Shown in pieces: positions 1-58,550 of a stretch of 58,550 bases of DNA (within the stretch, counting starts at the first letter, position 1; every line of letters begins with the position of its first letter). The stretch comes from a virus. The DNA is taken from IMG/VR virus record IMGVR_UViG_3300007513_000047, positions 1-58,550 of that record; one strand, written 5' to 3'. Both the position numbers and the translations under genes were made by a program. Below the pieces are notes generated by a model, which was not told where the DNA came from, did not search any database, and saw nothing but the letters and a program-made list of their open reading frames with translations.

Positions 1-713
1 ATGTTTGCATCTATTCTCTCTGCAATTCTTTCTTCACTCATTTCCATAGTGATATACAATACATTCTTATTCTGCATCAAAGAACTTGACGCCATATGAC
101 ACATGAATAATGATTTACCAACACCTGTTCCTGCAAGACATATGTTTAATGTCTTATTTGGCAGACCACCTTTTGTAATCTTATTAAAGTATTCTAAATC
201 AAAAGGTAATTTCTCTTCTTCATGCGTATAGAAATCATGTCTTTGTTCTGCATCTTCGAGTTGGTCATGACCAATGTGTTGGTCAAAAGACACGGAAAGG
301 GCATCCTTTAATAACTCTGGTATTTCGCCGGTCGACCTTTGAGATTTTTTATCTAAGACTTCAATAGAATCCATAACTGCAATATAGATTGCTCTATCTT
401 TGCACCAAGATTCTGTTTCATCAATAAGCCATTCTATAGGTGTTTCATCTTTAGGCATCGAGCCCAACAACTCTTTGGATCCTTTGACTACATTCTCTGA
501 CTCAGAGGTGATGTTGTCTAGGTTAATGAGAAGTGCTTCGAGTGTTGGGCTCTTAGTATACTTATCGAAATAATGTGTAATTTCTTTGTATACCAATTGC
601 TCTGATGAATCGGCAAAATACTCAGGTTTTAGGAAAGGAATTACTTTCCGTGAAAACTCGTCATTCTGTATCAGATTCTTGAGTATCGTCTGTTCTATTC
701 TCGTTGTTTCCAT
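1..713 (-). CDS. gp41: Replicative DNA helicase gp41 (DnaB-like), N-terminal part
   Basis: This is the 5' part of a helicase gene that runs off the left edge; 237 codons are visible and the frame is open to base 1. The reading frame begins with METTRIEQ and reaches a Walker A motif, AGTGVGKS, at about residues 194-201. The stretch after it ([11 protein letters not shown], then ITMEMSEE) is typical of the gp41/DnaB RecA-like core. In T4, gp41 is the hexameric 5'-3' helicase that works with primase gp61 at the fork. The first 53 bases overlap the 3' end of uvsX, so the two genes are probably translated from one message. The C-terminal half of the helicase core lies outside the window. Confidence 0.93.
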
Positions 714-1716
714 ATTTAAAATATTGATTTGCTACCTTTTCAAGTTTTTCCATTACTTCATCTGTGAAGTATTTCTCTGGATTATTATTAATCGTTTTAC
801 CAAACTCTGTTTTTCCATTTGGTAGTTTGACTCTGGTTGAAGATTTTTCAAAAACTCCACTTGCAAGTGCAAGGTCTAGTAGACCATAATATCTATCTAG
901 TCCTTTATCATATGTCAATCTGACATCGACCATTCTGTTCTCAACAGTAAGTCTTGACTTTGCGTTCTTACAATGAATGATGTTTCCTATAATCTCAGTT
1001 CCCTCTTTCTCTTTTCTTCTAGAAAGATATATGATTGAACTAGCGGCATATTTAAGTCCACTACCACCACCCATTTCTTTCTGTGGGAACATAGAACCAA
1101 TCACATCATATGTGTGGTTCGTGACTATCATAGGAACTCCTGCACGACCAAGTTTTAGAGTTAATACTCTAAATGCACCCTTTGTTATTTGGGCACGAGT
1201 CATGTCTTTAGTTTCCTTTCCTTCAGCAGTATCTTCGATTTCTTTTGTAGTTGATAACATACCAAGACTATCTAAACAAAACATCATAGGAGGTCTATCG
1301 TCTTCTGGTGTTTCTAGATATCTATCGAGAATATTGATTGCCTGATTTCTAAATTGTTGAACTGTTATTACAGGCACGATAACAACTCTGTTTGAATCTA
1401 TTCCTCTATCTTCAATCATTTGCTTACTAAGAGCAGATTCAGATTCAAAATAGATAACAGCAGCTTCAGGATTATCTTCTAAGAATTGTTTGCACATTCC
1501 TAATGCGAAGTAAGTTTTACCTGTTGCTGATTCTCCTGCGATTGCAGTAATTTTGTTTTTAGGTAACCCACCGAATAGTGAGCCACTTAATAATGCATTG
1601 AAGACATATGACCCACTGTCTACGAATGAGTCAACATCTCCAGCTGCAACACCATCTGCAACAATACCTGCGTATTCATTGCCGGATGCTTTAACTAAGT
1701 CTTTGATGAATGACAT
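661..1716 (-). CDS. uvsX: UvsX RecA-like recombinase
   Basis: A 351-residue RecA/Rad51-family recombinase. The Walker A motif GESATGKT lies at residues 61-68, a Walker B-like segment ending in FCLDSLG lies near residue 145, and the later [11 protein letters not shown] block matches the DNA-binding loop region of phage UvsX. In T4 this protein coats single-stranded DNA and drives recombination-dependent replication and repair, loaded by UvsY (present here at 38644-39087). The acidic C-terminal tail overlaps the start of gp41. A promoter lies just upstream at 1760-1788. Length is close to that of T4 UvsX (about 390). Confidence 0.95.
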
Positions 1717-1759
1717 ATTTCACTTCTCCATAATATAAAAGTTTTTTTATACTGTTTCC

Positions 1760-1788
1760 AGTATACTACTTATGGTCAATTTTGTCTA
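1760..1788 (-). promoter_or_regulatory. Early-type promoter for uvsX-gp41
   Basis: On the minus strand a TAGACA -35 box (1783-1788) and a TATACT -10 box (1760-1765) are separated by 17 bases. AAGTCTC upstream of the -35 matches other early-type promoters in this window. It overlaps the stop of the preceding small gene. Confidence 0.6.
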
Positions 1789-1984
1789 GAGACTTTTCTA
1801 AATCTTTTAGGGTATCTGTATAAAAATCTTCTTCTAGTGAATGACCTGTCCATCGTTCTTTCATCATTTCTAGAATAAGTTTCATCTGTGTTTCAAGATG
1901 AACAATGAATCCAAATATTGTGATAATCATTAAGATGTAGAATACATCCATAAGTGTTATCAGCATATTATGATCCGTTTCCAT
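1766..1984 (-). CDS. Small single-span membrane protein, unknown function
   Basis: A 72-residue protein starting METDHNM. Residues of about 7-30 form one hydrophobic membrane span (LITLMDVFYILMIITIFGFIV), followed by a charged cytoplasmic-type tail rich in Lys, Glu and Asp (ending LEKSLDKIDHK). I chose the ATG at 1984 because TGGAG sits 7 bases upstream; an in-frame start seven codons earlier would lie deeper in the neighbouring nuclease gene. It overlaps the 3' end of the nuclease gene, so the pair is probably cotranslated. No family recognised. Confidence 0.65.
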   Translation of the reverse strand: METDHNMLITLMDVFYILMIITIFGFIVHLETQMKLILEMMKERWTGHSLEEDFYTDTLKDLEKSLDKIDHK

Positions 1985-2399
1985 TCTCCAACTCCACTGT
2001 CCCATTCTCTATTAAAACTTTTCTGTTGGCCATATGTTGTTTTTCAACTTCTTCTTTATTACCACCTGTGTATGCGACTGCATGATGGTCATCAATCATC
2101 TGTTGATTGATAGAATAAGAAGAAGAACCATGATATAAATTACCTAAGATTCTTCCAAACTTTCCTCTGTCATGAGAAACCATTTGGATATCTCCTTCTT
2201 CTAAGATTTTTGCGAGATGAGCTTTAGAAGCTTTACCAAATTTCTTTTCTACTAAATCACGAGTTCTAGATTCAGGTGTATCAATACCCAACATCCTAAC
2301 TCTTTGTTTTTTGTAAACCATTCCGAAACCAAGGTCTACATCAACATCAACTGTGTCTCCGTCCACGACTCTTACGACATTTACTTTATATCTATACAT
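1968..2399 (-). CDS. Staphylococcal-nuclease-like (SNase) endonuclease
   Basis: A 143-residue protein with the SNase (thermonuclease) OB-fold signature: VVDGDTVDVDVDLGFG near residues 11-26, VRMLGIDTPESR near residues 34-45, and a later HDRGKFGRILGNLY block. These place the metal-binding aspartates, the conserved Glu and the catalytic arginines as in micrococcal nuclease. The family cleaves DNA or RNA in a calcium-dependent way. There is no signal peptide, so action inside the infected cell (for example host nucleic acid breakdown) is likely; that is an inference. It overlaps iscU upstream by 8 bases. Confidence 0.85.
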   Translation of the reverse strand: MYRYKVNVVRVVDGDTVDVDVDLGFGMVYKKQRVRMLGIDTPESRTRDLVEKKFGKASKAHLAKILEEGDIQMVSHDRGKFGRILGNLYHGSSSYSINQQMIDDHHAVAYTGGNKEEVEKQHMANRKVLIENGTVELENGNGS

Positions 2400-2811
2400 A
2401 ATTGTGTTGTCTATGTTCTTTTTTATTTTCCCAATCTGTTATTGCCTGTCTTATAGAATCTTCTGCAAGAACTGAACAATGCAATTTGATTGGTGGCAAT
2501 TCAAGTGCTTTTGCTATATCTTTATCTTTGACTTGTTTTGCCTCTTCAATTGTTTTACCTTTCAGCATATCAACAAACAATGTAGATGATGCGATTGCAC
2601 TTCCACATCCATATGTTTTAAATTTAACATCAACGATTCTTTCTTTATCGTTAAGTTTAATTTGTAATCTCATTACATCTCCACATGCAGGTGCACCTGT
2701 CATGCCTGTAGCAACATTAGGGTCATTAGGATCAAAACTGCCCACCGAGTGTTTATGCGGATCATTTAGAACAGATTCAAATCTGTCTATGACCTTCTTA
2801 CTATATGCCAT
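2392..2811 (-). CDS. iscU: IscU/NifU-N iron-sulfur cluster scaffold protein
   Basis: A 139-residue, full-length IscU homologue. All active-site features of bacterial IscU are visible: C43 and D45 in GAPACGD, C69 in KTYGCGSAIAS, and C112 in LHCSVLAED. The LPPIK motif at 105-109 corresponds to the LPPVK recognition site of the HscA chaperone. The family assembles 2Fe-2S clusters on these cysteines using sulfur from IscS. No iscS, hscA or ferredoxin gene is in the window, so host partners are presumably used. It lies between gp43 and the nuclease gene. Conservation of every ligand argues for a functional auxiliary metabolic gene rather than a relic. Confidence 0.93.
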   Translation of the reverse strand: MAYSKKVIDRFESVLNDPHKHSVGSFDPNDPNVATGMTGAPACGDVMRLQIKLNDKERIVDVKFKTYGCGSAIASSTLFVDMLKGKTIEEAKQVKDKDIAKALELPPIKLHCSVLAEDSIRQAITDWENKKEHRQHNYV

Positions 2812-2832
2812 ATTAATATATTTAGTGTTTTT

Positions 2833-5340
2833 CTAACCGAAGAATGAATCTAATGATGCGGTGGGTTCTACATTCCAATCTATCAATTGAACTATGTTTT
2901 TGAGTGGTTCGACAAATGATTTATCAAACTGTAAATCATAATCTACAAATCTATGTAAGTCGAATTCTTTTGGCAATGAGTTAGTAAATGATATCACATT
3001 CTCATTAATAGGATTAGGCATAGTGAGATATGTAAAGTGTATCTTCTCACCATTTAAAATGGGTTCATATCTCTTCATAAGATTCATCTCTTTAAGTCTA
3101 TGATTAAACAACAATGAACCTCTAACATGAATTGGTGTACCCTTTGAATATATATTTGTAGTGTCTGCGTATTGAATTAAACCTCTGCACCCTCTAGGGA
3201 ACGCAACATCTTCTGGCGGTAATTCTCTAAACTCTTTTCTTGATGCCTCTACGAAATTCCATAGTTCTTGTTCTGTTCCAGTCATTACAAGTTTAATTGC
3301 TTGTTCTAATCTTCTTCTAACCCACAAAGGCGTAGACGACTTGGCAGTTTCAATACCCATGAGTTTAAGTTTTGGTTCTTCTAATCTTACACCCTCGTTA
3401 TCATGCACATTAAGAATGTATCTTTTCTTTGCAGTCCAAATACCCTTATCTGCAATAACTTCTCTGCCCATTTCCATCTTCTGTTGAAATGCGTTTACAT
3501 ACTCTGCAAGTTCTACAAACCCTTCTTCTAATACTTCTTCTATCTTATGTTCTACCTTAGATAAGAAATCGATAATCTTATCTTTATCTGTTTCTTCTGG
3601 CATAACTGCATTAACAAATTTGTCCATTGTAAGATAAATTGAATCAGTATCAATTGCGATTACATAATCTTCATTATCTGTTTTAAGTAGTTCATTAAGA
3701 TACCTATTGACTATCTTCTCTGACCATCTAATTACCAACTGGCCAGCAGTTGTAATTGCTTCTGCTAAGTCAACACTAAAGAAGGCGAACCACTGATTCG
3801 CCATAGAACCATATGCTGAGTTCAATGCAATCTTTCTTACTTGTTGATTGTTGTATGCCCTTTTGATAAGTGTATCGAGTTGTCTGATTCTTTTTGCATC
3901 AGTTGTTCTTTCTTTTTCTATCTGATACTCAATCATCTTTTTCTTCCATGCCTTTCTTTCGTCATACATGATTTCCATAATCTCAGGAAAGAAACCTTGT
4001 TTGTCTCTAGAGAACATGACACCATTAGGTGCAATAGAAGTATTCATCTTCTTACCTATCGATAAGTCCATTTCTTGATACAACATTTTATCTACTGTTG
4101 CATCTTGACGATTGCCTTTAATCATTTTCTCAGGCGAAATGTTCCACTGCATAATTAAATGTGGATATAGACTATTCAAGTCAAATGACATCACCCAATT
4201 ATGTCCACCTACAATAGGTTCTTTTACATATGCACCAACTATCTGATTGTTCTTATTCTCATTCTTCTTTTGTGGTGGTGTCTGAACACCTTGTTCTTTT
4301 AAGAAATTGTATATGATAGTTTCCCAATACTTAACCATACCAAATGTATCGATGTAATTACACTTGGCATCATATGCCATCGCCTGTGTTAAATCTAAGA
4401 AACCTAATTTCTCTTCTAGTTCTTCTACGAGAACAACATCACGAACATTGTATTCAAGATACTTTGCATAATTATTTTTGTATAAGGTGTGAAGTGAACC
4501 ATACTCTGAGTAATCTAACTTCTGTTTACCCAATTCAAAGTGAGCAATGTAATCTAACTTATATGATTCTTGATTATGAAATGTTGACCTCTTGTATAGT
4601 TCCATATAGTCAACAACATTGACACCACTTAAATCAAATATCTGAGTTCTCTGATAACCATGTTGTAAGAATTCTCTTTGAGATGATTGTCCCCATGGCG
4701 ATAACTTCTTATGTGTATCTTCACCAAACAATCTATCATATCGATTACAAAGATAAGTCATATCAAATGAATCTACATTCCAACCTGTAATGATATCAAA
4801 CCATTCTGACCTCCAATACTTCATGAAGTTCACTAATAGTTCTTGTTCGTTTTTACAGTTCACATAGACTACATCTGACTCTGTCTCCCATTCACCAATA
4901 CCAAATACGACAGTAGATTTGCCGAAAGGTTTAATTGAAATTGCGTTTACTTTTTCGATTGCCTGGTGTGGTTCTGGAAAACCATTCTCTGATTCACACT
5001 CAATATCAAGTGTGGCAATCTTTATGTGTTGTGGGTCAAAATTTATTTTGCCAGGAAATTTATCTGAGATGTAAGTATAAACATATCTATCATAACCATG
5101 AACTTCAAAACCATCTATCTTCTGATACTTGTCTTTGAATTTCTTGGCGCCTGCCATTGAGTTGAGATTAACAACTTCTAATGGACGACCATCGAGTGCC
5201 TTATAAGGGGAGGAACTTTTCTTTGATGGTATGTAAAGATTCGGTCTATACGATACAGAAAGTTTTTGTTTCTTTCCGTTCTTATAACCTATTGCAAGTA
5301 TTTTATCACGAGAACGACATACATTAGTGTAAAAATCCAT
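2833..5340 (-). CDS. gp43: DNA polymerase gp43 (family B)
   Basis: An 835-residue family B replicative polymerase. The 3'-5' exonuclease Exo I motif TLDIECESE is near residue 110; polymerase motif A (FDLNSLYP) is near 385, motif B (KIALNSAYGS) near 503 and motif C (AIDTDSIYL) near 563, followed by the AKKRYI block. All metal-binding aspartates are present. It is somewhat shorter than T4 gp43 (898). The gene is intact with no intein or intron. A promoter lies directly upstream at 5347-5375, and translation is probably controlled by RegA (19140-19547), as in T4. Confidence 0.97.
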   Translation of the reverse strand: MDFYTNVCRSRDKILAIGYKNGKKQKLSVSYRPNLYIPSKKSSSPYKALDGRPLEVVNLNSMAGAKKFKDKYQKIDGFEVHGYDRYVYTYISDKFPGKINFDPQHIKIATLDIECESENGFPEPHQAIEKVNAISIKPFGKSTVVFGIGEWETESDVVYVNCKNEQELLVNFMKYWRSEWFDIITGWNVDSFDMTYLCNRYDRLFGEDTHKKLSPWGQSSQREFLQHGYQRTQIFDLSGVNVVDYMELYKRSTFHNQESYKLDYIAHFELGKQKLDYSEYGSLHTLYKNNYAKYLEYNVRDVVLVEELEEKLGFLDLTQAMAYDAKCNYIDTFGMVKYWETIIYNFLKEQGVQTPPQKKNENKNNQIVGAYVKEPIVGGHNWVMSFDLNSLYPHLIMQWNISPEKMIKGNRQDATVDKMLYQEMDLSIGKKMNTSIAPNGVMFSRDKQGFFPEIMEIMYDERKAWKKKMIEYQIEKERTTDAKRIRQLDTLIKRAYNNQQVRKIALNSAYGSMANQWFAFFSVDLAEAITTAGQLVIRWSEKIVNRYLNELLKTDNEDYVIAIDTDSIYLTMDKFVNAVMPEETDKDKIIDFLSKVEHKIEEVLEEGFVELAEYVNAFQQKMEMGREVIADKGIWTAKKRYILNVHDNEGVRLEEPKLKLMGIETAKSSTPLWVRRRLEQAIKLVMTGTEQELWNFVEASRKEFRELPPEDVAFPRGCRGLIQYADTTNIYSKGTPIHVRGSLLFNHRLKEMNLMKRYEPILNGEKIHFTYLTMPNPINENVISFTNSLPKEFDLHRFVDYDLQFDKSFVEPLKNIVQLIDWNVEPTASLDSFFG

Positions 5341-5346
5341 AGTATA

Positions 5347-5375
5347 ATTATACTATACTATGGTCTATTCTACAA
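5347..5375 (-). promoter_or_regulatory. Early-type promoter for gp43
   Basis: Minus strand TTGTAG (5370-5375), 17-base spacer, TATAAT (5347-5352). GACCC lies just upstream of the -35. The -10 ends only six bases before the gp43 ATG, so a transcript from here would have almost no leader. Confidence 0.65.
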
Positions 5376-5598
5376 GGGTCTTTTGCTGTCTATAGTCAAA
5401 AATACTGGCAGCATTTTTGATATCGGTCCAATAAGCAATGCGTTCCAATTCTTTCTCAATTGTTGCCATTATATCTGGATGTTCTGCAACACCCACTGCA
5501 TTTTTAGTGAGAATCTCCACATTAACTTTGTGTTTCTCAATCATTGCATCTGCTTGTTTTACTTGAGCTGATAGAGCTCTATCGATAAAGTCATTCAT
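5365..5598 (-). CDS. Hypothetical protein, 77 aa
   Basis: A short, soluble, mostly helical-looking protein (MNDFIDRALSAQ... ending RQQKTLVE) with no cysteine and no membrane span. It sits tightly between the Sm-like gene upstream (3-base gap) and gp43 downstream, and its 3' end carries the gp43 promoter. No family recognised. Confidence 0.6.
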   Translation of the reverse strand: MNDFIDRALSAQVKQADAMIEKHKVNVEILTKNAVGVAEHPDIMATIEKELERIAYWTDIKNAASIFDYRQQKTLVE

Positions 5599-5601
5599 AA
5601 T

Positions 5602-5895
5602 CTATTTCCTAATTTGGCCTCTGACGCCGTGTGTATTACCTGTTGCAACTTTGAAATTAGTTTCAAGTTGAGGTTTAGCATCAAAGACTGTTTGTATCAA
5701 TTGTTTTTTTATTCTAAAAGTATATTCTTTGGCGAAAGGAATCCATGGTGCCAAATTGACTTCCATAGTTCCATCTTTCGCTTCTAAAACACATATTTGT
5801 GCATCTTGTATAGTATAGTCTCCATTATAGTGTTTGGTGACAAACCCTATTAAGACTTCACCTGTGTCTAGGCGTATGCATTTTACATCAAGCAT
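5602..5895 (-). CDS. Small Sm-like beta-barrel protein (putative)
   Basis: A 97-residue protein. Residues 1-35 (LDVKCIRLDTGEVLIGFV, then YTIQDAQICVLE) show the strand pattern of an Sm/Hfq-like fold: a nucleic-acid-type small barrel opening with a GEVLIG turn. The rest (NLAPWIPFAKEYTFRIKK) is conserved-looking but unassigned. It overlaps the lysozyme gene by 8 bases. The 171-residue protein at 36034-36549 has a similar N-terminal domain (KNGAEVVGMT), suggesting a shared fold. Function unknown; the Sm-like call is an inference from pattern only. Confidence 0.5.
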   Translation of the reverse strand: MLDVKCIRLDTGEVLIGFVTKHYNGDYTIQDAQICVLEAKDGTMEVNLAPWIPFAKEYTFRIKKQLIQTVFDAKPQLETNFKVATGNTHGVRGQIRK

Positions 5896-6340
5896 CTAAT
5901 ACCATTTCCTGTAGTTCTACTGACCTTCTACCTACTTGCCCAAACCATTTTGAATCTTCCATTTGAGCAGCCATTTCTCTCCAATCAGACTCAGAACATG
6001 CCTTGAGCATGTTTCTAAACTTTGCTAATCGGTTGGCACCCAAATTGAAACACATATTAACTAATACATGTTGCACATTCTCTGGTAGATTATCAAAATC
6101 TATGTCGTGTGCTTCACAAACATGTAATGTTTCGTCTACATGTTTATCAAAATCTACTTCATAGTATCTATCTACCACCTCTTGTGAAACTGGTGTACCT
6201 GATGGTTCACCAAATTCGTGGTCATCTTCTCTGATGAGGTGACCGACACCTAGGGTTAAGTAACCTAGTGAGTCTTCATAAACTTCTAGAACTTCTCCCT
6301 CGTGTCTTTTTATTTGTTCTTTCAAGACTTCTTTATTCAT
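5888..6340 (-). CDS. T4-type lysozyme (endolysin, GH24)
   Basis: A 150-residue muramidase. The GH24 catalytic triad is present with T4 spacing: E14 (RHEGE), D23 (YEDS) and T29 (LTLGVGH), corresponding to E11/D20/T26 of T4 gene e. The C-terminal half retains the VNMCFNLGANRLAKFRNML helix and a DSKWFGQVGRRS segment matching the substrate-binding lobe. It should hydrolyse peptidoglycan at lysis. No signal peptide is visible, so it would need a holin. Two partial overlaps (8 bases with the Sm-like gene) place it in a short operon. It could instead be virion-associated, but length and composition favour the endolysin. Confidence 0.93.
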   Translation of the reverse strand: MNKEVLKEQIKRHEGEVLEVYEDSLGYLTLGVGHLIREDDHEFGEPSGTPVSQEVVDRYYEVDFDKHVDETLHVCEAHDIDFDNLPENVQHVLVNMCFNLGANRLAKFRNMLKACSESDWREMAAQMEDSKWFGQVGRRSVELQEMVLDA

Positions 6341-6358
6341 ATTAAAGTTGGGTTATGG

Positions 6359-6535
6359 TTATTCGGATTTAGGTTCTGGATCTTGTTTTGCAACAAATGT
6401 AAATCCAGCATCTGCCTTAGCAGTTTTAAAAGTTGCTTCAGCGACTTCATTTCCATCAGCATCGATATTAGGAAAGTAATGTCCTGTTGGAGTGCCGTCA
6501 ACATCTTTAGTGAATTTGTAGTTAGCTATTGCCAT
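6359..6535 (-). CDS. Hypothetical small protein, 58 aa
   Basis: A short gene starting MAIANYKFTKDVDGTP and ending DPEPKSE. The ATG at 6535 overlaps the stop of the upstream gene by 14 bases, and TGA/ATG-type packing with neighbours supports it. Composition is soluble and acidic with an alternating pattern suggesting beta strands (KFTKDVDG, HYFPNIDADG, FKTAKADAGFTFV). No family recognised. Similar short beta-rich proteins in phages are sometimes virion decoration proteins, but nothing here proves that. Confidence 0.55.
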   Translation of the reverse strand: MAIANYKFTKDVDGTPTGHYFPNIDADGNEVAEATFKTAKADAGFTFVAKQDPEPKSE

Positions 6536-6827
6536 CTGATTTTTCCTCTCTTTTGATTTGCTCTTGGATTAACTCTACTAGAATATCACCCATGAGATTA
6601 TTTAATTCACCATTATTTAGTAATTCTTCAACCGCCTCATCAGAAGGTTCAACACCTTCTGGTAGTCTTCTGATTGTTCTTTTAAAATTCATCTGTGGTT
6701 CACCATCTACGAATTGAACATCACCATATTGATAGACTAAACCTTTCCATTCTCCAGATATCAATTCGATACCTGCATCTTTTTCATATGGATTTTCTAC
6801 AACTTGATAAACTTCTCTAAAAAGCAT
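6522..6827 (-). CDS. Hypothetical protein, 101 aa
   Basis: A soluble protein (MLFREVYQVVENPYEKDAG...). The first half is beta-rich (ISGEWKGLVYQYGDVQFV), and the second is acidic and helical (DEAVEELLNNGELNNLMGDILVELIQ). It is of the kind often conserved among marine T4-like phages without known role. It overlaps the glycosyltransferase-like gene by 11 bases upstream and the 58-residue gene downstream. Confidence 0.65.
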   Translation of the reverse strand: MLFREVYQVVENPYEKDAGIELISGEWKGLVYQYGDVQFVDGEPQMNFKRTIRRLPEGVEPSDEAVEELLNNGELNNLMGDILVELIQEQIKREEKSDGNS

Positions 6828-7803
6828 CGTTCATTCTTCTCTCAAACTCTTCATAATATTCATCTTCTGTAAGATGAACCTCTGCGTAGTTTTGTCTAGC
6901 AAGTTCTAACTTCTCTTTTCTGAAAACTTCGTCTCTTAATTGTAATGACTTTTCTAAAAACTCTTCGAAAGTATAGACTCTTTGCCACTTGTCTATTCGA
7001 TATGAGTTGGTGCAGTCATAGTTTCTCCAAACAAATGGAACAATACCTATTGCAAGTGCCTCTGGATATCTGGCTGTTGTTGCAGTTTCATCTAACCAAT
7101 TAAAACATAATGTTTCTCTACAACCCTCCAATAAAGGATAGAGTTTTCTCCAATCTTTAATCCATTTGGCTTCTCGTTGAACACCAGATGGCATTCCACC
7201 TATAAGTTGGCATGAAAGTTCACTTCTATAAATTTGACGAATGGTCTTTTCTCTATCGTGGCCATGTTTCATACGACCCCAATATCCAAAGTCATGAGTC
7301 TTAGTTGACCCAACCATTTCCGCCAAAGGGTTTTTTAGGGTGTTTATGAAGTGATACTTCATGCCGTGTATGTTACCACTAAAATCGACTTCATCGATAG
7401 TAGTGAATGATTTGATATTAATACCTTTAAATACTTCTTCTCTATATAACTCTTCTGTATCTGCCCTATCACTACAGAACATTATAACATCTTTACCTTC
7501 GAAGAAAGGTCTGATTACATCCATATGTTCGTTAGACTTCGCTAAGTCTTTTGGATTCATCTGTAGTTCACCGTGATATCTGAACTCACTATCACTTGGT
7601 ATAACAATTACATCTGCCCAATCAATAGTCTCAGGTGTTCTCTTTGGTCTTTTATTTTCAAATGATACATTATAAGTATCGTACCTATGTTGAGGATTTG
7701 CTCTCATCCATCTCACATAATTTTCAAAGAAACTATCTAATACTGTCTCTAAAGGTCCATTGTATTTCACAAATGAACGAAGTCTTGCTATAGTTATATT
7801 CAT
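6817..7803 (-). CDS. Putative glycosyltransferase (GT-B-like), 328 aa
   Basis: No single diagnostic motif, but the order of elements resembles a GT-B glycosyltransferase. The N-terminal half has Rossmann-type strands (WADVIVIPSD, KDVIMFCSDRAD). The C-terminal part holds a segment typical of sugar-nucleotide recognition (LCFNWLDETATTARYPEALAIGIVPFVWR), where a conserved Glu in PEALA contacts the nucleotide in that family. Together with the cytidylyltransferase it overlaps by 4 bases, it could make or attach an activated alcohol or sugar to DNA, a surface polymer or a virion protein. The substrate cannot be inferred. Confidence 0.55.
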   Translation of the reverse strand: MNITIARLRSFVKYNGPLETVLDSFFENYVRWMRANPQHRYDTYNVSFENKRPKRTPETIDWADVIVIPSDSEFRYHGELQMNPKDLAKSNEHMDVIRPFFEGKDVIMFCSDRADTEELYREEVFKGINIKSFTTIDEVDFSGNIHGMKYHFINTLKNPLAEMVGSTKTHDFGYWGRMKHGHDREKTIRQIYRSELSCQLIGGMPSGVQREAKWIKDWRKLYPLLEGCRETLCFNWLDETATTARYPEALAIGIVPFVWRNYDCTNSYRIDKWQRVYTFEEFLEKSLQLRDEVFRKEKLELARQNYAEVHLTEDEYYEEFERRMNDAF

Positions 7804-8210
7804 GATTGGGTTACCCTCCTTCTTAAACCACTACTTGAAAATGAATGTTTTCTATTGGTATAGTAAACTTTTATAGGCAAGTAATCTCCTGTAAAAGTTT
7901 TGTCTTTATAATCTTCACCTATAAATCTTACATCGATTGGTGTTGATTCTAGTAAATCTATCAGACTCGCTTCTGTATCATATGGTATAACTTCATCGAC
8001 ATATTGTATCGCATTAAGTTGTACGAATCTTTCGTATACAGACTGTACTGGTTTATTCTTTTCTTGCCTATCAATAGTTGGGTCAGTCTGCAACCCTACA
8101 ATTAAATGTTCACAATTCTCTCTCGCTTCTTTTAACATTACTACATGTCCTGCATGTAATAAGTCAAATGCGCCACAAGTAAATCCTTTTTTCTTTGTCA
8201 TATATCTCAC
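7800..8210 (-). CDS. Cytidylyltransferase-like nucleotidyltransferase
   Basis: A 136-residue HxGH-family nucleotidyltransferase. The N-terminal GAFDLLHAGHVVMLKEAR has the HxGH signature, and RFVQLNAIQYVDEVIPYD plus RFIGEDYKDKTFTGDYL match the glycerol-3-phosphate cytidylyltransferase (TagD) group. The C-terminal SFSSSGLRRRV replaces the usual STTxIxxR motif. The enzyme should transfer CMP to a phosphorylated alcohol or sugar, making a precursor for the adjacent glycosyltransferase-like protein (4-base overlap). The exact substrate is unknown. Confidence 0.85.
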   Translation of the reverse strand: MRYMTKKKGFTCGAFDLLHAGHVVMLKEARENCEHLIVGLQTDPTIDRQEKNKPVQSVYERFVQLNAIQYVDEVIPYDTEASLIDLLESTPIDVRFIGEDYKDKTFTGDYLPIKVYYTNRKHSFSSSGLRRRVTQS

Positions 8211-9331
8211 CTAATAATATCTATATTACTATTCTTAGACCAAACCTCTAGTTCAGTTCTAAGTCTGTTATCATTTTTTAATTTCTCGTATCTTCTACCT
8301 GCGTGTTTCTTCCACCATGTAATGATACTATCGTATTCAAATCTATCAAAGTTGATATTCTTTTCTAATGTATCAGTTTCTAAATTCAAATACTCTTTTA
8401 CATTCTTGAAACCATATGTTCCAAGATATTGTCTCTTCTGTTCTGTAAGATTCTTTGCATCAACGAAACATTGTTTGAATGGTTTTAACATTTCGCTATG
8501 ATGTTTATCTAATGAATTTCTTATAATAGAAATCATCTTGCCTTGCGTTTTAAGTTTTCTACTCGATGCATCATCATGAACAAGTGGCACTCCATTATTC
8601 TTATTTTCAAACCATTCTTTTAGATGTGCATACTTATCATCATTGATTGACGGAACAAAATCTGAATCAGTTAGTCCTATAAATCTTAAGAATGGTTTCA
8701 TGCCATCATACATCGATGATGATTTAGATGTGCCATATAATGATGTAGTTTCAAACATACAGAACTCTGTATTATATTTCTTGTTTAATGTTTCTCTTGC
8801 AAGATGTGAATTACAAATGCCTGCAAGTAGTTTACCACCTAGATAATTGAAACCAAATGGTTGTGTTGGTATGATATTAAACCCCATGATTGCTGAGTCA
8901 TTAAATCTTCTCATTACATCTTTGTCTAATGTGTTTAAAGGTTTGCCTAGAAATTCATTACGAGGTTTAGAGTTGATAGTAGGAGAACCAAAACGAATGA
9001 ACCCTACAATCTTATTAGTATTAGTTTCATATACAACCCACTTAAGAGTTTTGCCTGGTATCGATTTCTGAATCATTTGAGATGCAACTATATCAATGTA
9101 ATCATCGTATAAAGAAACCTCTCTACAGTCGAACTCCATGTCTTCTGGATGAATCGTAAAGTCTTGAAACATGTCGTCCTCTGGACCCATACCAAATAAT
9201 GATGCAGGTCTATCTGACATTTTTTCTAGTTTTACTTTGCGTAGATAATCATCTATTCTATCAAAATTAGCATAGTAGTCGATAAAGATTTGACCGACAT
9301 ATTGTGCATCTTGTTTTGATAGTATCAACAT
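8207..9331 (-). CDS. DruA-like / DUF4338-like protein (putative)
   Basis: A 374-residue protein. The middle segment (KIVGFIRFGSPT at about 108-120, FNIIPTQPFGFNYLGGKLLAGI, then ARETLNKKYNTEFCMFETTSLYG and a DGMKPFLRFIG run) recalls the DUF4338/DruA family. In that family a GFxxFxSP strand, a NxxxIxP block and a Y....E-TTxxxG block occur in this order. DruA is a component of the Druantia defence system, but phage-borne relatives have unknown roles. The C-terminal third is basic and helical (ending WWKKHAGRRYEKLKNDNR). Its own promoter is at 9347-9376. The family assignment is from memory of motif order, with moderate doubt. Confidence 0.4.
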   Translation of the reverse strand: MLILSKQDAQYVGQIFIDYYANFDRIDDYLRKVKLEKMSDRPASLFGMGPEDDMFQDFTIHPEDMEFDCREVSLYDDYIDIVASQMIQKSIPGKTLKWVVYETNTNKIVGFIRFGSPTINSKPRNEFLGKPLNTLDKDVMRRFNDSAIMGFNIIPTQPFGFNYLGGKLLAGICNSHLARETLNKKYNTEFCMFETTSLYGTSKSSSMYDGMKPFLRFIGLTDSDFVPSINDDKYAHLKEWFENKNNGVPLVHDDASSRKLKTQGKMISIIRNSLDKHHSEMLKPFKQCFVDAKNLTEQKRQYLGTYGFKNVKEYLNLETDTLEKNINFDRFEYDSIITWWKKHAGRRYEKLKNDNRLRTELEVWSKNSNIDIIR

Positions 9332-9346
9332 AAAAAACCCACCTCC

Positions 9347-9376
9347 ATTATAAACGAAGATGGGTATAATTGTCTA
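9347..9376 (-). promoter_or_regulatory. Early-type promoter for the DruA-like gene
   Basis: Minus strand TAGACA (9371-9376), 18-base spacer, TATAAT (9347-9352). AAAGTCAC precedes the -35, as in the uvsX promoter. GGAGGTGGG follows the -10 and can serve as the ribosome site for the gene at 8207-9331. Confidence 0.65.
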
Positions 9377-9390
9377 GTGACTTTTTGTAA

Positions 9391-9915
9391 TTATGCTACG
9401 AATTCATCGCCAGGATTCCATGCACAACCTGTAAGACCACCAGCTTTTAATGCTTGTAATGTTCTTAATATTTCTTGTGCGTTTCTACCTGTATCTAATG
9501 CGTTGACTGAAACACTTTGAATTGTTCCATTAGGGTCAACAATGAATGTTGCTCTATAACAAACACCGTTGTCAATATCAACGATTCCTAATTCAGAAGA
9601 TAAATATAGTCCAGTGTCAGCTGCAAGTTCATGATTGATTTCTCTAATCATTCCATTTACATTTCTCCAGGCCTGTTTGCAGAATTCATTATCACCACTG
9701 ATACCAATTACTCTCGCCTCATCGACAAGTATGTCCATAGCGGCAATTTCTGTTGGGCATATGAATGTGAAATCTTTTGGATAAAAGTAAATGACACTCC
9801 AACCAACATGTTCCTCTAAACTTACCTCTGTTATATCGTTTGCAGGATTAACTCCTTGTAAATTAAAAGTAGGAAATTCATCACCTACAGTTAATTGTTC
9901 TCCTTCTCTAAACAT
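9391..9915 (-). CDS. AhpC/TSA-family peroxiredoxin
   Basis: A 174-residue peroxiredoxin. The peroxidatic cysteine is C53 in FTFICPTE with the conserved Pro and Thr, and a resolving-type cysteine is C164 in TGCAWNPGD. VIYFYPKDFT and the DNGVCYRATFIVDPNG region match the AhpC-type fold. The family reduces hydrogen peroxide and organic peroxides with thioredoxin or AhpF-like donors, presumably supplied by the host. I chose the ATG at 9915 because AGAGGAG sits 6 bases upstream; an ATG 17 codons earlier falls inside a tRNA-like element (9937-10008). A promoter lies at 10019-10047. Confidence 0.93.
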   Translation of the reverse strand: MFREGEQLTVGDEFPTFNLQGVNPANDITEVSLEEHVGWSVIYFYPKDFTFICPTEIAAMDILVDEARVIGISGDNEFCKQAWRNVNGMIREINHELAADTGLYLSSELGIVDIDNGVCYRATFIVDPNGTIQSVSVNALDTGRNAQEILRTLQALKAGGLTGCAWNPGDEFVA

Positions 9916-9936
9916 TTTTTCTCCTCTGTTTGAAAC

Positions 9937-10008
9937 TGGAGCGGAGTGAAAGTTTCGATACTTCATCTCTCAACTGGTAGTCGAGTGTGTTCTTTACACT
10001 AACTCCGC
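9937..10008 (-). ncRNA. tRNA-like element in the peroxiredoxin leader
   Basis: On the minus strand this 72-base stretch folds as a cloverleaf. The acceptor GCGGAGT pairs with ACTCCGC over 7 bp, followed by a T discriminator and an encoded CCA. The D stem is GTGT/ACAC with a 5-base loop; the anticodon stem CTCGA/TTGAG has loop CTACCAG (ACC at the anticodon position, T33, A37); a 4-base variable region and a weak T arm with loop ATCGAAA follow. The arm spacing (2, 1 and 4 bases) is canonical, but the D loop lacks GG and the T loop lacks TTC, so it is a degenerate tRNA or tRNA mimic. It lies between a promoter and the peroxiredoxin ribosome site. Confidence 0.5.
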
Positions 10009-10018
10009 TTAGTATTCC

Positions 10019-10047
10019 ATCCTACTAAATCTAGTAGTATTTTACAA
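10019..10047 (-). promoter_or_regulatory. Early-type promoter for peroxiredoxin
   Basis: Minus strand TTGTAA (10042-10047), 17-base spacer, TAGGAT (10019-10024). AAAAAACCCC precedes the -35, the same upstream motif as five or more other promoters in this window. Confidence 0.55.
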
Positions 10048-10061
10048 GGGGTTTTTTGAAA

Positions 10062-10484
10062 TTATTTAATTTTAATTTCGACTGGTTTATCTTCTTCTGG
10101 AATAATCCTTTCTAAAGATACACTCAATATACCATCTTTCATATCTGCACCCTTGACTTCAATATCGTCTGCAAGTGTAAATCGTCTATTGAAAGTTCTG
10201 CCTGATAAACCTCTGTGAACATACTCAGTATCTTCACTTAGATTTTCTTTTGAACCCTCAATCAAAAGAGTTTCTTTTTCTTTTGTAATGGATATATCCT
10301 TCTTACCGAACCCAGCAACAGCAAGTTCAATACTGAAATTTTCAGCATCAATCTTTACAATATTGTAAGGTGGGTAGTTTGAAGTGTCGTGCAAATGTTC
10401 AGCACGGTTTAATAGTTGAAAAGTTCTGTCGAACCCTATTGCGAATGGGAATGATTTCCCGAAGACATCGTCATAGATTGTCAT
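10062..10484 (-). CDS. Small heat-shock protein, Hsp20 family
   Basis: A 140-residue alpha-crystallin-type chaperone. The core begins at IDAENFSIELAVAGFGKKDISI, has the LIEGSKEN strand, the GLSGRTFNRRFTLADDIEV block, and closes with GILSVSLERIIPEED. The usual C-terminal IxI anchoring motif appears as VEIKIK. Hsp20 proteins bind unfolding polypeptides as oligomers without ATP; many marine T4-like phages carry one. I chose the ATG at 10484 because AAGGAGG sits 8 bases upstream. The long structured leader (10485-10878) may control its translation. Confidence 0.95.
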   Translation of the reverse strand: MTIYDDVFGKSFPFAIGFDRTFQLLNRAEHLHDTSNYPPYNIVKIDAENFSIELAVAGFGKKDISITKEKETLLIEGSKENLSEDTEYVHRGLSGRTFNRRFTLADDIEVKGADMKDGILSVSLERIIPEEDKPVEIKIK

Positions 10485-10878
10485 AATAGTCCTCCTTAAG
10501 CGACTGTTTGTTAAAATACCTAACCTCAAATGAGCATTAGGGCGTATGGGATGTCGAACTCTTTACGGTTTCAAACTTCTCGAGCAAATCTAAAACAAGT
10601 TCAACATCTCATACTAAAGTGAGGTTTATTTCCCAACTCGAACACGGAAGGGACTTCTTCCTCAATGCTTCGCAAACGAAGCAACTGAGTCACTCTTACT
10701 TCTGAATCGCCTTCATTTGAACAATTATAAACTGTTCTATGAAAGAACATCATCCGTCTGGACTCAGTAAGATGAAGTTCTCTAGGTCTCGAATTAACGG
10801 TAACCGGATCCCTTCATCGTCCAGATTGTTCTCAACTAATTGGTTTTCATTTCTCTCCCAATCGATTAATTACAATCT
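10485..10878 (-). ncRNA. Long structured leader RNA or ncRNA upstream of hsp20
   Basis: No convincing gene lies in this stretch of about 390 bases, but it contains many inverted repeats. Paired arms: 10771-10777 with 10812-10818 (7 bp); 10684-10691 with 10761-10768 (8 bp); 10666-10672 with 10677-10683 (7 bp, 4-base loop); 10550-10559 with 10599-10608 (10 bp, one pair a G-U wobble only on the minus-strand RNA). The TGTTC at 10733-10737 can pair with either 10719-10723 or 10745-10749, so two hairpins exclude each other. A promoter sits at its 5' end and hsp20 at its 3' end. It may be an RNA thermometer-type leader or a separate ncRNA. No match to RNase P, tmRNA or 6S RNA was evident. Confidence 0.55.
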
Positions 10879-10884
10879 AGGACT

Positions 10885-10914
10885 ATTATATAGTACATTT
10901 GGTAGCTTAAACAA
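10885..10914 (-). promoter_or_regulatory. Early-type promoter for the hsp20 leader
   Basis: Minus strand TTGTTT (10909-10914), 18-base spacer, TATAAT (10885-10890) followed by AG. AAAAAACCCC lies directly upstream of the -35, after a long A/T tract (10919-10950). Predicted start near 10878. Confidence 0.65.
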
Positions 10915-10934
10915 GGGGTTTTTTAATTTTTTTT

Positions 10935-11066
10935 TTAATTTTTTTTATTTTTGTATTCTTCTTCACTAATAACTCTTATCTTTTCTTTAGGAAAAGTTAT
11001 ATTCCATGCATAAACATCAGTTTTAATCTGCCATATCATAAGTCTTCGCCACAATCTTTTAATCAT
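10935..11066 (-). CDS. Hypothetical basic peptide, 43 aa
   Basis: A 43-residue, strongly basic peptide starting MIKRLWRRLMIWQIK and ending in an Asn/Lys run. Its ATG overlaps the TGA of the upstream gene (ATGA), a standard sign of translational coupling. The end of the frame lies in the A-rich tract next to the hsp20 promoter. No family recognised. Confidence 0.5.
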   Translation of the reverse strand: MIKRLWRRLMIWQIKTDVYAWNITFPKEKIRVISEEEYKNKKN

Positions 11067-11290
11067 GCTTCTATAGGTTTGTCACGAAAGATTATGTTTG
11101 ATAGTCCGAGTTTGTTTCTTCGTTCTATCTCAACTCTAACTTTAGCTCTAAGTTTTCGTTTAGTGCTTTCTTTATTGTATGCTTCGATTAAGTCTGCGTT
11201 TGATTTACATTTCATGTAGTCATAAACTAAAGTAGTCTTCTTAGTCATTCTATCATATTGTCTAGATGTTTTTCCAAATTTAATTGGCAT
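11063..11290 (-). CDS. Hypothetical basic protein, 75 aa
   Basis: A small, basic, probably helical protein (MPIKFGKTSRQYDRMTKK..., then KLRAKVRVEIERRNKLG). It has AGGAG ahead of its ATG and follows the cyclase gene by 17 bases. The charge pattern could fit a nucleic-acid-binding protein, but no motif proves it. Confidence 0.6.
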   Translation of the reverse strand: MPIKFGKTSRQYDRMTKKTTLVYDYMKCKSNADLIEAYNKESTKRKLRAKVRVEIERRNKLGLSNIIFRDKPIEA

Positions 11291-11307
11291 AATATACTCC
11301 TGTTCTT

Positions 11308-13197
11308 TTATTTATTGAGTTTACGAACCTCTTTTCTTCCTCTGCCATCATCAAAGACAGGTGCAAATATTTTAACTGGTATGTCTTTACCCTTAACTTT
11401 AATCTCATCTATTTGTTGACATGCAATATTGTCCAATTGCATATAAGTATATTCGGATAAAAGAATTGGTGTATCAAAAGTTCTTGTTTGAACTTCTAAT
11501 CTTGCGCCAAGATTAACTGCATCTCCAACTACTGAGTAATCAAATCTCAATTCACTTCCCATATTTCCTACAATACATGGGCCTGTATTAATTCCTGTAC
11601 CTATTACTACTGGTGGTAAATCCATACCCTCATCTTTAATTTCTTGATTCATTTTCTCAGTGAGTAGTTCTATTTCTATTGCAGTCTTCACAGCCATCTC
11701 TGCATGATTAGGACAATCTAACGGAGCATTCCAAAATGCCATTAAACAATCCCCCATATACTTATCTACTGTTCCACCATTCTCAATTACCACCTTTGTC
11801 ATACCATCTAAGAATCTATTGATAAGTAATACTAGTCCCTCTGGATCATCATTCTTCATATAAGCTTCTGATATGGGAGTGAATCCAACTATGTCTGCAA
11901 ATAAGAAAGACATTTCTTTTCTATCACCACCAAGTCTAAGTTTACTTGGGTCTTTCTGGAGTTCTTCAATCATATCAGGAGATAAATATTTCTGGAACTG
12001 CTTCTTAATTTGTTCTTTGAGTTGGTAGGTCGTATAGTATTGGTTGAAAGAGGCATGCCCGAAAACAACTATGGAGGAAATCGATGACCAGAAAATATCG
12101 AAGAGAACGAGAGATGAAGACCATAAGTAGAAACCCCCACCCACCTGAACTAACACGATACTGGAACTCACTATCGCCGAGTAGACTGTGGGAAGTTTGT
12201 AAACCGATGCCAATATTCCTAGAAGGACTATCAAAAGAAGAACGACTTCTAAAAATTCAAGAAAGTCGGATTGTTGTATTTGAACTCCTGTCGAGACGGT
12301 TTGGATTAGGTTCGCTTGAACTTCGTGGGGATACATTGTACCCACTGGAGTTGAAATTGGATTAGCTAATCCTTCAGCAGTAAGACCATAAACTAGAATC
12401 TTATTCTCTATATCCGATTCTTTTAGGTCTGAGAATGAAATGGAATCAAACTGATTCCAATAAGAAATCATTAAGTCACCGCTTGATGTGGTCTCGATTG
12501 GCGAATCTCTTCCCATTTTTACCCAAACTATACCCTCTTCTTTAGTAACCCTAGTCTGATAATTAGGTTGGTCATAGAAAGCTCTGAGTGTTTCAAAGCC
12601 CAAACTCGGATAGAGCTGGCCATTGGCCTGGATGACAAGCGGAGCGCTCCTGATGGTACCATCAAAGTTAGGGGTTTTCGCCACACTAGGTGTAGCGACT
12701 GTGACTCCCATACCCCAAGCCGAACTTTGTAATCCGGGAATGGGACTCACCAAACCTGGAAAGTTCCATACATGGTCTTGTATATCACCATCTCCAAATA
12801 CAGATGTATTTACGAATGGTGCGTTGCCTGATTCTTTTTGAACTGTTGGTGCAGATGATAATATGGTTAATCTATTCTCTAATGCGTTTGCAAAGACTTC
12901 GTCTCCACCAAATCTATCTTCTTCTGAGAATAGAATATTGAATACATGAGTGTTTGTGTGGTGAGTTTCCCATAGAGTATCAGCATATATCTCTCTAGGG
13001 AATGGGTATTGACCTAGGGCGTCTATCGACTTTTCATCTATATTTACTAGAAGAATGTCTTCTACTTGAACTTTTTCTTTTGATGAATGTAGAACATCGA
13101 AGTAAGACCATCTAACATTATCTATTAAATAAGGCGACCATATCTTTACACCCACCAATGCAACGATAGTGAGTAATACCGTTTTCCAATTATACAT
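11308..13197 (-). CDS. CHASE2-domain class III adenylate/guanylate cyclase
   Basis: A 629-residue membrane receptor cyclase. An N-terminal span (TVLLTIVALVGVKIW) is followed by an extracytoplasmic CHASE2 sensor of about 290 residues (DILLVNIDEKSIDALGQYPFPR at its start). Two or three clustered spans (LEVVLLLIVLLGILASVY, then AIVSSSIVLVQVGGGFYLW) lead to a cytoplasmic class III cyclase domain. Its catalytic blocks are visible: LFADIVGFT, DKYMGDCLMAFWNAP and DYSVVGDAVNLGARLE. It should make cAMP (or cGMP) in response to a periplasmic cue. The start at 13197 overlaps the TAA of the upstream gene. It is the last large gene of the curli cassette; in bacteria CHASE2 cyclases often neighbour FecR proteins, as here. 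Confidence 0.92.
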   Translation of the reverse strand: MYNWKTVLLTIVALVGVKIWSPYLIDNVRWSYFDVLHSSKEKVQVEDILLVNIDEKSIDALGQYPFPREIYADTLWETHHTNTHVFNILFSEEDRFGGDEVFANALENRLTILSSAPTVQKESGNAPFVNTSVFGDGDIQDHVWNFPGLVSPIPGLQSSAWGMGVTVATPSVAKTPNFDGTIRSAPLVIQANGQLYPSLGFETLRAFYDQPNYQTRVTKEEGIVWVKMGRDSPIETTSSGDLMISYWNQFDSISFSDLKESDIENKILVYGLTAEGLANPISTPVGTMYPHEVQANLIQTVSTGVQIQQSDFLEFLEVVLLLIVLLGILASVYKLPTVYSAIVSSSIVLVQVGGGFYLWSSSLVLFDIFWSSISSIVVFGHASFNQYYTTYQLKEQIKKQFQKYLSPDMIEELQKDPSKLRLGGDRKEMSFLFADIVGFTPISEAYMKNDDPEGLVLLINRFLDGMTKVVIENGGTVDKYMGDCLMAFWNAPLDCPNHAEMAVKTAIEIELLTEKMNQEIKDEGMDLPPVVIGTGINTGPCIVGNMGSELRFDYSVVGDAVNLGARLEVQTRTFDTPILLSEYTYMQLDNIACQQIDEIKVKGKDIPVKIFAPVFDDGRGRKEVRKLNK

Positions 13198-13361
13198 TAC
13201 TGGATCCAGCAAACAGGATATACACACCAGTAAGGATTAGCAAATCCTAATAACCATAGTATGAGAATCCATAATGGGATTTTTACCCATGTTCTGCCTT
13301 TAGACCACTCTCTGAATCGTATGGCGTATGGTGCCATTTTATTAAACAACCAGTCTTGCAT
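13197..13361 (-). CDS. Small Trp-rich membrane protein, 54 aa
   Basis: A 54-residue protein starting MQDWLFNKMAP, with one membrane span (IPLWILILWLLGFA) and a short C-terminal tail holding two cysteines (YWCVYPVCW). Start and stop both sit in TAATG overlaps with the neighbours, so it is translationally coupled inside the curli cassette. Its position next to the cyclase suggests an accessory membrane partner, which is an inference. Confidence 0.6.
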   Translation of the reverse strand: MQDWLFNKMAPYAIRFREWSKGRTWVKIPLWILILWLLGFANPYWCVYPVCWIQ

Positions 13362-13546
13362 TATCCTCTGATTTCCTCTATAGGTTCTGGTATTACAATC
13401 TCTTCTGGTTGCATATGATTAAGGTAAATATACAATGCACCACCTAAAAGTGTAATCATCAAAGCCCATGCTAGTAATCTTCTCATAAATCTTTTCCTTT
13501 TTTTTAGACGCCACTCGCCTTTAAGTTTAATTATTCTCTCGTTCAT
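13361..13546 (-). CDS. Small single-span membrane protein, 61 aa
   Basis: A strongly basic N-terminus (KLKGEWRLKKRKRFMRR) precedes one span (LLAWALMITLLGGALYIYL) and an acidic, Pro-rich outer tail (QPEEIVIPEPIEEIRG), giving an N-in/C-out topology. The start overlaps the gene before it by 20 bases and the stop overlaps the next ATG. Coupled within the curli cassette; no family recognised. Confidence 0.6.
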   Translation of the reverse strand: MNERIIKLKGEWRLKKRKRFMRRLLAWALMITLLGGALYIYLNHMQPEEIVIPEPIEEIRG

Positions 13547-13739
13547 TTTCTTGTATAAAGTCTTTCATCTCTAACATCCAAGCTCTAAGTCTATGGGTTT
13601 GTTTCATGTGAAACTCTGCGTTCTTCTTATCTTCTAGTATCATTCTATTATGATAATCTATTACCCTCAGAATGATTCTTATGCCCTCTTGATATGGCAT
13701 ACGAATTAGAGTTGAAAATCTCTCTTTTTTTGTAGACAT
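13527..13739 (-). CDS. Hypothetical helical protein, 70 aa
   Basis: A charged, probably all-helical soluble protein (MSTKKERFSTLIRMPYQEGIRI..., HMKQTHRLRAWMLEMKDF). It follows the second curlin-like gene by 8 bases and overlaps the next small membrane gene. Function unknown. Confidence 0.55.
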   Translation of the reverse strand: MSTKKERFSTLIRMPYQEGIRIILRVIDYHNRMILEDKKNAEFHMKQTHRLRAWMLEMKDFIQENERENN

Positions 13740-13747
13740 TCAAGATA

Positions 13748-14578
13748 TTAGTTTCCTTGCGAAACCGTGACAGAACAACCGCCAGAAGTTTGGCAGTTTT
13801 GTGTAAGTGTATAATTTTGTGTTGTGTTGCCTCGTTGTTCGAAATCGAGAGTAGTTCCAAATGTTCCATTTAATGTTATGGTTGCATTGTGTTCGCCATG
13901 GCCATCTTGAAGATAATCAACAGTATTGTCATCATTCTGAACTGTTAAATAAAATTCTTTTGCACCATCGCCCTTTTGTTTGCCAAAGATTGAGTTATCA
14001 TCTCCATATAAATATATTCTTGCTGAGTGTCCATCACAATTACCTTGTGAACAATTTCGTTGTTGCCCAACTATTTCGTTATCATCTCCATGTATATCTA
14101 CGGTAACATAATGACCGCCACCCTCTGTATTATCAATTGCCCAACTAGTGTCGGTTCTACTTGAGATTTCATATCCTTGAGCCCACCATAACTTATTATT
14201 TGTTCCATAACTAATATGAAACTGAATATCATTCTTGTTGCAATCTGAATTTTTAGTACAGTTCTGCCAGAGTTTAACAGTTTGGTTATCATAGTCAATA
14301 TCACCACCCCAAGATGCGCCAGAACCCCAACTTGGAGAATCATTGGCCCAACCTATTTCGTTGTTAGAACCAACTTGTTTCATTTCAATCACAACATCAT
14401 CTCCATCACCTACAGAAAAGAATATATCGTTGTTGAATCCTTCTTGAATGATATCGATTTCTAAGTTGTCTCCACCTGCTACTTGATTAATGTTGATAGT
14501 ATTATCATCAGATGCTATAACTGATAAGGAAAACAATGTTCCTATTGCAAATGTTTTTATTTTATTTAAAAAATCCAT
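13748..14578 (-). CDS. Curlin-like secreted fibre subunit with paired cysteines
   Basis: A 276-residue secreted protein. An N-terminal signal (KIKTFAIGTLFSLSVIA) precedes repeated curlin-type strand-turn units with Gln and Asn ladders: NINQVAGGDN, IIQEGFNND, MKQVGSNNEIG, FEQRGNTTQNYTLTQ. Such units stack as a beta-solenoid in CsgA/CsgB. Unlike E. coli curlins it carries three cysteine pairs, C107/C113, C176/C181 and C262/C268, spaced as if to bridge turns. It lies directly after fecR in the cassette that also holds CsgG and CsgF. It is probably exported through CsgG; whether it is the major subunit or a nucleator cannot be told. Confidence 0.8.
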   Translation of the reverse strand: MDFLNKIKTFAIGTLFSLSVIASDDNTININQVAGGDNLEIDIIQEGFNNDIFFSVGDGDDVVIEMKQVGSNNEIGWANDSPSWGSGASWGGDIDYDNQTVKLWQNCTKNSDCNKNDIQFHISYGTNNKLWWAQGYEISSRTDTSWAIDNTEGGGHYVTVDIHGDDNEIVGQQRNCSQGNCDGHSARIYLYGDDNSIFGKQKGDGAKEFYLTVQNDDNTVDYLQDGHGEHNATITLNGTFGTTLDFEQRGNTTQNYTLTQNCQTSGGCSVTVSQGN

Positions 14579-14583
14579 ATTAA

Positions 14584-15735
14584 TTAACCTTGTTGAATAA
14601 TAACTATTTCTATTCCATCTCCATCACCAAATGTTATAACACCTTGATAACCTTCTACTTCGGTCTCTAGAGTTCCGGAACCTCCTGCGGCTATTATTAT
14701 ATTTATGTGTCCATTCACATCTCTAAAGAATACTAAGTCGCCATCTTGTTCAAAGATATTATACTGCGATTCTTTATTGAACCCAGCAGATGCACCTCTA
14801 AGTTTGAAACCTGCTATATCTGCGGCCTGTCTATCATCAACCAATACAACTCTAGTCTTTTCTAAAGCTTCAACAACATCTAATAAATCTTGTAAGAAGT
14901 CTACATCTAGATAATCAATATCTAATTCGGAGAAATCTCCTTCCATAGTGTCATCTAATGCATTTGCTTCTAGTTCATTAAACTCTAAGAAGTCGATGTC
15001 TAATACACCTTGGTCTGAGTTCTGCTCATCTGAATATGATTCTTCCATCGCCTGTCTTATCGCAGGTGGTGGATTCACAATAAACATATTGTCAATCATA
15101 CTAGGTGTTATGCCTTGAACAACAACTGATTTAGTTGGTGCGGCCTCAAAAGATGCGACTGTTGTGGCCGCATACGCTTGATTTAAAATCGTTTCACCGC
15201 CATCATTCCATACTAAAATCTCTCCTGATGTTTCACCTGTTGTTTCATCAGGCAAAAGAATGACCATTGTCCTACCCAACTCATCTATGGTTGTGGTGAA
15301 ATCGGTCCCTCTCATCGTAATGTTCGCCGTTGGTGTGGCGACATTAACATTTTGTTTTTTAATTCTATTACCAGCACCCGAGGCAAATCTTGATGTGCCT
15401 CTTACCATTCTAATCGACATCTTTGATAGACTTGGGTCTGGATCGTAATACGCCTCGTCAATATAAACAAGACTGTTTTCTGTTAATGAGAGTTGTTCTG
15501 CATCGAGGAACTCTATTAACATTCTGCCATTGGCAGTTTCCGCTTCATCATATAAAACTATGTCTGTTCCGACATCAGTTTCAAGCCGACTGTCACCTCT
15601 TTTTACGGAAGTGACACCTTTGTTTTCTACAATATCACCAATGGGTTCAGCATAAGCGAACCCACCGTATGATAAAAAAAGACTTAAACTAACTGTCGTT
15701 AGCAGCGTCTTTCTGATTAATTTGAATGATTGCAT
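14584..15735 (-). CDS. Secreted FecR-domain protein
   Basis: A 383-residue exported protein with a signal peptide (LLTTVSLSLFLSYGGFAYA). The FecR-type region covers GVTSVKRGDSRLETDVGTDIVLYDE, then GRMLIEFLDAEQLSLTENSLVYIDE and VATPTANITMRGTDFTT. A long acidic middle (Asp/Glu-rich, residues about 230-290) and a Gly-rich end (IIIAAGGSGTLETEVEGYQG) follow. FecR domains sit in the periplasm and are common beside CHASE2 cyclases and secretion systems. I chose the ATG at 15735, with GGA 8 bases upstream; a GTG two codons earlier is possible. It overlaps the upstream curlin-like gene. Confidence 0.85.
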   Translation of the reverse strand: MQSFKLIRKTLLTTVSLSLFLSYGGFAYAEPIGDIVENKGVTSVKRGDSRLETDVGTDIVLYDEAETANGRMLIEFLDAEQLSLTENSLVYIDEAYYDPDPSLSKMSIRMVRGTSRFASGAGNRIKKQNVNVATPTANITMRGTDFTTTIDELGRTMVILLPDETTGETSGEILVWNDGGETILNQAYAATTVASFEAAPTKSVVVQGITPSMIDNMFIVNPPPAIRQAMEESYSDEQNSDQGVLDIDFLEFNELEANALDDTMEGDFSELDIDYLDVDFLQDLLDVVEALEKTRVVLVDDRQAADIAGFKLRGASAGFNKESQYNIFEQDGDLVFFRDVNGHINIIIAAGGSGTLETEVEGYQGVITFGDGDGIEIVIIQQG

Positions 15736-16435
15736 TTTCACTATCCGCCGTTAAGGTTATATGGGCGTCTGGTGATGAGCAAGAATTGCCTGCACCCGAA
15801 ACACATGTTCCACTTAATTGATTGATATCAATATCAGCACTTGAACCAGTTAAAGTTAGGTTCAATGTTTGTTCTCCATCTTTTTGTAGAGTGTTAATGT
15901 TATTGGATCCACCTGTGACTGTAAAGTTCCAGGTAGCGTCATCTGACTCCCAATCAACATCGAATACATTACTGTTTCCTACTAAGACTAAATCTGCGTT
16001 CAATCTCTCTGCACTTAAAGAATATCCTTGGTCTAAATCGAATGTATTTGAATCACCATCAACATTAAAGTTAATATCTGAATCATCAGCAGAACCTGAG
16101 GCCCCTATGTTCCAATCAACTGAGTTTGAATTTCCTGAAAGTAGCAAAGTTATATCAGTGCTATCTGTGATAAAAGGTCCGAATAACAAGTTCTGATTAC
16201 CAATCATATCGATGTTTAAATCTAGAGTGTGACCAGTCATTGTCATAGCAGTACCAGAACCACTTGAATAATTATTTTGACCTATTTTGTTACCAAAACC
16301 GATTTGGTCAATATATAATTTCAAGGTGTCTCCAGTTTGTGCAATCATAACCTCATTATCATCTGTAGCAGCAGCGAAAACGAATGATGTCGACATTCCA
16401 AAAAGTAATGCTATACTTAATAAAAATTTATTCAT
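15689..16435 (-). CDS. Curlin-like secreted fibre subunit
   Basis: A 248-residue secreted protein. The signal peptide (FLLSIALLFGMSTSFVFA) is followed by repeated strand units with Asn/Gln/Ser ladders of curlin type: YIDQIGFGNKIGQNN, LSGNSNSVDWN, DGDSNTFDLDQG, VGNSNVFDVDW, GGSNNINTLQKDG, and a final IIQINQKD. There is one cysteine pair (TCVSGAGNSC). The gene overlaps csgG upstream by 8 bases and fecR downstream by 47. It is one of two curlin-like proteins in the cassette; by analogy one may nucleate and one polymerise, but sequence does not say which. Confidence 0.8.
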   Translation of the reverse strand: MNKFLLSIALLFGMSTSFVFAAATDDNEVMIAQTGDTLKLYIDQIGFGNKIGQNNYSSGSGTAMTMTGHTLDLNIDMIGNQNLLFGPFITDSTDITLLLSGNSNSVDWNIGASGSADDSDINFNVDGDSNTFDLDQGYSLSAERLNADLVLVGNSNVFDVDWESDDATWNFTVTGGSNNINTLQKDGEQTLNLTLTGSSADIDINQLSGTCVSGAGNSCSSPDAHITLTADSENAIIQINQKDAANDS

Positions 16436-17315
16436 TTTCTTCTCCTATTATCCAAAAGCCTCTATCGTGCCCTTGGTAAATTAATTCCAACACGGCAGCC
16501 TCGATAGCTGTTCGTGTTGCGTATGTCACTGACTCATTATTACCCACGCCGTCCTCGAACTCGACAAGTTGTGTTCCTTCTTCAAAGAATCGGAATACAT
16601 CTCCCCCAGCACCATAAGAAAGGATAGTCTTTCTTGTTTGGACATTCAATAATATTTCTCCTGTGAGAACACTAACAGCTCTCATAGAAATTGTCACAGC
16701 ATCTTGACGATACTGTTTGGCCATTCCAACACCTAGAGTTCTTGCGCCTCGACCTCCGGTTAGTAAATTGGAATCATAACCAATTATCCCACCTTCTATA
16801 ATTATGCCTGCGAATAGCATAGGTTGAATTCCTTGTGCTTCTGTCCCATTGGCAGTAGCAAAATCTTGTCTGGCAGAACGAATAATCTGCCTCTCTCTTA
16901 CTAAGTTGTCTATACCACCCCTTTCGACAACTCTAAACCACTTACCACCAGCGGCGGTTTTAAGTGCATCTATAACCATTGCTTCAGCGCCTTGTGTGAC
17001 TGCTGTAGAGAATGATGCAATGTTACCTTCTGATTTTCTTTGACCTGTTCTATCAATGAAATTATATACTGCAACCACTGGCATTTCTTTTGCAGGTGGT
17101 ATGTTTAACAGTTCTATGTATGATGGAAGTCTTATTACTTCCGGCGTATCAACACAAATATATTTTCTGGACATTATTTTATTAACACCTGTCCAAACAT
17201 CTTTGCCAAACCCCTCCTGATAATCACAATCTTTAGGGTCCATACTCCACTGTGGTATTGATGCACAACCTGACATAAGAATCAATAAAGAACTTAAAAG
17301 AAAATTTCGAAACAT
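16428..17315 (-). CDS. csgG: CsgG-like curli secretion channel lipoprotein
   Basis: A 295-residue homologue of CsgG, the outer-membrane nonamer that exports curlins. The lipoprotein signal ends in LMSGC with the acylated Cys near residue 16. The CsgG core follows: VVAVYNFIDRTGQRK, FSTAVTQGAEAMVIDALK, WFRVVERGGIDNLVRERQI, and a MLFAGIIIEGGIIGYDSN strand leading to GARTLGVGMAKQYRQD. These cover the family's conserved blocks, and length is close to E. coli CsgG (277). It overlaps csgF by one base and a curlin-like gene by 8. A complete secretion channel gene in a phage is very unusual. Confidence 0.93.
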   Translation of the reverse strand: MFRNFLLSSLLILMSGCASIPQWSMDPKDCDYQEGFGKDVWTGVNKIMSRKYICVDTPEVIRLPSYIELLNIPPAKEMPVVAVYNFIDRTGQRKSEGNIASFSTAVTQGAEAMVIDALKTAAGGKWFRVVERGGIDNLVRERQIIRSARQDFATANGTEAQGIQPMLFAGIIIEGGIIGYDSNLLTGGRGARTLGVGMAKQYRQDAVTISMRAVSVLTGEILLNVQTRKTILSYGAGGDVFRFFEEGTQLVEFEDGVGNNESVTYATRTAIEAAVLELIYQGHDRGFWIIGEENE

Positions 17316-17842
17316 TAACTGTCTCCAGGCACTGGCACAGGATCAGGGTCCTGACTAAAGTTTCCTGAACCTATTGGTATCTCTAATATTGTTTCTGTAC
17401 CATCTTCTGATACAATAGTCATTCTAATAAATTCTGAGCCGTCTGCGTTAGTGATTACTTCGTATGTGACTGTACTACCTTCTAATACAAATGAACCAAA
17501 ACGAGTTGCAGTATCGTTTGAGAACATTGATTCAACCAATTGTTTGGCCATTTGAGCATAGATACGGCTCTCTAAGTTTCTAATAAATTTTGCAAGGGTT
17601 GTATTGTCTTCTGCCCTTTCAGCAGCTTTACGAGCTGATTCTAATGCATCTTCTATCTCCGTCTTACGAGTGAACTCTTGGTTCTCTACTGTGAGATAAT
17701 GAGATGCGGTTCCCTTTCCACTGAAAGATGGATTTTTAAATTCGTGTGTTATTGGTGATGCGTAAACATTGTTTGCGTGTAGAAACAATACAAATAATAT
17801 TGAAAATACGAAACTAGCTATCTTTATCTTTTGTGTCTTCAT
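17315..17842 (-). CDS. csgF: CsgF-like curli assembly factor
   Basis: A 175-residue exported protein with a signal peptide (FVFSILFVLFLHANNVYA). The mature N-terminus, SPITHEFKNPSFSGKG, matches the CsgF segment FxFRNPxFGG that inserts into the CsgG channel. Two helical stretches (EDALESARKAAERAEDN, FIRNLESRIYAQMAKQLVESMF) and a C-terminal beta sheet domain (TYEVITNADG, RMTIVSEDGTETILEIPIGSG) follow, the E. coli order. CsgF couples CsgG to fibre nucleation at the cell surface. The gene sits immediately upstream of csgG. Confidence 0.9.
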   Translation of the reverse strand: MKTQKIKIASFVFSILFVLFLHANNVYASPITHEFKNPSFSGKGTASHYLTVENQEFTRKTEIEDALESARKAAERAEDNTTLAKFIRNLESRIYAQMAKQLVESMFSNDTATRFGSFVLEGSTVTYEVITNADGSEFIRMTIVSEDGTETILEIPIGSGNFSQDPDPVPVPGDS

Positions 17843-18155
17843 TCTTCTTCCCCTTTAGAGCCTGCGCTTGCTTATACTCTAAAACTGTATTTAATTTTTC
17901 TTGCAATCTTATCTGGTCTTGGTCTAACATTCTCATTTGGTCGATAAGTCTTACAAGTACCGTCTGTTGTTTATCCAGATTCGGTTCTAATTCTTCCGTC
18001 ACAAATTTCCAGACAAAGTAGATAAAATAACCCATTGCAAGTGCAATTATAATTGGGAATCCAAACTCATTGAGCATATCTGCAACAGGAGTTAGATAAT
18101 CTAATTCTAAGTCCAGAACATCTTCTGGCAATTCATTACTAATCTCTTCTTGCAT
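17814..18155 (-). CDS. Membrane protein with C-terminal coiled coil (paralogue 1)
   Basis: A 113-residue protein: an acidic N-terminus (ELPEDVLDLELDYL), one span (FPIIIALAMGYFIYFVWKFV), then a heptad-rich coiled coil (LVRLIDQMRMLDQDQIRLQEKLNTVL) and a Lys-rich end. The same architecture and similar spacing occur in the next gene upstream, so the two look like paralogues. Topology resembles small holin-like or scaffold membrane proteins. It overlaps csgF by 29 bases and its partner by 17, placing it at the head of the curli cassette. Function not known. Confidence 0.65.
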   Translation of the reverse strand: MQEEISNELPEDVLDLELDYLTPVADMLNEFGFPIIIALAMGYFIYFVWKFVTEELEPNLDKQQTVLVRLIDQMRMLDQDQIRLQEKLNTVLEYKQAQALKGKKNEDTKDKDS

Positions 18156-18432
18156 CTATGTTTCCATCCTCTACAAAATTTTCAGACCGTGCAACTCTAT
18201 CCAAATCTGGTCTTAACTCCAGAGTTTGTGAAATAAGTAAGTCGATTTTTAATATGTCATTGTTCATTACTCTCGCCCTATCTTCTAACATGGTTATAAT
18301 ACCTGTTAGACCTTTGACATTATCAAGTACACCTTCTAAGATGTATTTTAGGGTTAAGAATATGAAGAAAGCCATAACAAGAGAACCAAAAATTGGCGCT
18401 CCGACTTCAGCTAAAAATTCTATCCAGTTCAT
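18139..18432 (-). CDS. Membrane protein with C-terminal coiled coil (paralogue 2)
   Basis: A 97-residue protein, first gene after the late-type box at 18446-18453. An N-terminal segment (NWIEFLAEVGAPIF) leads into one span (GSLVMAFFIFLTLKYIL), then helical heptads (NVKGLTGIITMLEDRARVM, ILKIDLLISQTLEL). Its layout matches the neighbouring 113-residue protein. No strong ribosome site is visible; GAG lies 9 bases before the ATG. Function not known. Confidence 0.65.
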   Translation of the reverse strand: MNWIEFLAEVGAPIFGSLVMAFFIFLTLKYILEGVLDNVKGLTGIITMLEDRARVMNNDILKIDLLISQTLELRPDLDRVARSENFVEDGNIDARRD

Positions 18433-18445
18433 AATATTACTCTAT

Positions 18446-18453
18446 TATTTATG
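18446..18453 (-). promoter_or_regulatory. Late-type promoter box ahead of the curli cassette
   Basis: CATAAATA on the minus strand, one mismatch from the T4 late box TATAAATA, 13 bases before the first cassette gene and right after the terminator at 18478-18503. It suggests gp55-dependent late transcription of the curli genes. A weaker sigma70-like reading of the same AT-rich stretch cannot be excluded. Confidence 0.5.
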
Positions 18454-18477
18454 ATTTCATTGTCTTATTAACCATAA

Positions 18478-18503
18478 AAAAAGGGACCAAAAGGTCCCTT
18501 TTT
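18478..18503 (-). terminator. Rho-independent terminator after the 103-aa gene
   Basis: A perfect stem AAAAAGGGACC/GGTCCCTTTTT with a 4-base loop ends in a T run on both strands. It separates the regA/18523 transcription unit from the curli cassette. Confidence 0.85.
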
Positions 18504-18522
18504 AATAATCCGTGAGGACTAA

Positions 18523-18834
18523 TTATAATTCTTCGGTTTCATCACCATCGGAATTATCTTTCAGTTGCGAGTGTATCTCGTTGATAACTTGAGCTTTCGT
18601 ACCACTCTTCTTAACTTTAAGAGAGTTTTTGTCAGCAAGGTCAAGAAGTTGAACTTTGGTTAATGTTTTCAGTTCAGCTTTGGAAGTAATTCCATTGTCG
18701 TTCTTATCAGCGACTGGTACCGGTCTCGGTCTTGGTGCTGGTGTCGAACTTACTTTACTACCTTTATCTTTCTTATCAAAGAAAGCGAAGTAAATAACAA
18801 CTAATACGACTACAATTGCAATTGCGTATTCCAT
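18523..18834 (-). CDS. Membrane-anchored protein with SAP/Rho-N-like domain
   Basis: A 103-residue protein. Residues about 3-18 form a membrane span (AIAIVVVLVVIYFAFF), followed by a basic linker and a Pro/Arg stretch (STPAPRPRPVPV). A helix-extended-helix domain of SAP/Rho-N type (LTKVQLLDLADKNSLKV, GTKAQVINEIHSQLK) precedes an acidic tail. Such domains bind nucleic acid, so the protein could tether DNA or RNA to the membrane; this is an inference. Its promoter is at 18865-18893 and a strong terminator follows its stop. Confidence 0.7.
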   Translation of the reverse strand: MEYAIAIVVVLVVIYFAFFDKKDKGSKVSSTPAPRPRPVPVADKNDNGITSKAELKTLTKVQLLDLADKNSLKVKKSGTKAQVINEIHSQLKDNSDGDETEEL

Positions 18835-18864
18835 AATATACTCCTATTTCAATTATGAAACTCC

Positions 18865-18893
18865 ATATTAACACTGGAGTTTAAAATTGACAA
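18865..18893 (-). promoter_or_regulatory. Early-type promoter for the 103-aa membrane gene
   Basis: Minus strand TTGTCA (18888-18893), 17-base spacer, TAATAT (18865-18870), with AAAAAACCCC directly upstream of the -35. The transcript would start about 30 bases before the gene at 18523-18834. Confidence 0.65.
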
Positions 18894-18907
18894 GGGGTTT
18901 TTTGGGA

Positions 18908-19084
18908 TTATTTGTCTTTTGCTTTACCAACATTAAATGCAAACCAATCAAGGACTTTATAAGCCTTCTTGACTAGACCATCATCTACTGGTGTTGGTGT
19001 AAGGGCTGCTATTAGTGAAGCGCCTGCAACTATCCAAGGGATTAATTGAAGCCATCCGACTACCCATGTAAGAAATTCTAACAT
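18908..19084 (-). CDS. Small membrane protein, 58 aa (possible holin-type)
   Basis: Starts MLEFLTWVVGWLQ with a good ribosome site (GGAGG, 8 bases upstream). One or two short hydrophobic segments (LQLIPWIVAGASLIAAL) are followed by an amphipathic basic tail ending VGKAKDK. A small late-expressed membrane protein could be a holin, but nothing specific proves this. A late-type box lies upstream at 19137-19144. Confidence 0.65.
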   Translation of the reverse strand: MLEFLTWVVGWLQLIPWIVAGASLIAALTPTPVDDGLVKKAYKVLDWFAFNVGKAKDK

Positions 19085-19136
19085 TTCTATCCTCCATTGT
19101 TTAAAAATAAAAGTTAATTATTACTATTAACGATGG

Positions 19137-19144
19137 TATTTATG
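19137..19144 (-). promoter_or_regulatory. Late-type promoter box
   Basis: CATAAATA on the minus strand, 52 bases upstream of the 58-residue membrane gene and overlapping the end of regA. One mismatch from the T4 late consensus. Confidence 0.45.
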
Positions 19145-19547
19145 AAATATTGTTGCCAATTGAGTATTTTTGGGTGAGTTTCCACTCTGTTTTCTCTTTG
19201 TAAGGTATAACTTTTATCTGAGAAAGTGGTGCTCTAGGGGTTGCGATTGATGTTGGAATGACTACTGATACTAGATTCCATTGTCTTAATAAGTCAACGA
19301 TGGTGTTTCTACGGCCCACATCCGACTCGTCAAAGTTGGTTGGTTTACCATCTAGTTTGAATAGTTCTTTGAAATGGACAATGTAATACTTGCCTCTTTT
19401 GTGGAGAATGTGACAGGACTGAAACAGTTCTTTTTCTTTTCTAGATGCCACACCAATACGAGATAAGGTCTCTCTTATCTTAAGAAAGTCGTCCTTTTCA
19501 GGAAATGTGATTTCTATTAAGTCCTTTACTAAATCGTTGTCATCCAT
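19140..19547 (-). CDS. regA: RegA translational repressor
   Basis: A homologue of T4 RegA, about 135 residues from MDDNDLVKD. Alignment by eye to T4 RegA is strong throughout: FLKIRETLSRIGVA, LFQSCHILHKRGKYYIVHFKELFKLDG, RRNTIVDLLRQWNLVSVV and EWKLTQKYSIGN. RegA binds the ribosome-binding sites of early mRNAs, including its own and those of the clamp loader. It is followed by gp62 in the T4 order (45-44-62-regA). The start at 19547 overlaps gp62 by 8 bases; an earlier in-frame codon five residues upstream is also possible. Confidence 0.95.
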   Translation of the reverse strand: MDDNDLVKDLIEITFPEKDDFLKIRETLSRIGVASRKEKELFQSCHILHKRGKYYIVHFKELFKLDGKPTNFDESDVGRRNTIVDLLRQWNLVSVVIPTSIATPRAPLSQIKVIPYKEKTEWKLTQKYSIGNNIS

Positions 19548-19932
19548 TATTCTTGCCACCAAGTTTCATTCTGTTTTTCAACTCACGATACTGTTTATCA
19601 TTTAATAACTCTAGATATTCTTTAGCTCTTTGTGTTGATACACCAAAGGCATTCTTCACTGTATCTAACTTCTTACTTAAGTAAGGTTTTTGCCATTTCG
19701 AAAATCTCTGTCTTTTTCTAAGAGTATTTATGAAAAACAAGTATTGAAGACGGTTATCCGTACCGTGACGGACATTCATCTCGTTTACAAGAAAAACAGA
19801 ATCTTGATGATAAGATAATGCTTTATTGATTAGGAATGGTTGATAGGCTTTCTCTTCGACATCATCAACCATGATGTCTTTTTTGTCGTAAGAGACCGAC
19901 TTTACAAAGTCAAACGGATTTCGTTTGTTCAT
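19540..19932 (-). CDS. gp62: Clamp loader small subunit gp62
   Basis: A 130-residue protein in the T4 position between gp44 and regA. The opening NPFDFVKSVSYDKKDIM and the LINKALSYHQDSVFLVNEMN block match phage gp62. It lacks an ATPase motif, as expected: it is the non-catalytic subunit that holds four gp44 subunits together while gp45 is loaded on DNA. Confidence 0.93.
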   Translation of the reverse strand: MNKRNPFDFVKSVSYDKKDIMVDDVEEKAYQPFLINKALSYHQDSVFLVNEMNVRHGTDNRLQYLFFINTLRKRQRFSKWQKPYLSKKLDTVKNAFGVSTQRAKEYLELLNDKQYRELKNRMKLGGKNNG

Positions 19933-20219
19933 CTTTGTGGATATTCGTATTGTGACCTGCGTAAGAAAGAATGTAAAAGATTCTCACCTCTCTTCTGAGT
20001 ACCGAATCTGTGAATTTCTTTTCCGTTCTTAGACCTGACAATTACACCATTGTTGTATTGAACATCGGTCACTGGTGAATCGTCTGTATCTGCTGGTCTA
20101 TCATCGTACCACATAGATTTTAATTGATGTATATGGACACATTTAACATGCCATGCCCATTCTTCTGCCTCAAGTTTAAGTCTTTGTTTCTCTACCCTTT
20201 CATCATATTGGGTCATCAT
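19929..20219 (-). CDS. Hypothetical protein, 96 aa
   Basis: A charged protein (MMTQYDERVEKQRLKLEAEEWAWHVKCVHIHQLKSM...) overlapping gp62 by 4 bases, with GGGAGAAG ahead of its ATG. The middle segment (VTDVQYNNGVIVRSKNGKEIHRFG) looks beta-stranded. It is a small insertion in the otherwise canonical 44-62 order. No family recognised. Confidence 0.55.
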   Translation of the reverse strand: MMTQYDERVEKQRLKLEAEEWAWHVKCVHIHQLKSMWYDDRPADTDDSPVTDVQYNNGVIVRSKNGKEIHRFGTQKRGENLLHSFLRRSQYEYPQR

Positions 20220-20235
20220 ACTTCTCCCTCTCTAC

Positions 20236-20267
20236 TGAAAAAACACCAAAAGATTAACCATAGTGTT
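20236..20267 (-). terminator. Possible weak terminator after gp44
   Basis: A 5-bp stem AACAC/GTGTT around a long loop is followed by a T run on the minus strand, directly after the gp44 stop. Weak, so it may only attenuate. Confidence 0.3.
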
Positions 20268-20268
20268 C

Positions 20269-21213
20269 TCATTTGAATTTACACTCACTCATTATTTCAG
20301 TAAGACAAGCAACAAAGTTTATCTCACTGTCCATTGCAAATGCAGATTTGTATTGATAGTCAGCGATAAACAATACAGCGGCAGGTATTGAACTTGGTTC
20401 AAGTCGTTGTTCTAATGAGTTAAATACTTTCCTATATAGAGTATTGAAGTCATTATCTGAATTCTGTCCTACCCATTTTCTCATGCCAGACCAATTCTTG
20501 TCTGCCAACATATCAATTAGAGGTGTAAGTTTTTCTTCGGATAATGTCGCTAATAGACCACTATCTATTACACCACTTGCACCATATCTCTGAACTTCAT
20601 TGATACATCGTCTAAAATCTGGAAAGAACTTCATAATAAGTTCTACTAAAACCTTTTCGTCATATTCTATATTCTCTTCTTTACAGATATGCTTTAATCT
20701 ATCTAATGCACCCATAGCGAGAGTTTGTTTCTCATTATTAGGTATCGCAAAATCTATAACAGTGCATCTACTATGAAGTGGTGCAATGATACGATTCTTA
20801 TAATTACATGTGAATATAAACCTACAATTAGAAGAGAACTCTTCTATGAAATTTCTTAATGCAGGTTGAACAGATTCAGCAGATATGTAATCTGCTTCAT
20901 CTAAAATAACTACTTTTGGACCACCAGAAAGTGAAACTGTTGATGCAAAGTTTTTGATTTTTGTCCGTAAAGTATCGATAAGGCGGCCCTCATCACTACC
21001 ATTGATAACTATAAAGTCAGCTCCTAACTCATTACACAACGCCTTAGCGATGGTTGTTTTGCCTGTCCCAGCAGGACCATTCAATAATAGATTAGGTATT
21101 TCTTGATTATCTACGAACTCTGAGAAACTTTTCTTCACCCCTTTGGGTAAAATTGTGTCCTCAATTGTTTGAGGTCTATATTTCTCTACATATAAAAATT
21201 CTGTTTGACTCAT
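20269..21213 (-). CDS. gp44: Clamp loader ATPase subunit gp44
   Basis: A 314-residue AAA+ ATPase. Walker A is GPAGTGKT at residues 46-53, Walker B with the DEAD-type box is ILDEADYIS near 105-112, and the SRC arginine-finger motif (LHSRCTVIDF) is near 150. It begins YVEKYRPQTIEDTILP, the standard start of RFC-type clamp loaders. Together with gp62 it loads the gp45 clamp. Its ATG overlaps the stop of a 35-residue upstream gene. Confidence 0.96.
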   Translation of the reverse strand: MSQTEFLYVEKYRPQTIEDTILPKGVKKSFSEFVDNQEIPNLLLNGPAGTGKTTIAKALCNELGADFIVINGSDEGRLIDTLRTKIKNFASTVSLSGGPKVVILDEADYISAESVQPALRNFIEEFSSNCRFIFTCNYKNRIIAPLHSRCTVIDFAIPNNEKQTLAMGALDRLKHICKEENIEYDEKVLVELIMKFFPDFRRCINEVQRYGASGVIDSGLLATLSEEKLTPLIDMLADKNWSGMRKWVGQNSDNDFNTLYRKVFNSLEQRLEPSSIPAAVLFIADYQYKSAFAMDSEINFVACLTEIMSECKFK

Positions 21214-21317
21214 AACTTAAAAGAACGACCCCCACCTGCCGTTTGTGCATTAGACCAAAGATGATGAGATTCTAATACTCCCATGAAAAGAGCGGAGACT
21301 GGCGCTTTTTCACACAT
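21210..21317 (-). CDS. Conserved-looking 35-aa peptide gene between gp45 and gp44
   Basis: A short gene starting MCEKAPVSALFMGVLE and ending GGGRSFKL. Its stop overlaps the gp44 ATG (ATGA), and AGGA stands 8 bases before its own ATG, so it reads as a real coupled peptide. It contains one Cys, a hydrophobic stretch and a His-His pair. The gap it fills has no other gene. Function unknown. Confidence 0.5.
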   Translation of the reverse strand: MCEKAPVSALFMGVLESHHLWSNAQTAGGGRSFKL

Positions 21318-21335
21318 TTATATATCCTATATATG

Positions 21336-22001
21336 TTAGGCGTTGTAAGAACTGTCAGGTTCTAACGCAATAAAATACTCTAAATCTATATCTTTATTTT
21401 TGAAATGAGATATACCTTTAGAAGATACTGCAACCGAGTAGTTGCCATCTAAAACTTTCAAGTTCTCAATCTTGAAGTTCATTGTGAATTTAGAACCATT
21501 GCCCTCTCCTACAACTCTTGAGAATGTATTTGAAGTTGGATTCTTTTTGTCAGCAACTGACAATTTGATAGTTGTACCATCAGAAGTCATACTTAAATCA
21601 TTGACGCCTAGAACTGAAGCAGCCTTCTGCAATTCGGACAATAATGTTGATGATAAATCTATATTGATTTCTGAGTCAGGCATTGTAATCATTTTGTCTA
21701 CAGTAGTTACCATACCCTCAGATGCATAGAAATAAGTCAAAGATGTATCAGCATCAGCAATAGTCAATGATGCTTCATTGAAATTGAAATCTGGATTATC
21801 TGTCAGACTTATTGCACCTAGAAATTCAACTAGGTTGTATATACTAAACTCTTGATTAAATGTTTCTGGAACATTTGCAACAGCAAGTATGTTTTTCATA
21901 TTAGATATTGTTCTAAGTTGATTACCTGCACCAACTTTAATACCTGAATTAATTGTGGCGAAGTTCTTTAATATCGCCTGAGTTTCACTTGAAATTTTCA
22001 C
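21336..22001 (-). CDS. gp45: Sliding clamp gp45
   Basis: A 221-residue processivity clamp. It opens MKISSETQAILKNFATINSGIKVG and ends EYFIALEPDSSYN, both typical of phage gp45. No catalytic motif is expected; three subunits form the ring that tethers gp43 and, in T4, also acts as the activator of late transcription with gp55 and gp33. It overlaps the upstream gene by 4 bases. Confidence 0.95.
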   Translation of the reverse strand: MKISSETQAILKNFATINSGIKVGAGNQLRTISNMKNILAVANVPETFNQEFSIYNLVEFLGAISLTDNPDFNFNEASLTIADADTSLTYFYASEGMVTTVDKMITMPDSEINIDLSSTLLSELQKAASVLGVNDLSMTSDGTTIKLSVADKKNPTSNTFSRVVGEGNGSKFTMNFKIENLKVLDGNYSVAVSSKGISHFKNKDIDLEYFIALEPDSSYNA

Positions 22002-22285
22002 TTTTCAGTCTCCTTATAAGTATCGTGATTATATAAAGCAAGAAATCCGTAATGGATAACTTTCAACAGGTCGGCACGATTATAACCGTCCTTCTTTCCG
22101 TATCGTTGGGCATATTTCAAAATATTCCCAATACAAAATCCTTCTCCATGACCACCGTCCATAATGAACTCTGTGGCCTGAAATTTTTCTTTTGAGTAAT
22201 GTTCTTCATAAGTCTTGTCTACATAAGAAGAGAACTCGTTTAAGAGTTCTCTTTCGTTATATTTGTAGTCTATACTATTACTCAT
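21998..22285 (-). CDS. DUF3310 (SaV-like) protein
   Basis: A 95-residue protein with the DUF3310 signature: FCIGNILKYAQRYGKKDGYNRADLLKVIHYGFLAL. The domain is common in phages as a nucleotide-metabolism-type helper of uncertain chemistry. It overlaps gp45 by 4 bases and has its own strong promoter at 22294-22322. Confidence 0.8.
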   Translation of the reverse strand: MSNSIDYKYNERELLNEFSSYVDKTYEEHYSKEKFQATEFIMDGGHGEGFCIGNILKYAQRYGKKDGYNRADLLKVIHYGFLALYNHDTYKETEK

Positions 22286-22293
22286 CTTGTTCC

Positions 22294-22322
22294 ATTATAC
22301 TCTTGAACCTTTCTATCGTCAA
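22294..22322 (-). promoter_or_regulatory. Strong early-type promoter for the clamp block
   Basis: Minus strand TTGACG (22317-22322), 17-base spacer, TATAAT (22294-22299), with AAAACCCCA upstream. It should drive DUF3310, gp45, gp44, gp62 and regA. Nearly consensus, the clearest promoter in the window. Confidence 0.75.
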
Positions 22323-22329
22323 TGGGGTT

Positions 22330-23583
22330 TTAGATATAATCATCTTCGATTACAGTATCCTCAGGTTTGACTTCCTCAACAACTTCTTCGTAAGGATTAA
22401 CTCCTTCATCAACTTTGGTGTAGAGGTCAAGAACTGCGGCCCTAGTTTCTTCATCGAATCTAGAGATACACATTGTTATTGATTTGAGTTTATCGTTAAA
22501 CATTCTGAAAGCGTTTACAATGTGAACAAGTCTTCGAGTTGTTATCACATCATCTATCGCACCTTCGTAGTAAGTTTTTCTGATTATGTCTGCCCAATCA
22601 ACTAGTTTTTTGCAGAACTCTTCATCAACTTCGCCACTCAATGCCATTTCTTTTTTAAGAATGTTTCTCTCAGTAGTCACTGGAGGATATTCTTGTTGCA
22701 TTGTAATCGCAAACCTTTCAAGCATCGCTTCATTCATAATTTGAGTCCCTATGAACTTGCCATCTTCTGAACCTTGCCCTTTAGTGTTTGCAGTTGCAAG
22801 AACTGTGAACCCAGGTGTTGGTGTCACCCACTCACCAGTTTTCTTGATTAAGTATCCTTTCCCTTCAAGAACTGATTGTAAACACATGAGTTTATTAGAC
22901 CCTAAGTCAACTTCATCAAGAAGTAAGACAGCGCCTTTTCTCATTGCCTTGATAACAGGACCTTCTCTAAAGATAATGTTACCATTTTGTAGAGTGTGTC
23001 CACCCATTAAATCATCTTCATCAGTTTCGATGGTAATGTTCACTCTGAAAAGTTCCCTTTTCAATTGAGCACAAACTTGTTCAATCATCAAAGTTTTACC
23101 ATTTCCTGAAAGACCAGTCACGAAAACTGGAAAGAAGATTTTAGATTTAATGATGTTTTTAACATCTTTATGGTGTCCAAACTGAACATAGTTTGACATC
23201 TTCTCAGGAATGATTTTGACTTTGTCGTCAATTAGATTGACTGCCTCAGTAGCAGCGGCGGCAGGCATATTTGAAACTTGCGGTGCAGGAACAGTCGCAA
23301 CTTTTAACGGTGCAGGTTTATTAACTGCAACAGTTGTGCCATGTTCATCAACTGCAAGAATCGGTTGAAGATTGAAAACAGCACCATCTTTAAAATTGTA
23401 TCTGTTTGATTTCAACCAGTAAGGGAAATGTCCCAATGCATCAAATTGTTCTTTAGTGAACTGTAATTGATTAGGATATTTCGTTTTCAATGCCGTGATA
23501 AATTCTTTTCTATCAGGCGTCAGGTGGAAGTTTTGACCACCTATGTCGATTGACTCGGTTGGGTCATATGTCCATTTACTCAT
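22330..23583 (-). CDS. CobS-like AAA+ ATPase (MoxR/CobS type)
   Basis: A 417-residue AAA+ protein. An N-terminal region of about 110 residues (WTYDPTESIDIGGQNFHLTP...) precedes the ATPase core: Walker A GLSGNGKT near 160-167, Walker B LLLDEVDLGS near 215-225 and a sensor region VLATANTKGQG near 260. The closest known group is CobS/MoxR, ATPases that act with VWA partners such as CobT. CobS-like genes are common in marine T4-like phages, although their role in cobalamin synthesis there is doubtful. Its promoter carries the shared operator at 23607-23648. Confidence 0.88.
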   Translation of the reverse strand: MSKWTYDPTESIDIGGQNFHLTPDRKEFITALKTKYPNQLQFTKEQFDALGHFPYWLKSNRYNFKDGAVFNLQPILAVDEHGTTVAVNKPAPLKVATVPAPQVSNMPAAAATEAVNLIDDKVKIIPEKMSNYVQFGHHKDVKNIIKSKIFFPVFVTGLSGNGKTLMIEQVCAQLKRELFRVNITIETDEDDLMGGHTLQNGNIIFREGPVIKAMRKGAVLLLDEVDLGSNKLMCLQSVLEGKGYLIKKTGEWVTPTPGFTVLATANTKGQGSEDGKFIGTQIMNEAMLERFAITMQQEYPPVTTERNILKKEMALSGEVDEEFCKKLVDWADIIRKTYYEGAIDDVITTRRLVHIVNAFRMFNDKLKSITMCISRFDEETRAAVLDLYTKVDEGVNPYEEVVEEVKPEDTVIEDDYI

Positions 23584-23606
23584 ATAGTCTCCTTGTTAAT
23601 ATTTTT

Positions 23607-23648
23607 CATCATGTGTCCATGGTACTAAAAAAGTGTACCTACTGTCAA
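23607..23648 (-). promoter_or_regulatory. Shared promoter/operator, copy 1
   Basis: Minus strand TTGACA (23643-23648) lies upstream of a weak -10 (TACCAT at 18-base spacing). Bases 23607-23639 are identical to 28416-28448 and contain GGTAC, a 9-base spacer, GTACC: an inverted repeat between the -35 and -10. It should control the CobS-like gene. Confidence 0.65.
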
Positions 23649-23657
23649 CCATTATTA

Positions 23658-23954
23658 TTACCATTTGTCTTTAACATCTGGTACTCCGTTTACATAATCA
23701 AATGGCATCGATATACTAGCAGGGTTATGACCACTACCAATATATCTAAATCCTTTCTGAACTGTCATAGGGTCTACATGGTCTAGATATCTATCAACCC
23801 AACACCCTTTCCTTTGACAGTAATCTTCCACTTCAGCATATGTTCCATGAACATACTCTTTGAAGTTTCCTTCTTGGTCTAATACCCTTGCATATTCTTG
23901 TTGGTCTATCTGACCTCTAGGTATCTTTGGTAAATTTAATTCTAATTGTTTCAT
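23658..23954 (-). CDS. Hypothetical protein, 98 aa
   Basis: A soluble protein (MKQLELNLPKIPRGQIDQQEY...), basic at the N-terminus, with a short C-terminal RYIGSGHNPASISMPFDYVNG segment. It overlaps the following 508-residue gene by 4 bases and is the 3'-most gene of that operon. No family recognised. Confidence 0.55.
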   Translation of the reverse strand: MKQLELNLPKIPRGQIDQQEYARVLDQEGNFKEYVHGTYAEVEDYCQRKGCWVDRYLDHVDPMTVQKGFRYIGSGHNPASISMPFDYVNGVPDVKDKW

Positions 23955-25477
23955 AATTTCTCCGGAACTAGTGTCACTTTGCCACTATCATCATTTGTTG
24001 AACCTAGTATAGTGCAAAAGTCACCAACATCCTTGTGGTGATTATGCCAAGTGTTTGCAGTGATTTTCTTAGAAGAAGCAGGACCATCTTTACCTTTTGA
24101 ACCATTACTTTTCCAATCGTTAGGTGCATCTGCTCTGCCACCATTAATATCTGTTATTGTAATCCACATCTTACTACAGTCTTCATTTCTACCAATCAGT
24201 AAGAAGTCCATTGTTGATGCCGTTTTAGCGGTACCTGAACCATCACCGCCTGCCCACCCATTCATAGAACCTTGGTCTTCATTTATCAATGTCACTTTAA
24301 CTTCAATAACTGGAATGTGATATCCCTCTTTTGAAGTTTTGTATCTTTCGCCATCAATTAAACCTCTAACTTCAACATCGAATACACTATCATTTTCTTT
24401 ACCTTCTGAGTATGCATCATATCCATATTCTCTCATAACAAGAGTCATAGCAGACATAGCACTATGCGAACAACCACTTGATATTGCACTTTGACTTTCG
24501 CCTGCAATCTTACTGAATACAATTTTTACTTTACCCTCACCTGGAACAACTGCGACTGCACCAAATTTTTGTTCTAGAAAATCTTTAAATAACTTTACGA
24601 ATCTCTTTTGCATCTTCTTAGATTTTTTGAATAACTTCCAAAAGTGTTTCGCATCTGTAATACATTCTGCATAATTTTCATCTATAGCAAACTCTAATGC
24701 CTTTGCAGGAGTTGTGCAACTTTTACCATTGAACTTCTTATCTACATCAATAATCTTGAACCATTTTCTTGCTTCTTTATCACCCACAAAGTCAATCAAT
24801 TGAAGCCCTTTCAATAAATGTGTATTACTTATATCTCTATCTTTGGCAAAGTTTTTTCTCTCTTTAGCACAAAAAGAATAGTTTTTTGTTTCTTTATAGT
24901 TTCCTGTTAAGTCAACCTTTCTATCTTCTGCCAACATTTTTCTCATGGCGTTAAACTCTTGACAGTTGGTCAACCAACTCTTCATATTTCTTACTAATAA
25001 GTTTCTTCCGTTTTGTGATGATAATATCTGTGCATCGTCAAACTCACTTCTATTTGGGTCAAACCATATGTCTTCTGGACAAATATAAACTCTTACAAGT
25101 TCAAGACCAGTCTTAGTAGTCATGAAAACTCTACAATCACCATTTCTTATGAAACAATAACCATCTATTGCAACTGCTTCTGTATTACCTACACCATCAT
25201 AATCAATCTTTGAGTTTTCTAATAACCCCTCTACACCATAACCTAAATCATATAACTTTCGAACATTAGGGTCTTCATCGTGTGGATTCTTTTCGAAGAG
25301 TTCAAACTCTGGATACATTTTTCTATTTGCAGGACTAGGTCTCAACAATTCAGCAGGCATTAGAAATGTATAAGATTGTTTACCATACTCTTTACTGTTT
25401 AATGCCTCTATGAATTCTGGATATTCACAACCCACAAACTGTTTCAATTCAGATAATATTTTTTCTCTTTGTTTCAT
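23951..25477 (-). CDS. Large protein with possible ParB-like and PD-(D/E)XK-like regions
   Basis: A 508-residue protein, no recognised full-length family. Residues about 38-135 show a ParB/Srx-like pattern: LLRPSPANRKMYPEF, then a GVEGLLENSKIDYDG stretch, AVAIDGYCFIRNGDCRV and LVRVYICPEDI. The C-terminal third contains VFDVEVRGLI followed about 20 residues later by VIEVKVTLI, which fits the acidic-then-ExK pattern of PD-(D/E)XK nucleases. Both are inferences from pattern. It sits between a Cys-rich small protein and a short gene, in the operon of the VWA protein. Confidence 0.5.
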   Translation of the reverse strand: MKQREKILSELKQFVGCEYPEFIEALNSKEYGKQSYTFLMPAELLRPSPANRKMYPEFELFEKNPHDEDPNVRKLYDLGYGVEGLLENSKIDYDGVGNTEAVAIDGYCFIRNGDCRVFMTTKTGLELVRVYICPEDIWFDPNRSEFDDAQILSSQNGRNLLVRNMKSWLTNCQEFNAMRKMLAEDRKVDLTGNYKETKNYSFCAKERKNFAKDRDISNTHLLKGLQLIDFVGDKEARKWFKIIDVDKKFNGKSCTTPAKALEFAIDENYAECITDAKHFWKLFKKSKKMQKRFVKLFKDFLEQKFGAVAVVPGEGKVKIVFSKIAGESQSAISSGCSHSAMSAMTLVMREYGYDAYSEGKENDSVFDVEVRGLIDGERYKTSKEGYHIPVIEVKVTLINEDQGSMNGWAGGDGSGTAKTASTMDFLLIGRNEDCSKMWITITDINGGRADAPNDWKSNGSKGKDGPASSKKITANTWHNHHKDVGDFCTILGSTNDDSGKVTLVPEKL

Positions 25478-25719
25478 TCTATGTCCTTAAGTAATCTCTC
25501 CATATCAATTGCGATAGAAGTCTTCTTACCCTTTCTCTTGGTGGTATAAGAATCATTGTTAACCCAAAATCTAAATGCCTTACATTCAACCTCTTCTTCA
25601 GCACACAAAGCTTGCCTAGGGCAATTAAACTTAACGCATGGTCCTACACCAACACTAACTATTGCTTCTTGAAACTTGTCGTAATTGACAGATTCAATTA
25701 TTTCCATTTTTATTGCCAT
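25474..25719 (-). CDS. Small protein with four-cysteine motif, 81 aa
   Basis: An 81-residue protein with four spaced cysteines (CVKFNCPRQALC followed by EEEVEC: C-x4-C-x5-C-x6-C) near residues 28-46, typical of a metal or iron-sulfur site. The rest is short, with a basic stretch (TKRKGKK). Its start overlaps the end of the VWA gene by one base and its stop overlaps the next by 4. No family recognised. Confidence 0.55.
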   Translation of the reverse strand: MAIKMEIIESVNYDKFQEAIVSVGVGPCVKFNCPRQALCAEEEVECKAFRFWVNNDSYTTKRKGKKTSIAIDMERLLKDIE

Positions 25720-28184
25720 TATGCAATCTCCTTTATAAATTCATTAACTAAAAATCTTGAGGTTGTTTTACCTTTTTGATTTCTTTTGAAGGCCGCCATT
25801 ACTCTATTCTTGTTTGCACCAATGTACTCTTCATCAAGTTCATCATCGCCTGCCGTGGCAAGTTTAGATGCATAAGTTAAGAACAATTTGTTGTACCCTT
25901 TACATTCAACTACATACCCTTGTTTTCTGGTTTCTTTCCAAAGTTCATCTGTTGAGTGATAAGCCTTGTTGCCCATTATTGCATATGCAGTATTTCTAAA
26001 ATCGTGTTTCTTAGAGAACACAAAGTATCCTGTCACGGTCACATTGCAAGTTTCTGATAACCACTCTAAAAGATTTTGAGTCGCATCGAACCTACTGTCA
26101 CCGATAGTTGAATTATCTTCGTAAAGGAAACTCTTATTGATGTATGGGTCTAAGAAATATCTCTTCTTGTTCCATCTTGCATAAGAATCTTCACCTACTT
26201 GTGCTTTTTCATCAGACCTTTCCTCAGAACTATCTGAGAAGAATCTAGAACTGTGACTGTAACCATCAGTGATAATCGTTAAGATAGATTTTTCAACTCC
26301 GTATGCGTGGTTAAACTCTGGTAAGAATTTTCTCATTGCAACTAAACAGTGGTCAAGAGGTGTTCCTCCCAATCTGTAATGGTCAGGATACATTTCATAA
26401 TGTTGGTGTTTTTCTTGTTTCTCATTATAATATGCCTCAGGATCCCAAGTTTGAACTCCATTAAAAATTCTATCGTATTCTTCAATCAAAGGTCTCTCTT
26501 TTTGTCTCCAACTGTATGTGATGTCTTGGTGCAATTTACTAACTAGTATTGAACTAAGGTTCACAAACATTTCGTTATATTCTCTGTGAGATTGTTCGTT
26601 AGAAAGTATTTCAACTAATTTGCCTTTGCCACTTGAACGATAAGGATCACCATCTTTTCTTCTAATTGCATCTGAGAACAAATACACTCTGAAAGGTATT
26701 TGAACTTTTCTGCAAAACTCAGCAAGAACAAGAGATTGTTCAAGTAAGTCTGAAACTTCTCTACTGATAGAACCAGACCAGTCAACTAAAACATTCAAAC
26801 CATGATTCTTACCATCAGGTATGTAAGTGACTCTCTTGAAAATATCATCAACTATTTGATACTTAGCAAGTCTATTCATATCGAGTTCACCACTTTTTCC
26901 TGTGAAAGCTTTTGCACTTCTTTGTGCGGTTTGTCTCATTTCAAATTCTTTTGCCATGTGAGCGACAATCTTTTTGTTCTTATCTTGAATATGTTTCTTG
27001 TAATGTTCAGCAAGAACTTTCCAATATAATCTATTATCTTTTTTTCTATCGTTATATTCAGAACGCCAAGCTTGTGATTTCTTATCTTTATGATTTGCCA
27101 TCAATTCTTCTAATCTTTCATCAAGGTCTTTGCCCGAGAAGAATTCTCTCCAATCTTCAAGAACTGTTTTGTAATCATAAAGAACATTATCAACTTTTTT
27201 ATTTTCAAATCTTTCTCTTATTGGAACAGTTGTTCTGATACAAGCATTTTCATCTATAAATTCTTCTTCATTATTATGTGCATTGTATTCAGTAAGTGAT
27301 TCTCTTGCACCCTCAGGTTCATCATATCTACCTGTGAAGTTTCCACCTTCTTTACCAGTGACTTTAATTTCTTCTTCAAGGTCTTCGCCAGGTTCTGTAC
27401 CAGGTTCTGGTACTTTCTCTTCTTCCTCTTCTTTATCTGGATTGATAGGTGAACCATAAGAATCAGTATTGTCTCCATCTGGATCTTCCGTTTCTTCATC
27501 TTCGGTTTCCCACTTAGAAGTTTCTTCTGAGTTTTCTTCTTCGCCTTCTTCATCGCCATTTTCTAGCATTTCATCAGGCACTATAAATGTAATTTGTTCG
27601 TCATTCTCGTCTCTGGTCTCATTTTCTTTTGACCACTCATAAATCTCTGTAGCAACTTCAACAACATCTTCCCATGTTTTACATGCATCTGCCTTTTTTA
27701 AGAACTGAATTAAAACTGTATCGTGAATGATGTCTACTCTAGAACCACACTTTGTAATTAGATTGATTTTATCAATCATAGAAAGTGTTTGTAAATCTCT
27801 CTCTTTAATACCAAAGAAGTCTTTGTCCATTAATTCATTATATGCCTTGAAGAATGAACCCCTTAACCCTTGATACTTCTCTTTGATTGCCTTCTCAATT
27901 CGGACATCTTCTATAACATTGAGATACCCTTTAAGAGTTTTATTCTCCATAATAGTGGAGTGAAGCCCTTCATATGGAGTATTCAACGCATGACCCACTT
28001 CATGACCCATAAACAAGTCATAAAGTTCTGGTGATATATCGTCTTTGAAAACAGGACAAGCAAGTACCCTATTCTTCACATCAAAATATGCGGTGGGTAT
28101 TGCTTTATGAACTATCGTCAAGTCCTCAGTAGCCATAAGTCTAGCGAGGTTATCTTTCTGCGTTCTTAATCTTTCGTCTACCAT
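25719..28184 (-). CDS. CobT-like protein: zincin-type HExxH plus VWA domain
   Basis: An 821-residue protein of CobT type. Residues H61-H65 form HEVGH, with E92 in NVIEDVRIEK as a plausible third ligand, the pattern of a zinc metallopeptidase-like fold. A long acidic linker (Glu/Asp/Pro-rich, about 210-285) follows, then a VWA domain with the metal site DWSGSIS near 469-475 and ITDGYSHS near 640. CobT pairs with the AAA protein CobS in cobaltochelatase, and a CobS-like gene lies nearby (22330-23583). The presence of HEVGH and an intact metal site argues that the pair remodels or matures a target. The substrate is unknown. Confidence 0.85.
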   Translation of the reverse strand: MVDERLRTQKDNLARLMATEDLTIVHKAIPTAYFDVKNRVLACPVFKDDISPELYDLFMGHEVGHALNTPYEGLHSTIMENKTLKGYLNVIEDVRIEKAIKEKYQGLRGSFFKAYNELMDKDFFGIKERDLQTLSMIDKINLITKCGSRVDIIHDTVLIQFLKKADACKTWEDVVEVATEIYEWSKENETRDENDEQITFIVPDEMLENGDEEGEEENSEETSKWETEDEETEDPDGDNTDSYGSPINPDKEEEEEKVPEPGTEPGEDLEEEIKVTGKEGGNFTGRYDEPEGARESLTEYNAHNNEEEFIDENACIRTTVPIRERFENKKVDNVLYDYKTVLEDWREFFSGKDLDERLEELMANHKDKKSQAWRSEYNDRKKDNRLYWKVLAEHYKKHIQDKNKKIVAHMAKEFEMRQTAQRSAKAFTGKSGELDMNRLAKYQIVDDIFKRVTYIPDGKNHGLNVLVDWSGSISREVSDLLEQSLVLAEFCRKVQIPFRVYLFSDAIRRKDGDPYRSSGKGKLVEILSNEQSHREYNEMFVNLSSILVSKLHQDITYSWRQKERPLIEEYDRIFNGVQTWDPEAYYNEKQEKHQHYEMYPDHYRLGGTPLDHCLVAMRKFLPEFNHAYGVEKSILTIITDGYSHSSRFFSDSSEERSDEKAQVGEDSYARWNKKRYFLDPYINKSFLYEDNSTIGDSRFDATQNLLEWLSETCNVTVTGYFVFSKKHDFRNTAYAIMGNKAYHSTDELWKETRKQGYVVECKGYNKLFLTYASKLATAGDDELDEEYIGANKNRVMAAFKRNQKGKTTSRFLVNEFIKEIA

Positions 28185-28399
28185 TCTTTGTAAAACCCTT
28201 CTTTTTCGTTATCGTTATAACCTTTCATATAAATTTTTATTTGATATGGGGTTAAATCGGTCACTCTTTTACATTTGTATGTTCCGTGAGGATAGTAATG
28301 AGGATTTATACCTCGTCTATAATAAGAGTCGCAAGTGCCTCTATCATAAAGACCACCATTGACTGTGTGTTTTTCTGGAATTCCTTCTACTTCAAACAT
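28178..28399 (-). CDS. Hypothetical protein, 73 aa
   Basis: A short, Tyr- and Gly-rich protein (MFEVEGIPEKHTVNGGLYDRGTCDSYYRRG...). It leads the VWA operon, overlapping it by 7 bases, behind shared promoter copy 2. It looks like a small, two-cysteine domain; no family recognised. Confidence 0.55.
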   Translation of the reverse strand: MFEVEGIPEKHTVNGGLYDRGTCDSYYRRGINPHYYPHGTYKCKRVTDLTPYQIKIYMKGYNDNEKEGFYKEW

Positions 28400-28415
28400 A
28401 TTTACTCCTATAATT

Positions 28416-28457
28416 CATCATGTGTCCATGGTACTAAAAAAGTGTACCCATTGTCAA
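28416..28457 (-). promoter_or_regulatory. Shared promoter/operator, copy 2
   Basis: TTGACA (28452-28457) with the inverted repeat GGTAC-N9-GTACC downstream. Bases 28416-28448 repeat 23607-23639 exactly. It should drive the 73-residue gene, the VWA protein, the Cys protein, the 508-residue protein and the 98-residue protein. Confidence 0.65.
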
Positions 28458-28459
28458 AT

Positions 28460-28672
28460 TTATCCTAGGTTATCTACTGATGATTGAACATCTGAAATAT
28501 TACTATTAGCAGATTGTATCTCTGATTCAATTGAACTCAATTGACTTTCTAAAGAATCGACTTTTGATTTTAAGTCTTCAATCGTTGAACCTAATATATC
28601 ATTTATTTCAATAACTTTATCGAAATTTTTCACTACTTGTTCCATTAGTGTATTATTGGTTACTTCACTCAT
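28460..28672 (-). CDS. Small coiled-coil protein, 70 aa
   Basis: A 70-residue protein whose residues about 20-68 are continuous heptads (ILGSTIEDLKSKVDSLESQL, then IESEIQSANSNISDVQSSV), so it should form a coiled coil. It overlaps the next gene by 4 bases. Function unknown. Confidence 0.6.
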   Translation of the reverse strand: MSEVTNNTLMEQVVKNFDKVIEINDILGSTIEDLKSKVDSLESQLSSIESEIQSANSNISDVQSSVDNLG

Positions 28673-28974
28673 GCTTTCGCTCCTTTGTTTTTGATTACTG
28701 TTCTGATATCAGCAGCGAATTGCCAGGCGTTATAATCACCAGCACTTGCGATACCAAAATCTTTATCGTTAATAATTAATTTGTAATACTTGGCACCACT
28801 TATAAAATCTAGAAGTTCACCATCTTCGATTTTACCGGTAATCCAGTATTTGTTAAATGAACCTTTGACAGGTTGCAATTGATAACCTAGACCTTCCATA
28901 AAGTCTAGAATTTTTTGTTTGTTAAAGATACCTTCTTTCTCAGCAGGTACTTTTAAAATTGGATTGTATTTCAT
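28669..28974 (-). CDS. Hypothetical protein, 101 aa
   Basis: A soluble mixed alpha/beta protein. I chose the ATG at 28974, which gives MKYNPILKVPAEKEG and has GGAG 6 bases upstream; an upstream start would lie inside the neighbouring gene. It includes ILDFMEGLGYQLQPVKG and a KLIINDKDFGIASAGDYN segment. No family recognised. Confidence 0.55.
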   Translation of the reverse strand: MKYNPILKVPAEKEGIFNKQKILDFMEGLGYQLQPVKGSFNKYWITGKIEDGELLDFISGAKYYKLIINDKDFGIASAGDYNAWQFAADIRTVIKNKGAKA

Positions 28975-28990
28975 ATTACTCCTATAAATT

Positions 28991-29215
28991 TTATCCGTGA
29001 GGACCAGGAATGTTGATCCAATCATCGAACATTTGGTCCATTAAAACTGTTTTTGCAAAATCTATTATGTTTGCACCGTGGACTTTGTCTCCTGTGAATT
29101 TGGAAACTTTTGTTAGGTTTGCAGGATTAAGTGCTTTGATTACATCCATGTCTTTCATATCTGCAACATCCATTATAATGTTGTCTGCAATTATGTCATT
29201 AGCGGGGTGACTCAT
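28991..29215 (-). CDS. Hypothetical protein, 74 aa
   Basis: A short Asp/Met-rich protein (MSHPANDIIADNIIMDVADMKDMDVIKAL...) behind shared promoter copy 3. The Asp- and Ile-rich N-terminus is helical-looking. No family recognised. Confidence 0.5.
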   Translation of the reverse strand: MSHPANDIIADNIIMDVADMKDMDVIKALNPANLTKVSKFTGDKVHGANIIDFAKTVLMDQMFDDWINIPGPHG

Positions 29216-29253
29216 TTTTTTACTCCTTTTTTTATTACTTTTCTCATTTCTTA

Positions 29254-29287
29254 GTCCATGGTATCAAAAAGCGCTACCCATTGTCAA
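29254..29287 (-). promoter_or_regulatory. Shared promoter/operator, copy 3 (diverged)
   Basis: TTGACA (29282-29287) with the same spacing and the same CCATGG block as copies 1 and 2, but the inverted repeat is imperfect (GGTAT against CTACC). It precedes the three small genes at 28460-29215. Confidence 0.55.
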
Positions 29288-29322
29288 CCTCTGAAAGGCC
29301 TATAGGTATAAGGATTTAGAAA

Positions 29323-29970
29323 TTAATTTTCGTAAGGATTTTCTAAACGATAGGAATCTTCGTCTAGATTTAAGTCTTTTACCGGATAAATTGGCATACA
29401 TCGAGTGATGTCTGTAGTGAACCAAAATGAAACTGTATGTCTTGAATGTCTTCTAACTTTTGATACGCCGTGTGGTATGTAGATACCTTGAAACAATAAA
29501 CCTGAACCTGTTTCTGGTTCGTATGTTTCACCACCTGGAATCCATGTTCGACCACCATTAAAGTTGTCGTTTAGATATAAGATACAAGTCCATTCTCTTG
29601 AAGGTTTATCAGGACTTGATTGGTGTTTTATTTCTTGATTTGAATATGTGTCTAGATGTGGTTCTTGAACTCCGCCGATTGGCCACTCATTGAGTGCAAT
29701 CATTTCTGGAAATACAACTTGGTCTGATATCTTTCTGACTTCGCCTATAAGATTGACTACTACTTCTGATATCCAATTCCGTATATGTGGAGTGTGTATA
29801 TGCATGAATCTGATACCAGTGTAATCAGAACCATCACCTACGCCTGTTATGTGTCTATGACTCTTGTGAAATCGTATCAGTTCCTGACATCTCTCCATCG
29901 ACATCAGATTTTGAATCATTCTTGGCTTGTAGTTGCTGGAAGTATTTTGCGAGTTCATGTCTTTTTTCAT
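29323..29970 (-). CDS. 2OG-Fe(II) oxygenase, prolyl-hydroxylase type
   Basis: A 215-residue dioxygenase. The iron-binding His and Asp are in EPHLDTYS, the distal His and the 2-oxoglutarate-binding Arg in IPHGVSKVRRHSRHTVSFWF. The double-stranded beta-helix strands between (WTCILYLNDNFNGGRTWIPGG) are standard. The family hydroxylates proteins or small molecules. It overlaps the deformylase gene by 116 bases if the first ATG is used; starts 17 or 22 codons later would shorten this. No context clue to the substrate. Confidence 0.85.
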   Translation of the reverse strand: MKKDMNSQNTSSNYKPRMIQNLMSMERCQELIRFHKSHRHITGVGDGSDYTGIRFMHIHTPHIRNWISEVVVNLIGEVRKISDQVVFPEMIALNEWPIGGVQEPHLDTYSNQEIKHQSSPDKPSREWTCILYLNDNFNGGRTWIPGGETYEPETGSGLLFQGIYIPHGVSKVRRHSRHTVSFWFTTDITRCMPIYPVKDLNLDEDSYRLENPYEN

Positions 29971-30490
29971 TCTCTAATCTCTTCTTTCGAATTTTTGGTC
30001 TGGCTTTTAATGCTCGTTCTATTTTCAACTGAGATGCTCTTTGTAGAAACAGTATACCATTCAAATGGTCTATTTCATGTTGAACACATCTTGCGCCAAT
30101 ACCTTCTAATAGTGCTGTTTGTTCTTTGCCTTCAATGTCTTGATATTTAAACTCTACTGTTTTAGACCTTTTAATCATCAAGAACATATCAGGAAATGAT
30201 AAACAACCTTCTTTCATAAGTTCTGTTTCTTGTGAAACTTTTGTCAATTCAGGATTAAAGTATGCGATATTTGATGGAGTTTTATCTCCTTCATGCATAG
30301 TTCTCATAACAAAAACTCTGTAAGGTAATCCTACTTGATTTGCAGAAAGGCCTAACCCACCAAATTTATCCATCGCTTCACCCAAGTTCTTAGCAATCTC
30401 TTTGGGGTCTTCCGGTGGGTTATCAAAATCGAACTCCGGTGGTGGAGTTCGTAATACCTTTGAAGCCTCTTCTATAAGTTTATACATCAT
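29855..30490 (-). CDS. def: Peptide deformylase
   Basis: A 211-residue peptide deformylase. All three motifs are present: GLSANQVG at 47-54, EGCLSFP at 94-100 (Cys96 binds metal) and QHEIDH at 137-142 (His138, Glu139, His142). The enzyme removes formyl groups from nascent proteins. Phage versions are usually shorter than host ones; this one keeps a basic C-terminal extension (KARPKIRKKRLENEKRHE). It lies directly after the ammonium transporter gene. Confidence 0.95.
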   Translation of the reverse strand: MMYKLIEEASKVLRTPPPEFDFDNPPEDPKEIAKNLGEAMDKFGGLGLSANQVGLPYRVFVMRTMHEGDKTPSNIAYFNPELTKVSQETELMKEGCLSFPDMFLMIKRSKTVEFKYQDIEGKEQTALLEGIGARCVQHEIDHLNGILFLQRASQLKIERALKARPKIRKKRLENEKRHELAKYFQQLQAKNDSKSDVDGEMSGTDTISQES

Positions 30491-30493
30491 ATA

Positions 30494-31669
30494 TTATTTA
30501 TCAGATTCTTCTCCATGACCTTTCATAAAATATGGGTAAGCTTTTGAACCTGTTTCCCACATATCTGAACCACCAACTTCTTCTTGTTCACCAACTCTGA
30601 TACCTACAGTCTTGTTTAATATCCACCATAATAGATATGATGTAGAGAAAACAAATCCAAATATTGTGACTGTTCCATATGCTTGATGTAAGAAACTTGC
30701 ATCTGCGTTTAGTATTGGGACTAACATAAGTCCTAAAACACCTGCGACACCATGAACTGATATTGCACCAACTGGATCATCACAACCTTTTCTTTCTATC
30801 CAACTCATAACAACAGGCATCATTACTCCACCCAATGAACCATATAGTAATGCGATTAAAGGTGAAGGTGTTAATGGGTCAGCAGTTATAACTACTAGAC
30901 CTGCTAATGCACCATTTGTTGTGGCGTTTAAGGCAGTCTTACCTAACCACAGTTTAGATAATATCATTGCAGATAAAAGACCACCAGCAGCGGCAGTATT
31001 AGTGTTTACAAATATCTTTGCGACTGCATTTGCGTTCTCTACACCATCTATTGCAAGTTGTGAACCACCATTGAATCCAAACCATCCCATCCACAAAATG
31101 AGTGTGCCTAATGCGACTTGAGCCGCATTGGAACCGTGTATTGGTTTAGGTGTTCCGTCTTTTAAGTATTTACCCTTTCTTGGTCCAAGTATTAAAACTC
31201 CTGCAAGTGCGGCTGAAGCCCCAGCCATATGAACTATGCCTGAACCTGCAAAGTCAAAGAATCCTCTCTGACTCAACCAACCACCACCCCATGTCCAAGA
31301 ACCTTGAATTGGGTATATAATTGTGGTGAAGATAGCGGCAAACAATAAGAATGTCCACAGTTTCTTTCTTTCTGCGACTGCACCTGATACAACTGACATT
31401 GCAGTTGCGACAAATACTACTTGAAAAAAGAAATCAGAATACATCGAATGTGTTTCTATATCTCCCCACCCATACATAAGGGAATAACCCCCTACTAAAA
31501 ACCCTACAGATGCGACACTATAAAGTGCAACATTCTTTAAGAGTATTTCTATAACATTTTTACTTCTAACTGAACCCGCTTCTAGCATGGTAAAACCGGC
31601 TGCCATCCACATGACTAATACGCCAGACATTAAAAAGTAAAATGTGTTTAATGAATATGATAAATCCAT
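30494..31669 (-). CDS. amtB: Ammonium transporter, Amt/AmtB family
   Basis: A 391-residue, about 11-span membrane transporter. The pore features of AmtB are intact: Asp139 and His147 in FDFAGSGIVHMAG, and His306 in AISVHGVAG (the twin-histidine pair), with MGWFGFNGGS upstream. Length is that of a normal Amt. The gene should import ammonium/ammonia in the infected cell. No glnK/PII gene follows; the C-terminal tail lacks the usual SEHGExAY motif, which may free it from host PII control. It sits between def and gp46 with AGGAG before its ATG. Very unusual in a phage. Confidence 0.95.
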   Translation of the reverse strand: MDLSYSLNTFYFLMSGVLVMWMAAGFTMLEAGSVRSKNVIEILLKNVALYSVASVGFLVGGYSLMYGWGDIETHSMYSDFFFQVVFVATAMSVVSGAVAERKKLWTFLLFAAIFTTIIYPIQGSWTWGGGWLSQRGFFDFAGSGIVHMAGASAALAGVLILGPRKGKYLKDGTPKPIHGSNAAQVALGTLILWMGWFGFNGGSQLAIDGVENANAVAKIFVNTNTAAAGGLLSAMILSKLWLGKTALNATTNGALAGLVVITADPLTPSPLIALLYGSLGGVMMPVVMSWIERKGCDDPVGAISVHGVAGVLGLMLVPILNADASFLHQAYGTVTIFGFVFSTSYLLWWILNKTVGIRVGEQEEVGGSDMWETGSKAYPYFMKGHGEESDK

Positions 31670-31683
31670 TATTTTCTCCTTTA

Positions 31684-33402
31684 TTATGAAATTGATATAC
31701 GACTAAAGTTTTTATATTTTTCGAAACGAATTACTTCTTCGAACTTATCGTATAACTCTCCTCCCTTATGGGAAATAATAAAGGCGTTTGTTTTCTCATT
31801 CAATGAATTCAATAACTTTAAAAAGTCATCGGTTCCTTGAGCATCTAAAGAACTATCAAACACCTCGTCTAATATAAGTATGTTTGTATTTACTGAGTTC
31901 TTAATTCTTGCGACTGCTCTCCATGTGAAGAGTAATGCAAGGTCAATTCTCATCTTCTCACCTTGTGAAAAGTTATCATACTTAAATACATCTCTAAATC
32001 TGGATTTGATTGTTTCTTCAAATGCTTCATTCAATTCAAACCCAACATAAAATTCTAAATTGGCCAGATACTTGTTTATCATCTTATTCATTACTGGAAC
32101 ATATTGTTTAATAATTCTCTGCCTCACCCCTTGGTCTCTTAATAGGGTTGTTGCGAGGTCGTAGTAATGTTGTCTATCAGTTAGACTTTCTTTCTTAATA
32201 TGTAAAGTATCTAAATCATCTTCTGCTGTGGTCAATTTATCATGAACATTAGCATCAACAGAAGTCTCATTCTTTAAATCTTTAATCTCTTGATTCAATT
32301 TGTCTATGTATTTCTGATTAGATAAAATCTCTGTTTGATGTAATCCAATGTTTCTTTGCAGTTTTTCTATTTCATCTTGAATAAGATTTATTCTTTGGAT
32401 TTCATCGTGGCAGGCATCGATTGTTTGAGCAATCTCGTTGAGCGCCTTCTGGATTTCATTCGATTTAGCTTTTCTTTCCTTAATGTGTTTCTTCTTGTGT
32501 TCTTCATCTAACCCTTGTTTACATGTTGGACAATCATCGTTCTCTTGATAGAATAAGACATCTTGGTCAGCTTTAGCTCTGGCTTGTTCCAATTGTCTTT
32601 CTAAATCTAGTGTCTCAGTTAATCTATCTTCATTTGATTTCTTATTAGTTATGCCTTCTTTCTTTTTATCAATCTCTTTATCTTCTTGAACAACATCATT
32701 CATAACCTTTTGTATATTCTCTTGTGTCTCCTTTATGGTATTCTCATACTTCTTTATCTTCTTATCACGAGATTTTTGTAAGAGACCCATTTGTTCATTT
32801 AGACCATTTATTCTTTCTTCTAGCAATTCAATCTCATGGTTTGTTTCTCTTACATCTATATTATGTTGTGTGACTTTCTTCTTTAATATATCCTGCATTG
32901 TAGAAAAGATTGATATGTCTAGTAAATCTTCCACAAGTCTTCTTCTCTCTACCGACTTTAACTGCATAAACGGAGTAAAGTTAGCAGAACCTAATACTGC
33001 GACTTGGGTAAATGAACGATAGGACATCTTAAGAATGTTCTTCTCTAAATGTTCTTGATAATCTCTCATCGTTGCATCTTGATTGATTAATGAATCATTG
33101 ACATATAACTCAAACTTATTTGGTTTAGCGCCTCTTATAACTTTATATAATTTTCTTCCAATCTGAAATTCTATCTCTACTATCAACTCTTTACCATTGA
33201 TAGAATTAACCAACAAGTCTTTCTTTAAGTTTCTAAACCCTTTTCCATATAAACCAAAACATAATGCATCTAACAATGTAGATTTACCAGCACCATTATC
33301 ACCAACAATAAGAGTTGTTTGCGACCTGTCTAAGTCTATGGAAGTAAAAGTGTTTCCTGCCGATAACAAATTCTTGTATCGGATCTTTTTAAAATTAATC
33401 AT
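31684..33402 (-). CDS. gp46: Recombination exonuclease subunit gp46 (SbcC/Rad50-like)
   Basis: A 572-residue SMC-type ATPase. Walker A is GDNGAGKS at 34-41, long coiled coils run through the middle, the Rad50-type zinc hook CPTC lies near residue 293, and the signature FSQGEKMRIDLALLF and Walker B LILDEVFDSS lie near the end. It forms the exonuclease complex with gp47, whose gene overlaps by 4 bases. Confidence 0.96.
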   Translation of the reverse strand: MINFKKIRYKNLLSAGNTFTSIDLDRSQTTLIVGDNGAGKSTLLDALCFGLYGKGFRNLKKDLLVNSINGKELIVEIEFQIGRKLYKVIRGAKPNKFELYVNDSLINQDATMRDYQEHLEKNILKMSYRSFTQVAVLGSANFTPFMQLKSVERRRLVEDLLDISIFSTMQDILKKKVTQHNIDVRETNHEIELLEERINGLNEQMGLLQKSRDKKIKKYENTIKETQENIQKVMNDVVQEDKEIDKKKEGITNKKSNEDRLTETLDLERQLEQARAKADQDVLFYQENDDCPTCKQGLDEEHKKKHIKERKAKSNEIQKALNEIAQTIDACHDEIQRINLIQDEIEKLQRNIGLHQTEILSNQKYIDKLNQEIKDLKNETSVDANVHDKLTTAEDDLDTLHIKKESLTDRQHYYDLATTLLRDQGVRQRIIKQYVPVMNKMINKYLANLEFYVGFELNEAFEETIKSRFRDVFKYDNFSQGEKMRIDLALLFTWRAVARIKNSVNTNILILDEVFDSSLDAQGTDDFLKLLNSLNEKTNAFIISHKGGELYDKFEEVIRFEKYKNFSRISIS

Positions 33403-34466
33403 AGATAATTATGTTCGTCTAATGCTTCATTATATAACGAAGTCATTAATTCGAATAGGGGTTTTTTCTGACCTTGTATTTCTAGTCCATCAATATACTT
33501 TTCTAATATAGTAAGAGTGTCTTCTACTCCTTCTAATTCTTTATCGTCCATTAAGTCCATATGTTTATGGTCATCTACGACAACAACATGCAATGGATTA
33601 GCGGCATGTAATTTGTCGACCATAGAATCAAACCAATATGGATTGTCTTTATTGACTACTATCATCTTCACAAATTTGCCTGTGAATTTACTGTAATCTT
33701 TATTTGATATTGTTTCAAAAGTTTCTTTTGTATCATCATAGAATAACTTTTCGAACATAGTTAATGGATTATGAACAGGAGTTATTTCTCTTGTATCTGT
33801 ATCAAATATGTGGAAGTATTTTTCATCTCCATAATCTGACCATGTGAATTGCATCTGACTTCCTAGATACCTGATATTCTTAAGTTCTGATTTTTGATGA
33901 AAGTGACCACTATAAACTTTGTCGAATCGTTTTAAATATGTGTGGTCTAGACCATGTTGACTTGTCATTCCAGGCATCATTAAAGCGCCCTCTATTTCGA
34001 AATGACCAAAACATGTATCTGCATTGGCATTTAATAAGAAGTCTACACTATCTGCATAGTTCTCATTATTAATCCAAGGAACAAGTGCAAGATTAACTCC
34101 ATCGTATTCTCTTACTGTAGGTTCTGTTATAACACTTATATTATCGTGTTCGAACAATAATAAGTCTGGTGAGTTTACTTCATTGGTATTCTTATAATAG
34201 GTATCATGATTACCAATAATCAAGTCCATAGTAATACCCCTTTCTAGCATAGGGTCTATAAAATGTTCTCTATTTGATTTTAGACTTGCAAAGTTTACAT
34301 ACTTTCTTCTATCGAAGTAATCTCCGAGATGTAAAATGTGTCCAATGTTATTTTCATCGAGATATGGGAAGAATACTTCCTCATAGAATCGGCCTTGATA
34401 TTTGGCCATCTCTAACATATCTCCTCGAACACCTGCATGAGTGTCGTTGAGTATCGCTATTTTCAT
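33399..34466 (-). CDS. gp47: Recombination nuclease subunit gp47 (SbcD/Mre11-like)
   Basis: A 355-residue metallophosphoesterase. Motifs: LNDTHAG (Asp8, His10), LHLGDYFDRR (Asp49), IGNHDTYY and YSGHFHQK, the standard Mre11 metal ligands. It partners gp46 in processing DNA ends and degrading host DNA. An internal promoter for gp46 lies in its 3' end (33429-33457). It overlaps gp55 by 4 bases. Confidence 0.96.
   Translation of the reverse strand: MKIAILNDTHAGVRGDMLEMAKYQGRFYEEVFFPYLDENNIGHILHLGDYFDRRKYVNFASLKSNREHFIDPMLERGITMDLIIGNHDTYYKNTNEVNSPDLLLFEHDNISVITEPTVREYDGVNLALVPWINNENYADSVDFLLNANADTCFGHFEIEGALMMPGMTSQHGLDHTYLKRFDKVYSGHFHQKSELKNIRYLGSQMQFTWSDYGDEKYFHIFDTDTREITPVHNPLTMFEKLFYDDTKETFETISNKDYSKFTGKFVKMIVVNKDNPYWFDSMVDKLHAANPLHVVVVDDHKHMDLMDDKELEGVEDTLTILEKYIDGLEIQGQKKPLFELMTSLYNEALDEHNYL
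33429..33457 (-). promoter_or_regulatory. Possible internal promoter for gp46
   Basis: Minus strand TATTCG (33452-33457), 17-base spacer, TATAAT (33429-33434), preceded by AAAAAACCCC. It lies inside gp47 coding sequence, so part of the match could be chance, but the upstream motif is the shared one. Confidence 0.45.
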
Positions 34467-35005
34467 TCAGTAAATTTATCTAAGCCTTTATCTTTCTGTA
34501 CTTTTTTTCGTTTTGATTTTCTTGGTTCGTATTGAACACGGTTCATATTGTCTTGCATCCACTCAACATTAGTATTATGCATACCAGAAGTATCGCCATC
34601 TATTGTATCGAATGTATGTGCGGTGATATCTGATATTACTTGTTGCTTAATGAAAACTTGTTTCTTCTCTTTCTGTATCCTTCTTAGAAAGGCGTAATAA
34701 CAAATTTGTGTAATATATGCAAATGCGTTGTTAGATTTTTCTACATTGAAGTTCTTAATATACTGAATACAATTCTCGATTGCATCACATATCATTTCAT
34801 CTCTGTAAGTGTAGTTTATAAAGTTTGGTCGTGTAGATAGTCGAGTTGCAATCTTATAGATACACTCTCCTATGTAATTTGACATTTGTGGTGGGGTTCT
34901 GCCCTCTTCCTCGGCGAGTTTAACGGCGGCGTTATGTTCGGCGACTGCGGCTGTGAACTCTTTGTTATTAACATAATGTTCACTTTGTTTTTTAGTTTTT
35001 GCCAT
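34463..35005 (-). CDS. gp55: Late transcription sigma factor gp55
   Basis: A 180-residue divergent sigma factor. The core (YIGECIYKIATRLSTRPNFINYTYRDEM, then CIQYIKNFNVEKSNNAFAYITQICYYAFLRRIQKEKKQ) matches T4 gp55. gp55 recognises the TATAAATA late box with RNA polymerase, the clamp gp45 and gp33. The many TATAAATA and CATAAATA boxes here fit that role. A promoter is directly upstream (35013-35041). Confidence 0.94.
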   Translation of the reverse strand: MAKTKKQSEHYVNNKEFTAAVAEHNAAVKLAEEEGRTPPQMSNYIGECIYKIATRLSTRPNFINYTYRDEMICDAIENCIQYIKNFNVEKSNNAFAYITQICYYAFLRRIQKEKKQVFIKQQVISDITAHTFDTIDGDTSGMHNTNVEWMQDNMNRVQYEPRKSKRKKVQKDKGLDKFTE

Positions 35006-35012
35006 GTGGTCT

Positions 35013-35041
35013 ATTATACTAGGGTTAATGCTATAATGTAA
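35013..35041 (-). promoter_or_regulatory. Early-type promoter for gp55-gp47-gp46
   Basis: Minus strand TTACAT (35036-35041), 17-base spacer, TATAAT (35013-35018), with GAAAAACCCC upstream. Divergent from the plus-strand promoter at 35087-35115. Confidence 0.65.
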
Positions 35042-35086
35042 GGGGTTTTTCTCCCTTATTTTTATTTATTTATTTTAAAAACCCCC

Positions 35087-35115
35087 TTGTTATAAGAAGG
35101 ATTTCGTGATATTAT
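35087..35115 (+). promoter_or_regulatory. Plus-strand early-type promoter (antisense?)
   Basis: TTGTTA (35087-35092), 17-base spacer, TATTAT (35110-35115), preceded by AAAAACCCCC, the same upstream motif as the minus-strand promoters. It fires away from gp55 and towards the small minus-strand membrane genes, where no plus-strand gene is credible, so it would give antisense RNA. Confidence 0.5.
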
Positions 35116-35151
35116 AGCTTTGTGCCAGCGGATAGGATAGCTATTAGCAGT

Positions 35152-35268
35152 CTAATGGAAATAGACTACTCCTATTATATATCCACAAAAGAAGAAAGCA
35201 GCTGCCCATACTGGCTCCTGCTTACAAAACTCCCATATATTGGCCCAATAGTCCAAAAACTCTTTCAT
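35152..35268 (-). CDS. Tiny membrane protein, 38 aa
   Basis: Starts MKEFLDYWANIWEFCKQEP, with one span (VWAAAFFFCGYIIGVVYF) near the end. It directly follows the 54-residue membrane gene. Part of a run of five tiny membrane or lipoprotein genes (35152-35975). Confidence 0.5.
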   Translation of the reverse strand: MKEFLDYWANIWEFCKQEPVWAAAFFFCGYIIGVVYFH

Positions 35269-35433
35269 CTAGAACCTCCAAGTTGCTAGGTACATTATTC
35301 CAAATGGTAATAATATTGGAAGAGTCAATAGTGTTAGGAACTCAAGTTCTTTGATGATTCTTGGTAGAACTTCTCTTGGGTCTTCAAATTCGCCCACCAT
35401 GCTCTTCGCAATGTTTAAAATTGCCGTGGTCAT
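35269..35433 (-). CDS. Small membrane protein, 54 aa
   Basis: From MTTAILNIAKSMVGEFED, with GGAG 6 bases upstream of the ATG at 35433. A C-terminal span (LEFLTLLTLPILLPFGIMYLA) ends in TWRF. An in-frame start 18 codons earlier has no ribosome site. Function unknown. Confidence 0.55.
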   Translation of the reverse strand: MTTAILNIAKSMVGEFEDPREVLPRIIKELEFLTLLTLPILLPFGIMYLATWRF

Positions 35434-35523
35434 GGTTTCTCCGTTATTAATAGTAATTATAATTGTATATTCACGAGAATTATACACAATCTATTTAGTA
35501 AACTTTTTGTTTTAAAATAACAA

Positions 35524-35613
35524 CTATGTGTAAAATAATATTATGAAGAAGAGTGAACCACCTATGCCGTAGACAAGAGTGCCTACAACCCATACTGGTA
35601 TTTTGTCAAACAT
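35524..35613 (-). CDS. Tiny single-span membrane peptide, 29 aa
   Basis: A 29-residue peptide, MFDKIPVWVVGTLVYGIGG followed by SLFFIILFYT: almost entirely one span. Its ATG overlaps the stop of the lipoprotein gene (TAATG), which supports it despite its size. Confidence 0.45.
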   Translation of the reverse strand: MFDKIPVWVVGTLVYGIGGSLFFIILFYT

Positions 35614-35777
35614 TAGTAGATTGTTTCGTGACAGATTAAATGTCTTGGTGAAGTGCCGGTACAGACTTCAATGGTATCTCTTTTCATCTCTTTTTTCTTT
35701 TCTGGTGTCGCAACTGTTTGAGTTGAAGCACAACTAACTGCAAAGATTACTAAGAATAGTATACTTAAAAATTTCAT
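35613..35777 (-). CDS. Small lipoprotein, 54 aa
   Basis: Signal MKFLSILFLVIFAVSC with a lipobox ending at Cys16, then a charged tail with two further cysteines (EVCTGTSPRHLICHETIY). The start at 35777 has AAGGAA 6 bases upstream. A small lipoprotein beside single-span peptides recalls outer-membrane spanin pairs, but no further evidence supports it. A late box is at 35833-35840. Confidence 0.6.
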   Translation of the reverse strand: MKFLSILFLVIFAVSCASTQTVATPEKKKEMKRDTIEVCTGTSPRHLICHETIY

Positions 35778-35832
35778 CGATTCCTTAGATTTAAAATTAA
35801 ACACAGGTGTATTACCTGAGTAATACAGCAGA

Positions 35833-35840
35833 TATTTATA
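35833..35840 (-). promoter_or_regulatory. Late promoter box (TATAAATA)
   Basis: Perfect TATAAATA on the minus strand, 55 bases upstream of the lipoprotein gene; it should drive the tiny membrane gene cluster late. Confidence 0.55.
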
Positions 35841-35852
35841 AACTAATGAATC

Positions 35853-35975
35853 TTATCGAAAAGCCCATATTCCAGCAGCTGTAAAGTAAACAAACATGAA
35901 AGCTATTGTTAGCCAACTAGTTGTATCGTCCCAACCTGCAAGTGGTTTAAATTTGTATTCTTTATTCATTTCCAT
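35853..35975 (-). CDS. Tiny membrane protein, 40 aa
   Basis: MEMNKEYKFKPLAGWDD followed by one span (SWLTIAFMFVYFTAAGIWAF) and a terminal Arg. AAGAG sits 7 bases before the ATG at 35975; a second ATG two codons in is possible. A short perfect hairpin (35997-36014) lies in the gap upstream. Confidence 0.5.
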   Translation of the reverse strand: MEMNKEYKFKPLAGWDDTTSWLTIAFMFVYFTAAGIWAFR

Positions 35976-36033
35976 TTAGTCACTCTTAAAAGTAACCATT
36001 CGAGAATTCGAATGAGTCGAGCTTTGATTTTCA

Positions 36034-36549
36034 TCAGTGAAACTTCTTTTTGTCTTTGGGTGGTAATGCGTATTTGAATTCTTCGAAATCATCTTCTGTC
36101 ATATCTTCTAACATTTCTTCTATGAATTCTGCATCTGGTGCTGAGAATATCGCCTTCTCATCTTGTAGTAATCTATCTATGTGTCTTCTCATTACCTCTT
36201 GCACTTTCAAATCTTCTGCGTTGGCCAATGGTATAGATTTATTCTCAATCATATCCATCCACTTAGAAGATGCATTATCGTAATAAGGAACGAATTGTTC
36301 GTTCATTAGATTTCTATGAACTATTTCAAACTTCGGTATATTGACTTTCTCTTCAGCACTTAATGGTGCATAAGGATAAAACACTGCATTAGTTCTTGGT
36401 GTACCTGGAATTAAAGACAACTGACATATCATTGGTAATGTTATCTCAATTGTGTCTCCTAAGTCTCTGGTCATTCCAACAACTTCAGCACCATTCTTAA
36501 GTTTGATAACTTCGTATCTTTCAGGTATTAAATCTGATGGTATTGCCAT
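36034..36549 (-). CDS. Hypothetical protein with Sm-like N-terminal domain, 171 aa
   Basis: Residues 13-45 (YEVIKLKNGAEVVGMTRDLG, DTIEITLPMIC) recall an Sm-type small barrel, similar to the 97-residue protein at 5602-5895. A middle region follows, then an acidic C-terminus (EFIEEMLEDMTEDDFEEF, ending KDKKKFH). The fold is inferred from pattern only. It follows uvsW by 0 bases. Confidence 0.5.
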   Translation of the reverse strand: MAIPSDLIPERYEVIKLKNGAEVVGMTRDLGDTIEITLPMICQLSLIPGTPRTNAVFYPYAPLSAEEKVNIPKFEIVHRNLMNEQFVPYYDNASSKWMDMIENKSIPLANAEDLKVQEVMRRHIDRLLQDEKAIFSAPDAEFIEEMLEDMTEDDFEEFKYALPPKDKKKFH

Positions 36550-37980
36550 TTACTTAAGCTCGAATTGTTTGAGTTCATAAGGAAAATTCTCCTCGTTATA
36601 AGTATTTATGCGTTCCTTTAAGTGAACAAGGGTATAATTTTGATACCCTAAGTCGTCTGCGATATCAAATAACCTCATACTATCTTTACCTTCCACTTTA
36701 CGAAGACCCCTACCAATAGACTGTAGGTTTCGTATTCTTGACTTGGAAGGACTTGCAAAAACGATATTATCAATTCGTTTTATATTAATACCTGTCGAAA
36801 AAGTTCCATATGATGCAAGTATAGTATCTTCTTTATTTCTCTCAACAATTTCTCTAACTGACTCTCTATCTTCTGTATCTGTTCCACCATAAACATAATG
36901 TAAGTTTCCACCCATGTCTGCATTAGACATCATATCAAATAACTTTACACCATGTTTTTCAACAAACTGGAACAGTACAAGTGTGTTTCCCTTTAAACTC
37001 TTAACTAAATTCAATATGAACATATTTCTTTTCTCATTAGAAACAAGATAGTCCATCTCTTCTTGATATGACATTTTCTTCATTTTGGTATGACATAGTA
37101 TGACACAATCAATATTAATTTGTGCAATTGTTCCCTTTTCCATAAGTTCGGAAGATGATACAACTTTCTTAACAGGTCCAAACAAACCTTCTAACTGTAG
37201 TCTATGAACTTCTGAACCATCTAATGTTCCTGTTGTACCTATTCTAATTGCAGTAGACTTCATCTTCTCTAAGATACCTTTAAGTGTTGTTGCCTTAAAT
37301 AAGTGTGCTTCGTCTCCGACAACCATGTCGAATGTTTGCATTACCTTCTTGGGTGCTTTACTAAATGATTGCCATGTAGTAATTGTTATAGGTGCATCGA
37401 ACACTTCTTGACCATGATATATCTTACAGATAGGTTCTTTATAACCATACTCTACAAAATCTTTCGCCATTTGTTCTACTAATGATGTTGTTGGAACTAT
37501 GATTACAGTTTTCTTATTATAGTATCTTGCCAACATATAAATGATTAATGATTTACCACTTGCAGTTGGAGATAAAAGAAGTTGTCTGCCATATTGCACA
37601 GCAGTTCTAAATGCTTCCATCTGATAATCTCTAGGTGAGAAAGGTAAATTTAGTTCTTCTATAAACTGATGCAACTCTTCTGTTGCTCTTTGTTTCTCTC
37701 CTATTACATCTTCTATACCACTAAAATCGAAACCTCTTTCTCTACAAAACTCGTCAACATAGGGTAATAGTCCTATGTAAATCTTACGAGTTTTTATTGA
37801 AAACAGTCTGACTTTGCCATCCCAATACTTATTTCTATAAGAAGGCATGAACTTAGCATTTGGAACTGTAAACGAAAAGAAGTCGTATAAGTCTCGTGCA
37901 AGACCATCGTCACATTCGACTTTCATAAAACATTCGTCTACCTTTGAGACGATAACTTGATTAGACATAGGGTTGACCAT
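36550..37980 (-). CDS. uvsW: UvsW DNA/RNA helicase
   Basis: A 476-residue superfamily 2 helicase. Motif I is SPTASGKS near residue 134, motif II VVGDEAH (DEAH) near 218, motif III TGTLDG and motif VI QSIGRGLRKVEG near the end. T4 UvsW unwinds R-loops and branch-migrates recombination intermediates, switching replication from origin to recombination mode. An alternative start is four codons later (MSNQVIVSK). Confidence 0.94.
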   Translation of the reverse strand: MVNPMSNQVIVSKVDECFMKVECDDGLARDLYDFFSFTVPNAKFMPSYRNKYWDGKVRLFSIKTRKIYIGLLPYVDEFCRERGFDFSGIEDVIGEKQRATEELHQFIEELNLPFSPRDYQMEAFRTAVQYGRQLLLSPTASGKSLIIYMLARYYNKKTVIIVPTTSLVEQMAKDFVEYGYKEPICKIYHGQEVFDAPITITTWQSFSKAPKKVMQTFDMVVGDEAHLFKATTLKGILEKMKSTAIRIGTTGTLDGSEVHRLQLEGLFGPVKKVVSSSELMEKGTIAQINIDCVILCHTKMKKMSYQEEMDYLVSNEKRNMFILNLVKSLKGNTLVLFQFVEKHGVKLFDMMSNADMGGNLHYVYGGTDTEDRESVREIVERNKEDTILASYGTFSTGINIKRIDNIVFASPSKSRIRNLQSIGRGLRKVEGKDSMRLFDIADDLGYQNYTLVHLKERINTYNEENFPYELKQFELK

Positions 37981-38644
37981 GATACCAACTAACTAGAGAT
38001 ACTCTTGTTCCTCGTGTCACCGGCGTGACTTGGTGATGCACAAATGAAGGAAATACGATAAGTGTTCCTCGTGCCTTTGCACTGAAAGGTGCTGTCTTGA
38101 TATATGGATCCACATTGATGTTCTGAGAACCTGTTGCTTTGAGTTTATCAAATAAGCCTGCTGGTTCAATCCATTGAAAGTTGCCTCCCTCATATTCATC
38201 TGCATCTGATAATTGAATTGTTGAACTAAGTTTTCTTCTTCTACCACCAGGCGATTGGTCACCTTCACCGGCATCTGTATGCCATGTATAGAAATCTCCT
38301 GTGACTGGTTCATCTGGTCTATGTTTGTAAATTGTATATTGATGATTTTCTACATGGTCCCACTGATGCAACCAATCTGCATCTATACTTGCTTGATTTA
38401 CTCCATCTGTAATTCTTTGTTGAATCTCATTGGGCATGACACTGTGCTCTATCCATTTAATTTCTGATTGTCTGATGTATCTATCATCATTACCTTCCAA
38501 TGGATCAGGTGAATCTGGATCCACATCTTTATTACCAATAAGACCTGGAAGAGTTTCTATTTGATTTGCAACTGCGTGTATCTTATCAACTTCGTGTGGT
38601 GTAAAATAATTAGGAAAGACTACACAATATTGTCTTAATATCAT
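37961..38644 (-). CDS. 2OG-Fe(II) oxygenase, PKHD type
   Basis: A 227-residue dioxygenase from MILRQYCVVFPN. The iron ligands are in YTWHTDAGEGD, and the distal His with the co-substrate Arg in HHQVTPVTRGTRVSLVSWYHG. It resembles phage Hyp and PiuC-type (PKHD) oxygenases. The ATG at 38644 overlaps the uvsY TAA (TAATG); a start nine codons earlier lies inside uvsY. It overlaps uvsW by 20 bases. Confidence 0.85.
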   Translation of the reverse strand: MILRQYCVVFPNYFTPHEVDKIHAVANQIETLPGLIGNKDVDPDSPDPLEGNDDRYIRQSEIKWIEHSVMPNEIQQRITDGVNQASIDADWLHQWDHVENHQYTIYKHRPDEPVTGDFYTWHTDAGEGDQSPGGRRRKLSSTIQLSDADEYEGGNFQWIEPAGLFDKLKATGSQNINVDPYIKTAPFSAKARGTLIVFPSFVHHQVTPVTRGTRVSLVSWYHGQPYV

Positions 38645-39087
38645 TATTGACCCGCCATAAATTTGCGCCATTCAATGGTGTTTCTGATTGTTTGATGTCT
38701 CCATGTGATATTATCCATACATCTCTTAATGAAGTCTACAGTGACTTCAAGATATTCTATTTTAGATTTTAATTTAACTAAATCTTCATCTGAATTGAAG
38801 AAGTAATTCATATCATTCTTCATGATTTTAAGACCATCGAATGGGTCTTTTTGCCAACCAAACTTCTCTATAGTATCGTCATCTAACTTACCTGTAAACC
38901 ACAACCACTTATACTTTAATAGTTCGTTGTAGTCAGTGTTTAACTTCTTAAGTAGTAATACTTTGTTGGTTAGTTCGTCTGAATATTTTGCGTGGAGTTT
39001 GGGAACTTCTAAAGATGCAGAATCAAGTTCTATATCATCAATAATGCAATCCTTTTCCCACTCAGCTTTAAGTTCTTGTAAGTTCAT
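38644..39087 (-). CDS. uvsY: UvsY recombination mediator
   Basis: A 147-residue helical protein matching T4 UvsY in layout: LQELKAEWEKDCIIDDIELD, a long helical region (YSDELTNKVLLLKKLNTDYNEL) and a C-terminal TVDFIKRCMDNITWRHQTIRNTIEWRKFMAGQ. UvsY loads UvsX onto gp32-coated single strands. A promoter sits directly upstream. Confidence 0.9.
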   Translation of the reverse strand: MNLQELKAEWEKDCIIDDIELDSASLEVPKLHAKYSDELTNKVLLLKKLNTDYNELLKYKWLWFTGKLDDDTIEKFGWQKDPFDGLKIMKNDMNYFFNSDEDLVKLKSKIEYLEVTVDFIKRCMDNITWRHQTIRNTIEWRKFMAGQ

Positions 39088-39095
39088 AATATACC

Positions 39096-39124
39096 ATTAT
39101 AACACAATATAGTAGTATTTATAA
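39096..39124 (-). promoter_or_regulatory. Promoter for uvsY; overlaps a TATAAATA box
   Basis: Minus strand TTATAA (39119-39124), 17-base spacer, TATAAT (39096-39101), with AAAACCCC upstream. TATAAATA at 39116-39123 overlaps the -35, so early and late polymerase could both use this spot. Confidence 0.6.
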
Positions 39125-39130
39125 GGGGTT

Positions 39131-39676
39131 TTAAGACTTGGTTGCTATGTCGTAGTATGAGAATCTAAATGATACATTAACTAGTGCTGGTTCTGCATCA
39201 GCACCAGATTCTAGTTCAATTGAACCTAATGCAATAGGAAATGCATCATGGAATCTAATATATCTGTTTGCGATATTTTTATTTGTGTTGATAACTAGTG
39301 TTATATCTGAGTATTGATTTAAGTCATTTGCAGTAGATTGTAAAACATTTGTACCTGATTTTGCAGTTCCGGTAAATGTTCCATACAATTCTGGATCACT
39401 TAAAGGAACTATAGAGTCTATCCAATTGTATATCTCTACAAAGTTCTGTAAGTCTTCGTCTACTAAGAATGATACTTCTAATGTATCGAATGATGCCTTA
39501 TCGCCTGGAAAGAAAGCTTCTAAACCAACACCAGCAGGTTGAACTGTTTCTCCAAACTGAACACCTGGTATGTTTACTGTTCTAACATAATATTCTACAG
39601 TAGGGACTTTATCTATTAGAAGTCTAAAGTTATTTTTATTTAGAATCGATTTGTTTATATCTGTTTTTATACCCAT
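39131..39676 (-). CDS. gp19-family tail tube-like protein
   Basis: A 181-residue relative of the T4 tail tube family, opening with NKNNFRLLIDKVPTVEYYVRTVNIPGVQFGE; the VNIPG turn and the later EVSFLVDEDLQNFVEIYNW are typical. The main tube gene is at 45525-46022, so this may be a second tube-like, tube-initiator or capping protein. A CATAAATA box ends 5 bases before the ATG, leaving a transcript with almost no leader. Confidence 0.75.
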   Translation of the reverse strand: MGIKTDINKSILNKNNFRLLIDKVPTVEYYVRTVNIPGVQFGETVQPAGVGLEAFFPGDKASFDTLEVSFLVDEDLQNFVEIYNWIDSIVPLSDPELYGTFTGTAKSGTNVLQSTANDLNQYSDITLVINTNKNIANRYIRFHDAFPIALGSIELESGADAEPALVNVSFRFSYYDIATKS

Positions 39677-39681
39677 GCTAC

Positions 39682-39689
39682 TATTTATG
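39682..39689 (-). promoter_or_regulatory. Late-type promoter box with near-leaderless spacing
   Basis: CATAAATA on the minus strand, 5 bases before the ATG of the tube-like gene. The same 5-base gap occurs before gp20. Confidence 0.5.
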
Positions 39690-39691
39690 CA

Positions 39692-39713
39692 AAAGGGGAC
39701 CGTAGTCCCCTTT
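39692..39713 (-). terminator. Rho-independent terminator
   Basis: Stem AAAGGGGAC/GTCCCCTTT with a 4-base loop and flanking T run, after the 71-residue gene (39732-39947). Confidence 0.85.
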
Positions 39714-39731
39714 CTTAGTTAATAAAAGTAT

Positions 39732-39947
39732 TTACTTCTCATTAACGAACTCATTCAACTGTCTAGCAGTCGCAATGACTTCTTCCGTAGAAACGAATTG
39801 GTCACCTAGTGCCCTTTTATCGTTTGGGAAGTTTTCATTGTGAATACCAATAGCCTCATTATCTCTGTAGAGGTTTCCTTCTAAGAGACCTTGTGCTTGG
39901 TTTAGTAAGTCGGCTCTGATTTCGAAGCCTGATTTTGGTTGTGACAT
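39732..39947 (-). CDS. Hypothetical protein, 71 aa
   Basis: A soluble Gln/Asn-rich small protein (MSQPKSGFEIRADLLNQAQGLLEGNLYRDNEAIGI...). It has AGGAGG before its ATG and a terminator after its stop, so it is transcribed on its own. Similar proteins recur near capsid genes of marine T4-like phages. Confidence 0.6.
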   Translation of the reverse strand: MSQPKSGFEIRADLLNQAQGLLEGNLYRDNEAIGIHNENFPNDKRALGDQFVSTEEVIATARQLNEFVNEK

Positions 39948-40013
39948 AATTTCCTCCTGTGTGTATGTGTGTTATGTCTGTATCTTAATGATACTTTATA
40001 TTTAGTGCATAAA

Positions 40014-40039
40014 AAAAGGGGTCTCGAAAGACCCCTTTT
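40014..40039 (-). terminator. Rho-independent terminator after gp23
   Basis: An 11-bp stem AAAAGGGGTCT/AGACCCCTTTT with a CGAA loop followed by a T run, 35 bases past the capsid gene stop. It limits capsid transcription to the head genes. Confidence 0.9.
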
Positions 40040-40074
40040 AACTTTGAACTGTAGTTCTACTACAATAGAGTTTC

Positions 40075-41379
40075 TTACATAATGTTAGAAACTACCATTT
40101 TTCTGTAGTATTGGTTAGTTCCATCAGTCGCAAGACCGTTAGCAGGTGTAGCACCTACGAATGGGTTTGAAACCATTCCGTATCTTGTTTTGAAACCGAT
40201 TTTAGGTTGGAAAGTATTTTCGCCAACAGCACGAACCATTTGTAATGGAACATATGGGCAATAGAACATACCAGCGTCATAAGGGTTAGTACCTCTATAA
40301 CCAACTGTCATGTAGTCTGCGCCAGCATATGGATCAACATATACTTTAACTCTTCCGTTAAGAACACCGGCGAAAGTATTGCCTGTGTCATCAACATTCA
40401 AGTTAGTGGAAAGTGCAGGTGCGTAATCTAATACACCAGCCATTGAAAGAGCAGATGCAACATCACTTGAGCAAAGGATAAAGTTACCTTTTCCTCTACG
40501 AGTTTCTTTTGCAATTGTGTTTGATTCTCTTTCGATTTGGAACAATAAACCTTTGAACTTCTCAACTGACCATCTTCCGTTAGCGTCAACATCTAAGTTG
40601 AAAGTACCAGCAGTTGCTGTTGCGGCTGCACCAGTTTTTGCTTGGTTGTTTACTTCCCTTACAACTTCTCTGTTAATCTCTGCAAGTATTTCACTTGAAA
40701 GAATGTTTGCTAACTCAGATTCAGCGTCAAGACCGTGGATTGCTTTTAAGTCTTGTGCAAGTTCTAGAGTGTATTCTGCTTTTAATGCTCTGGATACAGC
40801 AGTCACAGTTGATTTTTCAATTGTGAATGACATTTCAGCAAATGCGTTATTAGCGGCATCGCCTAATGCTTCAGCTGTAGCTGTGCTCATACCAGTAGAA
40901 GTAGCGTTTTGATACGCACTACCACCAGCAAATGGATCACCTTCTGGATCAGCATCAACACCAGCGTTGTCAGTGTTAGCTGCGGCTGAATGAGCAGTTC
41001 TCGGCTCATTAACACCCATAGCTTCTGAATTTGCTAATCTTGTACCTGAAGGGTAATCTTGGTATCTTGCTTTCATAGCGAAGATAAGTCCTGTAGGACC
41101 AGTCATTGGTTGAACACCACAAATGTCGTAAGCAACGAGATTTGGCATAGCTCTTCGAACTAGTGAAATTAGGATAGGATCCCAATTACTAATTCCAGTG
41201 CCAGTAGCATTTAAAGGTGCTGCTTCCTCAAGAGTTTGGCGGTCTTCTGCAAGTGCCTTCTCTTGGTTTTCTAGGATTACAGCAGTGACGGCTCTTTTGT
41301 AGTTGTCTTCGATTTTAGGTAAATCGGAGTGCTCTAGAATAGGGCTCCACTTTTCTTGTAAATTTTCTGATAAAAACAT
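40075..41379 (-). CDS. gp23: Major capsid protein gp23
   Basis: A 434-residue HK97-fold capsid subunit of T4 type. It shows the NATGTGISNWDPILISLVRR start, the VQPMTGPTGLIFAMKARY block and the VDPYAGADYMTVGYRG and YCPYVPLQMVRA end regions. LEE at 50-52 fits the prohead protease cleavage rule (Leu/Ile-x-Glu), so the first 52 residues should be removed by gp21. It is followed by a strong terminator. No gp24 copy is in the window. Confidence 0.97.
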   Translation of the reverse strand: MFLSENLQEKWSPILEHSDLPKIEDNYKRAVTAVILENQEKALAEDRQTLEEAAPLNATGTGISNWDPILISLVRRAMPNLVAYDICGVQPMTGPTGLIFAMKARYQDYPSGTRLANSEAMGVNEPRTAHSAAANTDNAGVDADPEGDPFAGGSAYQNATSTGMSTATAEALGDAANNAFAEMSFTIEKSTVTAVSRALKAEYTLELAQDLKAIHGLDAESELANILSSEILAEINREVVREVNNQAKTGAAATATAGTFNLDVDANGRWSVEKFKGLLFQIERESNTIAKETRRGKGNFILCSSDVASALSMAGVLDYAPALSTNLNVDDTGNTFAGVLNGRVKVYVDPYAGADYMTVGYRGTNPYDAGMFYCPYVPLQMVRAVGENTFQPKIGFKTRYGMVSNPFVGATPANGLATDGTNQYYRKMVVSNIM

Positions 41380-41397
41380 TTCTGATTTCCTTTAAAT

Positions 41398-42807
41398 TTA
41401 ACCTAATGGTTGTAGTTTACTAATTGCAGATGAATACTGAGTCATAGTAGGATCTAGAACAGTTTCTTCACTTGAAGTAAATTCACCAGTTCCTTCTTCT
41501 ACTCTCGTTTCTTCTGCGATGTCTTCTTCTTTTGGAAAGTAAGCATTCTTAAGTTCTTCAACTTTATCACTAAAGTCTTCAGCACTTGTGAAGTCTACAC
41601 CTTCTGCAAGAGAAACCATCTTCTCTGTTTGTGATTCAGTTAGGTCATTACATGCCTCTCTAATCACATTGCCTCTTTTGAGTTGGTCGTTCTCAGCAAC
41701 TACATCCATATTCTTCTGGACTTCACTGTCGAGTTTTTCTTCCATCTCATCAAGACGATTTGCGAGTTCATCAATAACATTGTACTTATCTTCTGGAACT
41801 TCAACATAATGTTCTACGAACAATGTTTTAAGTCCTTCGATGAAGTTATCTGTCATTTCTGACCTCAAACCTCTTTCGATTGCAAGTTCGTTTTCTTTCG
41901 TCCACTCTTCTGCACAATAGGATAGATATTTGTCAACGGCCTCTGCGAGGTCTTCTTTGACTTTATCTACTGAGGTTTCTAAATTCTTCTCGTAAGTTGT
42001 TTCTAATTCTTCTTTGATTTCAGCAACTTTTGAAGATACAGCGGCTTTGAAGATAGTTCTTGCTTTCTCAGAATTTTCTTCTGATAGTTCAAGTGCTTCT
42101 GAGATTTTCTCTAGGTCGTCTTCTATTTCCATCTCAACTAACTCAGACTCAACTTCTGTAGACTCTTTAGTAGTTTTCTTTTCATCAACTTCTTCTTCGT
42201 CTTCATCATCTTCGTCTTCGTCTTCTTCTTCGTCACCTTCGTCTTCTTCTTTAGCTACTTTTTCTTCAAGCTTCGAATAAGTTTCTGCAACTGTTTCTTC
42301 GTCTGAACCCTTTAAGAATTCTACGATATTTCTTGCAATTTCTGCTTTAGTCAAGGATTCGTCAACCTCTTGAGTTTCGTCCTCAGACTGTACCATTTCT
42401 GAATACATAGTCTGTAAGTCTTCTTTACTCATATCCTTCATAGTGTTGACCATAGCCTTGATTGTTTGCATTTTGGAAGGAGCTTCTTCAGCGATTGTAT
42501 CTTCTGAATCTTTATCTTCTTCCTCTTTTACTTTTTTCAACTTAGGTTGCTTCTCGGCAGGAGCTTCCCCTTTCTGTTGAGCGTCACCACTCACTTCTTT
42601 GGTTCCTTTCTCTGCACTTTTAATAGATGCAACTGCTTTGTCAACAGGATTTTCTTCTGGTTTGACGACTTCACCTTTACCACTTTCAATTTTAGCGGCA
42701 TCAGATGAACCTTGCTTAACAGGTTTTGAGTCACCTTTTTGAGCTTTAGAATCTGGCTGAAGAGCCTCTTCTATTGCCTGTTCTAGGTTTTTTTCTAAAT
42801 CTGCCAT
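41398..42807 (-). CDS. gp22: Prohead core scaffold gp22, long acidic version
   Basis: A 469-residue scaffold protein. The N-terminal half is low-complexity and strongly acidic (many Glu/Asp runs and Lys/Ser stretches), while the C-terminal half is helical (EAVDKYLSYCAEEWTKENELAIERG), as in gp22. T4 gp22 is about 269 residues, so this one is unusually long. Multiple Leu/Ile-x-Glu sites are available for gp21. A late box stands upstream at 42843-42850. Confidence 0.85.
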   Translation of the reverse strand: MADLEKNLEQAIEEALQPDSKAQKGDSKPVKQGSSDAAKIESGKGEVVKPEENPVDKAVASIKSAEKGTKEVSGDAQQKGEAPAEKQPKLKKVKEEEDKDSEDTIAEEAPSKMQTIKAMVNTMKDMSKEDLQTMYSEMVQSEDETQEVDESLTKAEIARNIVEFLKGSDEETVAETYSKLEEKVAKEEDEGDEEEDEDEDDEDEEEVDEKKTTKESTEVESELVEMEIEDDLEKISEALELSEENSEKARTIFKAAVSSKVAEIKEELETTYEKNLETSVDKVKEDLAEAVDKYLSYCAEEWTKENELAIERGLRSEMTDNFIEGLKTLFVEHYVEVPEDKYNVIDELANRLDEMEEKLDSEVQKNMDVVAENDQLKRGNVIREACNDLTESQTEKMVSLAEGVDFTSAEDFSDKVEELKNAYFPKEEDIAEETRVEEGTGEFTSSEETVLDPTMTQYSSAISKLQPLG

Positions 42808-42842
42808 TTGTTTCTCCTGTTTGAGTTTTAGCTTAACTCTTT

Positions 42843-42850
42843 TATTTATA
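42843..42850 (-). promoter_or_regulatory. Late promoter box for gp22-gp23
   Basis: Perfect TATAAATA on the minus strand in the gap between gp21 and gp22, 35 bases before the gp22 ATG, which has CAGGAG. Confidence 0.6.
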
Positions 42851-42852
42851 TA

Positions 42853-43506
42853 TTATAGGTTCTCTACGAACTTTTTCCATAAAATTAATTTGGTTTCTTC
42901 AAGTTTATTAAGCCTTGCAGCTTTTAAATCTTTCTGCATTTGTTCGGCGTCTTGTGCTTTAAGAATACCAGATTCATAGACCCACTCTACTCCTTCCATG
43001 ATGCCTTCTACGAAAGCCTCTGGAGCGGAAGGGTCTGCAACGATATCAGCGGCAGTTGCCAATTGAAAATCGTCTTTAACATATTGAGCACCACCTCGTT
43101 GTTCTAGTGAACCTAGACCACGAGAAGATACTCCTAGTTTTGCACCGTCATTAATCAGATTTCTTACAATCTGACCGTTTGGTGTTGATAAAATCTTTGC
43201 TCTCCCCATGAAGTTATTACCATCTTCTTCTAGTTTGGTAATCATGTGAGATACTTTGTCTAAATTGATTGTTGGACCGTCTGGATGTCCCAACTCACCG
43301 AATGCTCTGTCTTTTTTTACGAACTCTTTTACATATCGGTTTACTTCTTTTGCCATTACGGCTTTAGGGTATACACGACCATTTCTGTTTTTTATTTCTG
43401 CCTGCATGAATACTCCTTCTATGAAGTATTCTTTTTCACCCTTTTCGTTCTCTTCGACTATTACAGGTGCGACTTGATAGTCTGTAAATTCTGATATTAA
43501 TTTCAT
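42853..43506 (-). CDS. gp21: Prohead protease gp21
   Basis: A 217-residue serine protease of the gp21 family. The EKEYFIEGVFMQAEIKNRNGRVYPK start, FGELGHPDG with the catalytic His and SSRGLGSLE with the active-site Ser are visible. It cleaves scaffold and capsid proteins during head maturation. It overlaps the 102-residue gene by 4 bases. Confidence 0.94.
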   Translation of the reverse strand: MKLISEFTDYQVAPVIVEENEKGEKEYFIEGVFMQAEIKNRNGRVYPKAVMAKEVNRYVKEFVKKDRAFGELGHPDGPTINLDKVSHMITKLEEDGNNFMGRAKILSTPNGQIVRNLINDGAKLGVSSRGLGSLEQRGGAQYVKDDFQLATAADIVADPSAPEAFVEGIMEGVEWVYESGILKAQDAEQMQKDLKAARLNKLEETKLILWKKFVENL

Positions 43507-43811
43507 GTATTTGACTCCCTAATTACTGTTAGTATATCATGTTTTGAGATGTCTTCTTCACCCATCTGTCTAATTACATTCTTAATATTCTTCATCTCTT
43601 TCTCAGCAGCCTTCATATTTATATATGGGTCTCCCATTGAAACACCATCTATATAGACATGAACTTTGCCTCGTTTATCCTCTCCGAACCTTATGTCGAG
43701 AGTTTTGCCGGCGACCTTTTGAGTCTCCTTCTTAACTTCTTTCTGGTCACGAGGAAATTTAAACTTTGCCTCATTCAGAATCGTTATTATCTGTTCCCAA
43801 GTCTTCGCCAT
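43503..43811 (-). CDS. Head-associated protein, 102 aa
   Basis: A basic protein (MAKTWEQIITILNEAKFKFPRDQ...) between gp67 and gp21, the place held by gp68 in T4. The middle (GKVHVYIDGVSMGDPYINMKAAEKEM) looks beta-alpha. It may be the gp68 counterpart; similarity is not visible by eye. A late box lies inside it (43616-43623). Confidence 0.55.
   Translation of the reverse strand: MAKTWEQIITILNEAKFKFPRDQKEVKKETQKVAGKTLDIRFGEDKRGKVHVYIDGVSMGDPYINMKAAEKEMKNIKNVIRQMGEEDISKHDILTVIRESNT
43616..43623 (-). promoter_or_regulatory. Late promoter box upstream of gp21
   Basis: Perfect TATAAATA on the minus strand, inside the 102-residue gene and 110 bases before gp21. Confidence 0.5.
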
Positions 43812-43956
43812 TGTTCCAATCTACTGACATTTCAACTCTTTTCATGTCGACAGCGTCAGCAGCCTTTTGTTTGATGCCTTGATTTATAGTTTCTCGTGCA
43901 TCGTTTAATTTACCAGATTCAATCTGGTCTACTATCTGTTTACTAATTTCTGACAT
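43771..43956 (-). CDS. gp67: Prohead core protein gp67-like
   Basis: A 61-residue helical protein (MSEISKQIVDQIESGKLNDARETINQG..., acidic tail ending NNDSE) just after gp20, the T4 position of gene 67, with a similar helical-then-acidic layout. It overlaps gp20 by one base and the 102-residue gene by 41. Confidence 0.65.
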   Translation of the reverse strand: MSEISKQIVDQIESGKLNDARETINQGIKQKAADAVDMKRVEMSVDWNNGEDLGTDNNDSE

Positions 43957-45482
43957 TAGAATTCATCTCCTTCTTCTTCACTATGTCCCTCACTATCCAT
44001 TTCGCCTTGTATTCTAGCGATATCGTCTTCTGAGAAACGAAGTATATGTTTTCTGATATATTCATCAGAAAAATACTTACCAACAAATGATTCTGCCTGT
44101 GAAAGAGTATCTAATCTTTCTCTGATAATTTCTCCCTCTTTCAATTCTTGGAAGTGATTATCTGTCGCAAAATCATAATATATAAAATCTTTAAATGCAT
44201 CGAACTCTTCTCCTGACACAATGTTTTTCAATATCATTTGTGTTCTGAGTAAATCTGTAAAGAGTCTTGCAAACTTAGTCTGTAATCTCTTTGTGAACTT
44301 ATTAAACTTAAGTTCATCTCTAGATATCTCAGATGCCCTACCCATATTGAAACCATTATCAGCTTCAAGTCTTGAGATAGGTACATTTAGAGAACGATAC
44401 AACTTCTTCTTGAAGTATTCTATATCTTCTATCTCTGAAAGATTCATGCCACCTGGAAGAGTTTCAATCTGAGTTCCTCGACCTCCCTCTCTTCTAGGTA
44501 ACCAGAAATCTTCCAACATTGACATGTGGCGTCTATCATCTTTGATTTCGCCTGTATCTGCATTATAAACAAGTTTATTTCTATACTTGTTCATAGTATC
44601 TGCAAGATACTGTTCTGCCTTTGCCTTTGGAAGGTTTCCTACATCAATGTAGAAAATTCTTCTTTCTGGTGCCCTTGAAATCCTATAGATAACAAGTGCA
44701 TCTTCCATCATTGATAACTGATTCGCAGTCTTCAATGCTTTGTGTAAGTAACCTATGACTACATTCTTAGTGTAATCTAACATACCAGAAGTTGTATAAC
44801 TTACTGCCTCTGGTGCGATTCTTACTGTAGAGCCTTCACTGGCACTACCTTTATCGAAACCTTTATCGCTGAAGATATAAAACTCTTCAACTTTCTTTAT
44901 TATATCAATCTTGGTTTTAGCGTCTTTCTCTTTCTCGACATTTCTAACCTTCTTGATTTTCAAGGGGTCGACATTTCTTATATCAACCATACCTTGCTGT
45001 GGTCTTTTACTGTCAACGACTTTATGGAAATAAATCCTGCCGTCAACATACCACTTTCGGAATAGTTCATGAGAATTTTGATGAAATTTCATTAAGGAGA
45101 GAATCCCCTTAAATTCGTCATGCATCTTGGTTTTGATGCTGTCTGACAATTCTACATCTCTTAAGTCTAATGAGACTATTCTATCTTGGGTATCTGAAAC
45201 TATACATTCATTTACTATATCTTCGATAGCAATATCACATTCTGGAACCAGAGATGTTTCACGGTATCTTGTAATGAGTGCGACCTCATTCTTGATACCG
45301 CCTTCCATATCAATATAGGAACCATATGCTCCACCTGATATGAAACCACCTGGTGCTTGTTGGATAATGGGAGTTCCATCATCCTCAACAGGTGCAACAA
45401 AAGAAGCCGCTGACTTCTTTGCTACATCTTTTACTCTTAACTCGTCTTTCTTACGAGTGATTTCAAACCCAAAAATTTCCAT
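43956..45482 (-). CDS. gp20: Portal protein gp20
   Basis: A 508-residue portal. Typical blocks are DIAIEDIVNECIVSD, YVDGRIYFHKVVD, RRIFYIDVGNLPKAKAEQYL and NMGRASEISRDELKFNKF. It forms the dodecameric ring at the head vertex through which DNA is pumped by gp17. A TATAAATA box ends 5 bases before its ATG. Confidence 0.95.
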   Translation of the reverse strand: MEIFGFEITRKKDELRVKDVAKKSAASFVAPVEDDGTPIIQQAPGGFISGGAYGSYIDMEGGIKNEVALITRYRETSLVPECDIAIEDIVNECIVSDTQDRIVSLDLRDVELSDSIKTKMHDEFKGILSLMKFHQNSHELFRKWYVDGRIYFHKVVDSKRPQQGMVDIRNVDPLKIKKVRNVEKEKDAKTKIDIIKKVEEFYIFSDKGFDKGSASEGSTVRIAPEAVSYTTSGMLDYTKNVVIGYLHKALKTANQLSMMEDALVIYRISRAPERRIFYIDVGNLPKAKAEQYLADTMNKYRNKLVYNADTGEIKDDRRHMSMLEDFWLPRREGGRGTQIETLPGGMNLSEIEDIEYFKKKLYRSLNVPISRLEADNGFNMGRASEISRDELKFNKFTKRLQTKFARLFTDLLRTQMILKNIVSGEEFDAFKDFIYYDFATDNHFQELKEGEIIRERLDTLSQAESFVGKYFSDEYIRKHILRFSEDDIARIQGEMDSEGHSEEEGDEF

Positions 45483-45487
45483 AATAA

Positions 45488-45495
45488 TATTTATA
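45488..45495 (-). promoter_or_regulatory. Late promoter box directly before gp20
   Basis: Perfect TATAAATA, 5 bases from the gp20 ATG; it overlaps a hairpin. A T4-type start would fall at or next to the ATG. Confidence 0.55.
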
Positions 45496-45516
45496 ACTCC
45501 CTAAAGGGGGAGTTAT
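45493..45516 (-). terminator. Hairpin between gp19 and gp20
   Basis: A 9-bp stem ATAACTCCC/GGGAGTTAT with a 6-base loop, after the gp19 stop. The T run is poor, so it may attenuate rather than end transcription. Confidence 0.45.
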
Positions 45517-45524
45517 TCACTAAA

Positions 45525-46022
45525 TTAAAGGACTCTTTCCCAATGAGAATACTGGAATTCAACATCAAAGGTCTCCAATGCATCGACTGTCTCATATGAT
45601 AAGTCAATAGCACCTATAGAGGTTGGAAACATGTTAAAGAATTCGTATCTCGCAAGAACTGAGTCGTCTTTATTTAATTGTTCAACAAATGCTCTGTCTA
45701 CTAAGTAGTCTAATGAAGTCATACCTTCACCACTGTCTAATTCTTGGATATCTGTTTGCCAAGACTCTAAGGCAGTTCTTGATGAAAATTCTACATCATT
45801 AATAATCGTCACGGTCCAAGGTTCAAATGTTCTATCTCCTGCGAGTTTTAGAATATGTCCTCTGAACTGTTGTTCAACTACACCTACAGTAGCAGCAGGA
45901 ATTTGTGCAGACTGACATAAGAATTCAATCTTATTGCCTGTTCTAGGTATAAAAACTCTAAAACGGTTTGCTCTAGGGCCTCCGCCGAGTAATTGTGCTT
46001 TAAATTGGTCTATACTTGCCAT
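45525..46022 (-). CDS. gp19: Tail tube protein gp19
   Basis: A 165-residue tube subunit: IDQFKAQLLGGGPRANRFRVFIPR at the start, SAQIPAATVGVVEQQFRG in the middle and an ALETFDVEFQYSHWERV end. It directly follows gp18, as in T4. Confidence 0.95.
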   Translation of the reverse strand: MASIDQFKAQLLGGGPRANRFRVFIPRTGNKIEFLCQSAQIPAATVGVVEQQFRGHILKLAGDRTFEPWTVTIINDVEFSSRTALESWQTDIQELDSGEGMTSLDYLVDRAFVEQLNKDDSVLARYEFFNMFPTSIGAIDLSYETVDALETFDVEFQYSHWERVL

Positions 46023-46035
46023 TTACTTATACTCC

Positions 46036-48039
46036 TTAAACTGCGCCGTAAATTTCTTCGAACTGAACACCACTCTTAGCGGCGACAAAGTTCAATGTTA
46101 TGTAGTTAATTGATTTAGTTGGTTTCAAGAATATTGAACAAACGAATTCGTTTCTATCTTGAACAGCATCTGTATTGTTTGTTTCGTCACAAACAACTGA
46201 GAAGTCTATTAGACCTCTTCTGTTCTTAACATCTCTTAAGAAAGGTTCTACAGCAGCCCTAAATTGTGCCCTTGTAAATGAATCGTTGAATTCGAACAAT
46301 TGAGCCTTAGCGGCAGTTGAAATAGCCTTTTCTAAAGTGATGAATAATCTTCTTACATTGATTCTATCAAATGCAGAAGGTGAACTTAATGCAGTCTTGT
46401 CTCCAAATAGTACAGTTCCTTGTCCAGGAAATGTGACTATTGGGTTAATTCTTGCACGATACAAGTCATCTCTTGATGCCTGTTTCGGATTAAACGCAAG
46501 TTTAGTAATACCCATGTATTGTCCTCTTGCGAATCCAGCAGGTGAATACCATGGGTCTTGCAGTAAGTCTGCTCTTGCCATGATGCCTGCGGTGTGTCCG
46601 TTACCTGGAATCCAACAGTATTTGTCGTTGTATCTTTCGTATTGGTATACCCAACCACTATCTAGAACACAATATGAACTAGAAGTCACTGATGCGAAAT
46701 CTGCTTTAACATTAGTTGCCTGAGTTGATTCGGAAGATACATTTACTACGGATGCTCTTCTTGGCGAAGCAACTACCATGCAATCTTTTCTTGCTTCTGC
46801 AATTAAGATAGCACTGTTTACTATACTGTTATGGTCTGCAACTGTATCTTGTGCGGACTCTGAACCACCCCCAGCATCAGTAGATGTTGAACCTACGATG
46901 AGGAAAGAGATGTCGATTAACTCGCCATCTGCAAAGTGTTTATCCCATGCATCTGTTTTTTGACCAACAGTTGGGTTTGCCCTACCATCTGCACCACCAC
47001 TTAATGATGATAACTCAGGTAAAGCGGGTCTGCCAAACGCAGTTCCTACTGCGGTTGCCATTGTTCTATGTTCAGCAGCACTTGCCAACATTGCTGTTGA
47101 GTGTCCTGACCAATAGACATATTTTGAATCTCTTTCGATTACATCTCTATAATAATTAGAGTTACCAACACTGTCATTAGCGTCTGTAGCCAACGAGCAG
47201 AAACCATGAGCTTCTAATACTGTGCCCTTTGTACCTGTTATTGCACCGTCTTCGTCTATTACGACAACATGAACTTCGTCATTTACAGCGCCAATCAATG
47301 TTGCGTGAGCAGATGTTCCTGGTGCCTTGTCGAATAATGCGTAGTGTTCCCAATATCTGTCTACAGCTGAATTATCAGCGACAGCAGCTACTAGGCCTGT
47401 GCCAGCAGGTTGGTTTAAAGCTTCGATAGTTAAGTTATGAGAGGAAATTGCCGTAATCTTATATAGATTAGTGTGAGCTGCGAACTTAATGATATCTCCA
47501 ACAACAAACAAAGCGCCATTATCAACTGTGACAGTTGTTGCCCCAATTGCGTAATTTGAACTATTGTTTATTAAAGATGCGTTATCATTATAGTAAGCGT
47601 CACTAGATGCACAAACTGAAACTTTAAGAGAGTTTCCTAAAGTGCCTGCGAATCTAGATGTCCATTTTCCTACTGTACCTGCACTACCACCACTTTTGAA
47701 AGTATTTGTGTAATCATCAGAGTGTTTTAATAATGTTGCGCCGTTCCCACTAGCGTTAGCTGAGAATAATCCAGTGTTAGATATTCTTACAACACTTAAT
47801 GAAGAACCATATCTCAAGAAAGATTCTGCTGAATAGAAGTCTTCGGCTCCAGCGTCTGTATTAGCCGGTTGGAAAAATTCATCAACTAACTGTTGTCCGT
47901 CTGAAACTGTTTTTACTTCATCAACAGGACCCCATTGGAATAAGCCAGCGAAAGCCCCTCTTGTTGAGGATACTGCTGGGACAACATTCGATAAGTCAAT
48001 CTCTTTGACTTGAACGCCTGGTGAAACTTGAAATGCCAT
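46036..48039 (-). CDS. gp18: Tail sheath protein gp18
   Basis: A 667-residue contractile sheath subunit: FQVSPGVQVKEIDLSNVVPAV at the start and PWYSPAGFARG, IVTFPGQGTVLFGDKT and NVRRLFITLEKAISTAAK near the end, all standard. Length matches T4 gp18 (659). A late box is 51 bases upstream. Confidence 0.96.
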   Translation of the reverse strand: MAFQVSPGVQVKEIDLSNVVPAVSSTRGAFAGLFQWGPVDEVKTVSDGQQLVDEFFQPANTDAGAEDFYSAESFLRYGSSLSVVRISNTGLFSANASGNGATLLKHSDDYTNTFKSGGSAGTVGKWTSRFAGTLGNSLKVSVCASSDAYYNDNASLINNSSNYAIGATTVTVDNGALFVVGDIIKFAAHTNLYKITAISSHNLTIEALNQPAGTGLVAAVADNSAVDRYWEHYALFDKAPGTSAHATLIGAVNDEVHVVVIDEDGAITGTKGTVLEAHGFCSLATDANDSVGNSNYYRDVIERDSKYVYWSGHSTAMLASAAEHRTMATAVGTAFGRPALPELSSLSGGADGRANPTVGQKTDAWDKHFADGELIDISFLIVGSTSTDAGGGSESAQDTVADHNSIVNSAILIAEARKDCMVVASPRRASVVNVSSESTQATNVKADFASVTSSSYCVLDSGWVYQYERYNDKYCWIPGNGHTAGIMARADLLQDPWYSPAGFARGQYMGITKLAFNPKQASRDDLYRARINPIVTFPGQGTVLFGDKTALSSPSAFDRINVRRLFITLEKAISTAAKAQLFEFNDSFTRAQFRAAVEPFLRDVKNRRGLIDFSVVCDETNNTDAVQDRNEFVCSIFLKPTKSINYITLNFVAAKSGVQFEEIYGAV

Positions 48040-48089
48040 ACTTTTCTCCTGTTAATGTATTTTTACATTGTAAAAGTTGTTTACACTTT

Positions 48090-48097
48090 TATTTATA
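48090..48097 (-). promoter_or_regulatory. Late promoter box for gp18
   Basis: Perfect TATAAATA on the minus strand in the gap between gp17 and gp18, with an AGGAG ribosome site before the gp18 ATG. Confidence 0.6.
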
Positions 48098-48116
48098 TAT
48101 TTTATTTATCTAAGAA

Positions 48117-49703
48117 CTACTTTAAACCTTCTGTAGACCATAATTGTCCGTCTGCGTCCACAAATGTTTCATCGTTGTTCTGTTCCCCAAATACTCCTGC
48201 TGGTAACAAATCATCTTCTATCATTTTCTGTTGTTCAGAATATAATAAGTCCTTTACAGCAGTATCCGTTAAGTGTGTGAAAAATTCGGTGGTGACAAAC
48301 CATGCGAAAAGAACACAATTCATGACCATATCGTCATGATATCCTCTGTCTGCCTCGAATGACGACCCCTTATGAACAAATGTCATTAGTTCTGTTATTG
48401 TGGGTCTATCTACTACAACGAGTCTATTTTCTTCGAGAAGTTCTTTTAGAGTAGAACAACCTACTCTTTTAATCTTTCTCGACATCGTAATACCAATATC
48501 TTCTGCTTTTGTTAAACCTTGAGTGAAGACATTAGGGTATTCGATATCATAGTGTAATTGAGTAGCAACTAACGAACCTTCTGCGTTATTTTCTATAATA
48601 ACTAAAGATTCATTATATCTACTACAATACTTATTTATTAAATCCGGAAAGAGTAAAGGGCTAACCATATTGTCTCTAAATGTGCAAACTTGTTTAAAAG
48701 GTCTCATAGTGATATCAAATACACTAAATGTAGAGAAATCCATACCTCTCCCTTGCGAAACATCTACAGTTGTAATATAATTATGTCCTTCTTTTGGTTT
48801 CTCATAAACAGTTAAACCACCTCTTTTCCATTCTCCATCTAATGCCCTCATACCTAATAAGGTGTCTGCATTGATAAGTGTATTACCAGTACCTAAGAAA
48901 CTATTACCATACTCTTGTTCGAATTGTGCTTCTGAGGTATTTGCGATTGTTTGTTCTTTCCATTCTTCATCTCGACCTGGTACATCATACCAGTTTATTA
49001 CAAAATTTGCATATTCTGAATTGCCATGAACCGCACTTTCATATATCTTATGGAACATATTACCTACACCATTTGCAGTAGATGTAATAATAACTTTAGA
49101 ATCTTTACCAGATGTTACCACAGGATATGTCGCAGTATAGAATACTTCTGCATCTTCTACGAAAGCGAACTCATCTAGATACAACATATTGATTGACATA
49201 CCACGAATTGAACTTGAACTTGTTGCGGCCGCCACTAATTTACTATCATTACCAAACTCTATATTACCTTTATTCAGTATCTTTACGCCTGGTTGTAAGA
49301 AGAATGGCACGGTTTCCAACATGGTAACAATTCTGGCTACCATCTCCCTCGCAATCGCCCCTTTATTCGCTAAAATAGCCACAGTGACTTCTGGTGTAAA
49401 TAGAAGATACCATAGTAGATATGCACATGATGTTATTGATTTGCCTGACTGTCTAGCAGCTAATACAACACTAAATCTATTATCATCAAAGTGATGTACC
49501 AACTCCTCTTGATAACCACGAAGGTTAAAAGGCACAAGACCTTCATCTAGTGATATAATTTGTGTATAAGTTTCGATAAAATGGCAAGGGTCGTTGGTGC
49601 ATTTTTGATATTCTGCTATCTCTTCTTCGGTGTATTTGCTCTCTACACCTGCTCGTTTTATAAGGTTGTTTCCAAGATAACCTTCGTTTTTAGCTTTAAC
49701 CAT
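48117..49703 (-). CDS. gp17: Terminase large subunit gp17
   Basis: A 528-residue packaging motor. The ATPase has Walker A AARQSGKS and Walker B LYLDEFAFVED; the nuclease domain has TTVDVSQGRGMDFSTF, IIENNAEG and GYHDDMVMN. gp17 cuts concatemers and pumps DNA through gp20. It overlaps gp16 by one base. Confidence 0.97.
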   Translation of the reverse strand: MVKAKNEGYLGNNLIKRAGVESKYTEEEIAEYQKCTNDPCHFIETYTQIISLDEGLVPFNLRGYQEELVHHFDDNRFSVVLAARQSGKSITSCAYLLWYLLFTPEVTVAILANKGAIAREMVARIVTMLETVPFFLQPGVKILNKGNIEFGNDSKLVAAATSSSSIRGMSINMLYLDEFAFVEDAEVFYTATYPVVTSGKDSKVIITSTANGVGNMFHKIYESAVHGNSEYANFVINWYDVPGRDEEWKEQTIANTSEAQFEQEYGNSFLGTGNTLINADTLLGMRALDGEWKRGGLTVYEKPKEGHNYITTVDVSQGRGMDFSTFSVFDITMRPFKQVCTFRDNMVSPLLFPDLINKYCSRYNESLVIIENNAEGSLVATQLHYDIEYPNVFTQGLTKAEDIGITMSRKIKRVGCSTLKELLEENRLVVVDRPTITELMTFVHKGSSFEADRGYHDDMVMNCVLFAWFVTTEFFTHLTDTAVKDLLYSEQQKMIEDDLLPAGVFGEQNNDETFVDADGQLWSTEGLK

Positions 49704-50101
49704 TATTTCTTTTTCTTTTCTTTCTTCAAGAACTTCTGCAACTCAGATGTTGAACCAACATATAAATGATTATGTTGTGTCCCAACTTTGGTGTCTTCGC
49801 CTTCTAACTTCTTCAATTTTTGTTGAAGGTCTATTAACTTCTCTGCTGTTTCTCCAACAGTTTTAATTAATTGGCCTGCGACTTCGTATGCACGAGGATG
49901 TTCCGTTTCTTTTGAAAGTTGTAATATACCATCTATGGCATCTTGACCTCGTTCTACTAGGTCATAAAGGTTTTCTCTGGCGTATCGATAGTCTGTTTCC
50001 ATATTCTCATGTCGAGAAGGAAGTTTAACTACTTGTGTTTCTTTTTTAATATCAGATGAGATATTTAGAATATCATCCAATTTCTGGTCTATTTCGTTCA
50101 T
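49703..50101 (-). CDS. gp16: Terminase small subunit gp16
   Basis: A 132-residue helical protein (IDQKLDDILNISSDIKKETQ, YARENLYDLVERGQDAIDGILQLSKE, EKLIDLQQKLKKLEG) in the T4 position before gp17. gp16 binds DNA and regulates gp17. Confidence 0.92.
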   Translation of the reverse strand: MNEIDQKLDDILNISSDIKKETQVVKLPSRHENMETDYRYARENLYDLVERGQDAIDGILQLSKETEHPRAYEVAGQLIKTVGETAEKLIDLQQKLKKLEGEDTKVGTQHNHLYVGSTSELQKFLKKEKKKK

Positions 50102-50103
50102 AA

Positions 50104-51138
50104 TTAAGTATTGTCTTCATCAGCAAAAGTATATCTTGCTCCATCATCATAATATGTCACATTTTCTGCAACAACAAATGTATCTGCTGGGTCTACTGAA
50201 CCAACAAATTTAAGTAGTGTGTTTGCATCAACTGTTATAGCAGCTGATAATACCATTGATAATTTGTTAGCGTGAATAGATGCAATGGTTGGATTAGTTG
50301 ATAAGTTTGTTCCAAACACCTCGTCTGCAACACTTATCTTACTGTTTATTGCAGTTGCAAAGGTTACCGTAGTTGAATTGGATACTGCATTACATCTTTC
50401 TCCAAATGCAGGTTCATAGTGTTTAACTTCTTTAATTAGACCAGCGGCAGTTATCTCAGATGTTGAAAATGCAGTTTGTCCATCTCCAAGATAAGTTCTT
50501 TCAATAACATTCTTAATAATATTACCAGTGTATACAGGTCCAAAGAAGTATGTTTTCATTGTAAAGTCTAAAGTGTATTCTATAATTCTTCTATCTTCGA
50601 ATGAACCTTCATAATCATCTTGAAAAGATACACTATTTAAAATGACAGGTACATCTCTATTATCAGGCATTGAATCTACCATTTTCATTGTGACTGTATA
50701 TTCTGGTTGAAAGTATGGAAGAATCTGTTCTACTATCTGTAATGCATCATTCATATTCTTTGTTAGAATAGATAATGTAAAGTTTAAATTGTATGGTGCT
50801 GGGTTGTATTGAAAACCTCTCTTACCATCTGCCTCATAAGTAGACTTTGCGGCTCTTATAAGTTTATTCTGTTGTCTTTCTCTATCATATTCAAAACCTG
50901 TAAGTTCAAATGCCATACGAGGTAATGATATTGCACTTCTATTTTTATCTGATAAATTAGGTTCTTCTGCGATTCTATCTAAAAACTTTTGTTTAGGTCC
51001 ATATGATAACGGAACAATAGGAGAAGTCAAAACAGTTCCATCTGCTTTGACCTTCTTATATTGTATATTATTAAACAAGGTACCAAATACTGATACGCAC
51101 CGTTTAATAGTTTCATTATAGAAATATGTTCCGAACAT
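50104..51138 (-). CDS. gp15: Proximal tail sheath stabiliser gp15
   Basis: A 344-residue protein: MFGTYFYNETIKRCVSVFGTLF at the start and QIVEQILPYFQPEYTVTM in the middle, matching T4 gp15 (272). The extra C-terminal domain (from about residue 230; KISVADEVFGTNL, LLKFVGSVDPADTF) looks beta-rich and may be a decoration-type insertion. Confidence 0.92.
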   Translation of the reverse strand: MFGTYFYNETIKRCVSVFGTLFNNIQYKKVKADGTVLTSPIVPLSYGPKQKFLDRIAEEPNLSDKNRSAISLPRMAFELTGFEYDRERQQNKLIRAAKSTYEADGKRGFQYNPAPYNLNFTLSILTKNMNDALQIVEQILPYFQPEYTVTMKMVDSMPDNRDVPVILNSVSFQDDYEGSFEDRRIIEYTLDFTMKTYFFGPVYTGNIIKNVIERTYLGDGQTAFSTSEITAAGLIKEVKHYEPAFGERCNAVSNSTTVTFATAINSKISVADEVFGTNLSTNPTIASIHANKLSMVLSAAITVDANTLLKFVGSVDPADTFVVAENVTYYDDGARYTFADEDNT

Positions 51139-51353
51139 TATGCATTGTCCTCTACATATTGTTTTATATCTCCAACAGTAAATATGTTTTCTGCATCTTC
51201 ATCAGGTACAGATATACCATATTCTTCTTCTACTGCCATTACCAATTCTACAACATGAAGAGAGTCAGCTCCCAAGTCTTCGACTAGTTTACATTCATCT
51301 CTTACTGCATCTTGGTCTATATTAAGAGTATTTGCTATTATTTTTTCTATCAT
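51138..51353 (-). CDS. acpP: Acyl carrier protein
   Basis: A 71-residue ACP. The phosphopantetheine attachment site is Ser31 in EDLGADSLHVVELVMA, and the four-helix layout and acidic charge are normal. Stop and start overlap gp15 and gp14 by one base each, so it is a cleanly inserted gene in the neck operon. ACP carries acyl chains in fatty acid or lipid synthesis; here it could feed a lipid, signal or protein-acylation step. Confidence 0.95.
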   Translation of the reverse strand: MIEKIIANTLNIDQDAVRDECKLVEDLGADSLHVVELVMAVEEEYGISVPDEDAENIFTVGDIKQYVEDNA

Positions 51354-52207
51354 TATGGTTCTCCAAACGGATTAACTTCACTTAAATCTAGATACGATGT
51401 ATCTTTCTGTTCAAATTCTAAGTTCTGAGCAGCCGCATCATTAGAGAATGTCATTCTATCATCTATTGATGTTATTGTAAATTGTGCGCCTGAAACAGCA
51501 CCAACTAATACATCGTTCACTTCTAGGGTTGTTGTTATGTCTTTAGCGAGTAGTTTACTAGTAGGTTGATGCCATGATACTGCTTCTGCAACAACTGTGC
51601 TACCTATCTTTATATCCTCATTAGCAACATAATCTTTATTATTTCCACTACCCATTGTCATACTTAATGAGTATGCTTGTTCGTCTTCTATCAAGTCTAT
51701 ATCTGCAATACCTGTATCGAAATCTTCTTGACCGTATTCGTAGAGTTCACATCTAAGTTTAAATACAAATAGTTTACCAACTTGATAGAATGGGTCTTCA
51801 TGTTCTACAAATTTGATTTCAAACATTGAACCACTTAAAGGGAAATAAACTAAATCTCCTTCATTGGGTCTGAATGATGTTGCAAGGTTTGAGTCTAGGG
51901 AAATGAATCTTTCCCAACTTCTTAGTGATATGACAAATGTTGCTTGGTCTCTAACTTGAACACCAAACTTGGACATAAGGTCTCCTTCTCCTTCGAAACC
52001 TTCTGCATTTTCTATATACATTTCAACCGAATACGCATCACCAAACTTAGACTGAACATCTTCGTTCAGTATAGTATCTTCTTCTATTATCTGCCTTGGC
52101 AAATAATAAGTTTCGTGACCATAAATCCTTAAAGACTCAACTACTAAATCTTCGTATAGTTGTTGTTCCGTTGAGACTGCATGGTTGAAAAAAACATTAG
52201 TAGGCAT
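51353..52207 (-). CDS. gp14: Neck protein gp14
   Basis: A 284-residue neck protein: TNVFFNHAVSTEQQLYEDLVVESLRIYGHETYYLPR at the start is highly typical. gp14 seals the head with gp13 and joins the tail. It overlaps ACP by one base. Confidence 0.94.
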   Translation of the reverse strand: MPTNVFFNHAVSTEQQLYEDLVVESLRIYGHETYYLPRQIIEEDTILNEDVQSKFGDAYSVEMYIENAEGFEGEGDLMSKFGVQVRDQATFVISLRSWERFISLDSNLATSFRPNEGDLVYFPLSGSMFEIKFVEHEDPFYQVGKLFVFKLRCELYEYGQEDFDTGIADIDLIEDEQAYSLSMTMGSGNNKDYVANEDIKIGSTVVAEAVSWHQPTSKLLAKDITTTLEVNDVLVGAVSGAQFTITSIDDRMTFSNDAAAQNLEFEQKDTSYLDLSEVNPFGEP

Positions 52208-52213
52208 ATCTCA

Positions 52214-53029
52214 TTATCCAATCATATCCATAGGTAACATGTCATGATTTAATCTTGACTCTTCTTCAAGTCGTTGTATTTCTTCTTGTGCTTCTTGTTT
52301 CATCTGAGTTCCATCAAGAGTCACTCCTCCAGGCAATGCAATACCTTGGAACTTAGATAAGTTTTCTCCCCATTGGTATTTGCATAATGCGGTTGCATAT
52401 TTTTTTAACCACATATCATTATAGATATCAGTAAAATCTGTAGGGTCTAGTTTTCTATAACATTCTATGATTAAGTGTTCGTCTTCGTATATACTATCTA
52501 CATCCATATCTAAATACAATCTATTCATATGTTGATTAAATCTTAGTGGTGTTCTACCAACTAATACATGTTGCATTAAAGATAATTGTTGTTGAACTTG
52601 TTCGTAGTATAGAATGTTGGTTGATGTTAAACTATATAAATCGTTTAATCTTATTTGGTATCTCATATCAAACATGTTAAGATTACTCTTATCATTGAAT
52701 GGGAATATGTTCTGCACTGCGAGAACGAAATCTGGTAATACGATATAGTTCTTTTGTTGTTTAACAACTTCATTAGCATAGTCATGATTTCCAGCGGCAT
52801 TCTCTGTGAATGACTCGTCTGTTTTCATAGTGGTAGTTTTATTAGCAGTTATCTTATGTTTTAGATAAGTCTTTATACTACCATCGTAATGATAATTATG
52901 AAAATACTGTAGCGCCTCATCTATTCTATCATCGAATTGGTCGTCATCGATGTTTATTTCTAGAACAGGTGCACCCAGCCGTCTCTTGATGTATTCTTTT
53001 AAAGTTGCTTTACTGTTCGGTGATGCCAT
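52214..53029 (-). CDS. gp13: Neck protein gp13
   Basis: A 271-residue head-completion protein, with LKEYIKRRLGAPVLEINIDDDQFDDRIDEALQYF and the later HLIIECYRKLDPTDFTDIYNDMWLKKY, as in T4 gp13. A late box is 24 bases upstream. Confidence 0.93.
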   Translation of the reverse strand: MASPNSKATLKEYIKRRLGAPVLEINIDDDQFDDRIDEALQYFHNYHYDGSIKTYLKHKITANKTTTMKTDESFTENAAGNHDYANEVVKQQKNYIVLPDFVLAVQNIFPFNDKSNLNMFDMRYQIRLNDLYSLTSTNILYYEQVQQQLSLMQHVLVGRTPLRFNQHMNRLYLDMDVDSIYEDEHLIIECYRKLDPTDFTDIYNDMWLKKYATALCKYQWGENLSKFQGIALPGGVTLDGTQMKQEAQEEIQRLEEESRLNHDMLPMDMIG

Positions 53030-53053
53030 AATAGTAGTTCCTGTTTATACTAC

Positions 53054-53061
53054 TATTTATA
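53054..53061 (-). promoter_or_regulatory. Late promoter box for the neck operon
   Basis: Perfect TATAAATA on the minus strand, 24 bases before gp13, with AGGAA as the ribosome site. Confidence 0.6.
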
Positions 53062-53067
53062 GTAATT

Positions 53068-53337
53068 TTAATCTTGGAAATAAGTTTTTGTCTGGAGTCT
53101 GTCTATCTTCTCATCTATTCGTTCTATAGAATCGATAATTCTTTGAAAAGTTTGTTCCATCTGTTCTCTGGTAACATAGTCTCTTGCGACTTCTTCTCTT
53201 GTTTTATTAATTAATATATCTATTCTTTTTTGTTCAGCGAAAATGCTTCTAATTAACCATCCACCAGGTATTACTATAACAGTAAGAACCAGGTTCCATA
53301 GCATATGCGGATCCATTGATATTGTAGCGATTTCCAT
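53068..53337 (-). CDS. Membrane protein with coiled coil, 89 aa
   Basis: An N-terminal span (MLWNLVLTVIVIPGGWLI) precedes a coiled coil (EQMEQTFQRIIDSIERIDEKIDRLQ). The layout is like the two proteins at 17814-18432. A holin or lysis-related role is possible, but unproven. Confidence 0.6.
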   Translation of the reverse strand: MEIATISMDPHMLWNLVLTVIVIPGGWLIRSIFAEQKRIDILINKTREEVARDYVTREQMEQTFQRIIDSIERIDEKIDRLQTKTYFQD

Positions 53338-53345
53338 ACATATAT

Positions 53346-54059
53346 TTAGTAAATGTAGTTGCCGTCTTCATCTATATGCCATATGTTATCTAGATTTTTT
53401 ATATCATCTCTATGAAAGCTATCTTCGTTTTTTCCTAGTGTATAATTTCTCATTCTGACTTGCATATTAAAGGATATACTGTATCTTTCTTTATCAGTTA
53501 AGTTTGGTGCGACCATATGCATAGCAGCACTAGGAAACATTAACAAGTCTCCTGTTCTAGGTGTTATTCTGACATTATCATGCAGTCTTGGAGCGGCGGG
53601 CATATCAGATACAACCTTAGGGTCTTTATCAACAAACACTATGTCTCCTTCATCTCCATCGGCCCTTATATACATAGCACCAGAATAGAAACAACCGTTG
53701 TGTAAATGTGGAGAATTCCATGCACCGAAACCATTAATGTTTCCCCATGAGTTATGAAATTCTATATCAAAAGAATCTTTCTTAACACCCATGAATGGCA
53801 TAATTTCATCTCTCATCACCCTCTTTATTTGTCTTACTGCACCAATGAATATAGGATTAGTTTCTAAACCATCATTTGATTGCCAACTAGTATTTTCTTG
53901 ATTAGATAAAAATCTTCCTTCATCTCTTTTTCTTATTGCGTCCATCTCATCTCTCAACAGACCAAAATACTCTTCGGTCATAGTTGAACACCTATCTTTC
54001 TCTTCATGTAAAAAAGATTTATGAAATAGATAAGTTGGAAACATTAGTCTAACTGCCAT
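53346..54059 (-). CDS. 2OG-Fe(II) oxygenase, phage structural-neighbour type
   Basis: A 237-residue dioxygenase: iron ligands in NSPHLHNGCFYSG, and distal His plus Arg in AAMHMVAPNLTDKERYSISFN. This family (similar to TIGR02466) is common in marine T4-like phages near tail genes. Substrate unknown. Confidence 0.85.
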   Translation of the reverse strand: MAVRLMFPTYLFHKSFLHEEKDRCSTMTEEYFGLLRDEMDAIRKRDEGRFLSNQENTSWQSNDGLETNPIFIGAVRQIKRVMRDEIMPFMGVKKDSFDIEFHNSWGNINGFGAWNSPHLHNGCFYSGAMYIRADGDEGDIVFVDKDPKVVSDMPAAPRLHDNVRITPRTGDLLMFPSAAMHMVAPNLTDKERYSISFNMQVRMRNYTLGKNEDSFHRDDIKNLDNIWHIDEDGNYIY

Positions 54060-54910
54060 TACTTCTCCTCATCTGTTATGTGTGCAGGACATTCTGGTGG
54101 CGGTTTATCTTCTTTAAAGTATTGTCCTTTCTCTTTCCAATAACCTTCTAATCTATATGGACCCAATTTCTTCGAATCACTATTTTTATATTCATCGTAC
54201 ATTTTTCTTCCTTGTTCGTCCATTCCAGGCATGTCTGCATGTCTTGTATATTCACTTCTGTTTTCATGCCACACCTTAGCGTCTTTTAATTGATATGTTG
54301 CAGTCCATTTTTCCCTCTTGAAAGGAATCACTTGAACGAGAGGCGTGCCTTTCGGTATAGTAAATGAATGTTCTACTTTAGGATAGAATATGATTTGCGA
54401 ATTATCCAAATTTGTGTTAAACTTATCTGTATCTATAACACCTTGCCAAACTGCAAAATAATCATTTTGAAATAGAAAAGGGTCTAAGTAGAAACAAGAA
54501 TAATCTGTTGGTGTAATAATGTTCCATGCATTTCTCATTTTAAACGCATCTTTAACATGACCTTTACCATTCTTTATATAATCAAATGCATTATCAAACT
54601 GTTCAGATGGATGTGTCGGAGAACCATAGCCTGAATCTGTTGGGTCTTTTGTTGTAAAATTCTCATTCGACAAACCATCTCTATCTTGTCCAACTAAAAC
54701 TTCCATATCTCTATTTGCGAGAATATACCAACCAGACTTTAACCAATCGTCCATAGCTGGACATGCACGAATAGTTTGAGTTCTTCTACCTCTTACTGCT
54801 TGGAAGATTTTCATTTTCTTCCACCAGTCTGGCATAATAGATTTAGCCAGAATAGGTTTAAAATCCCTTATCGTGTTGTCATTAAATGTAGTGAAGTCTA
54901 TCGTTGGCAT
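54059..54910 (-). CDS. DUF6065-like protein, 283 aa
   Basis: Residues include DWWKKMKIFQ, RACPAMDDWLKSGW, NPW-like NAWNIITPTDYSCFYLDPFLFQNDYF and the FTIPKGTPLVQVIPFKREKW block, which I associate with DUF6065 proteins of unknown function. The beta-rich middle could be a cupin-like barrel. It lies between two oxygenase genes and overlaps the next by 29 bases, so a shared pathway is plausible. Confidence 0.55.
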   Translation of the reverse strand: MPTIDFTTFNDNTIRDFKPILAKSIMPDWWKKMKIFQAVRGRRTQTIRACPAMDDWLKSGWYILANRDMEVLVGQDRDGLSNENFTTKDPTDSGYGSPTHPSEQFDNAFDYIKNGKGHVKDAFKMRNAWNIITPTDYSCFYLDPFLFQNDYFAVWQGVIDTDKFNTNLDNSQIIFYPKVEHSFTIPKGTPLVQVIPFKREKWTATYQLKDAKVWHENRSEYTRHADMPGMDEQGRKMYDEYKNSDSKKLGPYRLEGYWKEKGQYFKEDKPPPECPAHITDEEK

Positions 54911-55616
54911 TATAAAACTCTTCTTTTTCTACTAGTTCTATTTCATCTCCTCTTAGAACTACTGAGCGTCTATCCATGTATCTCGCTCTTTCTGTTGGTG
55001 CATCTGCACCGTGTGGTATTCTTCCGTCAAACATTAACAATCGATTCGGAACAAACTCAATGTTTCCGATTTCATGATTCTTAATGTGTTCGTTTCTACC
55101 ATCTAAACCTTGTTGTGGTTCATCATATATTCTTAAATTACCACCCCATTTCTTTTCCCAAAATGTATTATAATAATATAAGAATGAGAGATTCCAATCA
55201 TCATCTTCAGCACAATCACTATGAGTTGTTCCATGCTGACCATATGTTTGAGAATTTAGTCCCATATATTGAAATCTTTTCCATTTGAATCCAAAATCAG
55301 TACATATTCTTCTATTCAACCATCGAGCAGGAATAGATTGTAATGCATCAACACAAACTGAATCTCTTTCAACTACACCATTCTCTACTCGAAAAAATGA
55401 TGCACCCCAAAATGAATGATGTGGTAATCCTGTTCTACTGTGACCTTGTACTGAATTTGTTTTAGACCATATTGCATTATTGGTAAACTTATTATTAATC
55501 CAATAGTGTAGACTCGTTTCTAGATAGTTGTCTATTACATAAATTTTATTTCTTATGGGAAAGTCAACCAATCGAAACGGCTTATCTAGATAGATAATCT
55601 CAAGGTCTTCAAACAT
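54882..55616 (-). CDS. 2OG-Fe(II) oxygenase, 244 aa
   Basis: A fourth dioxygenase: iron ligands in QHGTTHSDCAED, and IPHGADAPTERARYMDRRSVVL as the distal His and Arg region. Long N-terminal region (residues 1-110) has no recognised domain. It overlaps the DUF6065-like gene, so the two may be coupled. Confidence 0.82.
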   Translation of the reverse strand: MFEDLEIIYLDKPFRLVDFPIRNKIYVIDNYLETSLHYWINNKFTNNAIWSKTNSVQGHSRTGLPHHSFWGASFFRVENGVVERDSVCVDALQSIPARWLNRRICTDFGFKWKRFQYMGLNSQTYGQHGTTHSDCAEDDDWNLSFLYYYNTFWEKKWGGNLRIYDEPQQGLDGRNEHIKNHEIGNIEFVPNRLLMFDGRIPHGADAPTERARYMDRRSVVLRGDEIELVEKEEFYNANDRLHYI

Positions 55617-55620
55617 GTTT

Positions 55621-56172
55621 TTAACCTATTAAAGCTTTCTGTGGTGAAGGAATCTGGTTTGAGTAATCTTCGAACTCTCTTAGAGTGTCTTCTCTAGTGT
55701 TTCTAATTTCTTCAACCACATTCAAGTAAACATTCCATACTGCATCATAATATTCTAATACTCTTCTAGCATCTGACCTTAAGGGGTGGTTTGAACCTTC
55801 TCTGCCGGCGGCAACTACATCCATGATGTTTTGAAATCCATAAGAATCGGATTGATCCATGATATAACCTTCACACATGTTTTGCAGTTGTCCACTAAAT
55901 TGATTTTGTAGACTTACTCCTTCTGGTGGAGCTGAATTAGATATGTATGTTTCAATCGCATCAATTTCAGAATCAACTAAGTTAATCTTCTCTTGGTCAT
56001 CAAACTGTTTAGTTTCGTCCCATTTTAAAATTTTAACTTCAATATCATCATAAACCAATACATCAAATTCAAAACCTAATTCTGGTTTATCTGTGTTCTC
56101 GAACCTGTATTCGAGTCCGTTTGGTTTTCTAACAGTAAGATTTCCATTTTCACAATAAATTAAAGCATTCAT
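55621..56172 (-). CDS. Hypothetical protein, possible tail fibre assembly-like
   Basis: A 183-residue protein: a beta-rich N-terminus (LIYCENGNLTVRKPNGLEYRFE) and a helical C-terminus (DARRVLEYYDAVWNVYLNVVEEIRNTREDTLREFEDY) that resembles the assembly-chaperone or DUF4376-type tail. It sits between an oxygenase and a glycosyltransferase-like gene. Weak assignment. Confidence 0.45.
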   Translation of the reverse strand: MNALIYCENGNLTVRKPNGLEYRFENTDKPELGFEFDVLVYDDIEVKILKWDETKQFDDQEKINLVDSEIDAIETYISNSAPPEGVSLQNQFSGQLQNMCEGYIMDQSDSYGFQNIMDVVAAGREGSNHPLRSDARRVLEYYDAVWNVYLNVVEEIRNTREDTLREFEDYSNQIPSPQKALIG

Positions 56173-56185
56173 AATTTCTCCATTA

Positions 56186-57715
56186 TTAACTGAATTTGTT
56201 CAATATATTTCTATAAGTATTTAGTTCTTCTATTTGGGTCGTATCCATACCCTCAATCCATGGTCCGCCTCGTGTATAATGTATTGCACTAGGTCTCCAA
56301 TTAGTTTCTCTTGTATCATGTCCTTCTGTAAACACATAATGTTCTGGTATCTGAGATATCTTATCAGTCCATTCAAATTGATGTAAGTATTTACCACTTG
56401 CAGTATTAATTACTTCTGGTGTAAGTTTTTTGCAGTCTTCGTGTGCGTTATTAAATATCATTAGCGAAGACCATAGTTTCTTTGGATACGAAACATTCTT
56501 TTCACCATCGAACTTAGTATCTGGATATTTGTCAAAGTCATATTGTATACATGCGACTGCATCATCTGGGTCCAGAAAGTAGAACATTGGCCATAAACTC
56601 TTAGTGAATAATATATCATCGTCTAAGAATATACTAAATCCTTCGTAATTTTCTAAGTATGGAATTAAGAATCTACTGTAAGTAAATTCTGTAGATTGAT
56701 TTGCATAGTCTCTAGTGTATTCAGGAATCTTAGATATATCAAGAAAGTTAATTTCTGGTTTCCATTTATTCATCCAATTGTGAACCTCTCCACCACCAGC
56801 GCCAAATTTCGTTGAATATTCAATACACTTCTTATTTAATTCTGCGAGATTTTTATGTCTAGAATCGTAACCAATGTATACATTTGAGTGTTTACCTTTA
56901 GCTAACTTATTGATTTTCTTATTAAAATCATAAACTTCTGTTCTAAAAGTCATCTGTAATAAGTCGGTTAGTATCTCTATATAACCATGAGTAAATGCAA
57001 ATGATATATTCTTATGATACTTATCTGGTCTTGCAAGTATCTTTTCTTTAGCCCAATCTATAATTTCTTCTATTTCTATTTCCGGAACAGGTATGATATC
57101 GTATTCGTCCCATATCCACATTTCCATATCCCAATCATCTAGACATTCAAATACAGGAGAACGAACAGAACCTGGGTGAATGTTTAAACTAAACATATCT
57201 CCTTGTTTTTTAACTATACCTTGAATTGGATTCCATAAACCCTCTTTTCTTATACTGTTTACTAACCAATGTGCTTTAGCGGCATGATAATATACAGAAC
57301 ATATGTTCTCTTCAAAGTCTGGATTATGTGATTCATCAATATGCGTTCCTATCTTTTCATATTCATCATTTGAATTTTTGAACTCCATACCCGAGTGACC
57401 AGGTTTTGGATTCTCTGGTTTATATGTATAACCATGTGGTAAGAAATACTGATATCCAAAAGCTTGAGACTGCAATGCGTTCCAACCAGAAAACTTACCG
57501 TCTCTAATTAACTTAACTACATCTCCCCATGTGACTCTTTTAAGTTTTAGATTATATTCTTTGATTATATATTTTAAAGATTTGTATGCCTCTTTGTCTT
57601 CGTAAGGTTCATCTATGTTGAACCCGCCCATGTGCATATGGAAAGACCTGTCTTTCCAATCTTCTTTTTCTAGAATGGCTATAGTGTCACTTAAAGTTTT
57701 AGAACTGATACTCAT
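56186..57715 (-). CDS. Two-domain protein with GT8-like glycosyltransferase domain
   Basis: A 509-residue protein. The C-terminal part (from about 290) reads VYIGYDSRHKNLAEL, then FTYSRFLIPYLENYEGFSIFLDDDILF, with a DDD metal motif, typical of GT-A folds that act on galactose- or glucose-type donors. The N-terminal part, about 270 residues, includes GLWNPIQGIVKKQGDMFSLNIHPGS and VFECLDDWDMEMWIWDEYD and is unassigned. It may modify virion or surface glycans. A late-type box is upstream. Confidence 0.6.
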   Translation of the reverse strand: MSISSKTLSDTIAILEKEDWKDRSFHMHMGGFNIDEPYEDKEAYKSLKYIIKEYNLKLKRVTWGDVVKLIRDGKFSGWNALQSQAFGYQYFLPHGYTYKPENPKPGHSGMEFKNSNDEYEKIGTHIDESHNPDFEENICSVYYHAAKAHWLVNSIRKEGLWNPIQGIVKKQGDMFSLNIHPGSVRSPVFECLDDWDMEMWIWDEYDIIPVPEIEIEEIIDWAKEKILARPDKYHKNISFAFTHGYIEILTDLLQMTFRTEVYDFNKKINKLAKGKHSNVYIGYDSRHKNLAELNKKCIEYSTKFGAGGGEVHNWMNKWKPEINFLDISKIPEYTRDYANQSTEFTYSRFLIPYLENYEGFSIFLDDDILFTKSLWPMFYFLDPDDAVACIQYDFDKYPDTKFDGEKNVSYPKKLWSSLMIFNNAHEDCKKLTPEVINTASGKYLHQFEWTDKISQIPEHYVFTEGHDTRETNWRPSAIHYTRGGPWIEGMDTTQIEELNTYRNILNKFS

Positions 57716-57739
57716 AATATAGAATCCGGTTTATACGGA

Positions 57740-57747
57740 TATTTATG
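57740..57747 (-). promoter_or_regulatory. Late-type promoter box
   Basis: CATAAATA on the minus strand, 24 bases before the gene at 56186-57715. Confidence 0.4.
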
Positions 57748-57748
57748 T

Positions 57749-58550
57749 CTACGAAGTAATAGGTGATCCAGGCCAAGTACCAGTGCCATCCCAACGGATA
57801 ACTGGTGTTCGCCCTTGTCTTGCATATGTAGACGGCGACCTATGGTCGTAAGTTGAAGGTTGTTGTCCTTGTCTTGCATATGTAGTAGGACTTCTGTGGT
57901 CGTAAGTTGAAGGTTGTTGTCCTTGTCTTGCATATGTAGACGGCGACCTGTGGTCATATGTGAATGGCGACTGTTTACTTGTCGGATGTTGATATGTCGA
58001 AGGACTTCTATGGTCGTATGTCAATGGCGACCTATGGTCATAAGAAGATGGCGACCTGTGGTCATATGTAAACGGTGACCTGTGATTATATGTAGTAGGC
58101 GACCTATGGTCATAAGAAGATGGCGACCTATGGTCGTATGTAAATGGACTTTGTTTATTTCTAATATTGGGTTCTTGAGCATTACTAGGTTGCTGAATAT
58201 CTCTAATATTAGGTTGTTGAGCAGACCTAATATTTGGTTCTTGTGCATTACTAGGTGATTGATTATTTCTTATATTAGGTTGTTGAGCAGACTTAATCGT
58301 AGGTTGCTGAGCATTACTAGGTTGTTGAGCAGACCTAATGTTCGGTTCTTGAATGTTTCTAATGTTAGGTTCTTGACCAGCCTTAATCGTAGGTTGTTGA
58401 TTATTTCTAATGTTTGGTTCTTGTGCGTTCCTAATGTTTGGTTGTCTAGCATTAGCAATATAAGGCGACTGGAATGTAAACGGTTGCCTATACGGTTGTC
58501 GAGCATTAGCAATATAAGGACTTTGATAAGTAAACGGTTGTCTATATGGT
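57749..58550 (-). CDS. Octapeptide-repeat structural protein, C-terminal part
   Basis: A reading frame open from the right edge to a stop at 57749, 266 residues visible and continuing upstream. It consists almost wholly of 8-residue units with Pro at position 3: first the QEPNIRNA and QQPTIKSA type with some 6-residue QQPSNA units, then the RSPSTYDH type. The end is RTPVIRWDGTGTWPGSPITS. The regular Pro/Gln/Asn pattern suggests an extended fibre or shaft. Similar repeats occur in structural proteins of marine phages, so it may be a virion or tail fibre component. Confidence 0.7.
   Translation of the reverse strand, partial: PYRQPFTYQSPYIANARQPYRQPFTFQSPYIANARQPNIRNAQEPNIRNNQQPTIKAGQEPNIRNIQEPNIRSAQQPSNAQQPTIKSAQQPNIRNNQSPSNAQEPNIRSAQQPNIRDIQQPSNAQEPNIRNKQSPFTYDHRSPSSYDHRSPTTYNHRSPFTYDHRSPSSYDHRSPLTYDHRSPSTYQHPTSKQSPFTYDHRSPSTYARQGQQPSTYDHRSPTTYARQGQQPSTYDHRSPSTYARQGRTPVIRWDGTGTWPGSPITS
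57790..58460 (-). repeat. Tandem 24-base repeats encoding octapeptides
   Basis: About 20 or more imperfect 24-base units in frame with the protein above; units of one class remain recognisable, and shorter 18-base units occur. The register follows codons, so it is a coding repeat rather than a CRISPR array or a mobile element. Slippage could vary the copy number. Confidence 0.75.

Follow-up and report, generated by a model that had tools for sequence, protein, structure and literature searches.

The octapeptide-repeat protein encoded at the end of the window (the whole 58,550-base IMG/VR record analysed here) is probably one of a pair of chains that build a long fibre, where it would run antiparallel to, and in register with, the product of the gene directly upstream. 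These two proteins, referred to as D and C respectively, match each other in length, are complementary in sequence in a consistent antiparallel register, and are encoded side by side in relatives of the window phage.

Octapeptide protein D in the window

The source record is a T4-like marine myovirus in which the gp13, gp14, terminase, sheath and head genes lie downstream of D. The D reading frame is open at its 5′ side because the contig stops at position 58550, inside the repeat array. Its parts are as follows.

57749–58549, minus strand: 3′ part (266 aa) of octapeptide protein D; the 5′ end is missing, and complete relatives are known
58448–58549, minus strand: residues 1–34, first unit class (RQPFTY / QSPYIANA), which differs from that of locus L002 of the same species
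58154–58447, minus strand: residues 35–132, PxIR-type units (QEPNIRNA-like), opposite PxTY units of C in complete relatives
57812–58153, minus strand: residues 133–246, PxTY-type units (RSPxTYDH-like, plus RSPSTYARQG), opposite PxIR/YIAN units of C in complete relatives
57752–57811, minus strand: residues 247–266, conserved tail RTPVIRWDGTGTWPGSPITS, the last 14 residues of which would overhang the paired stretch, adjoining the N-terminal domain of C

Window D contains 36 prolines, and 21 of the 35 spacings between successive prolines equal eight, compared with 1.8 on average, and never more than 8, when the sequence was shuffled 5000 times. Similarly, self-identity at a lag of eight residues was 0.353, while shuffled sequences averaged 0.084 and reached at most 0.143 (2000 shuffles). 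Both measures are far above the shuffled sequences, confirming that the octapeptide array described in an earlier, sequence-only reading is genuine. The two unit classes which that reading saw joined without a break are both real, but a third class exists at the 5′ side, and its statement that proline occupies every eighth position needs to be reworded as proline at even distances, the remaining spacings being six (7 cases), ten (3) and four (2), with odd values restricted to the final two (11 and 3), inside the tail. The window D sequence had no match in Pfam, PHROG, NCBIfam or the PDB. Structure prediction, proposed earlier as a check, gave an AF2 monomer of D with a pLDDT of 39.6, no secondary structure and no fold, a result that would be expected of a chain dependent on a partner and equally of a disordered one.

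A two-residue periodicity in the octapeptide proteins

Across 110 non-redundant octapeptide proteins, 4479 of 4526 spacings between successive prolines were even. When the spacing of eight was excluded, 608 distinct units were even versus 27 odd, counts that overstate independence, as units that differ in sequence cannot be taken for separate events. Other residues keep to one parity relative to the preceding proline: tyrosine (13 same parity, 3000 opposite), phenylalanine (19 and 1457) and histidine (15 and 839) occur at the opposite parity, while isoleucine (1741 same, 101 opposite) and aspartate (487 and 83) share that of proline. For pairs of Tyr, Phe or His at separations of 9–63 residues, multiples of eight excluded, 35,205 of 98,127 even separations were occupied versus 595 of 131,276 odd ones; Pro–Pro, aromatic–aromatic and Ile–Ile pairs were each common at even separations and almost lacking at odd ones. 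The parity signal was also present in window D by itself (0.345 bits; shuffled mean 0.052, maximum 0.152, 2000 shuffles).

Two alternating faces are the mark of an extended β-strand, whereas polyproline II gives a period of three. Because the period is two and the odd separations are almost empty, the octapeptide proteins fit an extended β-strand and not polyproline II, and this pattern in the sequences points to a β conformation. The polyproline-type shaft suggested earlier is therefore not supported, the constraint having a period of two, not three. A collagen-type fibre was rejected with it, since periods of two and eight were found instead of a three-residue periodicity, and glycine makes up 2.6% of window D. 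Since every proline has the same parity, the backbone positions without an NH would all line one edge of the strand.

Probable partner protein C

In relatives, the gene directly upstream of D encodes a second octapeptide protein, C, which begins with an N-terminal domain (MATGSQKVKTPTGWN...ASGQ); the window edge precedes this gene. The 61 distinct C/D pairs were reduced on the basis of shared 10-mers to 37, and exclusion of one with an alternative C-terminal domain left 36. In 29 of these 36 non-redundant pairs, the repeat body of C matched D to within 12 residues, with D spanning 222 to 562 residues, compared with a mean of 3.3 and a maximum of 11 pairs when C and D were paired at random (10,000 trials). 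The seven misses include L235 and L254, which carry an alternative C-terminal domain, and the broken C of L110; the others are one-sided copy changes in L160, L078, L023 and L076. At least five of the 36 pairs break the length rule through a copy change on one side, and such changes may be genuine or may reflect repeats that collapsed when short reads were assembled. Variable copy number, anticipated in the earlier reading, is supported in relatives, where C or D proteins that are otherwise 90–100% identical differ in length by 18, 36, 44, 88 or 132 residues.

The ANTIPARALLEL complementarity of the two proteins was evident when D was reversed against C: proline met proline at an offset of −14 from the D end in 26 of the 29 length-matched genomes, while the best offset was −12 in two and −6 in L190, where −6 gave 29 coincidences and −14 was a close second with 26. 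In all 29 genomes, the antiparallel coincidence of prolines exceeded that in each of 200 shuffles of D unit order. Mutual information per C–D residue pair peaked at 1.289 bits in the antiparallel orientation (offset −16), compared with 0.211 bits at the best parallel offset and 0.287 bits for C and D drawn from separate genomes roughly matched in length; most of the signal disappears on such mispairing, so C and D change together. A pair code built from the 29 length-matched pairs, which represent one clade of related phages, placed the register within two residues of −14 in 29 of 29 genomes when each was left out in turn. The code is symmetric (E–H, I–T, D–P, A–S and Q–R; S–E, H–N, A–F, G–Y and V–Y) and extends to whole units, with PxIR–PxTY (220) and PxTY–PxIR (273) combinations but no PxIR–PxIR among the 1152 units with coinciding prolines. 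D therefore has two unit classes because its PxIR half opposes the PxTY half of C, and vice versa.

It is very improbable that this complementarity is a relic of gene history, left by inverted duplication or sense–antisense coding, and not a trace of protein pairing. C and D are paralogues, with plus-strand DNA matches of 69–86% in L009, but minus-strand matches extend over merely 12 nt (E 0.38), proline opposite proline is impossible from reverse-complement codons (CCN versus NGG), and the signal would not be expected to vanish for the most part in mispaired genomes, as it does. A disordered state of both chains, as sticky proline-rich adhesives or linkers whose order stems from tandem duplication alone, is judged improbable. 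The low-complexity composition, the want of a confident AF2 model and the visible duplication of 18- and 44-residue blocks are all consistent with it, yet duplication leaves unexplained both the excess of even over odd units other than octapeptides and the antiparallel complementarity with the neighbouring C.

Pairs that differ in length retain the same register at one end. All 18 length-mismatched pairs read −14 in the first quarter, and in pairs with one-sided copy changes the register then mostly moves by as many residues as were gained or lost (−32, −58 or −102); since the two agree exactly, each change resembles a single loop, or else repeats that collapsed during assembly. The register of L095 goes from −14 to −58 to +30, that of L110 is +4 in one quarter, and L023 reads −14 in all four quarters in spite of its length misfit.

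The window's own C–D pair is inferred from L002, because C falls outside the window. L002 belongs to the same species (99.84% identity over 8732 nt, gapless, with the D arrays diverging at the 5′ side) and carries D together with a partial C that includes 82 residues of the C body. The pair code gave its highest score, 60.6, at K=75, which is where the C/D family predicts the register to lie, followed by 54.3 at K=39 and then 1.2. Pro–Pro coincidence alone gave 8 of 11 at K=205 and 7 at both 75 and 241, so that the register in L002 is singled out by the learned code only.

Relatives of D and comparison with the T4 gp5 needle

With the window D protein as query, 40 loci were found in viral contigs, and of 380 stretches recovered from viral contigs with 22 aligned relatives as query, 360 were confirmed, not all from different phages, the best 80 being kept. 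The family thus seems common. Complete D relatives are 222–584 aa long, end in RWDG/N...WP, and are encoded between tail-fibre genes and gp13 in T4-like marine phages. A tblastn search of D against 50,697 phage records returned two weak matches only (E 9e-3 and 3e-4); a local control recovered 10 of 10 loci at E <1e-43 at the 50,697-record database size, and the filter therefore does not hide relatives. In a pattern scan of genome contigs five stretches matched, of which none was confirmed, and a PDB profile search with 22 D sequences found nothing at E 1. A Cementoin match (7 of 22 D members, best 5.8e-8) was set aside as QxP composition summed over many repeats.

The family that most D members weakly match is Pfam Gp5_trimer_C (PF22178; 8 of 22 at E up to 1, best 0.0032). 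The C-terminal domain of T4 gp5, a phage tail part, is itself built of octapeptides (PMC3004832), and D could accordingly be pictured as a homotrimeric intertwined β-helix like the gp5 needle, with one octapeptide per strand. Octapeptide units with conserved residues two apart, on one parity, are common to gp5C and the proteins described here. In contrast, gp5C is a homotrimer with glycine and valine and a nearly fixed unit length, whereas the present proteins are characterised by Pro, Q/R and I/T, a different partner chain, and units of 6–12 residues, those of 6, 10 and 12 being common. No D member reached the curated PF22178 cut-off of 30.9 bits (L002 scored 11.8), and a homotrimer predicts neither the length match nor the residue complementarity with C. 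In addition, antiparallel comparison in one genome gave 56 Pro coincidences for C against D versus 30 of 59 for D against itself, and D–D or C–C pairing was rejected on this comparison. A homotrimer is therefore judged improbable. The earlier view that the repeats are unlike known β-helix fibres is half right, as gp5C is also built of octapeptides, a likeness that may not reflect kinship.

A second pair and the C-terminal domains of C and A

Two further octapeptide proteins, A and B, are encoded farther upstream among the tail-fibre genes. Their antiparallel Pro coincidences numbered 27–31, compared with at most 21 in 500 shuffles, in four of four loci, two of which (L038 and L352) are close relatives. 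Unit types were again complementary (PxTY–PxIR 45, PxIR–PxTY 7, PxIR–PxIR none). In one genome, no register stood out for the pairings A–C, A–D, B–C or B–D, whereas it did for C–D and A–B.

The C proteins differ at their C-terminal ends. A Hint-like domain was called in 21 of 54 distinct C sequences, with scores below the curated cut-offs (Intein_splicing E 2.5e-7, 31.1 bits versus 35.8; Hint 2.8e-4; NCBIfam intein_Nterm 23.5 versus 24.5). The N-terminal Cys, TxxH and C-terminal HN were all present in at least 20 C sequences (all 20 among the matches listed). In L009 (5357–7459) and other C genes, the domain follows a glycine run, with the pattern GGGGCF...TxxHP...HN and a short tail, and C proteins lacking it finish in a comparable short, Gly-rich tail, as though it had been inserted at that point. 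In L036 (908–2392), L254 and L235, another C-terminal domain of ~130–140 residues replaces Hint, and the repeats still pair at −14. The A proteins of L038 (7974–9563), L037 (7974–9242) and L040 (7357–8994) have differing C-terminal globular domains with no Pfam match, which are candidates for receptor binding.

Gene neighbourhood and associated enzymes

Downstream of D, the window encodes a set of genes with conserved order.

56186–57715, minus strand: glycosyltransferase-like protein (phrog_28018; weak Pfam GT8 match under the cut-off), always adjoining D
55621–56172, minus strand: conserved protein c7, function unassigned, placed by conserved gene order
54882–55616, minus strand: 2OG-Fe(II) oxygenase c6 with a prolyl-hydroxylase-like fold (Pfam, invariant iron site, AF2 model)
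54059–54910, minus strand: conserved protein c5 (phrog_7084), placed by conserved gene order
53346–54059, minus strand: second 2OG-Fe(II) oxygenase, c9 (TIGR02466), which other clades carry without D

The exact order glycosyltransferase–c7–c6–c5–c9–c8–gp13–gp14 was found in 102 of 105 loci reaching gp13 and gp14, which comprise 54 distinct glycosyltransferase sequences. D is encoded in the tail-fibre region of relatives, with baseplate and neck genes, near gp13/gp14, a context consistent with the earlier description of D as a fibre-type repeat protein.

Seeding with the glycosyltransferase (best 80 of 315 loci) recovered an octapeptide ORF within 3 kb upstream in 76 loci and the D tail in three with <300 nt upstream, one being too short, so that D was present in 79 of the 79 loci with enough upstream sequence. 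Similarly, D was found in 65 of 65 testable loci when seeding with c6 (best 80 of 344; 15 too short), several contigs being shared between the two scans. In contrast, none of 41 gp13-seeded loci of other clades with ≥3 kb upstream had an octapeptide ORF, and five of these 41 (9 of 83 overall) encoded c9 without D. The Pelagibacter phages HTVC008M and Mosig and the Methylophilales phage Melnitz share the gp13–gp14 neighbourhood (gp13 49–51% identical), which in HTVC008M and Mosig holds other 2OG oxygenases, and in all three no octapeptide ORF was found within 40 kb around gp13. D, the glycosyltransferase and c6 are thus jointly present in one clade and jointly absent in others, which is one evolutionary contrast, not many, so that their linkage rests on a single clade.

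The assignment of c6 is based on several lines of evidence. It matched PF13640 at 39 bits (cut-off 27), with 24 of 24 members above the cut-off, and the HxD...H iron site (H132, D134, H202) was invariant in 24 sequences. In a profile search of the PDB, the best match was prolyl hydroxylase 6t8m (E 8e-4), followed by HIF-type enzymes at 0.06 and weaker and one unrelated entry at 0.6. The AF2 model (pLDDT 74.7, pTM 0.80) matched PHD-type folds in 50 of 50 cases among the matches listed (Z 13.0–13.8, rmsd 3.5–4.0), PHD2-type enzymes aligning best, although the PDB contains a disproportionate number of PHD2 entries and similarity of fold does not reveal the substrate. Foldseek added Tpa1 and OGFOD1. 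The nearest NCBIfam model to c6 was FlmC, far under the cut-off, and a profile of the glycosyltransferase retrieved no genuine relative from the PDB.

Proposed fibre model

In the proposed model, C and D would form a heterodimer, aligned antiparallel and in register along nearly the full extent of both chains (about 220–560 residues each). Each chain would be an extended, β-strand-like tape with alternate residues on one face, the two together forming a two-chain β ribbon. PxIR units of one chain would oppose PxTY units of the other, and unit type, unit length and total length would therefore be matched. One end of the fibre would consist of the RWDG tail of D together with the C N-terminal domain. 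The opposite end would carry the D N-terminus along with the C-terminus of C, which is Gly-rich and in some cases bears Hint or another domain. With all prolines on one parity, the missing backbone NH is proposed to point always away from the partner, stopping sideways growth of the ribbon. If uncoiled, a ribbon of 250–560 residues would measure about 80–185 nm at the textbook rise of 0.33 nm per residue, which is the size range of tail fibres.

Gene position makes it most likely that the C–D fibre belongs to the tail-fibre set of the virion. An unlikely alternative is that the pair forms a non-virion filament or an assembly scaffold within the infected cell, as might be supposed from the curli-type operon of the same phage; the location among tail-fibre and neck genes in relatives argues against it, as do the starts of complete D, C and A proteins, in which no signal peptide was evident by eye.

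The clustering of genes for a proline-rich fibre, a prolyl-hydroxylase-like enzyme and a glycosyltransferase suggests, speculatively, that c6, and perhaps the glycosyltransferase, may modify the C–D fibre by hydroxylation and possibly glycosylation. A fuller reading, advanced only tentatively, is that each phage has two such two-gene fibres, A–B and C–D, of antiparallel β tapes with a residue-level code, hydroxylated and glycosylated by enzymes encoded in the same cluster, in which the co-evolving order of units might set fibre length and specificity.

Relation to known systems

Paired tail-fibre proteins exist in phages, but to our knowledge no fibre has been described in which two tapes run antiparallel and match through a residue-level code, and among the titles and abstracts listed by literature searches none dealt with a protein pair like C–D, subscription papers and preprints lying outside their scope. 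Plant extensins and collagens are hydroxylated and glycosylated fibres, and Dictyostelium Skp1 is an example of an enzyme relay. The likeness to these lies in proline-rich repeats near a prolyl-hydroxylase-like enzyme and a glycosyltransferase; they differ from the present system, which has approximately one proline per eight residues and two complementary chains, is phage-encoded, and for which modification is a prediction.

If the model is correct, mutual selection of repeat proteins at the residue level over hundreds of residues would represent a new principle of fibre assembly, with a pairing code readable from sequence alone. It would account for changes in fibre length without loss of fit to the partner, offer a natural model for programmable β-ribbon materials, and assign a function to some of the 2OG oxygenases carried by marine phages.

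The host recognition cluster of pelagimyophages resembles the D locus in being an island, between the VrlC gene and gp14, that encodes tail fibres and GT8 glycosyltransferases; the available text names different domains there, YadA and collagen repeats among them, and does not describe octapeptide proteins (PMC7029224).

Other genes in the window

A curli-type operon lies at 11308–17842 on the minus strand, encoding a CHASE2-cyclase, FecR, CsgG (8.7e-50) and CsgF (4.9e-12). A curlin repeat above the Pfam cut-off was found in the protein encoded at 13748–14578 (3.8e-7), and a second, weak one at 15689–16435. The window phage therefore seems to have curlin-like subunits, in contrast to the pelagimyophages, in which, according to the available text, curli genes occur elsewhere in the genome and CsgA and CsgB are missing (PMC7029224). 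The window also encodes an ammonium transporter (30494–31669), a peroxiredoxin (9391–9966) and an acyl carrier protein (51138–51353).
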